A stretch of 48,500 nucleotides of DNA from Kangiella sp. GTDB taxonomy: Bacteria > Pseudomonadota > Gammaproteobacteria > Enterobacterales > Kangiellaceae. Made by a program: the position numbers and the translations under genes. Under the pieces are notes generated by a model that was not told the DNA's origin, did no database searches, and saw only the letters and a list, made by a program, of their open reading frames with translations. This document shows positions 1 to 48,500 of the stretch, in pieces. The stretch is taken from the NCBI RefSeq assembly GCF_014762745.1, contig NZ_JABURJ010000120.1:1-48500 (forward strand). The letters are read 5' to 3'. Position 1 is the stretch's first letter. Each line of letters opens with the position of its first letter.

Positions 1-35
1 GAAGCCCTGAATTATAGCGTCTATGGCTTAGATAT

Positions 36-83
36 CTAGGATTTGTTGAACTTTCCTGCCGCTTTTGTGCTAACAAATCCTAG
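36..83. repeat. 12-bp perfect inverted repeat downstream of methyltransferase
   Basis: CTAGGATTTGTT (36-47) and AACAAATCCTAG (72-83) are exact inverted copies around a 24-nt loop, just past the stop of the minus-strand methyltransferase. No T-run follows the stem on either strand, so it is not a classic intrinsic terminator. It could be an mRNA 3' structure or a protein site. Nothing else is recognisable in bases 1-93. Confidence 0.4.
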
Positions 84-93
84 GCATGAGAGG

Positions 94-633
94 TTATTTT
101 GCCGGTTTGGCGATATAGACGAATGAGGGCGGAATATTGAGTGCAGTCCATTTAGATTTGGTTTCGGGGAAATACTCTCTGATCAGCTTTCGATCCTTGG
201 GCAGATACTGATATTGCACGAATAGGCCATTCGGTGACAGAACCTGATGGATCTGTTGTAAAAGGTCGCGCTTCATTTTTTCATCGAACAGAGCAATTGG
301 CAGACAGGAAAGCACAAAATCGACACTGTCTGCGGCAAAATCATTAGTTAGCTCAAGCGCGGAATGATTGTTGATGCTAAAGCCAGGATGTTGAATCCCC
401 TGCAGTAGAGGCAGTAGTTGGTCTGATAGCTCATAGGCTGTCAATTGAGCATCAGGAGCCATTGTTGCCAGCAAGTGGCGAGTAATCACGCCATCGCCAG
501 CGCCCAATTCAATCAAGGTCTTGGCAGAAGGGGAGATGTTTTTAGCAATTTTCTTAGCCAGAAAGCGAGAGCTCGGAGCAATGCTTCCTGTACTTTTTAA
601 ATTTTTCAGGGCGTATCGGGTAAACCCATTCAT
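94..633 (-). CDS. Class I SAM-dependent methyltransferase (phospholipid N-methyltransferase-like)
   Basis: Predicted 179-residue class I methyltransferase. The SAM-binding motif I reads ELGAGDG at residues 42-48, and the stretch SVDFVLSCLPIALF carries the motif II/III region. The N-terminal part with STGSIAPSSRFLA is typical of PmtA-like phospholipid methyltransferases and rRNA-adenine-dimethylase-like proteins; the substrate is inferred and may be phosphatidylethanolamine. I chose the ATG at 633 because the longer reading to 756 would run into holC and adds an AT-rich non-conserved tail, while an AGGCGAGA-like ribosome site lies just upstream of 633. It follows holC on the same strand after a 58-bp gap. 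Confidence 0.75.
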   Translation of the reverse strand: MNGFTRYALKNLKSTGSIAPSSRFLAKKIAKNISPSAKTLIELGAGDGVITRHLLATMAPDAQLTAYELSDQLLPLLQGIQHPGFSINNHSALELTNDFAADSVDFVLSCLPIALFDEKMKRDLLQQIHQVLSPNGLFVQYQYLPKDRKLIREYFPETKSKWTALNIPPSFVYIAKPAK

Positions 634-691
634 ACAATAGTTCTCGCCTAAGCTATTAAAATTATTATTAATTTTATTAAAAGATAAAAAA

Positions 692-1120
692 TTAATGCTT
701 TTTATGTTGCAATGGATAACCGTGTCCACGGTAAAACTTGTAGCGCTCTCGGGCACTTTCTTTGTGTTCTTCCTGATTAGGCACTATCTCATAGCACTTG
801 AGAAAATAACTGAAAAAAGGTTGCACGTCACGCGAAAGATTGATCAGACAGTCGTGTTGTTCTTCAGGCGGCTGGTTAAAACCAATTTGCACGGGAGGGG
901 CTTTTGCCGGCCCTTCGCCAACCAGATTGTGAGGTATAAATTCGTTTAAGTCTAAAGCCCATAGATACTCATCGACCGCATGGGCCTGTGCCTGATCGTG
1001 TGCGTGGATATAGACTTTGCGGCCTTGTTTGTAGAGGCTTTTAACACATTGACCAACCAGGCGAAGATAAGCCTCTTCGCCTGGTTGGCTTTCCAGAATA
1101 TGGAACTCGACCTGCGTCAT
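692..1120 (-). CDS. holC: DNA polymerase III chi subunit
   Basis: 142 residues, close to the usual chi length of about 147. The start (MTQVEFHIL) and the segment GRKVYIHAHDQAQAHAVDEYLWAL match the HolC family. Chi, with psi, links the clamp loader to single-stranded DNA binding protein during replication. It lies 2 bp after pepA on the same strand, the conserved pepA-holC order of gammaproteobacteria, so the two are very likely co-transcribed. In many relatives valS comes next; here a methyltransferase follows. Confidence 0.93.
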   Translation of the reverse strand: MTQVEFHILESQPGEEAYLRLVGQCVKSLYKQGRKVYIHAHDQAQAHAVDEYLWALDLNEFIPHNLVGEGPAKAPPVQIGFNQPPEEQHDCLINLSRDVQPFFSYFLKCYEIVPNQEEHKESARERYKFYRGHGYPLQHKKH

Positions 1121-1122
1121 AG

Positions 1123-2613
1123 TTACTTGATTCGGTTAAGAACAATTTGTGATAGTAAAGGTACGGGTCGGCCGGTCGCGCCTTTTTTAGCGCCACTGTT
1201 CCAGGCTGTACCTGCGATATCAAGATGCGCCCAGCGATATTTCTTAGTAAATTTTGCCAGGAAACATGCCGCTGTAATTGAGCCCGCTGCGCGACCACCA
1301 AGGTTGGTAAAGTCTGCGACGTTGCTCTTGAGCTGCTGATGGTATTCTTCCCAGATTGGTAGGCGCCACACGCGGTCATTAGTAATTTCACTGGCTGACT
1401 CGATTTCATTAGCCAGACCATTGTGGTTGCTCATCATTCCGGAAGCTTCATGGCCCAATGCAATAATCACTGCACCCGTCAAGGTTGCGATATCAATGAC
1501 GATGTCTGGATCGTAGCGCTCAATATAGGTCAGTGCATCACACAATACCAAGCGGCCTTCTGCATCAGTGTTTAAAATTTCGATTGTCTGGCCTGATAGA
1601 GATGTGACTACATCCCCTGGACGAGTTGCGCGCCCACTTGGCATGTTCTCAGCTGCTGCAACAACGCCTACCACATTGACCGGCAGGTTCATTTCCGCGA
1701 TCGCCTGCATCACACCAAATACCGACGCTGCACCGCCCATATCAAACTTCATTTCATCCATGGATGCTGATGGCTTGATTGAAATGCCGCCGGTATCGAA
1801 AGTAATACCTTTACCAACAAATACCACTGGCTTTTCATCTTTGCCGCCAGCCATATACTCCATACAAATCAATTTACCAGGTTGGTCGGAACCCTGGGAA
1901 ACTGAAACAAATGCACCAGCTCCCATGTCTGCCAGTTCAGACTCATCCAGAATGGTCGTCTTCATGGCATCGTAATGCTTGGCGAGCTCTTCGGCACGCT
2001 TAGCAAGATAGGTTGGGTTACAGATATTGCCAGGCAGGTTGGCCAGGTCTTTGGTTAATGACTGACCTTTGCTGATAGCCATGGCGTGTGAAATGGCTTT
2101 TTCACCTTCAGGCAGATCAGCGCGTGACTCGACGAATAATGTGATCTTGCGTAGCGGGCGTCGTGTTTCAGACTTTTTGCTTTTCAGCTCTTCAAACTGA
2201 TAAAGACTATCGTTGGCAGCTTCAACCGCGAAGCGGACTTTCCAATATAAATCCTGACCTTTAACATTTAATAACGGTAGGCAACTGATAGCGTCAGTTG
2301 TCCCTGTTTCGTGAAGAAATTTGATGGTTTTGCTGGATAATTTTTTATATTGAGAGCCGTCAAACTCTCGCTCTTTACCACAGCCGACCAATAAAACGCG
2401 CTCACAACTGGTGTGCGGAACGTTATGCAATAAAAGTGTCTGGCCAAACTTGCCTTCCATGTCGCCGCGACGAACGATGGCGCTGATATAGCCATCGCTG
2501 ATTTCGTCAATATGTTGCGCCTGAGCGGATAGTTTACGCGACTCAAATACGCCAACAATCAGACAGCCAGTTTTTTGTTTTTCGGGACTGCCACTTTTTA
2601 CAAAGAGTTCCAT
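1123..2613 (-). CDS. pepA: Leucyl aminopeptidase (M17 cytosol aminopeptidase)
   Basis: 496 residues, the normal size for PepA. The family signature NTDAEGRL begins at residue 348, and upstream the metal-binding block VGKGITFDTGGISIKPS is intact. This manganese/zinc enzyme removes N-terminal amino acids from peptides as a hexamer in the cytoplasm; E. coli PepA also binds DNA in Xer recombination and carAB control. It is first in a minus-strand unit with holC and divergent from lptFG, the same arrangement as in E. coli. No truncation or unusual residue was seen. Confidence 0.97.
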   Translation of the reverse strand: MELFVKSGSPEKQKTGCLIVGVFESRKLSAQAQHIDEISDGYISAIVRRGDMEGKFGQTLLLHNVPHTSCERVLLVGCGKEREFDGSQYKKLSSKTIKFLHETGTTDAISCLPLLNVKGQDLYWKVRFAVEAANDSLYQFEELKSKKSETRRPLRKITLFVESRADLPEGEKAISHAMAISKGQSLTKDLANLPGNICNPTYLAKRAEELAKHYDAMKTTILDESELADMGAGAFVSVSQGSDQPGKLICMEYMAGGKDEKPVVFVGKGITFDTGGISIKPSASMDEMKFDMGGAASVFGVMQAIAEMNLPVNVVGVVAAAENMPSGRATRPGDVVTSLSGQTIEILNTDAEGRLVLCDALTYIERYDPDIVIDIATLTGAVIIALGHEASGMMSNHNGLANEIESASEITNDRVWRLPIWEEYHQQLKSNVADFTNLGGRAAGSITAACFLAKFTKKYRWAHLDIAGTAWNSGAKKGATGRPVPLLSQIVLNRIK

Positions 2614-2620
2614 AGATCAC

Positions 2621-2648
2621 CTGCAAATCGTTGATTTTGGTTTATAAT
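2621..2648 (+). promoter_or_regulatory. Candidate sigma-70 promoter for lptFG
   Basis: CTGCAA at 2621-2626 and a perfect TATAAT at 2643-2648 are separated by 16 bp and followed by GCGCC. The -35 is weak. The identical string GTTTATAATGCGCC forms the -10 region of the tRNA-Leu promoter near 8166, which supports the call. Confidence 0.5.
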
Positions 2649-2738
2649 GCGCCATAGTTTAACCGATATGAGAATTAATACCAGCTTAGCGTTGTCTGCA
2701 AACTGGTATTAAAAAGCCAGTAAAACCAAGGATTTCCT

Positions 2739-3851
2739 TTGATTTTAAGTCGTTATCTAAATCGCGAAGTGTTAACCAGCACCACTGCTATTTTGGGTGT
2801 GCTGTTTGCCATTTTTATGAGCCAGCGCATCGTGAAATATCTGGCGCAGGCGGCAGCGGGTGATATTTCCGGTGCCATGGTCTGGCAGATGGTCGGTTTA
2901 TATAGCCCCGTTCTGATTGGTTTCTTATTGCCTCTGGCTTTTTTCCTTGGTTGTTTACTGGCTTTCAGCCGTTTATATGTCGACAGTGAAATGGCCGTAT
3001 TGCGCTCCGTCGGAGTTAGCGAGCAGTTCCTGATAAAAATGCTGATGCCTGCTGCATTGATTATTGCTGCAATTGGCGGAGCCGTAACCCTGTGGTTATC
3101 ACCGCAGGCCAATGAGCTGACCTACCAAATACGTGATGAGCATGCCAGCAAGTTGGAACTTAGCATGTTGACGCCGGGTCACTTTCAGGTCTTTCAGGAG
3201 GGGCAGGGCGTGGTCTATGCCGATTCGTCAGAACGCCCCACTCAGTTGGGTAATTTCTTTCTGGCTGAAATGCCCACCGAAACCAATCCCAACACTCGAA
3301 TCATTTCAGCACAAAGTGCCGAGCGTTTTTATGACGAGTCCATTGATAAGAATTTTTTGCAGCTTAATGATGGGCACGTTTATGAACTGGATGAAAACCA
3401 GCAAATCAGCAAAATAACGCGCTTTGAGAGCTATTTTGCTCGACTCGATGCTGAGCGTAGCATTGTCTCACGTCGCAAAATCAGCGCAACTGCCACATCT
3501 GAACTTTGGGATACCGCTGATGGTGCCAGTTGGGCTGAGCTTCATTGGCGACTGGCCGTTCCCATCTCAGTTCCACTATTTATGTTCCTCGCCATTCCGT
3601 TAAGTCGTGTGCGACCGCGCGAAGGAAAGTTTGCCAAGATGTTGCCGGCGCTAATGGTCTATATCGGTTATATCGTCTTGATTGTGGTTGTACGACGTGC
3701 GCTGGAAGATGAAAAGATTCCCGGTTGGCTGGGCTTTATCCCTATCTATCTGGTGATGTCATTATTGGCAGCGCGATTACTTTATCTGCACGGACGGGCC
3801 AATACGGTTAAAGCAAAGCAGCAAGCCGATAATGGGGGGGCCAGCTCGTGA
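2739..3851 (+). CDS. lptF: LPS export ABC permease LptF
   Basis: 370 residues with the LptF/LptG layout: a hydrophobic N-terminal block (about residues 10-125), a periplasmic beta-rich domain (about 130-260) and three C-terminal membrane helices (about 270-355). LptF pairs with LptG and the ATPase LptB to extract lipopolysaccharide from the inner membrane and pass it to LptC. The start is TTG at 2739, preceded by AAGGA about 6 bp upstream; no ATG sits nearby. The stop overlaps the lptG start (GTGA), indicating translational coupling. Confidence 0.95.
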   Translation: MILSRYLNREVLTSTTAILGVLFAIFMSQRIVKYLAQAAAGDISGAMVWQMVGLYSPVLIGFLLPLAFFLGCLLAFSRLYVDSEMAVLRSVGVSEQFLIKMLMPAALIIAAIGGAVTLWLSPQANELTYQIRDEHASKLELSMLTPGHFQVFQEGQGVVYADSSERPTQLGNFFLAEMPTETNPNTRIISAQSAERFYDESIDKNFLQLNDGHVYELDENQQISKITRFESYFARLDAERSIVSRRKISATATSELWDTADGASWAELHWRLAVPISVPLFMFLAIPLSRVRPREGKFAKMLPALMVYIGYIVLIVVVRRALEDEKIPGWLGFIPIYLVMSLLAARLLYLHGRANTVKAKQQADNGGASS

Positions 3852-4912
3852 ATATATTGCGCTTCTATATTGGCAAAACGATTTTGGCGACATCGCTGAT
3901 TACCTTATTGGCCCTGTCGGTCATTCGGGTTCTGTTTGCTCTGATTGACGAAAGTGGGGATTTTGGCAAGGGTAGCTATCAATTTGTTGATGGTCTGGCT
4001 TATTCATTATTGCTGGCACCGCAGTACATTTATGAATTTTTCCCGATGGCAATTCTGATCGGCTCAATTGCTGGACTGGGTTTGCTGGCTTCGCGCAGTG
4101 AGTTAACGGTTATGCGGGCTGCCGGCAAGACCACCATGCAGATTGTCGGTTCGGCACTCAGCTATGGTCTGATCCTGATCGCCTTTGCCATTTTTCTTGG
4201 TGAGTATGTATCACCGAAGACCACCCGTATGGCTGAAGATATTCGCAACCGTGCCATTCTCGGAGATCAGCTGGTTAAGGGGGAGCAGGGTGTCTGGGTT
4301 AAAGATGGCGGCAAGATGGTGCATGTGAAAGACGTGATTGGCAGTGACCGAATGGATGGTGTCTCGATTTATCAGTTCAATCAAAGCCAGACTTTGCAGT
4401 CGGTGATACATGCTTCAAGCGCTTTGTTGGATGATAATGTATGGCAGCTGAAAAATGGCTACAAAACTACTATCTTCGCCGATCATGTTGAGCGAGAGCG
4501 CTTTGATGCAATGGAGTGGCAAACCAATATTCAGATGGACAATTTAACGGTGCTCAGCGATGACCCTGAAACTCTGGATATTGTCAGCCTTTATAATTAT
4601 CGGCAGTATCTAGCCAATAATGGGTTGGAAACTCAAACCTATGATCTGGCGTTCTGGCGCAAGCTTATTCAGCCAATCAGTACTGCCATCATGATTGTGT
4701 TGGCCGCTTCTTTTGTGTTCGGGCCAATGCGTAGCGTTTCCATGGGCGCCAGAGTTTTAGTGGGTGTTTTAACCGGCATGGCTTATTTCTTTGCTGTGAG
4801 AACCTTCGGCCCGGTCAGTCTGGTGTTCGGTATGCCAGCAATATTCGGAGCAATTTTACCGCCCGCCATTTTTGCCGCTGGTGCCTGGTATATGTTGCGA
4901 CGGGCAGGTTGA
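3848..4912 (+). CDS. lptG: LPS export ABC permease LptG
   Basis: 354 residues with the same architecture as its partner: N-terminal membrane helices (about 10-125), a central periplasmic domain and three helices near the C-terminus (about 270-350). The segment GLLASRSELTVMRAAG is typical of LptG. It starts with GTG at 3848 and overlaps the lptF stop by 4 bp. It forms the second half of the LptF/LptG transmembrane dimer. lptB and lptC are not in the window, as is usual for this locus. Confidence 0.95.
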   Translation: MNILRFYIGKTILATSLITLLALSVIRVLFALIDESGDFGKGSYQFVDGLAYSLLLAPQYIYEFFPMAILIGSIAGLGLLASRSELTVMRAAGKTTMQIVGSALSYGLILIAFAIFLGEYVSPKTTRMAEDIRNRAILGDQLVKGEQGVWVKDGGKMVHVKDVIGSDRMDGVSIYQFNQSQTLQSVIHASSALLDDNVWQLKNGYKTTIFADHVERERFDAMEWQTNIQMDNLTVLSDDPETLDIVSLYNYRQYLANNGLETQTYDLAFWRKLIQPISTAIMIVLAASFVFGPMRSVSMGARVLVGVLTGMAYFFAVRTFGPVSLVFGMPAIFGAILPPAIFAAGAWYMLRRAG

Positions 4913-5046
4913 TGTGGCTTAAACCGAGCAGTTGCAGCTTCTTTTAATCGTCATCAGGCTAAGAATCGAGTAAAATACTCGCTTTGGCGCTGCCATATCA
5001 GGTTCGGTTGTATTGCACTTCAGACCCTATAACCGAGCTTATCATT

Positions 5047-5709
5047 ATGCCTTCCTTACGTTTTCGCTACCAAACCATTGAGTTTGGTGATCGTGGTGAA
5101 CTGGATATCCATCTGCGCACGCTGCGAGATAAACAACAATTTTCTGACCGCTATCAAGTCGCCGAAAAGCTCGGCATCAGTTCTGCCTCTTGGCCAATCT
5201 TTGGCGTGGTCTGGGACTCCAGTCGTGTATTAGCGGACCTCATGCATGACTTTGATATTCAGGGTAAGCGTATTCTAGAAGTGGGCTGCGGTATCGGGCT
5301 GGCTAGCCTGGTTCTCAATAAACGCCAGGCAGATATTACCGCCACCGACTATCACCCGGAAGTTGAAAATTTTCTGAATACCAATGCCTTATTAAACAAC
5401 GATCAGGTTATCCCATTTGTTCGAACCGGCTGGGCTGATGACGACAGCGGAATAGGGCAGTTCGATCTGATAATCGGTAGTGATTTGTTGTATGAGGTGG
5501 AGCATGTTGAGCTTTTGTCAGACTTTATTGATCAACATGCCAAGCCGCAGTGTGAAGTCATCTTGATTGATCCGGGCCGCGGCCACCATGCGAAATTTAG
5601 TCGCAAAATGGTTGAGTTGGGCTATCAGCATACCCAGACCGCAGCCATTCCAAATGATGCAATGGCTAATAACTACAAAGGACAGGTGTTGCGTTACGAG
5701 CGTAGTTAG
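5047..5709 (+). CDS. Protein methyltransferase of the METTL21/nicotinamide methyltransferase-like family
   Basis: 220-residue class I SAM methyltransferase. Motif I is LEVGCGIGLASLVL (from about residue 77), motif II contains ATDYHPEV, and FDLIIGSDLLYE matches the D-L-Y/E substrate-side motif of the METTL21-like protein lysine methyltransferases. W57 precedes FGVVWDSSRVLADL, a conserved N-terminal segment of this group. The substrate is unknown. I selected the ATG at 5047; an upstream TTG at 4984 would add 21 residues without conserved features. The 3' end overlaps the convergent RDD gene by 4 bp. Confidence 0.75.
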   Translation: MPSLRFRYQTIEFGDRGELDIHLRTLRDKQQFSDRYQVAEKLGISSASWPIFGVVWDSSRVLADLMHDFDIQGKRILEVGCGIGLASLVLNKRQADITATDYHPEVENFLNTNALLNNDQVIPFVRTGWADDDSGIGQFDLIIGSDLLYEVEHVELLSDFIDQHAKPQCEVILIDPGRGHHAKFSRKMVELGYQHTQTAAIPNDAMANNYKGQVLRYERS

Positions 5710-6173
5710 TCTTTTTGTTTGTCAGGAAGTGCGACAACGCGAGTGCCGCTGATTATGTCGTGCCAGCCCAGTTTTTTCGAGTTGAACAGGCTGAATAGCA
5801 TGCCAATACCCAATACAGCGGTAATGTCTCGCAGCAAGGCCTGGCCAAAAGTGACTGGCTTGCCATCTTTTTGTACCAGCATCAATTTCCAGGAGCTCAT
5901 GCCGACAGTCTGGCCGAAGCGGACGTGAGAGCCGACAAAGTAAAAGAGTATTAATAAAGCTGGAAGAACGGAGTAAATTTTGTAGAGGAGCGTGTCCTGC
6001 CCAGTATAGATATCATCAACGCCCAATAACCAGCGGATCAATGGAAAAGTGAAAAGCCCCCACAAAAACCAGATAGCGACACAGATCAAAGCATCATAAA
6101 GCCATGCTCCTAACTTTTTAGTTAATGGGGCGGGGGTGGTGACCAGTTGTTTAGAGGCAGTCTGTTCAGACAT
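5706..6173 (-). CDS. RDD family integral membrane protein
   Basis: 155 residues with the RDD pattern: a basic N-terminal segment leading to LGAWLYDALICVAIWFLWG (first helix, with the conserved acidic residue), a second helix PALLILFYFVGS, then GQTVGMSSWKLMLVQKDG and LLRDITAVLGIGMLFSLF. The FGQTVG and LRDI blocks are family hallmarks. RDD proteins are mostly of unknown function; some act in ion transport. The gene converges on the methyltransferase with a 4-bp overlap and stands alone on this strand. Confidence 0.85.
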   Translation of the reverse strand: MSEQTASKQLVTTPAPLTKKLGAWLYDALICVAIWFLWGLFTFPLIRWLLGVDDIYTGQDTLLYKIYSVLPALLILFYFVGSHVRFGQTVGMSSWKLMLVQKDGKPVTFGQALLRDITAVLGIGMLFSLFNSKKLGWHDIISGTRVVALPDKQKD

Positions 6174-6319
6174 GGTTTTTCTGCGCAGCTTATAAAGTGG
6201 CGCTAGTTTAACAAAAGCCGCACTTCGACTCCATACGAAACATTCGGTAACAGCATCTGCTTTATCAAGCAGCTAAATCTTGCTATAAAAGGCTCACGAA
6301 CATTTCTTTGGTGACAATA

Positions 6320-8119
6320 ATGAAACTAGTCAAAGCGCTTTTTATTTCGAGCATAATTTCCAGCAGCCTGCTGGTTAGCAGCATCACTGCCAATGCAGGC
6401 GAAGATTATACCCAGTGGTTGCATGAATTTTTCGACAAGGTTGAAGAGTACAGTCTTAAGCAGAATCCTTTATGGGCTGCCAGTCGTGGCGATGAGTCGG
6501 CCAAAGGCAAACTGCGTGATGTCAGCCCCGAAGCTTATCAGGTACGCAAGCAGGAGTTGCAAGAGCTGCTGGATGAGTTGAGCAGTATTAAGCGGTCTGA
6601 CCTTTCTGCCGAGGACCAAATCAGTTATGACATGATGAAGTCGCAGCTTGAACAACAGGTCGCGGAGATTGATTTTAAAACTTACCAGATGCCGCTTAAT
6701 TCTGAGTGGGGCTTCCATGTGGAAGCAGCTGGTCTGGCGCAGCGAGTCAGTCTGCGAACCTATGAGGACTACGAAAACTACCTGGCTTTGTTGACGCAAA
6801 TTCCTGGCTTCTTCCAGCAGAATATCAGTAACATGCAAGCAGGTCAGGCGCGAGGTTTTAGCGTACCGAAAGCTGTGCTGGAAGGTTATAGCGACGGCAT
6901 CAAGGCCTACATTAAAGATAATGCCAGTGAAACTGCCTGGTTTGCTCCCTTCAATAATTTCCCGAAACACTTTACCGAAGAGCAGAAAAAAGAATTGGTG
7001 AAGCAGGCGACGACAGTAATCGGCCAGGTAGTGGTGCCAGAATATCAAAACTACCTGAAATTCTTTGAACAAGAATATTATCCAAATGCCAAGAAAACCA
7101 TTGCCGCGTATGACTTTCCAGACGGCAAAGCTTACTACCAGAACCAGCTAAAGCTCTATACGACGCTTGATCTGACGCCAGATGAGATCCATCAAATTGG
7201 TTTGTCAGAGGTAAAGCGTATTCGTGCTGAAATGGAGCAGGTCATAAAAGACAGTGGTTTTGAAGGGACTTTTGCCGAGTTTCTAGACTTTTTGCGCACC
7301 GATCCGCAGTTCTACGCCAAAACCCCCGAAGAGCTGATTAAAGAAGCATCATATATTGCAAAGCGTATGGATCATAAGTTGCCGCAGTTCTTTGGTAAGT
7401 TGCCGCGCCAGCCTTATGGCGTTGTGCCTGTTCCAGAAGCTATTGCTCCGAAATACACAACCGGTCGCTACTCAGGAGCACCATTAGACAGCACCCGCGC
7501 AGGCGAATATTGGGTCAATACCTACGCCTTGGACAAGCGTCCTTTGTATAACCTTGAAGCGCTTACCTTGCACGAAGCCGTGCCTGGCCATCATCTTCAG
7601 ACCGCTTTAGCCAAAGAATTGGAGCACTTGCCCAACTTCCGCCAGAACACCTATATTTCAGCCTTTGGCGAAGGCTGGGGCTTATACAGCGAAAAACTGG
7701 GCCTTGAAGCAGGTTTTTATCAAGACCCGTACAGTAACTTCGGACGCCTGACCTATGAAATGTGGCGTGCTATTCGCCTGGTTGTGGATACCGGCATGCA
7801 TACCAAAGGCTGGACACGCGAACAGGCCATTAAAATGATGGAAGAAAATACCGCGCTCTCAACTCACAACGTACGTACCGAAATTGACCGCTATATCAGC
7901 TGGCCAGCGCAAGCCTTGTCTTATAAATTAGGCGAATTGAAAATCCTGGAGTTACGAGCCAAAGCAGAGAAAGAACTTGGCCCAGACTTTGATATCCGAA
8001 AATTCCACGATGCTGTGCTAGCAAATGGCTCAATTCCTCTAAGCGTACTCGAAACCCAAATCGAACAATTTATTGAGCAGGAAAAGCAACGACTGGCCGA
8101 CAAAAGCCAGTCTTCATAA
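6320..8119 (+). CDS. Secreted DUF885 family protein (putative metallopeptidase)
   Basis: 599 residues beginning with a signal peptide (MKLVKALFISSIISS..., cleavage likely after ANA near residue 24). The DUF885 core carries LHEAVPGHHLQ with H418, E419 and the GHH pair, a zinc-site pattern reminiscent of carboxypeptidase-like metallopeptidases. AFGEGWGLYSEKLG and the C-terminal PAQALSYKLGELKI block are typical of the family. Length matches usual DUF885 proteins. Alternative in-frame starts TTG 6308 and GTG 6311 exist, but the ATG at 6320 gives the cleanest signal peptide. The role is probably periplasmic peptide hydrolysis (inferred). Confidence 0.85.
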   Translation: MKLVKALFISSIISSSLLVSSITANAGEDYTQWLHEFFDKVEEYSLKQNPLWAASRGDESAKGKLRDVSPEAYQVRKQELQELLDELSSIKRSDLSAEDQISYDMMKSQLEQQVAEIDFKTYQMPLNSEWGFHVEAAGLAQRVSLRTYEDYENYLALLTQIPGFFQQNISNMQAGQARGFSVPKAVLEGYSDGIKAYIKDNASETAWFAPFNNFPKHFTEEQKKELVKQATTVIGQVVVPEYQNYLKFFEQEYYPNAKKTIAAYDFPDGKAYYQNQLKLYTTLDLTPDEIHQIGLSEVKRIRAEMEQVIKDSGFEGTFAEFLDFLRTDPQFYAKTPEELIKEASYIAKRMDHKLPQFFGKLPRQPYGVVPVPEAIAPKYTTGRYSGAPLDSTRAGEYWVNTYALDKRPLYNLEALTLHEAVPGHHLQTALAKELEHLPNFRQNTYISAFGEGWGLYSEKLGLEAGFYQDPYSNFGRLTYEMWRAIRLVVDTGMHTKGWTREQAIKMMEENTALSTHNVRTEIDRYISWPAQALSYKLGELKILELRAKAEKELGPDFDIRKFHDAVLANGSIPLSVLETQIEQFIEQEKQRLADKSQSS

Positions 8120-8145
8120 ACCACTAAAAATGGCGCTGTAAGCTC

Positions 8146-8173
8146 TTGCAAAAGCAGGTTATTGGTTTATAAT
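8146..8173 (+). promoter_or_regulatory. Sigma-70 promoter of the tRNA-Leu transcription unit
   Basis: TTGCAA (8146-8151), 16-bp spacer, TATAAT (8168-8173), then a GCGCC discriminator typical of stringently controlled stable-RNA promoters. The predicted start near 8180 is about 280 bp upstream of the tRNA, so both 122-bp repeats would lie in the primary transcript. Confidence 0.7.
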
Positions 8174-8214
8174 GCGCCTCACTTTTGAGGTCTTGTCTCA
8201 ATAAAAAGTTTAAA

Positions 8215-8458
8215 GCCAGAGTGGTGAAATTGGTACGACGACCGATGGAGTCGGGAGTGCCCTCGGTGCACACGGGAGTAGCGCGAAGCGCTACAAAATG
8301 CTTTAGGTTAGCTCCTAAGCTACAATCAGGTTTAAAGCCAGAGTGGTGAAATTGGTATGACGACCGACGGAGTCGGGAGTGCCATCGGTGCACACGGGAG
8401 TAGCGCGAAGCGCTACAAAATGCTTTAGGTTAGCTCCTAAGCTACAATCAGGTTTAAA
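8215..8458 (+). repeat. Two tandem 122-bp units that start with the tRNA-Leu 5' end
   Basis: Units 8215-8336 and 8337-8458 differ at only three positions. Each starts with GCCAGAGTGGTGAAATTGGTA, as in the intact tRNA-Leu at 8459, then diverges into about 100 nt with no anticodon or T arm. Inside each unit are three stems: ACCGATGG-like against CCATCGGT-like (one mismatch per unit), GTAGCGC-GAA-GCGCTAC, and TTAGG-TTAGCT-CCTAA. TTTAAA precedes each copy and the tRNA. The units sit between the promoter and the tRNA, so they should be transcribed in the leader. Confidence 0.85.
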
Positions 8459-8545
8459 GCCAGAGTGGTGAAATTGGTAGACACACGGGATTCAAAATCC
8501 CGCGCCCTTAAAAGCGTGCCGGTTCGAGTCCGGCCTCTGGTACCA
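8459..8545 (+). tRNA. tRNA-Leu (anticodon CAA)
   Basis: 87 nt including an encoded CCA end. The acceptor stem GCCAGAG pairs with CTCTGGT (closing G-T wobble), the anticodon arm is CGGGA-TTCAAAA-TCCCG giving CAA, a long variable arm typical of leucine tRNAs follows, and the T arm is GCCGGTTCGAGTCCGGC. It decodes TTG. It is the only intact tRNA in the window and is followed after 4 bp by a terminator. Confidence 0.97.
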
Positions 8546-8549
8546 CATC

Positions 8550-8577
8550 AAAGCCCTTGTTTTCGCAAGGGCTTTTT
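8550..8577 (+). terminator. Intrinsic terminator after tRNA-Leu
   Basis: Stem AAAGCCCTTG / CAAGGGCTTT with loop TTTTCG, followed by a T-run. Bases 8549-8577 are identical to 12053-12081 after the M6 protease gene. Confidence 0.9.
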
Positions 8578-8724
8578 CTTTTCTGCAGCAATTTTCGCGC
8601 AAAATTCTCTAAAAGTAATACAACTGTATGCATTTGTATCCAATCTTCTGAGTTTGGTAAACCTGCTTGATGAATAAAGCTGGCTGGTTTTTAATAGATG
8701 GCTGTTTGTTTCGGTGGAATCCTA

Positions 8725-9018
8725 ATGCGCTTATATCAATTGCTGGCTTGTGCTTTGTTGTCTATATCATTAGTTGGGTGTAAGGAACAATCCCAAGCAG
8801 AGAGTGACTCTGATTCACAATTTAATCCTCACAAAGGCCCTGTGCCGCCCATCTGTAGCGCACCGCCTCCTGTTAAAGATATCTGGGTACTTGAACCCAT
8901 GCTTATTGAAAAGGGCTTGATCACCGAAGACATGGATAAAAAACAGCGAGAAGCTGTTATTAGAGAGTACATTAACAAGAAAAACTCAGTGTATGAGAAC
9001 TGTTTAAAAGGAAAGTAA
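8725..9018 (+). CDS. Small lipoprotein upstream of M6 protease
   Basis: 97 residues. The N-terminus MRLYQLLACALLSISLVGC is a lipoprotein signal with lipobox LVGC, so the mature protein would be anchored by Cys19. The rest is short and hydrophilic, with two more cysteines (PPICSAPPP and YENCLKGK) that could form a disulfide. I do not recognise a family. The ATG at 8725 is preferred over an upstream reading from 8698 because it gives the lipoprotein signal. The stop is 2 bp before the M6 protease start, so the two are probably co-transcribed; a chaperone or anchoring role for the protease is only a guess. Confidence 0.7.
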   Translation: MRLYQLLACALLSISLVGCKEQSQAESDSDSQFNPHKGPVPPICSAPPPVKDIWVLEPMLIEKGLITEDMDKKQREAVIREYINKKNSVYENCLKGK

Positions 9019-9020
9019 TA

Positions 9021-12000
9021 ATGAAACATACGACTATTTATAGTTTATTGGCTCTTGCGCTAACGACTCCTTTAGCCCAAGCAGCGGAGAAATCAATTAC
9101 ACCCAAAGACCCTGCTTTGGTTAATCAAGAAAGAATTTTGTACTGGCTTGAGAAGCGTGGCGAGATTAAGTCTGACTCCAGCGATATAGAAAAAGAACTA
9201 GCGGTTAAGCAGTATCTTGGTAACAGCTTGAATATACAGGCTAAAACACCAGCTTTGGTCTCTAGTAGCTTAAAGCAAAGACAGGCGTCCATACTCAAAG
9301 GGGTTGCCACTGAACAAAAAATTATTAACAACAAAACCGTTAAGGTGCTTGCTGTTCTAATTGATTTCCCAGATTTACCACATAATGACAATGGGTTGTC
9401 GTCAGGTGATACAGATATGTATTACAGTTCCTATCCAGCGTCGCATTATGATGGCTTAATGTTCTCGGAGACCGGTTTTACTGGTCCATCAGGCCAAACT
9501 CTTGAGTCTGGTTATAATTTTTACCAGGATGAGTCGGGCGGTACTTTCTTTTTTACCGGTAAATCTTATGGTTGGGTAACCGCTGATAATGATGCTGTTC
9601 ATTATGGTGAAAATGACGTTGATACAGAAAATGATAAAAATGTTCCTGCATTAGTTAAAGAAGCAGTTACCAAAGCCGTTCAGGAATATGGCATCAATCT
9701 TGCCGAGTATGATGTAGAAGATCCTTATGACTTAGATAATGATGGGAATATTGAAGAAGCCGATGGGCTTATTGACCATGTCATGATTTATCACTCAAGC
9801 GTTGGTGAAGAAGCTGGTGGTGGTGTATTGGGTGATGATGCTATCTGGTCACATCGATTCTATGTAGATGGTCAGCAGGGTGGCTACACTATTCCTGGAA
9901 CTAATAAAAAAGTATTTGGTTACACTATTCAACCAATTGATGCGGCGACAGGCGTTGTTGTCCATGAGTTTGGACATGATTTAGGTCTGCCAGACGAATA
10001 TGATATTGAGGGGTCTGAGGTAGGCTCTCCAGTAGGTATCTGGTCGGTTATGGCCTCGGGAAGCTGGGTCGGCAGTCCAGCTGGTACAAAACCAACAGGA
10101 TTTAGTCCTTACGCACGCTCCTTCCTGCAAAATACCTATGGTGGTGACTGGATCGACGAAACCGTGGTTGAGCTTTCTGATTTAGAGGATGCTTCACAAG
10201 ACATAGCCTTGGTGGAAGCTTCTAATCACTCTGGTAACGCTAATCAAATTCGAGTAAATATTCCGGCACCACTGGAAGACTTTACTGCACCTTATACCGG
10301 TTCCTACCAGTATTATTCTGGTAAGGGAGATATGAAGTCCAATAGCATGAGTTTTGATGTTGAGCTACCTGCAACAGGTACGCTTGAGCTTAGCATGAAA
10401 GCCCACTGGGATATTGAGGTAGATTGGGACTACCTTGTGGTTAAAGCTAACGATACAGTGTTAGCGGGTAATCACACGAAAGCAACTAATTCTCAGCACC
10501 CAAGTGTGGCTAACTTTATTACCGGAAAATCCCTTGATATAACTGGTGCAGAAGGTTCCGAGGGCTGGGTTGACCTGACCTTTGATGTGACTTCCTTTGC
10601 AGGTCAGACTGTAACCTTCAGTTTCAATTATGAAACGGATCAAGCAGTTGGTGGTTATGGTTTTGTAGCTGATGATATCGTAGTCAAGCAATCTGGCACA
10701 TCCGTTTATTTTGATGGGGCTGAGTCTGAAGGTACTGCTACTTTTGCTGGCTTCCACCGTGTAGCGAATCAGGCTCCAATGCTTCCACAGAATTATTGGA
10801 TTCAACTGCGTAGTGCTAATGGGCGTGATGCAGGTTTGGCTAACACCTTTAATACCCCGGGTGTTCTAGTGTGGTTTGGTAATGAAAATTATAGTGATAA
10901 CAAGGTTGGCGATACTGTAGAGGGGCATCCCGGCTATGGTTTTGTGGGTGTTGTTGATGCCGACCAAAATATTATTATGGATGGTTCAAGCATTGGTAGC
11001 ACTTTGAGCCAGATTCGAGACGCGGCATTCGGACTATATAATCAAAAAAGCTCAAGTGGCGATACTAATTTAGCTCCAATTTCTGTGTTTGATGACTCCA
11101 ATGACTATTCGTCACCTGAGCAACCAGCTTCGGGTCTTGTGCTACCTGAGCATGGTTTCAAAATGGAAGTGATTGAGCAGTCCACTAATTCAAGCACTGC
11201 AACTGTTAAGCTAAGTGCTGCACCTCTGGAGTTAACTGCGGGCTTTGATTTTCAGCGTAATTTCCGAGAAGTGACATTTTTTAATGACACTGCGGGTGGA
11301 ACACCGGGTTATACCTACGAGTGGAACTTTGGTGACGGCTCGGAGGTATCTACAGAAGAATCGCCAGTGCATAGTTATGCAGCTAGCGGAAGTTATACGG
11401 TGACTCTAACGGTTACTGACCAAGATGGTACCGTAAGTGAGTTTCAACAGCAGGTAATCATTGGGGATGTATTGTCAGTTGATTTTAACTCATCAGTAAG
11501 TGGTTCATCTGTTGAGCTTAGTGCAGTCATTGACGGTGGTGTTGAGTCTTACAATGTAGAATGGGACTTTGGTGATGATAACCAGGATACTGGCACTAAT
11601 GTTAGCCACTCATACGCTTTGACTGGTACTTACACTATTACTATGACTGTAACCAGTGGTGATAACCAGCAGGCTCAAGCAACAAGGGAAGTGAGCGTGG
11701 TTGCTCCATTGAATGTTAACTTTACATCTAGTCGCAATAATCTGACCGTTACATTCTCAAGTACTGCAACTGGTGGTGATGGAAGCTATACCTATAGTTG
11801 GGATTTTGGTGATGGCAATAGCAGTACAGCAAAGTCACCATCACACACTTACTCTACCGCTGGCTCTTATGACGTGACTTTCAAAGTGACCGATGGTTCA
11901 GGTGTTGAGCGTGAAATGACCCAGTCCGTTACTGTAAGCGAGCCTCCATCAAATGGTGGCAGCGGCGGTGGTAGCGCCAACTGGTTGTTGCTGATGTTAT

Positions 12001-12029
12001 TGGGTTTAGTTCTAATTAGAAGACGTTAA
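9021..12029 (+). CDS. M6 family (immune inhibitor A-like) metalloprotease with PKD repeats and GlyGly-CTERM
   Basis: 1002 residues. A signal peptide ends near residue 21 (PLAQA). The peptidase domain holds the zinc motif HEFGHDLGLPDEYD starting at H315, followed by WSVMASGSW. A beta-rich M6 C-terminal region follows (about 410-740). Three PKD domains lie at about 743-816, 818-893 and 895-973, each with a WNFGDG/WDFGDD/WDFGDG core. The tail is a glycine/serine spacer, a hydrophobic helix and an RRR end: a GlyGly-CTERM signal normally processed by rhombosortase before surface release by type II secretion (family knowledge). Likely a secreted degradative protease. Preceded by a lipoprotein gene and followed by a strong terminator. 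Confidence 0.92.
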   Translation: MKHTTIYSLLALALTTPLAQAAEKSITPKDPALVNQERILYWLEKRGEIKSDSSDIEKELAVKQYLGNSLNIQAKTPALVSSSLKQRQASILKGVATEQKIINNKTVKVLAVLIDFPDLPHNDNGLSSGDTDMYYSSYPASHYDGLMFSETGFTGPSGQTLESGYNFYQDESGGTFFFTGKSYGWVTADNDAVHYGENDVDTENDKNVPALVKEAVTKAVQEYGINLAEYDVEDPYDLDNDGNIEEADGLIDHVMIYHSSVGEEAGGGVLGDDAIWSHRFYVDGQQGGYTIPGTNKKVFGYTIQPIDAATGVVVHEFGHDLGLPDEYDIEGSEVGSPVGIWSVMASGSWVGSPAGTKPTGFSPYARSFLQNTYGGDWIDETVVELSDLEDASQDIALVEASNHSGNANQIRVNIPAPLEDFTAPYTGSYQYYSGKGDMKSNSMSFDVELPATGTLELSMKAHWDIEVDWDYLVVKANDTVLAGNHTKATNSQHPSVANFITGKSLDITGAEGSEGWVDLTFDVTSFAGQTVTFSFNYETDQAVGGYGFVADDIVVKQSGTSVYFDGAESEGTATFAGFHRVANQAPMLPQNYWIQLRSANGRDAGLANTFNTPGVLVWFGNENYSDNKVGDTVEGHPGYGFVGVVDADQNIIMDGSSIGSTLSQIRDAAFGLYNQKSSSGDTNLAPISVFDDSNDYSSPEQPASGLVLPEHGFKMEVIEQSTNSSTATVKLSAAPLELTAGFDFQRNFREVTFFNDTAGGTPGYTYEWNFGDGSEVSTEESPVHSYAASGSYTVTLTVTDQDGTVSEFQQQVIIGDVLSVDFNSSVSGSSVELSAVIDGGVESYNVEWDFGDDNQDTGTNVSHSYALTGTYTITMTVTSGDNQQAQATREVSVVAPLNVNFTSSRNNLTVTFSSTATGGDGSYTYSWDFGDGNSSTAKSPSHTYSTAGSYDVTFKVTDGSGVEREMTQSVTVSEPPSNGGSGGGSANWLLLMLLGLVLIRRR

Positions 12030-12053
12030 TCCAGTCAGCTAAAACCAAGATAC

Positions 12054-12081
12054 AAAGCCCTTGTTTTCGCAAGGGCTTTTT
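12054..12081 (+). terminator. Intrinsic terminator after M6 protease
   Basis: Stem AAAGCCCTTG / CAAGGGCTTT followed by eight or more T. It is an exact copy of the terminator at 8550-8577 in the same orientation. Confidence 0.9.
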
Positions 12082-12095
12082 TTTGCCCAAAATTT

Positions 12096-12111
12096 AGTGA
12101 CGTTAATCACA
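12096..12111. promoter_or_regulatory. CRP-like palindrome in the 12.08-12.48 kb intergenic stretch
   Basis: AGTGA-CGTTAA-TCACA matches the two half-sites of the CRP consensus with the correct 6-bp spacing. It lies about 370 bp upstream of the serine hydrolase start, further than a typical CRP site. The rest of 12082-12481 is AT-rich non-coding sequence; an imperfect CTTGCAG/CTGCAAG inverted pair lies at about 12413-12449 and a strong ribosome site (AGGGGG) precedes 12482. Confidence 0.3.
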
Positions 12112-12481
12112 AAATAATGAAATACCCAAGTCATTACTGACTTGCAACCAGCGTTTTCTCCTTCCCTATCTCTGCTAATGTGTTCCATAACGTGCGCTCT
12201 TGTTTGAATATTGCATTGTTTGTTTTAAAGGCGTGTTTGAAAGTGTTTTAAAAGTCATTTTTTTTCAAGTGTATATCATTCTATCAATGTCTAAATATAA
12301 GTGCTTATGCTCTGGCTCCCTGTTTAAAACTAGTGTTTTTTACAATTAGTAAAACTGATGATATAACCTTCCTTGCCTTATAAAAACTAATTAAAGGCAA
12401 AAGAGAGTAATGCTTGCAGTGGGTGATAGCAAAATAACAAGCTGCAAGTGAATTATCAGCTTAAAACCTAGGGGGTAGCAT

Positions 12482-13360
12482 ATGCTGAACAAATCTTTCC
12501 TGAACAAGTTGTTGTTGGGGGCTTCACTTATTGGTGGCTCTTTAATGGCAGCTTCCGCGAGTGCCAATGTGGGCGTTGCTTTTGTTCATGGCACCGGCCA
12601 GCAAAGTGATGCTTATAACGACTACTGGACAGGCTCCATGATCCAGTCGGTCATTCAAGGTCTTCCGAATTCGAGTAATTACACTGTTATCAACTGCGAC
12701 TTTACTCAATATATGTGGGACAGCCGTGCTTCTGGTTGTCTGGCGGGGCAATTAACCAACTTTATCAACAATAAAGGCATCAGTCAGATGACTCTGATCA
12801 CCCACTCAAACGGTGGTAATGTGGTGCGCTGGATCCTGTCAAATCCAACCTGGGACAGTCGTTTCCCAAATATCATCAATAAAACCAAAGAAGTGATTGC
12901 GTTGGCGCCTTCGAGCGGTGGTACGCCTTTAGCGGAAGCTGTTTTAAATGGTAATGTGTTTGAAACGTCATTAGGTTGGTTGCTGGGCTATCAAAATGAT
13001 GCAGTGCGTCAGCAGCAGGAGTCCTGGATGGCTTATTACAATGCAGAGTGGCTATATGGCACAGCTGGTCGCCCTAGTCTTCCCAAGCCCTTCGTTAACG
13101 TAGTGGGAACGGATGTCGAGTCAGCAGTCTGGGATGGTGACAGCTATTGCGGTGGTTACTCGCAGAATGTCGGTCTTGAGTTCACGCAAAACTGGCTCGA
13201 CAGCTGCTCAGATGGTTTCCTCAATTGCAGTTCGCAAAGTGCTGCCGGTTCGGTCTGGTTCTATGATAAATGGTACACCAAAGATGGTGAGCCGCTCAGT
13301 CACGCGCAAAGCCGTCGTAACTGTTTCTATCTAGACTCATACTTACGTAACCGAATTTAA
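12482..13360 (+). CDS. Secreted alpha/beta-hydrolase (lipase/esterase-like)
   Basis: 292 residues with a signal peptide (cleavage near ASASA, residues 24-28). FVHGTGQQ supplies an oxyanion-hole HG motif early in the mature protein, and THSNGGNVVRW places the nucleophile at S109 in a G/T-H-S-x-G elbow. A C-terminal LSHAQSRRN histidine is a plausible catalytic base. Several cysteines (CDF, SGC, YCGG, SCSDGFLNCSS, RNC) suggest disulfides in an exported enzyme. The substrate is unknown. The downstream gene starts 10 bp later and is presumably in the same operon. Confidence 0.75.
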   Translation: MLNKSFLNKLLLGASLIGGSLMAASASANVGVAFVHGTGQQSDAYNDYWTGSMIQSVIQGLPNSSNYTVINCDFTQYMWDSRASGCLAGQLTNFINNKGISQMTLITHSNGGNVVRWILSNPTWDSRFPNIINKTKEVIALAPSSGGTPLAEAVLNGNVFETSLGWLLGYQNDAVRQQQESWMAYYNAEWLYGTAGRPSLPKPFVNVVGTDVESAVWDGDSYCGGYSQNVGLEFTQNWLDSCSDGFLNCSSQSAAGSVWFYDKWYTKDGEPLSHAQSRRNCFYLDSYLRNRI

Positions 13361-13370
13361 GGAGCCAACC

Positions 13371-14510
13371 ATGAAGAATATCGTATTAATTACTTCGACT
13401 ACGCTGGCTCTTATCATGAGTTCAGCGGTTAACGCCAATACTAATCCCAGAAACAATGACACCACCAGCTTCAGTTTTGCTGTGGGTCAAGACAGTAAAT
13501 TTGCCATCACCCAGAGCCAACATATCCCTGCGACACAAAGCCGTGAATATAGCCTGGACGTGAATGGTCAGTCATTGCAACGTGGTGTGTCATTGACCAC
13601 CAGCGCACCTGGTGCTCTGGTTCGCATCTCTGCAGCAGATGGTCGCTCGGCAGTAGAGCCACAGATGATGAATATCAGCCAGAAGGGTGGAAAAAGTTTC
13701 GCCAAAGGCAGTGGCTTCGACATGCTGGTCGATAGCAACTCAATGCAGGCACAAGGTGTTGGTTTCCAGCGTGGAACCACTGGCTTTAAATTAGCTGATA
13801 ATTTGGGCCAAGGTGAGTTTACCTTGCAAACCAATCAGAAGCTTAACCCTAACGGTAAGTACCGCATCAACGTCTTTGAGAAAAACAGCGATACTGCTTT
13901 ATACCTTAAATCGCAGCGTGGCGGTTATTTCAAAGGTGATACCTTAAGTGTTGATGCCCACGTTTTTGACCAGGGGCAGGCGCAAACTATCCGCAACATC
14001 AAAGGACAGCTAGTCTCACCAACCGGGCAAAGTTACCCAGTGATTTTCAAAAAATCAGGCGACGGCTATCAGGTGAAAATGCCGATGAAAATGGCGGCCG
14101 ATAATGTGCCCGGAGCTTTGTGGGAGCTACACACTGAAGTTAAAGCCCATGTCAATGGCAAGTTGGTTCAGCGTAATGGCCGTGTACCTTTCTCCTATGA
14201 CGAAATGACTGCTTCAATGAGTAGTAATGTTCAAATCGTCGGTGGTGACAAAAACCTTAAAGCCATGGTTCCAGTAAGCGTCAAGCAGGACAGTCGCTTT
14301 GAAGTGCGCGGTGTTTTGTATGGCACAGACAATGCTGGCAACATGAAGCCAATCATGACCACTCACACCGCACAAGATCTTGGACGCGGCGCAGGTCAGA
14401 TCATGATGGAGTTTGACGCTAAAATCTTGGCAAACAGTGGCCTTAGTGCGCCGTATGAGCTGAGAAATGTTGAGCTTCGTGATCAAAGCCAAATGGCCAT
14501 TCTAAAATAA
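13371..14510 (+). CDS. Secreted DUF4785-like protein
   Basis: 379 residues with a signal peptide (cleavage near VNANT, residues 19-24). No catalytic motif is visible. The protein looks like consecutive beta-sandwich domains, with repeated short strands and glycine turns such as KYRINVFEKNSDTALYL and GALWELHTEVKAHVNGK. The overall pattern resembles DUF4785 proteins; this is recollection, not a computed match. It follows the secreted hydrolase by 10 bp with its own GGAG ribosome site, suggesting a binding, folding or inhibitory partner of that enzyme (inference). Confidence 0.55.
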   Translation: MKNIVLITSTTLALIMSSAVNANTNPRNNDTTSFSFAVGQDSKFAITQSQHIPATQSREYSLDVNGQSLQRGVSLTTSAPGALVRISAADGRSAVEPQMMNISQKGGKSFAKGSGFDMLVDSNSMQAQGVGFQRGTTGFKLADNLGQGEFTLQTNQKLNPNGKYRINVFEKNSDTALYLKSQRGGYFKGDTLSVDAHVFDQGQAQTIRNIKGQLVSPTGQSYPVIFKKSGDGYQVKMPMKMAADNVPGALWELHTEVKAHVNGKLVQRNGRVPFSYDEMTASMSSNVQIVGGDKNLKAMVPVSVKQDSRFEVRGVLYGTDNAGNMKPIMTTHTAQDLGRGAGQIMMEFDAKILANSGLSAPYELRNVELRDQSQMAILK

Positions 14511-14532
14511 TAACGTGTGTTTTGATTGATTC

Positions 14533-14560
14533 AGGCAGCTTAGGCTGCCTTTTTTATTTT
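14533..14560 (+). terminator. Intrinsic terminator of the hydrolase/DUF4785 operon
   Basis: AGGCAGC (14533-14539) pairs with GCTGCCT (14544-14550), followed by TTTTTATTTTT. Confidence 0.85.
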
Positions 14561-14592
14561 TCTGTATGACAAAAATAAGGTAAAGTTATTCG

Positions 14593-14682
14593 CGTAGGTC
14601 GGATCAGCGAAGCGCCATCCGACACAATTTTCTGCATGTTTCGTTGTTGGATGGCACCACTAAGTGATTTATCCAACCTACG
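14593..14682. repeat. 90-bp palindromic intergenic element (MITE-like)
   Basis: Ends CGTAGGTCGGAT and ATCCAACCTACG are inverted copies with one mismatch. Interior segments (GCGAAGCGCCATCC and GGATGGCACCACTAAG) are also partly complementary, so the whole can fold into a long hairpin. Elements of this GTAGGTxGGAT...ATCCxACCTAC type are scattered in many proteobacterial genomes. A related element lies at 24663-24792. Confidence 0.75.
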
Positions 14683-14712
14683 GTTACTAACACAAAGAAC
14701 AGGGACAAGGAC

Positions 14713-15366
14713 GTGAATTATCTAATCGGGGCTTTATTTGGAATTTTATTAGTATTGGTTGTACTTGGCGGTTTCACCTATCTGCATTATCTGGAAGTCG
14801 ATTCAATCAAACAGGAAATAGAACATAACCGGCAAAAACAACAAGCAAAGCAAACAGAACCATCTGCTCAAAAAACTGCAAAGCCAGTTAGTCAAAATGC
14901 CGCTAACAACAAGCGACAAAACTCTTCTCCTCAGAATCAAAAGCCTGCTTCTCAACAAAAGCCAGTGATTTACACTTGGACGGATACTAGCGGCAACAAA
15001 CGGTTCTCAGAAACACCACCATCATCAGGTAACTATCAAGTACAGGAATTATCTGGTGATGGATTCAGCGTGATACCAATGGAGCGCGTTAATCCTATTC
15101 AAAGAAGCACAACCACTGAGCGGCAAGCCAATAGTAATTATCAAAATCCAGCCATGATCAAACAACAGCTCTTATCGAAAAACCATACCCATTGCCGCTG
15201 GGTCGTTGGTCGTGCCTATGAAACCTACCTGAAAATACAACAGCACACAGGCCCGAATCGAAGTATTTACTGTGATGAATACAAAGAACGATTAATCGAA
15301 ATGCGCAAATTAGCTAGAGAAGGGGAAGCCTGTTATTACCCTTATGGGTATACCTCAAAGTGTTAG
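14713..15366 (+). CDS. Membrane-anchored DUF4124-like protein
   Basis: 217 residues. One N-terminal membrane helix (about residues 3-26) is followed by a low-complexity Q/K/N/S-rich linker (about 35-85) and then VIYTWTDTSGNKRFSETPP, the hallmark of DUF4124. The C-terminal part has four cysteines (HCRWV, IYCDEY, EACYY, SKC) that may form disulfides in the periplasm. It starts with GTG at 14713, with an AGGGACAAGGA ribosome site. Function unknown. Confidence 0.7.
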   Translation: MNYLIGALFGILLVLVVLGGFTYLHYLEVDSIKQEIEHNRQKQQAKQTEPSAQKTAKPVSQNAANNKRQNSSPQNQKPASQQKPVIYTWTDTSGNKRFSETPPSSGNYQVQELSGDGFSVIPMERVNPIQRSTTTERQANSNYQNPAMIKQQLLSKNHTHCRWVVGRAYETYLKIQQHTGPNRSIYCDEYKERLIEMRKLAREGEACYYPYGYTSKC

Positions 15367-15404
15367 ATTCCAAGATTAATATAAGTAGAAAAAGGTGAAT
15401 GGTA

Positions 15405-15806
15405 ATGTCAGAAGCGATAACAAAAACAAATCTTATTATTGTACTAGTGTTATGTTTTTTAATCGGATACGGAATAAAAGAGGTGTTCTTCACAGCCGAA
15501 GTTGAAACAGAAGATTTTTCTTTTAGCTTCAAGTCTGAATATCTTGATGGACTAGAAAGTGATATCCGTATTGAATTTGTGATGGATGAAAATAGTAATG
15601 AGCTTGTGCAGTACGTTGAAATTTATGATGGAAAGCGCAAAGTGCTTGATTCAATTTCTCGGGAAGAGTTTGAAAAAGAAGTTGAGCCATATCGTGAGTC
15701 TTATGCAAAATTTAGAAAGGATTTGAACGAAGAAGAGTTAGATAAGTTTTTGGCTTTTGGACTCTTCGAAGAACGATATGAAGAAAGAAGGCTTCATGAT
15801 AAGTAG
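15405..15806 (+). CDS. Small membrane-anchored hypothetical protein
   Basis: 133 residues; I do not recognise a family. One N-terminal hydrophobic helix (about residues 8-28, NLIIVLVLCFLIGYG) is followed by a highly acidic soluble part ending in a charged, coiled-coil-like helix (EELDKFLAFGLFEERYEERR). The ATG at 15405 is favoured over one at 15399 because AAAGGTG then sits 7 bp upstream, a proper spacing. It follows the DUF4124-like gene by 38 bp. The AT-rich composition suggests acquired sequence. Confidence 0.6.
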   Translation: MSEAITKTNLIIVLVLCFLIGYGIKEVFFTAEVETEDFSFSFKSEYLDGLESDIRIEFVMDENSNELVQYVEIYDGKRKVLDSISREEFEKEVEPYRESYAKFRKDLNEEELDKFLAFGLFEERYEERRLHDK

Positions 15807-15926
15807 TTAATCCCTATGGCAGGATTTGGTCGTGTTATATTTCTCAGCTAAATGTTAACCGCCCTTTCAAAAGCTTTATTAAAAATACTCTAGGATAATT
15901 AGTATAGATAGACTATAGGAACGATA

Positions 15927-16463
15927 ATGTTAATTAAACGAAATGGTAAGTTTTTTTATAAGCTGTTTTTGCTGTGGCTTATGGTTTTACTTTTATTTGC
16001 TTTTATACAGGAAGAGACTGGTTTATTAAGTTTTTTTGATCTTAGTGCTTTTTGGCCTCAAGCAATGTACATAAAAAAATGTGGTGGACCATATCTTTTT
16101 TCAGGGTTTGTAACCATATTTTCAATACTGTTTTTTATGACTTGTTTATATTACACCTGTGTTAATGGCCTGGAAATAAATAAAAAGGCAAAACCATTTT
16201 ATAGTGAGTTTAATCCAACTAAGTTTTCCTTAGTTATTGGTTCTTTAACTTTATTGATAACAATTTGCTATTTGTATACATTCCCAATAGTTATTACATG
16301 CAAAGAGGACTTACCCCCCTTAATGGCGCTTTTCTTTAGCTCAATTGTTAGCACAAATCTCGCAATGTCTATAGCTATTTTTCTATTCTATACCCTTATT
16401 GCCTTTGGATTTTCTATAACTATTTTATCGATTAAATTTAAATTGCTTTTGGAGGAAAGTTAA
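15927..16463 (+). CDS. Hypothetical multi-pass membrane protein
   Basis: 178 residues; no family recognised. Four hydrophobic segments: about 12-27, 51-72, 95-118 and 131-172 (the last possibly two helices). Codons are strongly AT-biased compared with neighbouring genes, suggesting transfer or weak expression. Upstream AT-rich sequence with AGGAACGATA provides a weak ribosome site. It converges on the ycbK-like gene across a spacer holding a REP-like hairpin. Confidence 0.55.
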   Translation: MLIKRNGKFFYKLFLLWLMVLLLFAFIQEETGLLSFFDLSAFWPQAMYIKKCGGPYLFSGFVTIFSILFFMTCLYYTCVNGLEINKKAKPFYSEFNPTKFSLVIGSLTLLITICYLYTFPIVITCKEDLPPLMALFFSSIVSTNLAMSIAIFLFYTLIAFGFSITILSIKFKLLLEES

Positions 16464-16601
16464 TATTAAGTGTCCAGATAGCCCTAAAGAAATAAAAAGG
16501 CCATCAATGGATGCCCTTTAAATTATTAAGGTTAAGTATCGTAAGTCGTGATTGACGATCAGCAAGCTTTAACCCATCAAAACCTACTAGAAAGTCACTG
16601 G

Positions 16602-16625
16602 ATCCCGCGGTCACAGCCGCGGGAT
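16602..16625. repeat. REP-like hairpin
   Basis: ATCCCGCGG (16602-16610) and CCGCGGGAT (16617-16625) are perfect inverted copies around TCACAG. They are flanked by GTCACTGG and GACAA, giving the GGATGAC tail also seen in the palindromes near 33350 and 34720. It lies between convergent genes and could also act as a processing or termination structure. Confidence 0.7.
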
Positions 16626-16638
16626 GACAACGGTTAGG

Positions 16639-17634
16639 TTAAATCCCCCAGCGGGCTTTGGTGCCTCTTACGTCAACGTGTACGAATGGGCCGCGTACGG
16701 CGTTTGGTTTATAGACGCCAATGCCGCCGACAAGATCGTCACGATGATCGTGCACTTCCGGGTTATTGGCGAATTCATAAAGGCGTAGTGCATCTTTCTC
16801 GTTCACTTTGCCATCGCCATTGATGTCGTCCATGCGACCATTGGCTAGCGTATCAATAAAAATGTCTGATGCATCACCATAAACATGGCGGCTGTTGGCG
16901 ACGTTTCCGATTGCGGCGTTATAGGCCGGTGTGCGGTAGCCACTCATGATGACAAAACTATCGGTACGAATGCCTCGGTTGTTCACATCGGTGAGCAAGT
17001 TTTCCAAGTTTTCCAGAAGGTTCTGTCTGAGCACCATGTACTTTGGAAAACCGCCGGGCTGTTTGCACAGGAATTGGCCTAAGGTGAAGTGTGGTGTGAT
17101 TTTGGTATCCATGTTTTCTTTGGTCACTTCAATAAAACCTTTCGGCGCTGCGTAGGTAGGCAGGCCTTTCAATGGCTTGGGATAGTTGCCAATTTTGTAG
17201 CCATTAAGCACGCCATTTTTCATCTCTGTAGCAGGGCGCAACACAAACACGGATACACTAATCTGATGACCGGTTTCTACGTCAGTAGTTTCCAGTGTGT
17301 AAAGTCCTGGAGCTTTGGGAGCTTTCCACTTTAAATCACCTTTGTTCCAATTGAGTGTTTGCCACTGCTCATTAACCTGGACACGACTGGATAATTGTTC
17401 ACGGCTCGACTTTAACTGTAATGATTGTTCCGGCATTACGGTATGGAAAAAGACTTCGTAGGGAATACTTCTTTTGTTAACACTTAGATCAAATTGGGCT
17501 TTACCGCTTTGATAGTCCTTAACCTGGGTAACTGCCTGGCTTAGATTAGGGGTTAAGATGATAAGGCTAGCGATTAGCAATAGTGTTAGCATCAATCGCC
17601 CTCTGTACAAGTCATTCAGTAAAATCTTTGGCAC
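16639..17634 (-). CDS. YcbK-like M15 family peptidase (DUF882) with an EF-hand-like loop
   Basis: 331 residues. After an N-terminal hydrophobic signal/anchor comes a beta-rich region (about 40-150), then the M15 domain: HFTLGQFLCKQPGG, IMSGYRTPAYNAAIG, SRHVYGDASDIFID (zinc ligands H and D) and the final HVDVRG. DINGDGKVNEKD between metal motifs fits a calcium-binding EF-hand or dockerin loop and is unusual for YcbK. GTG at 17634 is the start because GAAGGAG lies 5 bp upstream. It follows the L,D-transpeptidase on the same strand, the E. coli ycbB-ycbK order, implying a role in peptidoglycan remodelling. Confidence 0.85.
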   Translation of the reverse strand: MPKILLNDLYRGRLMLTLLLIASLIILTPNLSQAVTQVKDYQSGKAQFDLSVNKRSIPYEVFFHTVMPEQSLQLKSSREQLSSRVQVNEQWQTLNWNKGDLKWKAPKAPGLYTLETTDVETGHQISVSVFVLRPATEMKNGVLNGYKIGNYPKPLKGLPTYAAPKGFIEVTKENMDTKITPHFTLGQFLCKQPGGFPKYMVLRQNLLENLENLLTDVNNRGIRTDSFVIMSGYRTPAYNAAIGNVANSRHVYGDASDIFIDTLANGRMDDINGDGKVNEKDALRLYEFANNPEVHDHRDDLVGGIGVYKPNAVRGPFVHVDVRGTKARWGI

Positions 17635-17728
17635 ATAAACTCCTTCACTGGTTACAGTGAACTTAATATTTAAACAAAATTATGCCCTAGACCGTCCAGT
17701 TGGCCCTTAGATATGAGTCCTTTGAGGG

Positions 17729-19450
17729 TTAGCGCAAGAGGAAACTTGCCACTGGTTGTTGAAGTGCTTGATACAATTTTGTATCGCGTTGATAAATATC
17801 TGTTCTGAACTGAATCGTTTTGTTCAGCCCCTGATAAGCGGTTCTATATTCCAGTCTTATCGGCACAGACCTTGACAAATATACAGTATTTGTATGTTTT
17901 TTGTTCAATTGATTTTCTATATCGGTATCGCTCAATCCATTAGAACGCAGTATCCACCACAATAAATCCATCGGCTGCTGGATGCGAACACAACCGGAAC
18001 TAAAAGCCCTTAAATCATTATTAAACAATGACTTAGAAGGCGTGTCGTGGAGATAAACTTCATAGTTATTAGGGAACATAAACTTAACCCGACCAAGTGC
18101 ATTATCGCTCCCTGGAGCCTGCTCTAAACGGTAAGGAAAGTTGGATCTTGTGACCTGACTCCAGTCAATCAGAGTCGGATCCTGGACTTTCTGATCCTGC
18201 AAATAGACGCTAAATTGATTATCCAGCAGATATTGAGGGTTCTCCTGAATGAGTGGCAATTTATCTTTGGTAGCCAATTCCCAAGGTACTACCCAGGTAG
18301 GATTGAGCACAATATATTGGACGTTATCTTCGAAAACTGGGGTCTGACGATTGAGCTGACCGACAATTACCGGCATTCTCAGAGCTTCCTCACCATTTTC
18401 CTTGGCTACTAATTCGAAGCCAGCAATATTAACCGTGATCAGGCGATTGAAGTGCTTTTGCTGATGCCAGCGAATTCGCTCAAGGTTGACCGCCAGCTGC
18501 GCAATACGTTGTTGCGGAGTGATATTTAAGGCTGAGATGGTGTTTTTGCCTAACACCCCGTCGACCTTCAGCCCATGACGTGACTGAAAGCTTTCCACGG
18601 CATGTATCAGATCCCCTTCATAGACTAAATTCGTAGGTGCATGATGATCCCACTCTGCTGATAAGTCCCCCCAAAACACCAATCGTTCAGCAATTGAAGC
18701 TACACGTGGATCGGCCATATTGGGCTTAATCGAAGGTTTTACGTCCAATGTTGGCCAGGCAGGGGCTTCTTCACTGGTCAGTAAAACGAGGTACTCCTTA
18801 AGACTCTGGTAGCCATCAGACTGAGGTTCAATCGCCTTAAAGTATTCGGATAGTGATGACTGTGTTAGCGCTCGGGTTAATTGCTCAGAAACATCAACTG
18901 CCGGTTTAACAACTTGTGTGTCCTCAAAAATCAGATTGGGGTCGACTTTCCCAGACAGCAAGTGTTTAGACAGACTTAACACCGCATCAGTTTGCAGCAG
19001 ATCGCACTCGGCCACTAATTCCTGAGTCAGAATCTGGCAACGTTCCATCAGTGTCTGGAAATGATAATCGCTGGCTAACAGACCTTGCCAATGAACCTGT
19101 TGTAAATAGGCCAATAGTTCCTGCAATGGATCCTGTCCGCGATATAAGGGATCCCAAAGGCGCGTAAAGCCCTGTAACTGGTAGAAATCGTAAAGCTCGG
19201 AAGTGTTTAGGAGTGAAACACCCAACAACGGCAGCTGGTGATTTTTAAGATGATAATCGAGGCTGACGCGAATTGCTGAGGTAGATTCTTGCAGGGTATT
19301 CGCTTGCATGGGATGGCTATTGGAGGAGTAAAGGGGCACAGGAGCCGTTTGCGCGGCTAGTTCGAGGCTAAATACGCTGAAGCCACCAAGAAGCGCAATC
19401 TTAGTGTATAAAAGACAGTTATCAATGCAATGTCTTAAGCCGCAACGCAT
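17729..19450 (-). CDS. L,D-transpeptidase of the YcbB/LdtD type
   Basis: 573 residues. N-terminal hydrophobic segment (about 15-33), a scaffold region, a peptidoglycan-binding domain (AVESFQSRHGLKVDGVLG, about residues 285-310), then the YkuD domain with HDTPSKSLF and AFSSGCVRIQQP; the catalytic cysteine is C487. Such enzymes make 3-3 crosslinks between meso-diaminopimelate residues in the periplasm and give resistance to many beta-lactams. The following gene is a YcbK-like peptidase 94 bp downstream, the conserved neighbour. Confidence 0.93.
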   Translation of the reverse strand: MRCGLRHCIDNCLLYTKIALLGGFSVFSLELAAQTAPVPLYSSNSHPMQANTLQESTSAIRVSLDYHLKNHQLPLLGVSLLNTSELYDFYQLQGFTRLWDPLYRGQDPLQELLAYLQQVHWQGLLASDYHFQTLMERCQILTQELVAECDLLQTDAVLSLSKHLLSGKVDPNLIFEDTQVVKPAVDVSEQLTRALTQSSLSEYFKAIEPQSDGYQSLKEYLVLLTSEEAPAWPTLDVKPSIKPNMADPRVASIAERLVFWGDLSAEWDHHAPTNLVYEGDLIHAVESFQSRHGLKVDGVLGKNTISALNITPQQRIAQLAVNLERIRWHQQKHFNRLITVNIAGFELVAKENGEEALRMPVIVGQLNRQTPVFEDNVQYIVLNPTWVVPWELATKDKLPLIQENPQYLLDNQFSVYLQDQKVQDPTLIDWSQVTRSNFPYRLEQAPGSDNALGRVKFMFPNNYEVYLHDTPSKSLFNNDLRAFSSGCVRIQQPMDLLWWILRSNGLSDTDIENQLNKKHTNTVYLSRSVPIRLEYRTAYQGLNKTIQFRTDIYQRDTKLYQALQQPVASFLLR

Positions 19451-19682
19451 AGTAAAACTCCAGTCAATAAATAGCTTCCTAGCTTATTTCAGTATAGACC
19501 TCTGCTGGGTGTTTTTCGAACAGTTGCGACCTAAGTTTTGTAAAGTTTAACATTGGGTCTGCTCGATACTCAGCATATTCAAGAGTAGCAAAGTGCAGAG
19601 TATTGGCTATTTGGCCTTTAATTACTCGTAGTTTGCCTAGGAAAGGGCTACACTGTGCGCCCAACGAATAAGCCCTCCCTTT

Positions 19683-20981
19683 ATGACCTTTTCCCAACTT
19701 GATTTAATCCAGCCGTTACTAGAAGCCCTTCGCAAGAGTGGCTATGAAACACCTTCACCAATTCAGGCGAAAGTTATTCCTTTGATTTTAGAGGGACGGG
19801 ATCTGATGGCGGCAGCGCAGACGGGAACGGGCAAAACTGCCGGTTTTTCACTGCCAATATTGCAACGCCTGTCAGAAGGTAAAAGAGCATCCGCCAATGC
19901 CGCCCGTTGTCTGATTTTGACACCAACGCGCGAGCTGGCAGAACAAGTTCACCAGAGTGTACAAAAATACGCGGCTAATCTGTCGCTAAATTCAGTGGTA
20001 GTTTATGGTGGCGTTAAAATTAATCCACAGATGCTCAAGCTGCGTCGCGGTACGGATGTGTTGGTAGCGACGCCCGGCAGGCTGCTGGATTTGATTGAAA
20101 AAAATGCCGTTGGTTTTAAAGACCTGGAGTTCCTGGTTCTGGATGAAGCCGATCGAATGTTGGACATGGGCTTTCTGCCAAGCATTAAGAGAATTATTGG
20201 CAAGCTGCCACAGAAGCGTCAAACCCTGCTGTTTTCTGCTACCTTCTCAGAATCCATAAAAGCCCTGAGCCAACAGTTTCTCTCTAACCCGACTTTAGTC
20301 GAAACGGGGCAGACCAATACCGCAGCAACAACGATTGAGCAGTGGATTCATCCAGTCGACAAGAAACAGAAGCCAGCCTTACTGAGCTATCTTATTGGCC
20401 ATCATCAATGGCAACAGCTGTTAATCTTCGTAAGAACGCGCAGAGGCGCCAATAAACTCAGCACCGAGCTTGAAAAAAGAGGCATTAAGTCCACAGCCAT
20501 TCATGGCGGCAAAAGCCAGGGCGCGCGCAACCGAGCACTCGCAGAATTTAAAGCAGGGCAGGTGACGACTCTGGTCGCGACCGACGTGGCAGCCCGTGGA
20601 CTGGACATCGAACAGATGCCATTAGTCATCAACTATGATCTACCCGATGTCGCCGAAGATTACGTCCACCGCATCGGCCGTACTGGCCGTGCAGGAGAAA
20701 AAGGTACCGCAATATCGCTAGTCAGTGCTGATGAAGTCGATAACTTAAGCGCGATCCAGAACCTGATCCGCAAACAGCTGGAAAGAAAAGAGATAGAAGA
20801 CTTCGAACCCCAACATGCGTTACCGCAAACCCCATTAAAGCCACTGGGCAAGAAAAAACCGCATAAAAAGAAACTCGCGAAAGCTCAACAGAAACAGGTC
20901 TCTAATAAAAACGGTCAGGCTAAAGGTAAGTCAGTAAAGAAAAAAACAGCCAGCAAGAATAGAAGCCGGAAGAGTTCTTGA
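19683..20981 (+). CDS. rhlE: DEAD-box ATP-dependent RNA helicase, RhlE type
   Basis: 432 residues with all DEAD-box motifs: Q motif (GYETPSPIQAKVIP), motif I AAQTGTGKT, PTRELAEQV, motif II DEAD in VLDEADRMLDMGF, SAT, and C-terminal RGLDIEQMPLVINYDLP and HRIGRTGRAG. The C-terminal tail beyond residue 380 is very lysine-rich (GKKKPHKKKLAKAQQKQ), as expected for RNA contact. It remodels RNA, for example during ribosome assembly or decay. RhlE versus another DEAD-box paralogue is a subtype judgement. Confidence 0.9.
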   Translation: MTFSQLDLIQPLLEALRKSGYETPSPIQAKVIPLILEGRDLMAAAQTGTGKTAGFSLPILQRLSEGKRASANAARCLILTPTRELAEQVHQSVQKYAANLSLNSVVVYGGVKINPQMLKLRRGTDVLVATPGRLLDLIEKNAVGFKDLEFLVLDEADRMLDMGFLPSIKRIIGKLPQKRQTLLFSATFSESIKALSQQFLSNPTLVETGQTNTAATTIEQWIHPVDKKQKPALLSYLIGHHQWQQLLIFVRTRRGANKLSTELEKRGIKSTAIHGGKSQGARNRALAEFKAGQVTTLVATDVAARGLDIEQMPLVINYDLPDVAEDYVHRIGRTGRAGEKGTAISLVSADEVDNLSAIQNLIRKQLERKEIEDFEPQHALPQTPLKPLGKKKPHKKKLAKAQQKQVSNKNGQAKGKSVKKKTASKNRSRKSS

Positions 20982-21027
20982 TTTAGTAGGTATTGCTGCT
21001 TGATATATTGGGCCGCATCTTAGAGGT

Positions 21028-21402
21028 TTAAGCTGGTGGGCGGCCGTGAAAATTAACATATAAGGTTTTCAATATATCAGGTAGCAACTGCCAGTAACTT
21101 TTTGCTTTTTCTGGTTTTACTTGCCAAAACAAGTTTTCTGTAAAAGAAGCATCTATACATTTCTTAACTTCATCATCACCTAATAGGTATTGCTTTCTAA
21201 CGTATTCGAATAAACCTGCGTATCTCGAGGCAACTACTTCATTAGTCATTTCTTGATTGATAGCTTTAGCAAGACTTTCATACCATGAAAATGAATACTC
21301 AGGATCTAAACTACCCCAAGCCTGAATGTGGATATCGTCAGCAACCGTTGTTACTTCGGGAAACAGGGTTCTAAATTCATCGTACATTTCTAATACAGTC
21401 AT
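21028..21402 (-). CDS. Hypothetical small protein in cassette-like block
   Basis: 124 residues, soluble, no signal or membrane helix. The C-terminal pattern ENLFWQV...SYWQLLPDILKTLYVNFHG looks like a family of small proteins found as isolated accessory genes; I cannot name it with certainty (possibly the DUF7674 group). It begins 8 bp after the preceding gene's stop, so the two are likely coupled. Function unknown. Confidence 0.6.
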   Translation of the reverse strand: MTVLEMYDEFRTLFPEVTTVADDIHIQAWGSLDPEYSFSWYESLAKAINQEMTNEVVASRYAGLFEYVRKQYLLGDDEVKKCIDASFTENLFWQVKPEKAKSYWQLLPDILKTLYVNFHGRPPA

Positions 21403-21410
21403 GGGCTTAT

Positions 21411-22223
21411 CTAACGCTTCTTCGTGGGCTTGCTGGTTAATTGTGTTAGTAATGTTTGAATATCCGCTTCTGAGGACACACCTTTTTCTACAGCCAAAAA
21501 TGAAATCAATGTGATTGGTTGATTTTCTAATGCTGCCGCATAGGCTTTATGGTGTCCGTCAACAACATAATGGGCTAAACACCAGTGGCTAGTTATATCT
21601 ATTTCATTCTCCCCATCAGCTGGCTCTTTAACGTCAAGTACAGATATTGCGACCATTGTTGGTTTACTTCCGTTCTTTATTGACTCTCTATAGCTAGAAA
21701 CTCTACTTTTGTTTAACCAATTGTGTGGGAATGTTGGAATTAAGAATTCGAATAAGCCTTCACTATTATTTAATTTTGATGTGGTGAGCCGGAAATATTC
21801 TGTCATCGGAGAATGAGGCTTTCCTATGAAGCTATCAATTCCCCACAGGTCGACTTGCTCCTTAGAAAAATAGTCATCTTCATCGCTAGGTTCTATCAGT
21901 CTCGGGGTAACTTGAGAAAGGGTAACGATATATTTTCCATCAGGAATTATTCTTCCTAAGTCATCTAGAGAAAGTTCATCAAAGCCTTTAATTCCATCAT
22001 TTAATGCGGCTATCATTACCTTTGGTTCGATCTTTTGATTGGCTCCTTCTAGGCGCTCAAAGAAAAAAGAGCAGGTACCGCATATATTTCCAATATGGAA
22101 AGCTTTATTGCCATCAATTGCTAAATACCGATCCCATACTTCCCACGATCCTCCTCCATCTGTTTCGAAGGATAGAATGCTATTCGAACCCGAAATTTGT
22201 AAATCAACTGTTTGTATTATCAT
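21411..22223 (-). CDS. Hypothetical protein with ParB-like DGHHK motif
   Basis: 270 residues, cytoplasmic. Near the N-terminus GNICGTCSFFFERL contains a CxxC pair. Near the C-terminus HYVVDGHHKAYAAALENQPITLISFLAVE resembles the DGHHR-type segment of ParB/sulfiredoxin-like nucleases and NTPases. The rest is not recognised. It is 8 bp downstream of the 22232-22663 gene and 8 bp upstream of the next, forming a three-gene unit. Role unknown; the motif similarity is visual only. Confidence 0.6.
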   Translation of the reverse strand: MIIQTVDLQISGSNSILSFETDGGGSWEVWDRYLAIDGNKAFHIGNICGTCSFFFERLEGANQKIEPKVMIAALNDGIKGFDELSLDDLGRIIPDGKYIVTLSQVTPRLIEPSDEDDYFSKEQVDLWGIDSFIGKPHSPMTEYFRLTTSKLNNSEGLFEFLIPTFPHNWLNKSRVSSYRESIKNGSKPTMVAISVLDVKEPADGENEIDITSHWCLAHYVVDGHHKAYAAALENQPITLISFLAVEKGVSSEADIQTLLTQLTSKPTKKR

Positions 22224-22231
22224 ACTTTTTG

Positions 22232-22663
22232 CTATCCAAACCCCAGCTCAGATATAACTACGGCTATTAGTATCACAACAAGCAATGCCATTGCATACAT
22301 GGCAATGAATTGGAAGGCTATGGCGCTAATCCCAAGCGCTGCTGCGCCTGCTGCAACTCGATTAGGCTCTTTTTTAGCAAAGGCTAGAATTGCCAGAATA
22401 AATGCCAAGCCACCTAAGACAGCAGTAGAAACTTCGGTGATTTTGTCTGCATCCCAGTTGGATTGGTAAGTCTCCTGGTACTCTTCGCCTTTTATGGCCT
22501 TGAGCGTTGCATTTTTAATTGAAGCCGCTTTTTCAGCAATCGTAGTTTCTAAAGTTGGTTGCGGTGAGAATGGGCCAGCCCAGAAATGCACTAGAGCCAG
22601 TAATAAGGCAATACCGCCTAGTGTGATACCTATAAAACCGAATTTAGTTGATGCTTTAGACAT
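22232..22663 (-). CDS. Hypothetical inner-membrane protein (YidI-like?)
   Basis: 143 residues with one helix at about 8-28, a soluble segment (30-75), a helix at about 80-95 and a long C-terminal hydrophobic region (105-143, probably two helices). The opening FGFIGITLGGIALLLALVHFWAGPFSPQPTLE reminds me of conserved inner-membrane proteins such as YidI, but this is from memory. An AAAAGGAG ribosome site precedes the ATG. It appears to head the three-gene unit 22663-21028. Confidence 0.65.
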   Translation of the reverse strand: MSKASTKFGFIGITLGGIALLLALVHFWAGPFSPQPTLETTIAEKAASIKNATLKAIKGEEYQETYQSNWDADKITEVSTAVLGGLAFILAILAFAKKEPNRVAAGAAALGISAIAFQFIAMYAMALLVVILIAVVISELGFG

Positions 22664-22715
22664 TATTTTTATTCTCCTTTTAACAAAGTTTTGTTTAGTG
22701 AGTTCGCTTCAATAG

Positions 22716-22973
22716 TTATTTCAAATCCGAAGGCTTTTTGCTTTTATTAGAATCAGACACCTTTTTAAGCAAATCTTCAACCTGCTGCCTTGAACGACAA
22801 ACATTCTCACAGGGTATACCATCTTTATCACCATCTCTTCTTCCAAAGTTACCACTAGGGTAATCGGCAATAACTTCAGCACATGAGCGATATTCTTTAC
22901 AGGTTTTTGCAATGCTAACTTCAGGTAGGCATAGGACAAAAATCAGTAGTAGGATTAACTTATTTATTACCAT
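22716..22973 (-). CDS. Secreted excalibur calcium-binding domain protein
   Basis: 85 residues. A signal peptide (cleavage near SIAK, residue 22) is followed by one excalibur domain: CKEYRSCAEVIADYPSG...RRDGDKDGIPCENVC, with the D-x-D-x-D-G-x-x-C-E calcium loop and paired cysteines. The tail is short, charged and lysine-rich. Excalibur domains occur in exported nucleases and cell-surface proteins; alone, the function is unclear. AGGA lies upstream of the ATG. It sits in the cassette block as a single-gene unit. Confidence 0.75.
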   Translation of the reverse strand: MVINKLILLLIFVLCLPEVSIAKTCKEYRSCAEVIADYPSGNFGRRDGDKDGIPCENVCRSRQQVEDLLKKVSDSNKSKKPSDLK

Positions 22974-23038
22974 TCATATTCCTATAAAGCCCACAACAGG
23001 GACTTGCGGCGGAGGCTGAAAGGGCTGTAGCAAACTGC

Positions 23039-23281
23039 TTACACTTGTTCCGTGTTTCCCACTTGTGCTTTCTGCTGTAATATTATTTGGTTTGGTGAAA
23101 AGGTACCTAGCCATTTATTGTTGCCGTCTGGCAGAACGCATTCTATTTCGTAGGCTACTGGAACAGCAGATTCAAAATATACCATTACTACAGCACCTTG
23201 ATCACCTACCTCAGCATCTGGAACTGAAGGATTCGGTACTAATATTCTAACTATGTCGTATTTAGATATTTGTTGTGTCAT
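23039..23281 (-). CDS. DUF4926-like small protein
   Basis: 80 residues, soluble. The pattern YDIVRILV...VGDQGAVVMVYFESAVPVAYEIECVLPDG is that of DUF4926, small SH3-like beta-barrel proteins often near toxin-antitoxin or accessory genes. I took the ATG at 23281; an upstream in-frame ATG at 23299 would start inside the degenerate cassette junction. No good ribosome site is visible. Typical of integron cassette cargo. Confidence 0.65.
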   Translation of the reverse strand: MTQQISKYDIVRILVPNPSVPDAEVGDQGAVVMVYFESAVPVAYEIECVLPDGNNKWLGTFSPNQIILQQKAQVGNTEQV

Positions 23282-23315
23282 CGGTTCAAGGTCGCGCAAC
23301 AGTTGATTGTTAGGC
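23282..23315 (-). other. Degenerate attC-like cassette junction
   Basis: On the minus strand, GCCTAAC (23315-23309) matches the RYYYAAC half-core and lies 3 bp after the stop of the 23318-23746 gene. The expected partner core GTTRRRY and the paired arm are missing; only CAACTGTTG follows before the next gene begins. It looks like an eroded or truncated attC. Confidence 0.45.
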
Positions 23316-23317
23316 TT

Positions 23318-23746
23318 TTACTCATATATGTTTAGAATTCCTAAAACAGCAGTAAACAAAACTCCTAGACCGAAAGCAATATAGTTTATATACATCCATG
23401 CTTGTAGCTTGAAGTCACGCTTAGACTCTTCCTTACTTCTAATATATGCCTCTATAGCCTTAGAGTTCGCAACGTAAATAAAGAGCGTGGAAATAACTGC
23501 AATTACAAAAGCTAGCATTGATAAGGAATAGAATATATTTGTATAGCAGGCACTTGAAGTTGGCTTTTCGTAAGCGGCTAATAGTAGACCGATTGCCGCC
23601 AAAGAAAATGTAAATATTGCTTTATTGGCGTCAACTCGTGTTGAAATATAAGACGACAGCATTACAGAGTAATGGGCAATATTTTTACCCTCTAACTCTT
23701 TCAGCTTACGGTCTCTTTTTTCTGAAGATGTTTCCGGTTCTGTCAT
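23318..23746 (-). CDS. Cassette-borne hypothetical membrane protein
   Basis: 142 residues. A charged N-terminal segment (1-40) is followed by three hydrophobic helices (about 43-60, 70-93 and 115-138). No family recognised; the two-helix pair plus cytosolic parts faintly recalls SLATT-type membrane proteins, which I cannot confirm. The ATG is 7 bp after the GTTAAGT core of the neighbouring attC, and the stop is 3 bp before another half-core: a single-gene cassette layout. Confidence 0.65.
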   Translation of the reverse strand: MTEPETSSEKRDRKLKELEGKNIAHYSVMLSSYISTRVDANKAIFTFSLAAIGLLLAAYEKPTSSACYTNIFYSLSMLAFVIAVISTLFIYVANSKAIEAYIRSKEESKRDFKLQAWMYINYIAFGLGVLFTAVLGILNIYE

Positions 23747-23753
23747 AATAGAT

Positions 23754-23801
23754 ACTTAACGCCGCATTCAGCGGCTTGTCCGCTGCAATGCTTTGTTAGG
23801 C
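23754..23801 (-). other. attC recombination site of an integron cassette
   Basis: Read on the minus strand: GCCTAAC (RYYYAAC, 23801-23795) ... GTTAAGT (GTTRRRY, 23760-23754), 48 bp. The arms are GCATT-G-CAGCGG and CCGCTG-AATGC, perfectly complementary except for one unpaired G, with the loop ACAAG between them. An extrahelical base of this kind is a hallmark of attC strand selection. The site overlaps the last codons of the upstream cassette gene. Confidence 0.85.
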
Positions 23802-24193
23802 AAGATTGTTTCGCCCATGTAATTAACTGAGTGCCTATACTCCCTCTCTTTTGTGGAAACTAAGAGCGCATGGCAGTTACTGCAATAGTCATCGGGGAAT
23901 TCTGCGGTGAACTCAAACATAACTCCCGCAAAAATCAAGTCCGAGTATTCGAACCCCTCAGACAGCAAAATGTCGCAGAAGCGAGATTTCAAGGCGTCGA
24001 GCGAGAGCCTAACAGGTTCGAAGCTCAAATATCTTTTAGGACAGGGTTCATCAGCAAGCAAGTTGACGAAAACCAAGGCTTCGTGAAGCTTACTTGCCGC
24101 CTGACTCAAATGAGGATGAACATACGACAAAGCGCTCACTGCGTGATGTGCAATGCTATGTGAGACGCTGCTTAATCGTTTGCTAGATGTCAT
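23768..24193 (-). CDS. Cassette-borne hypothetical protein ending inside attC
   Basis: 141 residues, soluble, family unknown. A CxxC pair (DDYCSNCHALLV, about residues 100-115) could bind metal. The final residues NKALQRTSR are read through the attC site, a frequent feature of integron cassette genes. The ATG is 7 bp after a GTTAGGC core site (minus strand, 24207-24201), so gene plus attC make a cassette of about 447 bp. There is no clear ribosome site, as in many cassettes. Confidence 0.7.
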   Translation of the reverse strand: MTSSKRLSSVSHSIAHHAVSALSYVHPHLSQAASKLHEALVFVNLLADEPCPKRYLSFEPVRLSLDALKSRFCDILLSEGFEYSDLIFAGVMFEFTAEFPDDYCSNCHALLVSTKEREYRHSVNYMGETILPNKALQRTSR

Positions 24194-24200
24194 TTCATAT

Positions 24201-24377
24201 GCCTAACATTAGATTACCGGACATCGCCGATAACCTTTTGATTTCAAGTTGTTTATTTTTAATGTCCGTTTTTCCGGCTAATACCATAGAAAACCGGGCA
24301 TCTCTGTTCTGGTATCTATTTCTCATATCAAGGAGTTTTGCCCTGAGGAGAATAAATAAGACCTTATAATAGTTAGG
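24201..24377 (-). other. attC-like junction at the right edge of the cassette block
   Basis: On the minus strand, ACCTAAC (24377-24371) fits RYYYAAC and GTTAGGC (24207-24201) fits GTTRRRY. CGGACAT/ATGTCCG and ATTAG/CTAAT inverted pairs lie between them. At 177 bp it is longer than usual attC sites and the arms pair poorly, so it may be a degenerate attC or a cassette remnant. A 74-codon minus-strand reading frame through it is probably not a gene. Confidence 0.4.
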
Positions 24378-24434
24378 TTTTTGGGTATTGCAATGAGTTT
24401 GAGGGGTTTTGGTTGTCATGAGTGAAGATCAAGA

Positions 24435-24603
24435 GCAGATTCCCTAAAGGGATTCCCTGCGGTCGCCTGAATCCAGTTCAGGCAGGCAATTCTCGATGAA
24501 TTGCTTGTGACTAAAAGGAATGCCCTTGGTACATTCCCCAAGGCTGACTGACAGGATGTCAGGAATGCAGGTTTTGCAGGAGCAAAAACCTGCCTGTGGG
24601 TCA
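24435..24603. repeat. Cluster of consecutive hairpin repeats
   Basis: Five hairpins in a row: GCCTGAATCCAGTTCAGGC (24465-24483), GCAATTC/GAATTGC (24486-24504), GGAATG/CATTCC (24517-24537), CTGAC/GTCAG (24548-24562) and GCAGGTTTTGC/GCAAAAACCTGC (24567-24593). The first is the palindrome also found at 33339 and 34723. Bases 24441-24464 recur at 26431-26454 with one mismatch. The run 24420-24890 holds no convincing gene. Confidence 0.75.
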
Positions 24604-24662
24604 GATGACAGCACTGAGGATTTCCGTTGGTGGCGGTTAGGGGATAAGCTTTGAAGGGAGCG

Positions 24663-24792
24663 GTAGGTTGGTGATGTACCCCTAGGGCAGGATCAACGGA
24701 GCGAATCCGAGCGGAGCCTGCCCTTTGGGTGCAACAATGGTGATACGATTGCGATACTTTGCTGGGATTCGCTTTGCTCATCGCCAGCCTAC
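24663..24792. repeat. Palindromic element with nested palindrome
   Basis: GTAGGTTGGTGAT at the left end and ATCGCCAGCCTAC at the right end are near-perfect inverted copies, the same end type as 14593-14682. Inside, AGGGCAGG and CCTGCCCT (with ACCC/GGGT outside them) form a second stem, as if one repeat had inserted in another. Confidence 0.65.
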
Positions 24793-24854
24793 TAGTGACT
24801 ATTAGGGCGGTGGGATAGGGTATAGGTCAATAATATATTAAATATTCCGTATAA

Positions 24855-24883
24855 TTGACAATATACATTTAAAAGCGTATAAA
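24855..24883 (+). promoter_or_regulatory. Strong sigma-70 promoter abutting the SatD-like start codon
   Basis: TTGACA (24855-24860), 17-bp spacer and TATAAA (24878-24883) form a near-consensus promoter. The ATG follows only 7 bp after the -10, so transcription should start at or next to the start codon. GTATA (24849-24853) and TATAC (24862-24866) form an inverted repeat over the -35 box, a possible operator. A TATAAT at 24850-24855 could be a second -10. Confidence 0.65.
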
Positions 24884-24890
24884 TTGCTTT

Positions 24891-25520
24891 ATGAGTACTA
24901 ATAATCATTCTACAGTCGCGGTGATTACCGGTGACATTATTAATTCCAGGGCCAGGAAGGACTTGAGGGATTGGCTTGAGCCTTTGAAAAAGGCGTTGGC
25001 GACGTTGGGTGAGTCTCCTCGTCAGTGGCAGGTTTACCGTGGTGACAGTTTTCAGCTTCGGTTGGATAAGCCTGAGTGTGCTTTGGATATTGCTGTCTGG
25101 TTGAAGGCGGTGGTGCGTTCGACCAAGGGGCTGGATGTGCGGATGGCGGTGGGGATCGGTGATATGACCCATAAGGCGGATTCGATTCTTGAGTCGAACG
25201 GTTCGGCGTTTGTCCATTCCGGGGATTTGTTTGATAACTTGAAGAAGCGGACGTTGGCGATTAAGACGCCTTGGGATGAGGTGGATGAGCTTTTGAATCT
25301 GAATCTGAAGCTGGCTTTGTTAACGATGGACGGCTGGTCTGCGTCGAGCGCTGAGGTGGTGCGTGCGAGTATGCAGATGCCGAACGCGACCCAGACTGAA
25401 ATTGCTAAAATGTTAGGTATTACTCAAAGTCGCGTGAGTGAGCGACAGAATCGGTCGGGGTTCGATGCTATTATGGAGATGTTGGTTTACAGTCAGAAGC
25501 TGATTAAGCGGCATCTATAA
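24891..25520 (+). CDS. SatD-like protein with C-terminal helix-turn-helix
   Basis: 209 residues. VAVITGDIINSRARKDL near the N-terminus is the SatD signature, and the cyclase-like fold region continues through VYRGDSFQL and VRMAVGIGDM. Residues about 164-196 (TQTEIAKMLGITQSRVSERQNRSGF) form a helix-turn-helix, suggesting DNA binding. SatD was first described near signal recognition particle genes in streptococcal acid tolerance; its molecular function is unknown. No Shine-Dalgarno is visible before the ATG, consistent with a leaderless message. A DUF3307 gene follows after 33 bp. Confidence 0.8.
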   Translation: MSTNNHSTVAVITGDIINSRARKDLRDWLEPLKKALATLGESPRQWQVYRGDSFQLRLDKPECALDIAVWLKAVVRSTKGLDVRMAVGIGDMTHKADSILESNGSAFVHSGDLFDNLKKRTLAIKTPWDEVDELLNLNLKLALLTMDGWSASSAEVVRASMQMPNATQTEIAKMLGITQSRVSERQNRSGFDAIMEMLVYSQKLIKRHL

Positions 25521-25553
25521 TTTCATCGTATTCTAAGGATTAGTGGGAAGCCT

Positions 25554-26294
25554 ATGACATTACTCTTCTTAAAATTATTACTCGCGCATCTGGTCGCTGA
25601 TTTTGTCATTCAACCGTTAAAGTGGATTAAGGATAAGGAACAAAAGGCTTTCGCTTCGGCTGGGCTGATTTTCCATGCGGGTGTTCATGCCATGCTTTAT
25701 GCGATCGCTTTTTCCTTCAATCCTGAGTACTGGTTAGGCTTGGTTATTTTGGTGGTGACGCATTATCTGATTGATGGTTTTAAATGTATGGCAGGTCGCT
25801 ATGCAGATAACTACAGTCGCCCCGAGTCATTAATCAATCGTCGTACTTTTTTTGTGATTGATCAGCTACTGCATCTGGCGGTGATTGCTTTCGTGGTTTC
25901 CCTGTATACGACTAGCATTAGCGAGTGGGTGATTCCGCAGGAAAAGATTCTGGCACTGTTGATTGCGGTGCTTCTTTTGACCCGTGTTTCATCGATTATT
26001 ATCAAGGTTCTTATTTCCCGTTGGGCGCCGTTGAATGTGTACGATGGTGACCATTCGCTGGCTAATGCCGGTAGCTTTATCGGTATGCTGGAACGCCTGT
26101 TTATATTTGTGTTTATTCTTACTGATAATTGGCATGGTATCGGATTTCTGCTGGCGGCCAAATCTGTGTTCCGATTTGGTGACTTGAAGGAAGCGCATGA
26201 CCGCAAGCTGACGGAGTATATTTTAATTGGTACTTTGATTAGCTTTGGCTTGGCGATTGCGGTTAGTTTGGGTTATATCTTTTGGATTCAGTGA
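25554..26294 (+). CDS. DUF3307 membrane protein
   Basis: 246 residues with about seven membrane helices. The N-terminal LKLLLAHLVADFVIQPLKWIKDKE and FHAGVHAMLYAIAF, then VTHYLIDGFK, are typical of DUF3307, with conserved H and D residues facing the membrane. Function unknown. DUF3307 genes are regularly found next to SatD-like genes, and here they form an apparent two-gene operon, the SatD-like protein perhaps regulating or signalling to the membrane partner (inference). Confidence 0.85.
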   Translation: MTLLFLKLLLAHLVADFVIQPLKWIKDKEQKAFASAGLIFHAGVHAMLYAIAFSFNPEYWLGLVILVVTHYLIDGFKCMAGRYADNYSRPESLINRRTFFVIDQLLHLAVIAFVVSLYTTSISEWVIPQEKILALLIAVLLLTRVSSIIIKVLISRWAPLNVYDGDHSLANAGSFIGMLERLFIFVFILTDNWHGIGFLLAAKSVFRFGDLKEAHDRKLTEYILIGTLISFGLAIAVSLGYIFWIQ

Positions 26295-26362
26295 GCTGGG
26301 CTAAACAGTTGTTCCGAATAACATCTCAGCCACGTTGTTTATAAAAACTTCTTAAAAAGATT

Positions 26363-26384
26363 GGGCGCACACACCGGTGCGCCC
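26363..26384. terminator. GC-rich hairpin after DUF3307
   Basis: GGGCGCAC pairs with GTGCGCCC around ACACCG, about 70 bp after the DUF3307 stop. No long T-run follows, so it may be a dispersed repeat rather than a true terminator. Confidence 0.5.
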
Positions 26385-26430
26385 CTACCTATAAGTTTTT
26401 ACAAAGTGGTAAATGGACTATTTAATCATC

Positions 26431-26454
26431 TCCCTAAAGGGATTCCCTTCGGTC
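26431..26454. repeat. Copy of the 24441-24464 repeat
   Basis: These 24 bases match 24441-24464 with one mismatch (T for G). The TCCC-TAA(A)-GGGA hairpin lies inside. Confidence 0.7.
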
Positions 26455-26567
26455 ACAGATTTTGATTGCTATATTTTGTAAGTGTCTTAGCTCAATATGA
26501 GGGGATTTATTGGTGCTCGCTTTAAGTTTCTCGTAATAGTTTATTGGGGTTAGTTGCAAACAATAAG

Positions 26568-27419
26568 TTAATCATCAATCAAATCTTGAAAATCTTCGCG
26601 GTAGTCTGCAATTTCTTCCAGCAAATGGCGTTTTTGTTTGGCGCTTAGTGTGCGGTAGATTTTGAGCTGGTATTCTTTGTAAATATTGCCGTTGTATTCG
26701 CGTATTTGATTCATTTCTTCGCCGCCGACCTGGTAGGGATCGGTTATGAGGCTTTTGATGGCTGCCTGGCCTGATTTGGTGGTTCTTTCTGCCAGTGCAG
26801 TTCGGAATGCGTCGCGCCATTTGGCTCGATATTGGTAGGTGGCTTCGCCGGAGGATTTAAGCAGGCTGGCCATTTCTTTAATCAGTTCTTCCTGTTTATC
26901 GTCAAGGCTTCCAATCCATTCACTAAAACTGTCTTCGAGGCGTTCAAGACGCTCATTCTGTCTATCTTCTTCTTTGGTTTCCTTGAATTCTTCGTATTGC
27001 TCCTTGGCTTCTTTATCAAGATTGTCCATCAGTTGCTTAACCTGTTGATCGGTCAGGCTGGCGGTCTGTGCCACGAGGTCATCGCTCATTTCATCAAGCA
27101 GGGTGTTATAAAAGCCACGCATGTCGCGACGGTAGCGTTCATAGGTTTGTGTGATGGCGCCAGATTTAATATCGGCTTCCATGCGGTTGAGCATGGACAC
27201 ATATTTCGGCAGTTCATTGGAGCGATGCCATTCGGTTTTAATGGCCAGCAACTTTTCTAGTGTATCTTCCTGTTCGCTGGTTAACTCAACATAGTCATCC
27301 AAATACCAGGGCACGATCCAGTCCAGGCGGTTGTACCAGAACTTAATACCACAGGCCTGTAAAAAGAATATGCCTAGCAGCATGATTAGGAGTCGGTAAC
27401 TTTTGTTGGAGTTGGTCAT
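26568..27419 (-). CDS. DUF6279 family lipoprotein
   Basis: 283 residues. The signal ends in lipobox LQAC (about residues 20-23). The mature protein is almost entirely charged alpha-helix; the early segment KFWYNRLDWIVPWYLDDYVELTSEQEDTL is the DUF6279 signature. Two further blocks (LTDQQVKQLMDNLDKEAKEQYEE, LDDKQEELIKEMASLL) suggest coiled coil. An envelope lipoprotein of unknown role. Single gene, divergent from the pilin-like lipoprotein gene. Confidence 0.85.
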   Translation of the reverse strand: MTNSNKSYRLLIMLLGIFFLQACGIKFWYNRLDWIVPWYLDDYVELTSEQEDTLEKLLAIKTEWHRSNELPKYVSMLNRMEADIKSGAITQTYERYRRDMRGFYNTLLDEMSDDLVAQTASLTDQQVKQLMDNLDKEAKEQYEEFKETKEEDRQNERLERLEDSFSEWIGSLDDKQEELIKEMASLLKSSGEATYQYRAKWRDAFRTALAERTTKSGQAAIKSLITDPYQVGGEEMNQIREYNGNIYKEYQLKIYRTLSAKQKRHLLEEIADYREDFQDLIDD

Positions 27420-27602
27420 GCTTGTCCTTGAATGGATATTGTTGTGTTGAGTGTTAAGTGTCGAGCGTGACAGTCACTTTACTATAAGCAGTTCGAGTGA
27501 AGAATCTGTCAATTAGTTCCATGTTTCCGACTTTGGAGCTATCGGGTAGAATGGGCGAGATTTTTATAACAGTCCAGTTACCATAACAAAAGAGGGAACA
27601 GA

Positions 27603-29735
27603 ATGAAGCGTTTTATTGGGGTCATTTTCATGGCAGGCCTGGTACTTTTTGTGGCGGCTTGCTCAGACGATAAAAAAGAGACGATTAAACCAGCCGACAA
27701 GCCATTAGTTCAAGAAGCCTGGTTGCAGGCGTCACTTCCGGACAGCACCGTTGCTTATACGCGTGTGCCAACTGCCTGGTTCCTGTTCACAGGGCAGGAC
27801 AATGGTTTCAAATTAGCGCAAAACAACCAGGCGCATAATCAGCAGGTTAAAGCGATTCAAACTGCGCTTAATCAAAACATCCTGAGCCACCTCGAAGCGC
27901 CTATGGACGCTGCGGCAAAGCTGTTCGTTGAGCACATGACCTCACCGCTTGAAATAGCCTTTATCCAAGAATCCGCGGGAAAGCCAATGCCGATTATGGT
28001 CTATGCGACGCGCTTTAACTTTGCTGACAACAAGGCATTTAACGATACGCTAGTGGCGCTTAGCGCAGACTTAAAAGTTCAAGGAATTAACCATACCGCC
28101 AATGATGATGGCACTGGCTCTTTCTCGATGCCGGGCGCTATGGCGCGTTATCAGTATGATGCGAACACTCAGCAGTTTGTTATGGCAACGGGTTTTGCGA
28201 CCTCATTTACGGTGTTGAGTAACGTTATGGAGTCGTTGAAAGACAACCCACAACATGCCATGCAGTATATTCAAAGTCAGATCGATAGTAGCGGCAAAGG
28301 TTTGTTTGCGTGGGTTAATACCAAACAGGTGATGCCTATGTTGACCATGAGTCTGCCGCCTCAGCAATTAGAAGATCTCAAGGCTTATGGTCTCGACCAG
28401 ATGAACGCCATCGGTTTTGGTTACGGCGTCAGCAACGGCAAAACACGTTTGACCATGCTGGTTGATATGCCAAAGGTGGGGATTCGCGATTTCATTCCTG
28501 CGGTTAATAATGATTTCGATATCAAAGCAGTGGGCACGCCGCGTACCATGGCGATGTTGTCGATTCCGACCTATGAAGAGCAGGTGCGTTTATTTGACAG
28601 CATCAATAAAGCTCAGGGTGGCAGTGAAGATAGCCTTGAAGAGCTTAACCAGTTGGTTATGGAAAAAATCGGCTTTAGTGTTGAGCAGTTGGCCAGCGTG
28701 TTTGGCCCCGAGTTGATTTACTTCCGTGATGACGTTGGTGGTTTTACGGCGACTAAGGTTAATGACCCTGAATTGATGCAACAGATGATTGATAGCCTGG
28801 TCAAAAATGCGCAAGGCAACTATCGGGTAACTAAGCATCAAGGCAAAGAAATTCATGCATTAACCTTTAAGGCGATGGCACAGGAAGATTATGCAGACCT
28901 GTCTTCGGCAACGCCGCTAAGCTTTGAGAAAACCTTTTCCAAGCTTAATTCGCGTCTCTACTGGACTATCGAAAATGGCTATCTGATTTACTCATCGGTA
29001 CCGCAGCCATTGATGGAACGCGCCAAACGTAAGCCCAATGTTTCTTTAGCCAAATGGGTTAAAGATACACAAGGTCAGGATGTTAGCCATTCACTTTTTT
29101 CGGCAACCACTTCGGTGCGTGATTTGTCGCGTAATTCTTACCATTATTATTTAGAAGCCTTGCTGATGGTGGCGGATCTTACAGAAGCAGAGATCGATAT
29201 TATGGCTCTGCCAACCGCTGACCAAATGGATTTTGCTGAATATGGCGCTATCGGCTTTAAGCTGGATTCCAGCGATAAGTATCTGGGCGTAGAGTTTACT
29301 TTTGAGCAAAGTGCCAGCGATATTTTATTTGCCGGTGGTGGTATGCAATCTGTAGCGGTGGTTGGAGTGTTAGCAGCGGTAGCGATTCCTGCGTATCAGG
29401 ACTACACCAAGCGCGCCAAACTGGCTCAGGCTATAGTAACTGCCAACAGTTTAAAAAGTCAGGTTGCATATGCGCAGGCAATGGGTGAAGCATTTGAAGA
29501 ACTGGATTTAGGCAAGCACGGCATTGGCGCTGATTTGTCGTCTGCGGAAGCAGTGGAGTATGTTGACGTGGAAGATGGCGTGGTCACTATTTATCTTAAT
29601 CCGGTGACCTTTGGTAATGGATACAGTGATGTTTATGCGAAGTTTGAGCCTATTGTTGAGAAGGATATTATTGTCGGCTGGAATTGTGACTCTAATGTAG
29701 ATTTCAAATTCCGCGAAAAACTTTGCGGGTTTTGA
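27603..29735 (+). CDS. Lipoprotein with C-terminal type IV pilin-like domain
   Basis: 710 residues. The N-terminus is a lipoprotein signal with lipobox VAAC (about residues 17-20). A long mixed region (25-570) resembles DUF3352-type proteins. At about residue 577 SVAVVGVLAAVAIPAYQDYTK begins, the N-terminal helix of a type IV pilin, followed by AKLAQAIVTANSLKSQVAYAQ and ending in a two-cysteine C-terminal loop (WNCDS...KLCGF) as in PilA. The prepilin peptidase site (G-FTLIE) is absent; GGGMQ precedes the helix. It therefore looks like a fusion or a pilin domain captured as a membrane or subunit-binding helix. Frame is intact throughout. Confidence 0.8.
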   Translation: MKRFIGVIFMAGLVLFVAACSDDKKETIKPADKPLVQEAWLQASLPDSTVAYTRVPTAWFLFTGQDNGFKLAQNNQAHNQQVKAIQTALNQNILSHLEAPMDAAAKLFVEHMTSPLEIAFIQESAGKPMPIMVYATRFNFADNKAFNDTLVALSADLKVQGINHTANDDGTGSFSMPGAMARYQYDANTQQFVMATGFATSFTVLSNVMESLKDNPQHAMQYIQSQIDSSGKGLFAWVNTKQVMPMLTMSLPPQQLEDLKAYGLDQMNAIGFGYGVSNGKTRLTMLVDMPKVGIRDFIPAVNNDFDIKAVGTPRTMAMLSIPTYEEQVRLFDSINKAQGGSEDSLEELNQLVMEKIGFSVEQLASVFGPELIYFRDDVGGFTATKVNDPELMQQMIDSLVKNAQGNYRVTKHQGKEIHALTFKAMAQEDYADLSSATPLSFEKTFSKLNSRLYWTIENGYLIYSSVPQPLMERAKRKPNVSLAKWVKDTQGQDVSHSLFSATTSVRDLSRNSYHYYLEALLMVADLTEAEIDIMALPTADQMDFAEYGAIGFKLDSSDKYLGVEFTFEQSASDILFAGGGMQSVAVVGVLAAVAIPAYQDYTKRAKLAQAIVTANSLKSQVAYAQAMGEAFEELDLGKHGIGADLSSAEAVEYVDVEDGVVTIYLNPVTFGNGYSDVYAKFEPIVEKDIIVGWNCDSNVDFKFREKLCGF

Positions 29736-29762
29736 TGAACAATGACGATCTAAATTGTAACT

Positions 29763-30020
29763 GTAGGGACAACTCATGAGTACCCAGTGGGGCAGACCCT
29801 TGTCCGTACGAGCGAAAACGCAAAACCTGAACCTATTACACCTGTCATTGCGAGGAGCTGGGGCGGATAACCCGCCCCAGCGACGCGGCAATCTCATGAT
29901 GTTTATACTTTGCTGACCGAGATTGCCACGAGTTCTGCGAACTCTCGCAATGACGATCAAAATAGTGTGTGTAGGGACAATTCATGAGTACCCAGTGGGG
30001 CAGACCCTTGTCCGTACGAG
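29763..30020. repeat. 111-bp nested palindrome between two 50-bp direct repeats
   Basis: Direct repeats 29763-29812 and 29971-30020 differ by one base. Between them, 29844-29954 has 11-bp perfect inverted ends GTCATTGCGAG / CTCGCAATGAC. It contains a stem GCTGGGGCGG / CCGCCCCAGC (29857-29881) and a second GGCAATCTC / GAGATTGCC (29887-29927). Palindromes with GTCATTGCGAG ends are dispersed in many proteobacterial genomes. No gene lies in 29736-30138. Confidence 0.8.
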
Positions 30021-30060
30021 AGTATTCCACTAGCTCAGCTCTTTGTCTCTAGAAATAAAA

Positions 30061-30092
30061 AAGCCCGCAAAACCTGATGGACTTGCGGGCTT
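30061..30092 (-). terminator. Intrinsic terminator of fklB
   Basis: AAGCCCGCAA / TTGCGGGCTT stem with a 12-nt loop; on the minus strand it is followed by TTTTTTATTT. Lies about 45 bp beyond the fklB stop. Confidence 0.85.
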
Positions 30093-30138
30093 TCTGCTTT
30101 CTTACTAATCAAGAAAAGCAGAGAGTACTTACCGCTGT

Positions 30139-30759
30139 TTACGAAACGATATCAAGTAGCTCGATGTCGAAAATCAATGTCTGGTATGGGCCAATCGCAC
30201 CGCCAGCACCTTGTTCGCCATAAGCCAACTGATAGGGGATATACAATTTCCACTTAGAACCCACAGGCATCATTTGTAGTGCTTCGGTCCAGCCTTTAAT
30301 CACGCCGCCCACTGGGAATTCAGCCGGTTCACCACGTTTGTATGAGCTGTCAAACTCCTGACCATTAACCAAAGTACCTGCGTAATGAGTACGGACCATT
30401 GAGTCAGCAGTTGGCTTTTCGCCAGAACCTTCGGTGATAACTTCGTACTGCAAACCGCTTTCAAGTACAGTCACTTCATCGCGCTTGGCGTTTTCTGCTA
30501 AGAAGGCTTCACCTTCTGCAGCGTATTTTTTAGCCATTTCAGCCTGCTCAGCCTGTAGACGTTCTTGCATTTCAACGAATGCAGCATTGATGTCGTCCGC
30601 AGGAATTTGCGGGTTTTGACCAGCGAAAGCATCTTGAATACCGGCAACAACCGCGTCGATTGAAATACCTTCAAAAGCACCTTTAACTTGCTGACCCATT
30701 TGTAGACCAATACCGTATGAGGCTTTGGCTTCGGTAGACGTGAAGTCTGGAGTGGACAT
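30139..30759 (-). CDS. fklB: FKBP-type peptidyl-prolyl isomerase FklB
   Basis: 206 residues, the same length as E. coli FklB. An N-terminal helical dimerisation region (ASYGIGLQMGQQVKG..., residues 10-90) is followed by the FKBP domain (about 100-206): VRTHYAGTLVNGQEFDSSYKRG, FPVGGVIKGWTEALQMMPVGSKW and IPYQLAYGEQGAGG. No signal peptide, so cytoplasmic. It speeds proline isomerisation in folding proteins. Single gene, divergent from rdgC. Confidence 0.95.
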   Translation of the reverse strand: MSTPDFTSTEAKASYGIGLQMGQQVKGAFEGISIDAVVAGIQDAFAGQNPQIPADDINAAFVEMQERLQAEQAEMAKKYAAEGEAFLAENAKRDEVTVLESGLQYEVITEGSGEKPTADSMVRTHYAGTLVNGQEFDSSYKRGEPAEFPVGGVIKGWTEALQMMPVGSKWKLYIPYQLAYGEQGAGGAIGPYQTLIFDIELLDIVS

Positions 30760-30945
30760 AATAATTAATTTCCTAAATGATGAATCAATTAGCTATGTGG
30801 GGATGGATTGCTGAAATTAAAGGCTTTTTCGGCAATTCCTTGATATGAGTTGCCCTAATCAACAATTTGCAGCCTGCCAGCTATGGCGGACAGGGGCGAA
30901 TTTCGCCATAATACGCCCCCTAATTCTTGCGCAAATGTAGTCCTC

Positions 30946-31851
30946 ATGTGGTTTCGTAATTGTCATATTTATCACCTCACAACACCGTTTCAACGCTCAC
31001 CCGAAGAGCTGGCGGAGCTTCTTGAAAATCAACGATTTAGTTCTGTTGGCAGGCAGGATACTGAGACTTTAGGCTGGATTTCCCCATTAAATCGTCAGTT
31101 TGAACATCTGGTGCATGCAGCTAATGGCTGTATTTTGCTGTGTATGCGTAAAGAGCAGAAGGTGATTCCAGCCAGTATGGTCAAAGAAACGCTGGAAGAG
31201 CGTGTGGCGACCATTGAAGCTGAAGAGGGACGTAAGGTGTTTGGCAAGGAAAAGTCTGCGCTGAAAGACGATATTCTGAGTTTGTTAAAGCCGAAAGCCT
31301 TGAGCAAGTCGAGCCATACCTATGGTTATATTGATCCGCGCAATAACCTGTTGGTGATTAACGCCGGCAGTAATGCGGTTGCGGACAGCTTTATCGAGTT
31401 ATTGATTGATAGCCTCGGCACGCTTGGCGCCGTTCGATTGATGGGCGAAGAAAGTCCATCAGCGATTATGAACCGTTGGTTGAAAGAAGGCTTACCGCAT
31501 GGCTGGACCTTAACCGGCCAGTATGAATTTAAAGACCCGCAGAATGATCGCGTAGCTAAATTTAAAGACAGCGAAGAATCGAATCCCTTGATTGATGATT
31601 TGCTGGAAGATGGATATTGGGTCGAAAAGCTTGGTATTCGCTATAAAGATCAATTTAATGCAGTGATTCAGTCTGATATGCTGGTAAAAAGCATCAAGTT
31701 CGACGATGAATTGCTTAAAGAAAATGAAGAGATAGACGATATCGAACCCTATGCCCGACTGGATGCTGACCTGGTGTTGATGACTCAGACTTTTGCGGAA
31801 TTTATTGCAGAACTGAAAACCGAATTTAAAGTGATTACCGAGAAGGAATAA
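30946..31851 (+). CDS. rdgC: Recombination-associated protein RdgC
   Basis: 301 residues, the usual RdgC length. The start MWFRNCHIYHL, then GWISPL, HAANGCILLCMRKEQKVIPASMV and the C-terminal YARLDADLVLMTQTFAEFI match the family. RdgC forms a ring-shaped dimer around DNA and restrains RecA-mediated recombination. I used the ATG at 30946; a longer reading to 30883 adds residues with no family match. The next gene begins 3 bp after the stop, suggesting a two-gene operon. Confidence 0.95.
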   Translation: MWFRNCHIYHLTTPFQRSPEELAELLENQRFSSVGRQDTETLGWISPLNRQFEHLVHAANGCILLCMRKEQKVIPASMVKETLEERVATIEAEEGRKVFGKEKSALKDDILSLLKPKALSKSSHTYGYIDPRNNLLVINAGSNAVADSFIELLIDSLGTLGAVRLMGEESPSAIMNRWLKEGLPHGWTLTGQYEFKDPQNDRVAKFKDSEESNPLIDDLLEDGYWVEKLGIRYKDQFNAVIQSDMLVKSIKFDDELLKENEEIDDIEPYARLDADLVLMTQTFAEFIAELKTEFKVITEKE

Positions 31852-31854
31852 ATT

Positions 31855-33279
31855 GTGGTTGAACACGATAAAACCTTAACGACCGAACAGAAGGCGCTGG
31901 CGGTCAATCTGAATCCTACTCAGTACGGAACCATTGTTGAAATTGGCGCGGGTCAAGAAGTCGCCCGTCAGTTTTTCTCAGCGGGTGCTGCCGCCGGAAC
32001 CATTGCGAAAACCATGTCGGCTTACGATATGCAGGTGAGCGATGATATTTATGGTAAAGCTGGGCGCTATGTTAGCCGCGAGCGCGTTGAGCAGATGCTG
32101 GTTCATGAATATGATCTTTTGCATTCGCGACTGGATGAAGTGCGTTCTGAGGATACCCAGTATTTCAGTTATGCAGCGACAGTTACAGCTCGCAGCTATA
32201 CCCAGAAGAATGAATGTCATGGTTGGATTGGTATTCGCATGCAGTTGGAGCCGAAAGCTCCGCCGAGTGAAATCGTCATGCACGTTCGAATGTTGGATGA
32301 AACCAATAAAGAGCAATCAGAAGCACTGGGTATTTTCGGTGTTAACGTGGTTTACGGTGCCTTTCACTACCATAAAGACCCCAAGATTTTTATCGAATCC
32401 TTACTCGATAATCTGGTCAATGACTTTGGCCAAAAACGTATCGAAGTAGATCTGATTCATTTTGCTGGCCACACCTTTGAAAAAGTCGAAAACCGTCTGA
32501 TGAATTTACATCTGGTTCGTTCCTGGTGCTGCCGTGCAGTGATGTTCGATGCGAAAGGCAGTTCAGAAGTACCTGGCAGTATGTTGCGTAAAAAAGACGT
32601 GCTGGTGATTCGTGGTTCTTTCAAGCCACCAACTAAGGTTCATGTCGATATGACCGAAGCTGCCATGAAGCAGTTTTTGGAAGAAGAGGGTGTGCAGCGC
32701 GATAAGGTCTTTACCGTCGCAGAAATCACCATGGCGGAGCTTGCTAATGACGCGGAAACTGACGATGCCAGCTTTTTGGCGCGTGTCGACCTGCTCAACA
32801 AGCTTGGTTACAACGTACTGATTTCCGATTACCTGCGATTCTTCCGCTTACGTTCCTGGATGCGTCGCTACACTCAGAATCGGATTGGTATCGTGCTCAG
32901 CATTCTCGATTTTGATCAATTATTTAATGAGTCTTATTACGATGGCCTCGAGGGTGGCATTTTAGAAGCGATGGGTAAACTATTTTCAGGCAACACTAAT
33001 GTTTATGTGTACCCAACACGTGTTGGTGAAAAGCTGGTTACGCTTGATAATGTCGAAGTGGCGGAGAACACCAAATATTTATTAAAGCACTTGATTGGAA
33101 ACAAGCACCTGGTTGCCACCAAAACCTGGAACGACGAAAATTTACATATCTCCGCTCGCAACATCGCTAAAGAAATACCACTCGGCCAAGGCGACTGGGA
33201 AAAACAGCTGCCCGACGCCATACGCGATGAAATTAAGGCCCGATGTATGTTCGGGTACTGTGAGCTGCCGGAAGAGTAA
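31855..33279 (+). CDS. Conserved protein of unknown function with degenerate nucleotidyltransferase-like motif
   Basis: 474 residues, soluble, no signal peptide. The N-terminal YGTIVEIGAGQEVARQFFSAGAAAGTIAKTMSAYDMQ is strongly conserved in a protein family I recall being labelled inconsistently (TonB-dependent receptor or nicotinate-nucleotide adenylyltransferase). Neither label fits: there is no signal or barrel. At residues 254-263 GSFKPPTKVH resembles the G-x-F-x-P-x-H-x-G-H motif of NadD-like nucleotidyltransferases but lacks the first histidine and the glycine before the last. It starts with GTG at 31855, with AAGGA 8-9 bp upstream, 3 bp after rdgC. Confidence 0.75.
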   Translation: MVEHDKTLTTEQKALAVNLNPTQYGTIVEIGAGQEVARQFFSAGAAAGTIAKTMSAYDMQVSDDIYGKAGRYVSRERVEQMLVHEYDLLHSRLDEVRSEDTQYFSYAATVTARSYTQKNECHGWIGIRMQLEPKAPPSEIVMHVRMLDETNKEQSEALGIFGVNVVYGAFHYHKDPKIFIESLLDNLVNDFGQKRIEVDLIHFAGHTFEKVENRLMNLHLVRSWCCRAVMFDAKGSSEVPGSMLRKKDVLVIRGSFKPPTKVHVDMTEAAMKQFLEEEGVQRDKVFTVAEITMAELANDAETDDASFLARVDLLNKLGYNVLISDYLRFFRLRSWMRRYTQNRIGIVLSILDFDQLFNESYYDGLEGGILEAMGKLFSGNTNVYVYPTRVGEKLVTLDNVEVAENTKYLLKHLIGNKHLVATKTWNDENLHISARNIAKEIPLGQGDWEKQLPDAIRDEIKARCMFGYCELPEE

Positions 33280-33327
33280 AGTGTGTGGGCTTATGAAAAT
33301 TGTTGAAGTCAGGCTTAAGCCTGAAGG

Positions 33328-33359
33328 GAAGAGCAGATCCTGAATCCAGTTCAGGATGA
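33328..33359 (+). repeat. REP-like palindrome, left of the IS
   Basis: CCTGAATCCAGTTCAGG lies at its centre. The 32 bases 33328-33359 are an exact reverse complement of 34719-34750. The IS110-type element starts at its 3' end. Confidence 0.85.
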
Positions 33360-33372
33360 ACTGTGCTTTATG

Positions 33373-34329
33373 TCAACCCATACATAGCTCAGAGTCAAAG
33401 CTTCTCTGTGATTTTGCTACCGCAAAAGCTTGGCGCAATAATTTACTGGCAACTGCCACACAGACCAGTTTTCCAGGTTTACCATTGACTAACAATCGCT
33501 CTGATAACTGCCGGCAACCTGGATTTGTTTTGGAGGCGGTCCAACTGCATAGGTACAACAGTTTTCGTAATACATTGGTTCCTGATTTCACGATAGCTCT
33601 GGAGCCTGCAATACTGGTTCCAGAGCTATGCGCTCTGGAAGCCAACCCCACATAGGCTATCAACTGCTTAACGGTATCAAACCGCCTGAAGCCGTCAGTG
33701 AGTATAATTAAATGACACGCTGTTTTAGGCCCTATCCCGGGGATCGACAACAACCTCTGGTACAACTCACCTTCCCATTTTTGAACACTCTGCTGAAGCT
33801 CCTGTTCACAGGCTTTAATCTGTTGCTTACAAAGTTTTAACTGTTCGCCTATCAAGCCGACAACGCTCTCTGAGCAGTAAACGCTGTGGTTCATGGCTTC
33901 AAGTTGATTCGTGAGTCGTGTGTACGTTGTCATCAGCTCTTGCCGCCAGTGCTCTAACTGCTTGAGTTTCGCTATCTCGGGGGACGTTGGTCGCCACACT
34001 TTCGGCGCTTCCGACATGCCGTATTCTGCAATCAGCTTCGCATCCGCCTTATCGGTTTTAGCTCGCCTTAGTTTCATCTCACCATAGCGCTTTATCGACA
34101 GTGGATTAACAACACTTAAGCGACACTGCTGCTCATGCAGAAAATAAGACAGCCGCTGATGATAGGTTCCTGTGGCTTCCATCACCCAATGGGAACCATC
34201 CGGGGCTGCTGACAATGCTTGTTTGAAACCTTTTAGGGAATTAGCGTAACGATGATGGTGCCAGCGACCTTCAAAAAACCAGGCACAGTCTATCGTTAAC
34301 TTAGAGACATCCACACCAATATACGTCAT
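33373..34329 (-). CDS. IS110 family transposase
   Basis: 318 residues with intact frame. The N-terminal RuvC-like DEDD domain has IGVDVSK (D7), MEATGTY (E51) and KTDKADAKLIA (D93, D96). A coiled-coil region (about 125-190) leads to the Transposase_20 domain: LLSIPGIGPKTACHLI and YVGLASRAHSSGTS, the latter holding the presumed catalytic serine. IS110 recombinases use a bridge RNA to pair donor and target DNA. I chose the ATG at 34329; one at 34344 would add five residues. Confidence 0.92.
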   Translation of the reverse strand: MTYIGVDVSKLTIDCAWFFEGRWHHHRYANSLKGFKQALSAAPDGSHWVMEATGTYHQRLSYFLHEQQCRLSVVNPLSIKRYGEMKLRRAKTDKADAKLIAEYGMSEAPKVWRPTSPEIAKLKQLEHWRQELMTTYTRLTNQLEAMNHSVYCSESVVGLIGEQLKLCKQQIKACEQELQQSVQKWEGELYQRLLSIPGIGPKTACHLIILTDGFRRFDTVKQLIAYVGLASRAHSSGTSIAGSRAIVKSGTNVLRKLLYLCSWTASKTNPGCRQLSERLLVNGKPGKLVCVAVASKLLRQAFAVAKSQRSFDSELCMG

Positions 34330-34344
34330 GACAAAAATCCTCAA

Positions 34345-34550
34345 GCTATGCTATCTTTTGAACATGGCAACTTTGTCGACACTCCGCTATCCTGAATACG
34401 GGCTCTAAGCCCCATGAACTGTTCGAGGTTGACAAAGCGAGAGAGGGGCTCATCATCCTGAGCGGTCTTTTAGACTAATGACAATCTTGAGCTTTTTCCT
34501 CTCTCTGCCATCCATTCATTCTCCTTCCGAATAGACAGCTTTTAAAGCAT
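34345..34550 (-). ncRNA. Candidate bridge RNA region of the IS110 element
   Basis: About 205 bp of non-coding sequence upstream of the transposase, where the IS110 group encodes its bridge RNA. Read on the minus strand it contains TCAGGATGA (34461-34453) and TTCAGGAT (34396-34389), which match the insertion target TTCAGGATGA (33350-33359) over 9 and 8 nt. Two guide-like segments 57-64 nt apart fit target- and donor-binding loops. RNA ends and fold are not established. Confidence 0.5.
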
Positions 34551-34718
34551 AGGATGACAGGCCGGTGGTGGAATTGTTTATCAGAGAGTGGATAGCAAGT
34601 CGGTTAATATAGGGCGAGTCTATATTTGTGGCATGGTAGTATTTTGTTCTTTTCTTTGGTCCGCAGGAAACTGAAGCTCACTCGATTATAGCTATACAGC
34701 ACCAGCCCCAAGATCATG

Positions 34719-34750
34719 TCATCCTGAACTGGATTCAGGATCTGCTCTTC
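34719..34750 (-). repeat. REP-like palindrome, inverted copy
   Basis: Exact reverse complement of 33328-33359. Without the IS, the two copies would lie about 160 bp apart in opposite orientation, like a paired REP (BIME) unit. The remaining 34558-34843 stretch contains no recognisable gene. Confidence 0.85.
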
Positions 34751-34843
34751 TTGCTCTAACAATCCATTGCAATCTTTAAAGGGCTAGCTTATGGTTTCCT
34801 TCAAACGAGATTATTGTTCTATTGGTTAAAGGGATCTTTATCT

Positions 34844-35113
34844 ATGTCTAATAAAAAAGTATCCGGTGGAGTGGTTCATAAGCTCCCTAAGGATTTGTTG
34901 AGCACTTTAGTGAATGATCTAGAGGCCCTCGAGTATTGGGAAGATATCACCGAGCTGGCTCGTAATGAATGGATCTGTTGGGTTGAAGATGCCAAGAAAG
35001 CTGAAACTCGCCAGCGTAGAATCGAGCGCGTTGCCAATGATCTTAAAAATGGCAAGCGAAGACCCTGCTGCTGGCCGGGATGCTCACATCGGAAAAAGAT
35101 GGGTAAGGCATAG
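34844..35113 (+). CDS. YdeI/OmpD-associated-like small protein
   Basis: 89 residues. LPKDLLSTLVNDLEALEYWEDITELARNEWICWVEDAKKAETRQRRIERVANDLKNGKR matches the C-terminal domain of the YdeI/OmpD-associated family (sometimes called bacteriocin-protection proteins). Only this helical domain is present; full-length members have an extra N-terminal domain, so this is a stand-alone form. The tail CCWPGCSHRKK adds a possible metal site. I used the ATG at 34844 rather than 34814. Function uncertain. Confidence 0.7.
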   Translation: MSNKKVSGGVVHKLPKDLLSTLVNDLEALEYWEDITELARNEWICWVEDAKKAETRQRRIERVANDLKNGKRRPCCWPGCSHRKKMGKA

Positions 35114-35201
35114 GGTTGTTAATAAATTTAGACCATCAGTTATTCCATAACAGGTGTTACTGGTGATTGAGTATTAACTAAATCAATGAGAGTTATGTAG
35201 G

Positions 35202-35465
35202 ATGTATTATCTTGAGTGGAACGAGAATAGTATAAAGGGTCTTGATGGATATGATGGTTGTGTAGTTCTATTTACAGAAGTGTCTGAGACTGGTGTTGTA
35301 CAAAAGGAACTTGGCTTCGATGGTCAGGGTAATGAATGTTACCGCTTCCCCTCTAAAACTAACAAGCGTGGAATATTCGATAATCAGTTTGTTGATGTAA
35401 CTCAATTGCAGTCTGACCTTTCTAAAGAACTTTTTGTTGAGATGTGGGGTAAAGCAAGTTTATAA
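35202..35465 (+). CDS. Hypothetical small protein
   Basis: 87 residues, soluble and acidic, no signal peptide or known motif. Sequence such as YDGCVVLFTEVSETGVVQKELGFDGQGN suggests a small beta-rich fold. It lies between the YdeI-like gene and ychJ, 14 bp upstream of ychJ, with weak ribosome site TAGGATG before the ATG. Could be a lineage-specific accessory gene. Confidence 0.5.
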   Translation: MYYLEWNENSIKGLDGYDGCVVLFTEVSETGVVQKELGFDGQGNECYRFPSKTNKRGIFDNQFVDVTQLQSDLSKELFVEMWGKASL

Positions 35466-35479
35466 ATGAGCAAAACAAG

Positions 35480-35965
35480 ATGAACACTATCTGCCCCTGC
35501 CGCATTAAAGAAAACACTAACCTTTTGGCTTACAGTGATTGCTGTGAGCCTTTTCATTTGGGTAATACATTACCTGAAACTCCTGAGCAATTAATGCGCT
35601 CTCGATTCACTGCTTATTTTCTGGGGCTGGGGCAGTATATTTTCGATACTCATCAAGCAGATTATCGTGGTAATGCTTCGGTTGAGGATTTTGAGCAAAG
35701 TGCCAGATCAACTCACTGGTGTGGTCTTGAGGTGGTTCAGGCGGAGCAGGATGGTGATTCTGGTGTGGTGGAGTTTAAGGCCTATTTTCTGGATAAGGAT
35801 AAGTTGCACTGCTTGCATGAGGCTTCTAACTTTGTTCGTAAGAATGGTCAGTGGTTGTACACCGATGGTGAGTTCAAGCCGAAACAGGTACTCAAGGTAT
35901 CCAGGAATGAGCCTTGCCCATGCGGTAGCAGAAAGAAAGCAAAAAAATGTTGTTTGGCCAACTAA
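35480..35965 (+). CDS. YchJ family SEC-C motif protein (UPF0225)
   Basis: 161 residues. An N-terminal cysteine cluster (CPCRIK and SDCCEPFHLG), the family core (PEQLMRSRFTAYFLG, LEVVQAE and VEFKAYF) and a C-terminal SEC-C zinc motif (RNEPCPCGSRKKAKKCC) give the complete YchJ layout. Function unknown; SEC-C motifs bind zinc and, in SecA, contact SecB and ribosomes. Separated from the ABC operon by 69 bp. Confidence 0.85.
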   Translation: MNTICPCRIKENTNLLAYSDCCEPFHLGNTLPETPEQLMRSRFTAYFLGLGQYIFDTHQADYRGNASVEDFEQSARSTHWCGLEVVQAEQDGDSGVVEFKAYFLDKDKLHCLHEASNFVRKNGQWLYTDGEFKPKQVLKVSRNEPCPCGSRKKAKKCCLAN

Positions 35966-36034
35966 ACCTTTTGCCTATCAGCGGCATCTAATTAAAGGTT
36001 ACTGTTATAACAAAACAATAAGTTAGGAGAAGGG

Positions 36035-36880
36035 ATGATTGAAGTTCGGGGTATTTCTAAGCGCTATGGCGACTTACAGGCCGTAGATAATCTTTCGATT
36101 ACCATTGAGAAGGGCCACATTTTTGGTTTGTTAGGGCCTAATGGGGCTGGTAAAAGCACTACTATTTCGATGATGTGTGGCTTGATCAGTCCTGATCAGG
36201 GCGCTGTTCAACTCAATGGCGAACAACCTACCGCTAAAGCGACTAAACACAAAATTGGTCTTATTCCGCAGTCGATTGCTCTGTATGAAGAGCTGACGGC
36301 ATTGGATAATTTGAGTTTCTTTGCTGATTTGTATGGTTTGCCTTCGAATCTTAAAGCCGAGCGTATGGAGTGGTCGCTAAAGTTTGTTGGCTTGCAGGAC
36401 CGCGCTAGAGATACGGTCAGCGAGTATTCTGGCGGCATGAAACGTCGTCTGAATTTAGCCGCTTCTTTATTGCATGATCCTGAATTTATTTTTATGGATG
36501 AACCCACCGCTGGGGTTGACCCTCAATCTCGCAACAAATTGTTTGAAAGCGTCTTTGAATTAAAAGATTTAGGCAAAACCATTATTTACACCACTCACTA
36601 CATGGAAGAAGCCGAAAAGCTTTGTGACCGGGTTGGTGTGGTTGATAAGGGGCAACTGCTGGCCCTGGGAACCGTTGATGAACTGATTGATCAGCATGGT
36701 GGGCACTCAAGTGTTCATATTCGTTCAGAAGCGGGTGAGGAAAGCTTTATGACGGCCAATCCAGTCAATGATTTGATGGCGCGTTTAAAAGACCTGACTA
36801 CCGTTGAAAATTTAAGTTTACAACGCCCTAATCTGGAAACTGTGTTCCTGAACCTGACTGGCAAGCAATTGAGGGATTAA
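36035..36880 (+). CDS. ABC-2 type exporter ATP-binding protein
   Basis: 281 residues. Walker A GPNGAGKST (about residues 34-42), signature YSGGMKRR (about 131-138), Walker B FIFMDEP (about 151-157) and the switch histidine in TTHYMEEAEKLCDRV. The extra C-terminal domain (residues 215-281) is as in drug- and natural-product export ATPases. It pairs with the permease that begins at its stop codon (1-bp overlap). The substrate is not deducible. Confidence 0.92.
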   Translation: MIEVRGISKRYGDLQAVDNLSITIEKGHIFGLLGPNGAGKSTTISMMCGLISPDQGAVQLNGEQPTAKATKHKIGLIPQSIALYEELTALDNLSFFADLYGLPSNLKAERMEWSLKFVGLQDRARDTVSEYSGGMKRRLNLAASLLHDPEFIFMDEPTAGVDPQSRNKLFESVFELKDLGKTIIYTTHYMEEAEKLCDRVGVVDKGQLLALGTVDELIDQHGGHSSVHIRSEAGEESFMTANPVNDLMARLKDLTTVENLSLQRPNLETVFLNLTGKQLRD

Positions 36881-38181
36881 TGATGAAAGCTGTTATCGCG
36901 CTAATGAAAAAAGATTTAAAACTGTTGTTTAAAGATAAAATGGCAGTCTTTTTTACCTTTGTCTTTCCTTTGCTGTTTGCCTTTTTCTTTGGCTCAATTT
37001 TTTCAAGCAGCGGTGGTGCAAAAGGGTTGAAAATTGCTGTGACTGATTTGGATCAGACCGAAAAGTCACAAGCTTTTGTACAACAGCTCAACGAAGCCAG
37101 CGAGTTTCGTGTGACTGAAACCGATGAAGCCAATGCTAAGGAGCTGGTTAGAACCGGCAAGCAGGTAGCCTTTATCATTTTACCAGAAGGATTCGGTGAG
37201 AATTACGGTGGCATTTTTAGTGGGCAACCTCCTGAAATATTAGTGGGTATCGATCCTGCTCGCAAAGCTGAAGCAGGATACCTTGAAGGTTCCTTAATGA
37301 AGCTGGGTATCAAGCGCTTCGAGTTAGCTTTTTCTGATGCCAATGAGATGATCAAACAGCTGGATTTTTCGATTGAGGATATCCAGCAAAGTGGTGATAT
37401 GCCTGCTGAGTGGAAATCATTGTTGAGTGATTATCTACCCAAGTTTAAAGAACTAACCGAGCAGGAACTTGCTAAGCAACCTGATGGTGCTGGTTCGACA
37501 GGGTTAAACTTTGGTGCGGATGGTGACAACCCGATGATGCCCTTGAAGATAACCAAGGAAGAAGTATCGGTGCAGCAATCGGGCCCACGAAATTCGTTTT
37601 CAATTACCATTCCGCAGGGTGTGATCTGGGCGATTATGGGCTGTGTGATTGGTTTTGCCATTAGCCTGGTACGGGAAAAAACATTGGGCACACTTGATCG
37701 TCTGGCCATCGCTCCAATTAGCCGCACGCAGATTCTTGCTGGTAAAGCCCTGGGATGCTTTGCTGCTCAGGCAATGGTAGTAACCATGCTATTCACCATT
37801 GCCTATTTCATACTGGATGTCCGGTTCGACTTTATTAAGTTGTTATTGGCGGTTATAGCTGCAGGGATCTGTTTTGTGGGTGTCATGATGTTTTTTGCAT
37901 CAATTACCAAAACGGAACAATCAGTAGCAGGAATGACCAATGCCTTCCTGATTCTGATGGGTATGATTGGTGGAGCCATGATCCCGCTATTCGCGATGCC
38001 TGGCTGGATGCAATCGATCAGTCATATTAGCCCGGTGAAGTGGGCCATTCTGGCACTTGAAGGTGCAATCTGGCGCGACTTTAGTTACATCGAAATGATG
38101 ACACCATTGGCTATTTTGACAGCGATTGGCGTTGTTACCTTCTTTATTGGAACTCGTATGCTAAAATTGAAGCAGTCCTAA
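36880..38181 (+). CDS. ABC-2 type exporter permease
   Basis: 433 residues. One N-terminal helix (about 20-40), a large extracytoplasmic domain (about 45-240) and five or six C-terminal helices (about 245-430), the layout of ABC-2 membrane proteins such as YhhJ/NatB. The extracytoplasmic part contains PPEILVGIDPARKAEAGYLEG. The ATG at 36880 overlaps the ATPase stop by 1 bp; a second ATG follows at 36883. Likely a homodimer exporting a small molecule or peptide. Confidence 0.88.
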   Translation: MMKAVIALMKKDLKLLFKDKMAVFFTFVFPLLFAFFFGSIFSSSGGAKGLKIAVTDLDQTEKSQAFVQQLNEASEFRVTETDEANAKELVRTGKQVAFIILPEGFGENYGGIFSGQPPEILVGIDPARKAEAGYLEGSLMKLGIKRFELAFSDANEMIKQLDFSIEDIQQSGDMPAEWKSLLSDYLPKFKELTEQELAKQPDGAGSTGLNFGADGDNPMMPLKITKEEVSVQQSGPRNSFSITIPQGVIWAIMGCVIGFAISLVREKTLGTLDRLAIAPISRTQILAGKALGCFAAQAMVVTMLFTIAYFILDVRFDFIKLLLAVIAAGICFVGVMMFFASITKTEQSVAGMTNAFLILMGMIGGAMIPLFAMPGWMQSISHISPVKWAILALEGAIWRDFSYIEMMTPLAILTAIGVVTFFIGTRMLKLKQS

Positions 38182-38239
38182 TACTAATAGCATCATGGTG
38201 GGCCAAGGCCCACCCTGCATCAATCCTGACAGGTGTATT

Positions 38240-38467
38240 ATGAGTTCCATTGAAGAATTACAAGAACAAATCCATGAGCTGCAAACTAAGTTGGCTTTTC
38301 AGGAAGATACCATTGAGCATTTAAATAGAATGGTGACCAAGCAGGATGACATTATCCGCGCTTTGGAGCGTCGCTTCATGAGCCTGGGCGAGAAGATTGA
38401 TGATATTCGTTCACAACTACCGGATAAGCCTTTTAATCCAGCTGATGAAATCCCTCCACACTACTAG
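38240..38467 (+). CDS. slyX: SlyX-like protein
   Basis: 75 residues: a single coiled coil (IEELQEQIHELQTKLAFQEDTIEHLNRMVTKQDDIIRALERR) followed by a proline-rich tail ending PPHY, exactly the SlyX pattern. Function unknown. The start is ATG at 38240 with AGG 7-8 bp upstream; a longer reading from 38195 is not supported. It lies between the ABC exporter and fumC. Confidence 0.85.
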   Translation: MSSIEELQEQIHELQTKLAFQEDTIEHLNRMVTKQDDIIRALERRFMSLGEKIDDIRSQLPDKPFNPADEIPPHY

Positions 38468-38558
38468 TCTTTGAAACCTCTAACATAATTTGAGTTGAAT
38501 ACTTTGGTCGTTGCCTGTTACCTTGTAGTTATTATTGGATAGCAGCAGTGAGGCAGTC

Positions 38559-39920
38559 ATGGGTTTTCGTATTGAAAAAGACAGCATGGGTGAAGTTAAG
38601 GTTGCGGAGGATGCCCTATATGCGGCACAAACTCAGCGCGCGTTAGATAACTTTAACATCAGCGACCTTAAAATGCCGTTAGCATTTATCGACAGTATTT
38701 TAGATATCAAGCTGATCGCAGCAGAAACTAATCATGAGCTAGGGCTTCTCCCCAAAAATAAATTCCAGGCGATTACCAAAGCGATCAAAAAAATCCGTAA
38801 AGATAATTTAGTCAATCATCAGAATTTTCCACTCGATGTTTTCCAGACAGGCTCCGGTACCAGCACCAACATGAATGTGAATGAAGTGGTCGCGCATTTA
38901 GCATCAAACTCCCGCGTAACAGTTCATCCAAATGATGACGTTAATATGGGGCAGAGCAGTAATGATGTGATTCCTACTGCTATATCTGTTTCTGCAACAC
39001 GTGCTCTCATACATGATCTTACTCCGGCACTATTGACGTTAAAATCAACTATCGAGAATAAAGGAAAGTTACACAAGAAAGTGATTAAAACTGGGCGCAC
39101 TCATTTAATGGATGCCATGCCACTCAGTCTGCAGCAGGAACTTTCGGGCTGGGCGCATCAGATTCAAATCAGTATTGATGCATGCCAAAAGATCGTGCCT
39201 ACTATCGCGCAACTGGCTCAAGGCGGTACAGCAATTGGTACTGGCATTAACAGCTCAGAAAAATTCCGCAGTCTTTTTGCGCGAAAACTAAAAACTCACA
39301 CTGGATTGCCATTCAGTAAAAGTAAAAACACCTTTGCCAGTATTGCAGGTCAGGATGCCAGTGTGGCCTTATCGGGCGTGCTCAATACGCTGGCAACTGC
39401 GCTAATGAAAATCAGCAATGATCTGCGCTGGATGAATAGTGGGCCAGTCAGTGGTTTAGGCGAAATACAGCTCAAAGCCATTCAGCCGGGTAGCAGCATT
39501 ATGCCGGGTAAGGTTAATCCGGTGATTCCTGAAGCAGTGGCCATGGCTGCTGCGCAAATCATGGGCAATAACACGACAATTACCATCGGTGCTCAGTCCG
39601 GTAATTTTCAGCTTAATGTGATGTTGCCAGTAATTGCCTATAATCTCTTGCAGTCATTGCATCTGGCAACCACTTCGGCAGAGCATCTGTCAGAGACTAT
39701 TGCTCACTTTGAAGTCAATGAAAAAGCATTGACCGATAAGCTCGATCAGAATGCTATTCTGGTGACTTCGTTAGCGCCTGAGATCGGCTATGAGAATGCT
39801 TCAAAAATTGTTTATAAAGCAAGAAAAGAAGAGCGAACCATTTTGGATGTGGCGAAAGAGATGACGGACTTACCGGAAGCTCAATTGAAGAAGCTGTTAT
39901 CGCCGAAGAATTTAATTTAA
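38559..39920 (+). CDS. fumC: Class II fumarate hydratase
   Basis: 453 residues. RIEKDSMGEVKV, TGSGTSTNMNVNEVVAH, GRTHLMDAMPL and the superfamily signature GSSIMPGKVNPVIPEAV (about residues 310-326) are intact. Converts fumarate to malate in the citric acid cycle as a tetramer without an iron-sulfur cluster, unlike class I enzymes, so useful under oxidative stress. The ATG at 38559 was chosen since the conserved region begins there. Confidence 0.95.
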   Translation: MGFRIEKDSMGEVKVAEDALYAAQTQRALDNFNISDLKMPLAFIDSILDIKLIAAETNHELGLLPKNKFQAITKAIKKIRKDNLVNHQNFPLDVFQTGSGTSTNMNVNEVVAHLASNSRVTVHPNDDVNMGQSSNDVIPTAISVSATRALIHDLTPALLTLKSTIENKGKLHKKVIKTGRTHLMDAMPLSLQQELSGWAHQIQISIDACQKIVPTIAQLAQGGTAIGTGINSSEKFRSLFARKLKTHTGLPFSKSKNTFASIAGQDASVALSGVLNTLATALMKISNDLRWMNSGPVSGLGEIQLKAIQPGSSIMPGKVNPVIPEAVAMAAAQIMGNNTTITIGAQSGNFQLNVMLPVIAYNLLQSLHLATTSAEHLSETIAHFEVNEKALTDKLDQNAILVTSLAPEIGYENASKIVYKARKEERTILDVAKEMTDLPEAQLKKLLSPKNLI

Positions 39921-39991
39921 GGGAGAAGTTTTTATTATTTTGGGCGAACGCAGCTCGCTCTTAGGTCTGTATATGAAATAAGAATAGATAG

Positions 39992-40011
39992 GGACAAGTC
40001 ATGACTTGTCC
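39992..40011. repeat. 20-bp perfect palindrome
   Basis: GGACAAGTCATGACTTGTCC, between fumC and the convergent OsmC gene. With its flanks (TAGGGACA...TGTCCGTAC) it is a shortened form of the 50-bp repeats at 29763 and 29971. Could serve as a bidirectional transcript-end structure. Confidence 0.7.
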
Positions 40012-40022
40012 GTACAAACGTT

Positions 40023-40475
40023 TTAACTAACTTTGCATACCAGTTTCGAACGAATTTTTAGTTCACCCATCAGAGTTCTATGAACTGGACACTTGTTGGC
40101 AATTTCAAGCATGCGTTCTTGCTGTTCACGATCTAAATCACCGGTTACTTTTATTTGACGCTCTAGTATATCGACAAAACCTTTTTCCGTTTCACAGTCC
40201 TCGCAGTCTTCGGCTTTTATCTTCTTGTGAATCACATCGACTATGATTTGTTCAACCGGCCACTCTTTACGGCTGGCGTACATATTAAGAGTCATGGCGG
40301 TGCAGGTGCCTAAAGCGGTGGCCAGATAATGGTAAGGAGCAGGGCCTTTGTTGTGCCCGCCGAGGTCTTCAGGCTCATCGCCAACCAATTGATGACCATC
40401 TGCGTTAATGGTACAGAATAGTCCATCTTCAAAATTATTTGTGATGGTCGCTTTATGTACGCTGTCTTGAAGCAT
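40023..40475 (-). CDS. OsmC family peroxide reductase-like protein
   Basis: 150 residues. Two family cysteines are present: C58 in LGTCTAMTL and C129 in NKCPVHRTL, the pair used to reduce organic peroxides. A second pair CEDC (91-94) is additional and might bind metal. DEPEDLGGHNKGPAPYHYLATAL is typical OsmC sequence. Cytoplasmic. It follows the EamA gene by 9 bp on the same strand and is probably co-transcribed. Confidence 0.88.
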   Translation of the reverse strand: MLQDSVHKATITNNFEDGLFCTINADGHQLVGDEPEDLGGHNKGPAPYHYLATALGTCTAMTLNMYASRKEWPVEQIIVDVIHKKIKAEDCEDCETEKGFVDILERQIKVTGDLDREQQERMLEIANKCPVHRTLMGELKIRSKLVCKVS

Positions 40476-40484
40476 GATGATTCC

Positions 40485-41381
40485 TTATTTTTTCTTGATG
40501 TCCTGTCGGTTTATCACAAAGACATTACCGAGTCCAATCAGCACAATGCCGGTTGCGATAATCCAGGTCCAGACAAAGTCTTCAAAGAAGGTTGAAATAA
40601 TTAATGCTACGGCAGGGAATAAAACCACCGCGTAAGTCGCTTTATGGATGCCGATGCGTCTAAGCAGGGTCAGGTAGGCACCAAATGCCAGTACTGAACC
40701 AAATACCGACAGGTAGATTAAACTAAGGGAGTATCCCAGCGCCATGTCGTAGATCAAAGCTTTGCCTTGCGCCAGCCCAACGATCAGTGTGAACAGGGCG
40801 CCATAGCCCATGGCGTAGGCGTTCATCTGAATGACCGGCATATCATATTTCTGGGTTTGTACGGAAACCATGTTACCGATGGAGGCGCAGAGAACGCCAA
40901 GCAGTGCAATGACCAGGCCATACAGTTTGGCATTTTCCAGCGTGAAGTCAGTCAGTTCGTTCCAGAAAATCATCACCATACCGATCAAACCAAGCGCAGA
41001 GCCTATGATGACGCGGGCGGTGATTTTGGTTTTGAAGAATAACCACGAATTGAAGATATTGACGATTAAGACTGCTGAGAATATGACTGAAGCCATAGCA
41101 GAGGTCAGATATTCCTGAGCTTCATAGACCAGAAGATAATTCAGACCGAAAAAGGTGATGCCCATCAGGGCAAGCCAGGCATGTTGCAGCAAGCCATAGC
41201 GCATGGGAAGTTTCTTGAACCAACAGAAGGCGAATAGTAATAAGGACGCCAGCCCAAAGCGATAGAAAGATGAATATTCGTGAGGTACAACGCCGAGCTG
41301 AAACTCGATTGCAAACCAGGTGCTTCCCCAGATCAGAACGCACAGTGCGTAAAGTACGGGGGTGCTCATAATAAAAGCCAT
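40485..41381 (-). CDS. EamA-type drug/metabolite transporter
   Basis: 298 residues with ten predicted helices in two five-helix EamA repeats. The opening VLYALCVLIWGSTWFAIEFQLG is the classical DMT start. Substrates of such exporters include amino acids and metabolites; none can be assigned here. I used the ATG at 41381; 41369 is an alternative, and a longer frame to 41450 adds no family-like sequence. Divergent from the HI0933-type gene. Confidence 0.85.
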   Translation of the reverse strand: MAFIMSTPVLYALCVLIWGSTWFAIEFQLGVVPHEYSSFYRFGLASLLLFAFCWFKKLPMRYGLLQHAWLALMGITFFGLNYLLVYEAQEYLTSAMASVIFSAVLIVNIFNSWLFFKTKITARVIIGSALGLIGMVMIFWNELTDFTLENAKLYGLVIALLGVLCASIGNMVSVQTQKYDMPVIQMNAYAMGYGALFTLIVGLAQGKALIYDMALGYSLSLIYLSVFGSVLAFGAYLTLLRRIGIHKATYAVVLFPAVALIISTFFEDFVWTWIIATGIVLIGLGNVFVINRQDIKKK

Positions 41382-41496
41382 AACGAGCGGATACTTATAG
41401 GATGAAGAATAATGTCGGATGATGCCACAAATGCTAGAATTGTGCCGCATGATTTTTTCTATGGGCTGATTAGGCTCGATTATTTAAGGCTGGGGA

Positions 41497-42684
41497 ATGC
41501 AAAAGAAAGACGTGGTAATCATCGGCGCAGGCGCTGCGGGCTTGATGTGTGGCATAACGGCGGGCCAGCGCGGCCGTTCGGTGGCGATCCTTGATCACGC
41601 GAATAAGGTCGGCAAGAAAATCCTGATGTCCGGTGGTGGTCGTTGTAACTTCACCAACTACTACACCGAGCCTACGAACTACTTGTCTCATAACCTCCAT
41701 TTCTGCAAATCAGCACTGAGCCGCTATACGCAGTGGGATTTTATTGCGCTGGTCGAGAAACATGGTATTCCTTATCACGAGAAAAAACTGGGCCAGTTGT
41801 TTTGTGATAACAAAGCCAAAGATATTGTGAATATGTTGCTGGACGAGTGTGCGCAGGCTGGTGTTGAGGTCAGAACTGAGTGCTCCATTTCACAGGTGGA
41901 TAAAGTGGATGATGGCTTTATCATTCAGAGCAGTCATGGCAAGTGGCATTGTCAGTCATTAGTGATTGCCACCGGTGGCCTTTCAATTCCAACCATGGGC
42001 GCGACCGGTTTTGGTTATGATATTGCCAAGCAATTTGGTCTAAAACTTTTCCCAACTTACGCTGCACTGGTGCCCTTTACTCTGACCCCAAAACTGTTGG
42101 AGCAGTTTGAAGGCTTATCGGGTACATCAGCGGATGCGCTTGTCAGCTGCAATGATCAATCTTTCCGTGAAAACATTCTGTTCACCCACCGCGGCTTAAG
42201 TGGCCCGTCCATTTTGCAAATCTCGTCTTATTGGCAGCCGGGCGATGCGATTTCAATCAATTTATTTCCTGATATGGATTTGTATGACCATTTAAAACAG
42301 GTTCAACAGGAAAGACCCAAAGCTCATATCAATACGATATTAGCTGAGCAATTAACTAAGAAGCTAGCTGATAGGTTATGCGAAATTTGGTTTGCTGATT
42401 ATGGGCAAAAGCCATTGGCAGAACTGTCTAATGAGGCTTTGCATACGATTGCCGAACAATTACAGAACTGGCAGCTCAAACCCACTGGCACCGAAGGTTA
42501 TCGCACAGCAGAGGTAACCATGGGTGGCGTTGATACCGATGAAGTGTCGTCGAAAACCTTTGAAGCAAAGAAAGTACAGGGACTTTATTTTATTGGCGAA
42601 GTGCTGGACGTAACCGGCCACTTAGGCGGCTTTAACTTTCAATGGGCCTGGGCCAGCGGCTATGCAGCTGGACAATATGTCTAA
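41497..42684 (+). CDS. HI0933/YhiN-family FAD-dependent flavoprotein
   Basis: 395 residues. N-terminal dinucleotide fold VVIIGAGAAGLMCGI (residues 6-20), the family block KKILMSGGGRCNFTN (about 40-54), ATGGLSIPTMGATGFGYD, and the C-terminal GLYFIGEVLDVTGHLGGFNFQWAWASG that closes the FAD site. These proteins are conserved flavin oxidoreductases of poorly known function. Single gene ending in a bidirectional terminator. Confidence 0.92.
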   Translation: MQKKDVVIIGAGAAGLMCGITAGQRGRSVAILDHANKVGKKILMSGGGRCNFTNYYTEPTNYLSHNLHFCKSALSRYTQWDFIALVEKHGIPYHEKKLGQLFCDNKAKDIVNMLLDECAQAGVEVRTECSISQVDKVDDGFIIQSSHGKWHCQSLVIATGGLSIPTMGATGFGYDIAKQFGLKLFPTYAALVPFTLTPKLLEQFEGLSGTSADALVSCNDQSFRENILFTHRGLSGPSILQISSYWQPGDAISINLFPDMDLYDHLKQVQQERPKAHINTILAEQLTKKLADRLCEIWFADYGQKPLAELSNEALHTIAEQLQNWQLKPTGTEGYRTAEVTMGGVDTDEVSSKTFEAKKVQGLYFIGEVLDVTGHLGGFNFQWAWASGYAAGQYV

Positions 42685-42688
42685 AAAA

Positions 42689-42726
42689 AATAGTCCACAT
42701 CAATAACTCTATTCATGTGGACTATT
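42689..42726. terminator. Bidirectional terminator between convergent genes
   Basis: AATAGTCCACAT and ATGTGGACTATT stems with a 14-nt loop, A-run on the left and T-run on the right, so it can end transcription from both directions. Confidence 0.85.
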
Positions 42727-42736
42727 TTTATCGTGC

Positions 42737-43291
42737 TTATTTACTGGCTTTAAGATCTTCTACCGGAACCATGATGTGCGCATAAGGGGTATCGGCCCAC
42801 ATTACATAAGGGCCACCTTGCGATGGGTCGTCTGTAATTCCTGCCAGCATTTCTTTCGGCACAATGATCATGAGATGCGGCCCAGTTTCCACATAGTCTT
42901 CCGCATTTTTATGATCGTGATGATGAGGGTTGGAGTTGCTGACGCCTGCACCTTCATCGCCCTGTAGCATGTAAGAGATGCCAATTGCATCAGCTGTGAA
43001 ATCTTCTTTCTTGCCCATTGCCTGCATCATTTCCATCCACACAGCATCAACGCAGATTGGGGCATTATCGCCGGGGAAAGTGTCGGGCATACAGGTCCAG
43101 CCATTGTTGCCTTCCACCAGCACTTTATCACCATCAACAATGGTTGCATCGGCACTGACCGAGGGCGGTGCCGCTGAACGCGCCTGTTTAATACGTTTCT
43201 GCTCACTTGCCGATGCGGCATGTGTTACCAGCAAAAGTGAGGATAAACAAGTTAGAGTTAAAGCTTGGTACATTCGAGATCGGGTTTTCAT
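42737..43291 (-). CDS. Secreted hypothetical protein with histidine-rich segment
   Basis: 184 residues; a signal peptide precedes a likely cleavage after ASA near residue 28. The mature part has CMPDTFPGDNAPICVDAVWMEMMQAMG with a cysteine pair and a histidine cluster NPHHHDHKNAEDY that could bind metal, followed by HLMIIVPKEML and YVMWADTPYAHIMVPV. I do not recognise a named family. The ATG at 43291 was chosen for its GGGAG ribosome site 8 bp upstream and its clear signal peptide. Confidence 0.7.
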   Translation of the reverse strand: MKTRSRMYQALTLTCLSSLLLVTHAASASEQKRIKQARSAAPPSVSADATIVDGDKVLVEGNNGWTCMPDTFPGDNAPICVDAVWMEMMQAMGKKEDFTADAIGISYMLQGDEGAGVSNSNPHHHDHKNAEDYVETGPHLMIIVPKEMLAGITDDPSQGGPYVMWADTPYAHIMVPVEDLKASK

Positions 43292-43512
43292 AGCATATCT
43301 CCCTGATATAAAAAGAAAGTTGAACCGATCTGGCAAGGAGGTGGTTTGAAAAATAGGAATGTTGCAGGCAGTAAAAGAGAATGAAGATTGCTGCCTGTTC
43401 TGTCGCGGATTTGGGGCACCGCTGGCAGGACCAGAACCTTGTCAGTCCAGCGGATCATTATAGCAATAATGTACTATCAGGCTGGGTAAAAATTTACCAA
43501 TGTGACGACTGG

Positions 43513-44334
43513 TTACCATTCCGCTGGATCGAGGCAATAATACTGCTGAAACTGCTGATAAAGCCCCGAATGGAGGTTTTTTAGCTCCTGTGGCTTTTCA
43601 AAAAAGATTTCGGTCGCTACTGCGAAAAATTCCGCTGGATTGGTGGCTCCGTATTTATCCAGCAAGGTGTCTTCATCAATGGATGCCTTTCGCCTCAACT
43701 CCTGAAATTCATGCGACATGATTTTTGACCACTCATCATAGTTTTGCTGGCTGGAAAGTGGTGGCGCCCCATTAGTCACGCCTGATTCGCCGTCCAGCTG
43801 ATGTGCGAACTCATGAATCACCAGATTATGGCCGTCTTCAAAGTCTGCGCCACCATTAGCAGAGTCGCTCCACGACAGTACCACCTGGCCACGGTTCCAT
43901 GATTCCCCCAATAATACTCTGGGCTCGTTACTTTGGATGCCTGATGCATCATATTGATTGTGGCGAGTAATAAAGGCGGCCGGGTAAACAACAATCGTTT
44001 TCAGGAAAGGATAGAAGTCGGTGGCACGGTTGAGCAGTAACATGCATGCCTGAGCGGCGATAGTGACTTTAACTTCATCGGTAATATCCTGGCCTTTACG
44101 ACCGACAAAGTCTTTTTCAGCAAGAAAAATCTGCATCTTGTTTTTGAGCTGTAACTGCAGGTCAGCGGGCATCTTATAAAAGAAAGGTAGGTTGTTGCGT
44201 AGGATCTGTCGCCACTCTTTTGGGAATGGTTGGCTGGCAACCTGTTGTCTCTTACGTTTTTTACGGTAATTGGAACTGAGAATCCAGATAATGGCAAAAG
44301 CAGAAATGGTAAGGACAATATAGAGTGCGGTCAT
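43513..44334 (-). CDS. mtfA: MtfA-type zinc metallopeptidase (M90)
   Basis: 273 residues. The zinc motif HEFAHQLD starts at H174, and a downstream AEFFAVATEIFFE supplies the conserved third-ligand region. An N-terminal membrane helix (residues 4-19) followed by basic residues suggests membrane attachment, unlike E. coli MtfA. In E. coli, MtfA binds the glucose-PTS regulator Mlc; whether this holds here is unknown. Single gene, divergent from the AbgT gene. Confidence 0.9.
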   Translation of the reverse strand: MTALYIVLTISAFAIIWILSSNYRKKRKRQQVASQPFPKEWRQILRNNLPFFYKMPADLQLQLKNKMQIFLAEKDFVGRKGQDITDEVKVTIAAQACMLLLNRATDFYPFLKTIVVYPAAFITRHNQYDASGIQSNEPRVLLGESWNRGQVVLSWSDSANGGADFEDGHNLVIHEFAHQLDGESGVTNGAPPLSSQQNYDEWSKIMSHEFQELRRKASIDEDTLLDKYGATNPAEFFAVATEIFFEKPQELKNLHSGLYQQFQQYYCLDPAEW

Positions 44335-44511
44335 AGGTCGTTATTATGGATTGTGTCTAATCAAGATTGGGGTGGTTGTTTGATTTTCAAGCATACGCAG
44401 ACTTTTCAAGCATATAGAGGGCTCTAAATGGCTGATAAGACCTGAGTTTGCTTGAATATGGCTTGCTAGATAAGGTATAACTTTGCACTTGGCTTAATTT
44501 GAGGAAATGAG

Positions 44512-46059
44512 ATGGATAATAACAATGGGGTTGCGTCGACTGGGGCTATTGCTCGTTTTTTGAATGGGATCGAGCGAGTCGGTAATAAACTGCCCGATCC
44601 GGCAATGATCTTCTTATCAGCGATGCTGATTATCTGGGTGCTTTCATGGCTGCTTTCTGGGATCAGTTTTGATGCGATTGACCCACGCACTGGCGAAACC
44701 ATTATCGTCAACAATCTTTTAACGGGTGATTCGTTAGCCAGTTTCCTGTCTAACATGGTGGTGACCTTCACCAGCTTTGCGCCACTTGGGGTTGTATTGG
44801 TGGCAATGTTGGGTGTTGGAGTCGCTGAGCATTCTGGCTATATCAATACGGGTATTAAATTAATGCTCAAAAGAACACCACAGTTCTTATTGACGCCGAC
44901 CATCATTTTAATTGCTATTGTCAGTCACACGGCAACCGATGCAGGGTATGTACTGGTTATTCCATTGGCCGGTGTGATTTATTATGCGATGGGACGTCAT
45001 CCATTGGCTGGCATAGCGGCTGCATTTGCCGGCGTCAGCGGTGGTTTCAGTGCTAACTTTATTCCATCAGGTATTGACCCTTTACTGCAAAGCTTTACCC
45101 AATCTGCGGCTCATATTATTGAGCCAGGCATGTCAGTTAACCCTTTGAATAACTGGTTCTTTACCGGTATTTCGAGTCTATTTATTATACTTCTGGGTTG
45201 GTTTATTACCGCCCGTATCGTTGAGCCACGTTTGCAAAAGACGCCGGTTGATGGTGATACGGATGATTTGCCAGAGTTCCATGAAATTACGGGCAAAGAG
45301 AAAAAGGCATTTGTGATTTCTACTTTGGTAATGCTGGTTGGTATTGGCGTACTTATTTATGCATCTTTAGGCACTGACTCTTCACTGCGTCACGATGGCT
45401 CATTGACTTCCTTCCAGGCTCCGTTGATGAAGTCCATCGTCCCTTTGATCTTCTTATTATTCTGGGTTCCGGGTGCAGTTTACGGTTTCACAGCAGGCAC
45501 CTTTAAAACCACTAAAGACATGATTGATGCCATGAGTAAAGCAATGCACGGCATGGCTTACTACATCGTAATGGCTTTCTTCTGTGCCCTGTTCATTGCA
45601 GCATTCTCACAATCAAACCTTGGCGCATTACTGGCTATCGAAGGTGCGCAGGTACTGAAAGCTATGGCTCTGCCAAGTGCGATCACTATCGTCGGTATTA
45701 TTTTCTTAACCGCCTTCGTGAATTTGTTTGTTGGTTCTGCTTCCGCAAAATGGGCATTATTAGCACCAATTTTTGTACCAATGTTGATGCAACTAGGGAT
45801 CTCTCCTGACTTAACCCAGGCAGCCTATCGTGTCGGTGACTCAAGCTCGAATATCATCACACCATTAATGCCGTACTTCCCACTGGTTGTGGTTTACTGT
45901 CAGAAATACGTTAAAGGGACAGGTATTGGTACATTAGTTGCCATGATGCTTCCTTTCTCGGTAGCCTTCCTGATTGGCTGGAGCTTATTTCTGTTAGCTT
46001 ACTGGTGGATTGGTATTCCGCTAGGGTTGCAGGCCAGTTATATTTATCCGGCTGGATAG
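44512..46059 (+). CDS. AbgT family transporter
   Basis: 515 residues with 9-11 membrane segments. The hallmark DPAMIFLSAMLIIWVLS, AEHSGYINTGIKLML, VSHTATDAGYVLVIPL and the second-half GSASAKWALLAPIFVPMLMQLG and GDSSSNIITPLMPYFPL are AbgT family blocks. Members import p-aminobenzoyl-glutamate or export sulfonamides using ion gradients. The ATG follows AGGAAATG at good spacing. Single gene. Confidence 0.93.
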   Translation: MDNNNGVASTGAIARFLNGIERVGNKLPDPAMIFLSAMLIIWVLSWLLSGISFDAIDPRTGETIIVNNLLTGDSLASFLSNMVVTFTSFAPLGVVLVAMLGVGVAEHSGYINTGIKLMLKRTPQFLLTPTIILIAIVSHTATDAGYVLVIPLAGVIYYAMGRHPLAGIAAAFAGVSGGFSANFIPSGIDPLLQSFTQSAAHIIEPGMSVNPLNNWFFTGISSLFIILLGWFITARIVEPRLQKTPVDGDTDDLPEFHEITGKEKKAFVISTLVMLVGIGVLIYASLGTDSSLRHDGSLTSFQAPLMKSIVPLIFLLFWVPGAVYGFTAGTFKTTKDMIDAMSKAMHGMAYYIVMAFFCALFIAAFSQSNLGALLAIEGAQVLKAMALPSAITIVGIIFLTAFVNLFVGSASAKWALLAPIFVPMLMQLGISPDLTQAAYRVGDSSSNIITPLMPYFPLVVVYCQKYVKGTGIGTLVAMMLPFSVAFLIGWSLFLLAYWWIGIPLGLQASYIYPAG

Positions 46060-46288
46060 TTGCTAGTAAGTTGATAAAAATATTAGAGTCCAGTTGATGT
46101 TCTTTACTAAAGAAAATCCTTGGAGGAAAAGTTCTGCCTTAGGTAGATCCATAGAAGTCGATAAATGCAGACTTGTAGCTCTTGGGAGGGTAACTCATAA
46201 GCTCATTGAGAGAGTAAGCCTTTTGAGCATGTTGGTTAGACATCACACAACTATAGTTTTGCTTGCCTTTTTATTACCTAAAGAAAAA

Positions 46289-46312
46289 GATGCCGCCCAT
46301 CGGGCGGCATCT
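46289..46312. terminator. Bidirectional terminator between abgT-type gene and subtilase
   Basis: AGATGCCGCCC and GGGCGGCATCT perfect stem with loop ATC... flanked by A-rich left and T-rich right sequence. Ends both convergent genes. A 77-codon frame (46094-46327) runs through it and is not a gene. Confidence 0.9.
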
Positions 46313-46339
46313 TTATTAGCTCATTAAAATGAGTTGTTT

Positions 46340-48175
46340 TTATTGCCAATCAACCTGTAAGGTTACACCTGAGTAAGCATCGTAAGCATATAGGCTGATG
46401 TACCAGCGATCTTCGCCCGGGTTAGAGAAAGAGCAGCTCTCGTTGTTACCAGTCTTATATGGACGGCAATCATAGGTTGAAGATGTTGGTTGCGCACCTT
46501 TACGAACATACAAGTCTGCATCACCTGTACCACCACTGATTTGAACATCCAGGCTGCTCATGCCGGCAGGAATATCAATGTAGTAATGTTTCCATGTGCC
46601 GGTTGAGGCTGATATATCAGTTACGGTTGCACTGCCGCCTGCCGGTGGTGGATTGGTGCCACCGCCATCATGTGTTGCCACAAGGTTTACATTTGAGTAG
46701 CTAGTGTAACCACGAACCATTACATAGTAAGTACCAGTTTGTGCTGTGAAGTTACAAGACTCGGTGTTACCATTTTTGTATGGACGACAGTCATAGCTAG
46801 AAGTAGTTGGTGCGCTACCGAACTTGACGTATAAGTCAGCATCACCCGAACCACCAGACATATCGAAACTGACGCTTGTAGCATCAGAAGGAACTTCGAA
46901 AGTGAAGTCTGTTTCTGAACCAGAAGCACCTGAGAAAGTTACTGAAACACCGTTCTCAAGAGTATTACTTGGTGGAGGTGTCGAGCTATCAAACAAGCTG
47001 TACAACAACAAGTTAGGCGAACCAGTTTTAGCGTCAGTTACTTTACCTGTGGTTGCAGCGCCTTCGATAGCTGAATCAACCTGACTTGGGGTCGCGGAAG
47101 GATTGTCAGCTAAGTATAGAGCAGCAACACCGGCTACGTGTGGAGAAGCCATTGAGGTACCGCTGATGGTGTTAGTACCGCCATCATGCCACGCTGAAGT
47201 GATGCTAGAACCTGGGGCATAGATATCCAAACATGAGCCGTAGTTTGAGAAGCTTGAGCGAGAATCGTTTGAAGCCGTAGAACCTACAGTGATTGCGCTT
47301 GGCTCACGAGCTGGTGAGTAGTTACAAGCATCGCTGTTATCGTTACCCGCAGCAACGACAACCGTTACACCTGAAGCAACAAGGTTTGCAACAGCATTAT
47401 CTGTAGCAGAAGAAGCGCCACCGCCTAAACTCATGTTAGCAACAGCTGGTTTAACGTGGTTGTTAGCAACCCAGTCGATCCCAGCAACAACGCCAGAGTT
47501 TGTGCCGCTACCTTGACAGTTCAATACGCGAACACCAATTAAGTTAACGCTTTTGGCAACACCGTAAGTAGAACCACCTACCGTACCGGCAACGTGCGTA
47601 CCGTGACCATTACAGTCGGTAGCGTCGCTGTCATTATCTACCGTATCAATACCGCTGACTGAACGACCACCAAACTCACTGTGCGAATTCAGGATGCCGG
47701 TATCAATGATGTATGCGTTTACGTTACTGGCAGTGGTGTTGTAAGTGTAGGAGCCGCTTAGCGGCAAGTCACGTTGGTCAACTCGGTCAATACCCCATGT
47801 GGCATTGTTTTGAGTAGCATTGATGCTAACGATCTGGTCTTCTTCAACTAGAAGCACGTTAGGGTCTTGAGCAAGCTTTTGTGCAGCTTTCTCAGACATG
47901 TTGAATACACCGCCTTTTACGGCTTTAGTAAAGGTACGCTGAACTTGAGCTTGATATTTACGGCTCAGGTTGTCGCTTACCATAGCAATGGCTTGTTGAT
48001 TAGCATTGCTTGAGAATAATCCCATGTTAGCAGCCACTGCATCGTCCTTGAGAACAACAATGTATTGTCCTTTGATGGCTTTTTCAGGTTGAGCTGCTGC
48101 TTTGAACTCACCAGCATATGCGCCGGTTACGCCCGTAGCTAGCAGGACACCTGCGACTACTTGGTTTAATTTCAT
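46340..48175 (-). CDS. Secreted subtilisin-like serine protease with two PPC domains
   Basis: 611 residues. Signal peptide (about 1-21), inhibitor I9 propeptide ([10 protein letters not shown]... to about residue 122), then a proteinase K/aqualysin-type S8 domain with triad D158 (IIDTG), H191 (NGHGTHVAG) and S341 (SGTSMASPH). After a linker, two C-terminal pre-peptidase (PPC) domains (about 415-505 and 520-611) share the pattern [12 protein letters not shown]...YDCRPYK.GN.ESC. PPC domains are usually removed after export by type II secretion. AAGGGG lies upstream of the ATG. An extracellular nutrient-acquisition protease. Confidence 0.95.
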
Positions 48176-48462
48176 GTTACAATACCCCTTAGTGTTATTT
48201 ATTAGTTATCCATATAAATACTGGACAACTAGACTTTATCTGATTGAGCTGTTCGCAACAATAAAACTAATGGTGAAATGTATCCATCACTCAAAAAATG
48301 AGACATTTGTCACATTTGTACAATTTGATACAATACACTGATCACAGATGTATATTTGAATAATACAAGAAAGGCTTTGTTCAATTGTTGAGCAAAGTCC
48401 ATTATGTGTACCTAACTTTACTCTTTCATTGATAAGAAAAATTTAGGGGCTGATCCAGATAA

Positions 48463-48500
48463 CTAGCCCATTTCGTCTTTAACCCATTGTTTTAATTGAT
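48463..48500 (-). CDS. C-terminal end of an unidentified gene (partial)
   Basis: The minus strand reads QLKQWVKDEMG followed by TAG, running off the window edge. Too short to identify. It could be chance, but the composition looks like coding sequence. Confidence 0.3.
   Translation of the reverse strand, partial: QLKQWVKDEMG

Follow-up and report, generated by a model that had tools for sequence, protein, structure and literature searches.

The window, a stretch of 48,500 nt from Kangiella sp. (assembly GCF_014762745.1, contig NZ_JABURJ010000120.1, positions 1 to 48,500), carries a tRNA-Leu(CAA) gene that is preceded by two direct repeats of 122 bp (8208-8329 and 8330-8451). The repeats are 98% identical and differ at three positions, 8236/8358, 8246/8368, and 8262/8384. 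A third repeat start of 28 nt (8452-8479) continues into the tRNA gene itself. The features of the locus are as follows:

8146-8173, + strand: promoter box TTGCAA-16-TATAAT, upstream of the units
8215-8336, + strand (repeat register 8208-8329): unit 1, with tRNA 5' copy, insert, resumed bases, hairpins, and tail
8215-8235, + strand: copy of tRNA-Leu nt 1-21, unit 1
8242-8254, + strand: hairpin 1 of the insert, GGA loop, unit 1; pairing kept in nine Kangiella units
8257-8269, + strand: hairpin 2 of the insert, unit 1; shorter than in the dispersed element described below
8270-8277, + strand: ACACGGGA, resumed tRNA bases, unit 1
8278-8294, + strand: hairpin C of unit 1, GTAGCGC-GAA-GCGCTAC; double-sided changes at 5 of 7 pairs within the genus
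8300-8320, + strand: putative fourth hairpin, tail of unit 1, read from the sequence alone; tail identity between species is mostly near the shuffled level
8337-8458, + strand: unit 2, with the same parts as unit 1 at an offset of 122 nt
8364-8376, 8379-8391, 8392-8399, and 8400-8416, + strand: hairpin 1, hairpin 2, resumed tRNA bases, and hairpin C of unit 2
8459-8545, + strand: intact tRNA-Leu(CAA)
8550-8575, + strand: terminator-like hairpin followed by a T-rich stretch

Each unit thus combines approximately the first 24 nt of the tRNA with an insert of two hairpins, a short resumption of the tRNA sequence, and one further hairpin. Past nucleotide 21 of the tRNA copy, the window's units have one extra base and then GAC, while ACACGGGA represents the next eight tRNA bases, taken up again after the insert. 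A first-pass annotation of this DNA had described two near-identical units that open with the first 21 nt of the tRNA, fold into several stems, and lie between promoter and tRNA. All of this is real, and three to four hairpins were found per unit. Its statement that the tRNA-like part stops after nucleotide 21 has to be corrected, as GAC and ACACGGGA follow. The annotation had also read the two units as differing on both strands of one stem, a pairing that finds no support in the comparison across the genus. Under the genus-wide pairing the two units show no compensatory change relative to each other: 8246/8368 turns a C-G pair of hairpin 1 into U.G, 8262/8384 is a loop position of hairpin 2, and 8236/8358 adjoins the tRNA copy.

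Promoter matches occur in the window at about chance number (1 found, 1.1 expected). Across the genus, a TTGCA(A/T)-N15..18-TATAAT box lies upstream at 19 of 20 congeneric loci, the exception being L006, which is located near a contig end. The folding energy of a single unit is unremarkable (z -1.03 to -1.45), neither unit reached an Rfam gathering score, and no tRNA was called inside them; no full cloverleaf, with its T arm and 3' acceptor strand, is recognized there. What exceeds chance in the repeats is the combination of exact, in-register tRNA copies with a structure supported by comparison. An assembly artefact is an unlikely source of the units, because they also occur in other species, including the one-contig genomes G003, G005, and G006; the exact copy number of two at the window locus is known from one assembly. 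Elsewhere in the window, positions 12053-12084 hold a 32-nt copy, 97% identical, of the tRNA-Leu terminator hairpin (query 8549-8580), directly after the reading frame 9021-12029.

Among 20 Kangiella genomes, the unit is present at the tRNA-Leu(CAA) locus in eleven (L005-L009, L011, L014, L017, L019, L020, and L022), with a degraded tRNA copy in L020. A remnant, hairpins without the tRNA copy, is found in L021, and the remaining eight (L010, L012, L013, L015, L016, L018, L023, and L024) have none. K. taiwanensis (L036) is among the Kangiella with a unit. For a structural comparison, nine of 13 Kangiella units were aligned; L006a, L008, L017, and L022 were excluded due to extra inserts or poor alignment, and likewise L021, which has no tRNA copy. 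In this alignment, 98.0% of the cells of the three helices form standard pairs, and seven of 17 pairs have changed on both sides. None of 500 shuffled alignments reaches four of the five pair measures, five of 500 reach the fifth (further pair types), and controls in which the alignment was slid pair at only 20-45%. Wobble pairs are biased as well (15 G.U versus 2 A.C, mostly at two neighbouring pairs of helix 2), and this excess of G.U points tentatively to selection acting on the RNA. A conserved hairpin in the 5' leader is not part of the picture: an exact arm of at least 7 nt was found in only seven of the 19 Kangiella loci with a promoter match. L008 and L022, which belong to different clades, have in common an elongated insert, in which a similar additional block with further hairpins is placed between parts of the element.

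Sequence identity is distributed unevenly along the locus. For 21 pairs drawn from seven of the eleven unit-bearing species, identity amounts to 61-100% in the tRNA copy and 46-90% in the remaining core, while leaders (31-79%) and tails (48-88%) are nearer to the shuffled level in most pairs. Exceptions are L005-L007, which are alike throughout, and several leaders about ten points above shuffles. Between L011 and L014 on the one hand and L019 and L020 on the other, even the cores are identical only at the shuffled level. Carriers of the unit are spread across the three clades of an rpoB tree comprising 17 of the 20 genomes. The same scatter on this tree is seen for the anticodon-stem alleles of tRNA-Leu(CAA) in L005-L024, which suggests exchange of the locus between species. 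Taken together, the scatter of units and alleles suggests losses, exchange of the locus, or both. The leader of L013 equals that of its sister L011 as far as the first 5' copy and from there leads directly into the tRNA, an arrangement that a deletion between two 5' copies would leave.

The insert has relatives far beyond the genus. From ten insert copies in other genera, without any Kangiella sequence, we built a covariance model, R1, which describes a palindromic element of approximately 51 bp with two hairpins and GGA loops. In the underlying alignment 91.4% of the cells pair and eight of 14 pairs have changed on both sides; none of 500 shuffles reaches four of the measures, and 14 of 500 reach the fifth (further pair types). 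At E 0.01, R1 finds the element in at least 87 of 369 Gammaproteobacteria genomes. In this class-wide scan at most 16 candidates of each genome were scored, under stricter filters; eight genomes had at least 16 candidates. The genome searches were carried out with patterns and this one model, and all genome counts are therefore lower bounds.

Within Kangiella, R1 matches five of the 20 tRNA-Leu loci at E 5e-4 or better, with 59.3 bits for L008, 54.1 for L022, 42.7 for L006, 42.5 for L017, and 22.2 for L019. Thus, several Kangiella inserts are related to the element. R1 matches none of the window's units, nor those of L007, L009, L011, L014, and L020. The missed Kangiella units align with L019, one of the matched loci, and appear to be shortened descendants of the element; the units of the window, L009, L011, L014, L020, and Arenicella L045 are putative members by virtue of their alignment and layout. 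In the window's own genome the best R1 match scores 18.7 bits (E 0.17). The four best places there (L080-L083 on contigs C89, C125, C105, and C73) constitute another dispersed repeat, with several palindromes carrying a GGA loop, such as GAAGTACAGGATGTACTTC.

None of the best 30 class-wide R1 loci has a tRNA-Leu in its stretch of about 3 kb. One copy (L054, 1501-1551) is read in frame as DVPGRTSVAGGRMPGAT, 17 residues inside a 723-aa gene that NCBIfam assigns to primosomal protein N' (PriA). This copy appears to lack a duplicated flank, and duplication is thus not a general result of insertion. At L113 (1399-1604) and at L181 of G399 (452-609), the bare element is repeated head-to-tail at a spacing of approximately 52 bp, with no tRNA called nearby. 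At least two GGA motifs are present in 58 of 59 rows of dispersed copies versus 32 of 33 distinct tRNA-linked upstream rows. Some excess of wobble pairs occurs in the dispersed copies as well (40 G.U versus 24 A.C in 59 rows).

The composite of tRNA copy and insert recurs at tRNA-Leu genes of other families. An exact 18-mer spanning the junction between tRNA copy and insert was searched in the genome collection and found in 16 stretches, 15 of which lie directly upstream of an intact tRNA-Leu (eight CAG, two TAA, one GAG, and four CAA); the sixteenth, from Acinetobacter, has no tRNA nearby. Twelve of 144 genomes in the family to which Gilvimarinus algae (G396) belongs, presumably Cellvibrionaceae, carry the composite, which adjoins CAG, TAA, GAG, and CAA genes and thus recurs at tRNA-Leu genes of four anticodons. 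A longer, tRNA-joined pattern was found in one of 369 Gammaproteobacteria genomes, an Arenicella-like one. No tRNA 5' copy without an insert was found in the 144 genomes, as searched by exact letters at a start-to-start spacing of 65-95. Tandem arrangements occur in several genomes: three units of 137-139 bp in Arenicella (L045), whose insert is not recognized by R1, three units in G393 at 141-bp spacing, the first one truncated, three in G396 at 144-bp spacing over two contigs, and two each in G519 and G520.

In 13 genomes picked for carrying a unit, 35 of 53 element copies (E 1e-4) are located at tRNA-Leu ends and six of the 13 have two or three tRNA-Leu genes affected, figures that overstate the link because the genomes were chosen for the unit and the model was built on tRNA-linked copies. 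Three of the 35 copies lie at contig ends with the tRNA itself off the contig, and G518, one of the six, has its second case at a contig end; for the remaining 18 copies no tRNA-Leu was called in the stretch examined. In G389, G391, G394, and G401, the sole element copy found at E 0.01 adjoins a tRNA-Leu. A strong association of the element with tRNA-Leu is confined to some lineages.

All upstream units have one insertion site and one orientation, and 24 of 33 carry a tRNA copy without mismatch across 24 nt. The bases resumed after the insert match the unit's own tRNA over 5.6 nt on average, compared with 2.1 nt for other alleles and 2.4 nt for shuffles (33 units). On average, the units therefore track their own allele; taken singly, 17 of 33 fall below p 0.05, and L034 and L049 do not track theirs. 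As a set, the upstream copies show 12 G.U versus 9 A.C (33 rows), and a general argument from wobble counts for selection on the RNA strand was rejected. We also considered a complete pseudo-tRNA and rejected it: tested in each unit singly, the closing stem lacks significance (p 0.0135 to 1, with two of 27 units below 0.05), and the similarity of the tail to the tRNA 3' half has a median p of 0.53 over 33 units, the two below 0.05 both belonging to one array. GGTTAG-type loops and AATC(A/G)GG motifs in the tails are suggestive by eye only.

A mirror form exists at tRNA 3' ends. G520 and G530 have four and three units, respectively, approximately 131 bp apart and downstream of a tRNA-Leu(CAG). 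Each of these units consists of the last 12 nt of the tRNA and the element in opposite orientation, so that the same element end faces the tRNA fragment. The units lie behind a terminator-like hairpin that belongs to the unit itself, and the downstream arrays thus need no transcription. A third, similar array in G452 contains other GGA-loop hairpins and is not recognized by R1 (7.6 bits). In total, such arrays were found in three of 144 genomes of the Gilvimarinus family.

The explanation that we favor, at slightly better than even confidence, is that a palindromic element has settled in duplicated tRNA-Leu ends, where it is gained, multiplied, and lost by recombination, and in Kangiella is co-transcribed with the tRNA. 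A unit would then be a duplicated 5' end of tRNA-Leu that holds a relic of the element between tRNA nucleotides 24 and 25, namely two hairpins whose loops were ancestrally GGA; the resumed tRNA bases and a further hairpin would come next. Because a complete tRNA remains downstream, such an insertion would be harmless and could persist although the gene is essential. The units are bounded by direct repeats of the tRNA end and could therefore multiply or drop out without trace, and recombination via these repeats would also match the units to the local tRNA allele and exchange them between strains. The Kangiella unit would lie inside the tRNA-Leu transcript, and the 5' cut by RNase P would free a hairpin-rich leader RNA. 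In this account the unit is probably, for the most part, a tolerated passenger under structural constraint and not an essential regulator.

The first-pass annotation is partly supported, in that the units recur in Kangiella and their hairpins covary. Its suggestion of a structured RNA and its suggestion of recombination scars at the tRNA gene each fit part of the evidence. What it lacked is that the insert belongs to a dispersed palindromic family, that the composite occurs at tRNA-Leu genes of other families, and that there is a mirror form at 3' ends.

Several observations speak against the favored explanation. A mere scar would not explain the constant site, the constant orientation, and the exact 24-nt copy in 24 of 33 units; furthermore, R1 misses several units, the link to tRNA-Leu is limited to some lineages, the priA copy is unduplicated, and Kangiella shows its wobble excess. 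A rival reading, which we consider unlikely, is a functional leader RNA: after the RNase P cut a small RNA would remain whose GGA loops bind CsrA, such that transcription of tRNA-Leu yields a CsrA sponge. In units of several genera the loops read CAGGAUG, CAGGACG, and CAGGAAG, and L022 is one of the Kangiella with GGA loops. The CsrB repeat is CAGGA(U/A/C)G and the site selected by SELEX is a GGA in a hairpin loop (PMC7652899); the unit loops equal the former and resemble the latter. The genome has one csrA match (E 4e-26), a GGA is placed in the loop of hairpin 1 in the window and in most relatives and may be a candidate site for CsrA binding, and covariation and wobble excess in Kangiella would fit such an RNA. 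The presence of at least two GGA in nearly all tRNA-linked upstream rows was established with R1, a model that itself contains GGA. However, GGA is equally common in dispersed copies and is thus a trait of the element. In L011, L014, and Arenicella L045 the stems are kept while the loops of hairpins 1 and 2 appear to lack GGA, the downstream arrays sit behind terminators, eight of 20 Kangiella genomes do without the unit, and the upstream copies as a set show no wobble excess. Palindrome correction during replication can produce paired changes as well, and covariation alone is therefore no proof of RNA function.

It is quite improbable, in our estimation, that the units serve as folding decoys, in which the 5' copy in the leader pairs with the 3' strands of the tRNA and thereby delays or tunes folding and RNase P processing. 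On average the copy does follow the allele of its own tRNA, also in the anticodon-stem strand, and the predicted decoy acceptor pairing (mean pair probability) is 0.31-0.995 in seven of the eleven unit-bearing species, but it is predicted at 0.006 or less in L006, L009, L017, and L020, and an identical copy must compete in any such folding calculation. In the same calculation the correct acceptor stem reaches a probability of just 0.02-0.46 for six tRNAs even without a leader; as several tRNAs misfold even alone, it is weak evidence either way. In L034 the acceptor strand differs between the copy and its own tRNA, and mirror arrays behind terminators cannot act as decoys at all. A regulatory role as sponge or decoy is possible, although the absent wobble excess upstream, the arrays behind terminators, the GGA-less loops, and the unit-less Kangiella genomes argue against either as a general rule. 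We hold it similarly improbable that one old functional leader RNA moved among tRNA-Leu genes and that the dispersed palindromes are its escaped, SINE-like copies. Insertion site, orientation, and the third hairpin are common to several families, and the one copy found at E 0.01 in each of G389, G391, G394, and G401 is at a tRNA-Leu. On the other hand, many dispersed copies occur in lineages for which the loci examined include no tRNA-Leu copy, and stretches of leader that seem to be duplicated in L035 and L039 point to local duplications. Ordinary recombination scars or an assembly artefact, without further meaning, would account for direct repeats at a tRNA gene that are dispensable in eight of 20 relatives, and palindrome correction could mimic the compensatory changes. 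This explanation is very improbable and already largely contradicted by units in one-contig genomes, by their recurrence in other families, and by the covariation; exact tRNA copies beside diverged leaders and tails also speak against it.

Returning to the palindromic element in duplicated tRNA-Leu ends, similar units beside tRNA-Leu genes of other families suggest a small repetitive element that settles there and leaves an intact tRNA copy. A wider reading, which we put forward tentatively and with clearly less than even confidence, is that a short palindromic element has specialized on tRNA-Leu ends in several gammaproteobacterial lineages, residing at several tRNA-Leu genes and on either side of them in composites that keep the essential tRNA whole. 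In Kangiella it would have been kept as a structured, transcribed leader while its dispersed copies are no longer recognizable there, and rtT of E. coli would represent a further branch of this way of life.

Among known systems, palindromic elements inside genes, e.g., the Rickettsia palindromic element, are akin to the R1 element by kind: both are short palindromic repeats that can occur in frame within proteins. We know of no such in-gene element that forms a composite with duplicated tRNA ends. 3'ETS-leuZ is a by-product of a tRNA-Leu precursor with a possible role as a sponge; it differs from the units in being a 3' spacer instead of a 5' leader, and to our knowledge contains neither a tRNA copy nor tandem units. 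RNAs of the CsrB/RsmY type resemble the units in their repeated CAGGA(U/A/C)G-type hairpin loops, but a unit has just one or two of these, and they are lost in some species. The best Rfam match to this type is RsmY with 19.9 versus 57 bits at L113, which is not a tRNA-Leu locus. At all loci scanned with Rfam, tRNA alone was above the cut-offs; the best other match, cspA, is also at L113, below its cut-off and not at a tRNA-Leu. In the literature covered, largely that outside subscription, we found no publication on the sequence of the element or on the composite of tRNA end and palindrome.

The closest known arrangement is rtT (rttR) of E. coli tyrT/tyrV, in which the terminal fragment of the adjoining tRNA is repeated in tandem together with a hairpin-rich body. 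Copies of the final 18 nt of tRNA-Tyr lie behind tyrV of E. coli K-12 at +160, +338, and +516, with one more at -137; the tandem repeats are 178 nt apart, and their hairpin-rich body is annotated rttR. Release from tRNA transcripts is reported for RtT RNAs, which in Actinobacillus are said to lie upstream of tRNA-Asn and tRNA-Lys (PMC4986893). R1 scores at most 6.6 bits on the E. coli tyrT repeats, and Rfam RtT, which we take to be in the library, has no match at our loci at E 5, 1, or 3. In contrast to the Kangiella units, rtT is located at the 3', downstream end, belongs to tRNA-Tyr, and has another body. Along this line, the tyrT repeats are no longer the oddity of one operon, but an instance of a recurrent pattern in which tRNA ends are copied together with palindromic repeats, a pattern that spans tRNA-Leu genes of four anticodons, both sides of the gene, and several families. 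These loci provide natural replicates for the origin of such arrays, for the activity of released leader RNAs, and for the way in which a repeat settles in an RNA gene that is essential and yet leaves the host viable. The layout of rtT is found in the window at the 5' end of the tRNA, in G520 and G530 at its 3' end, and in E. coli.
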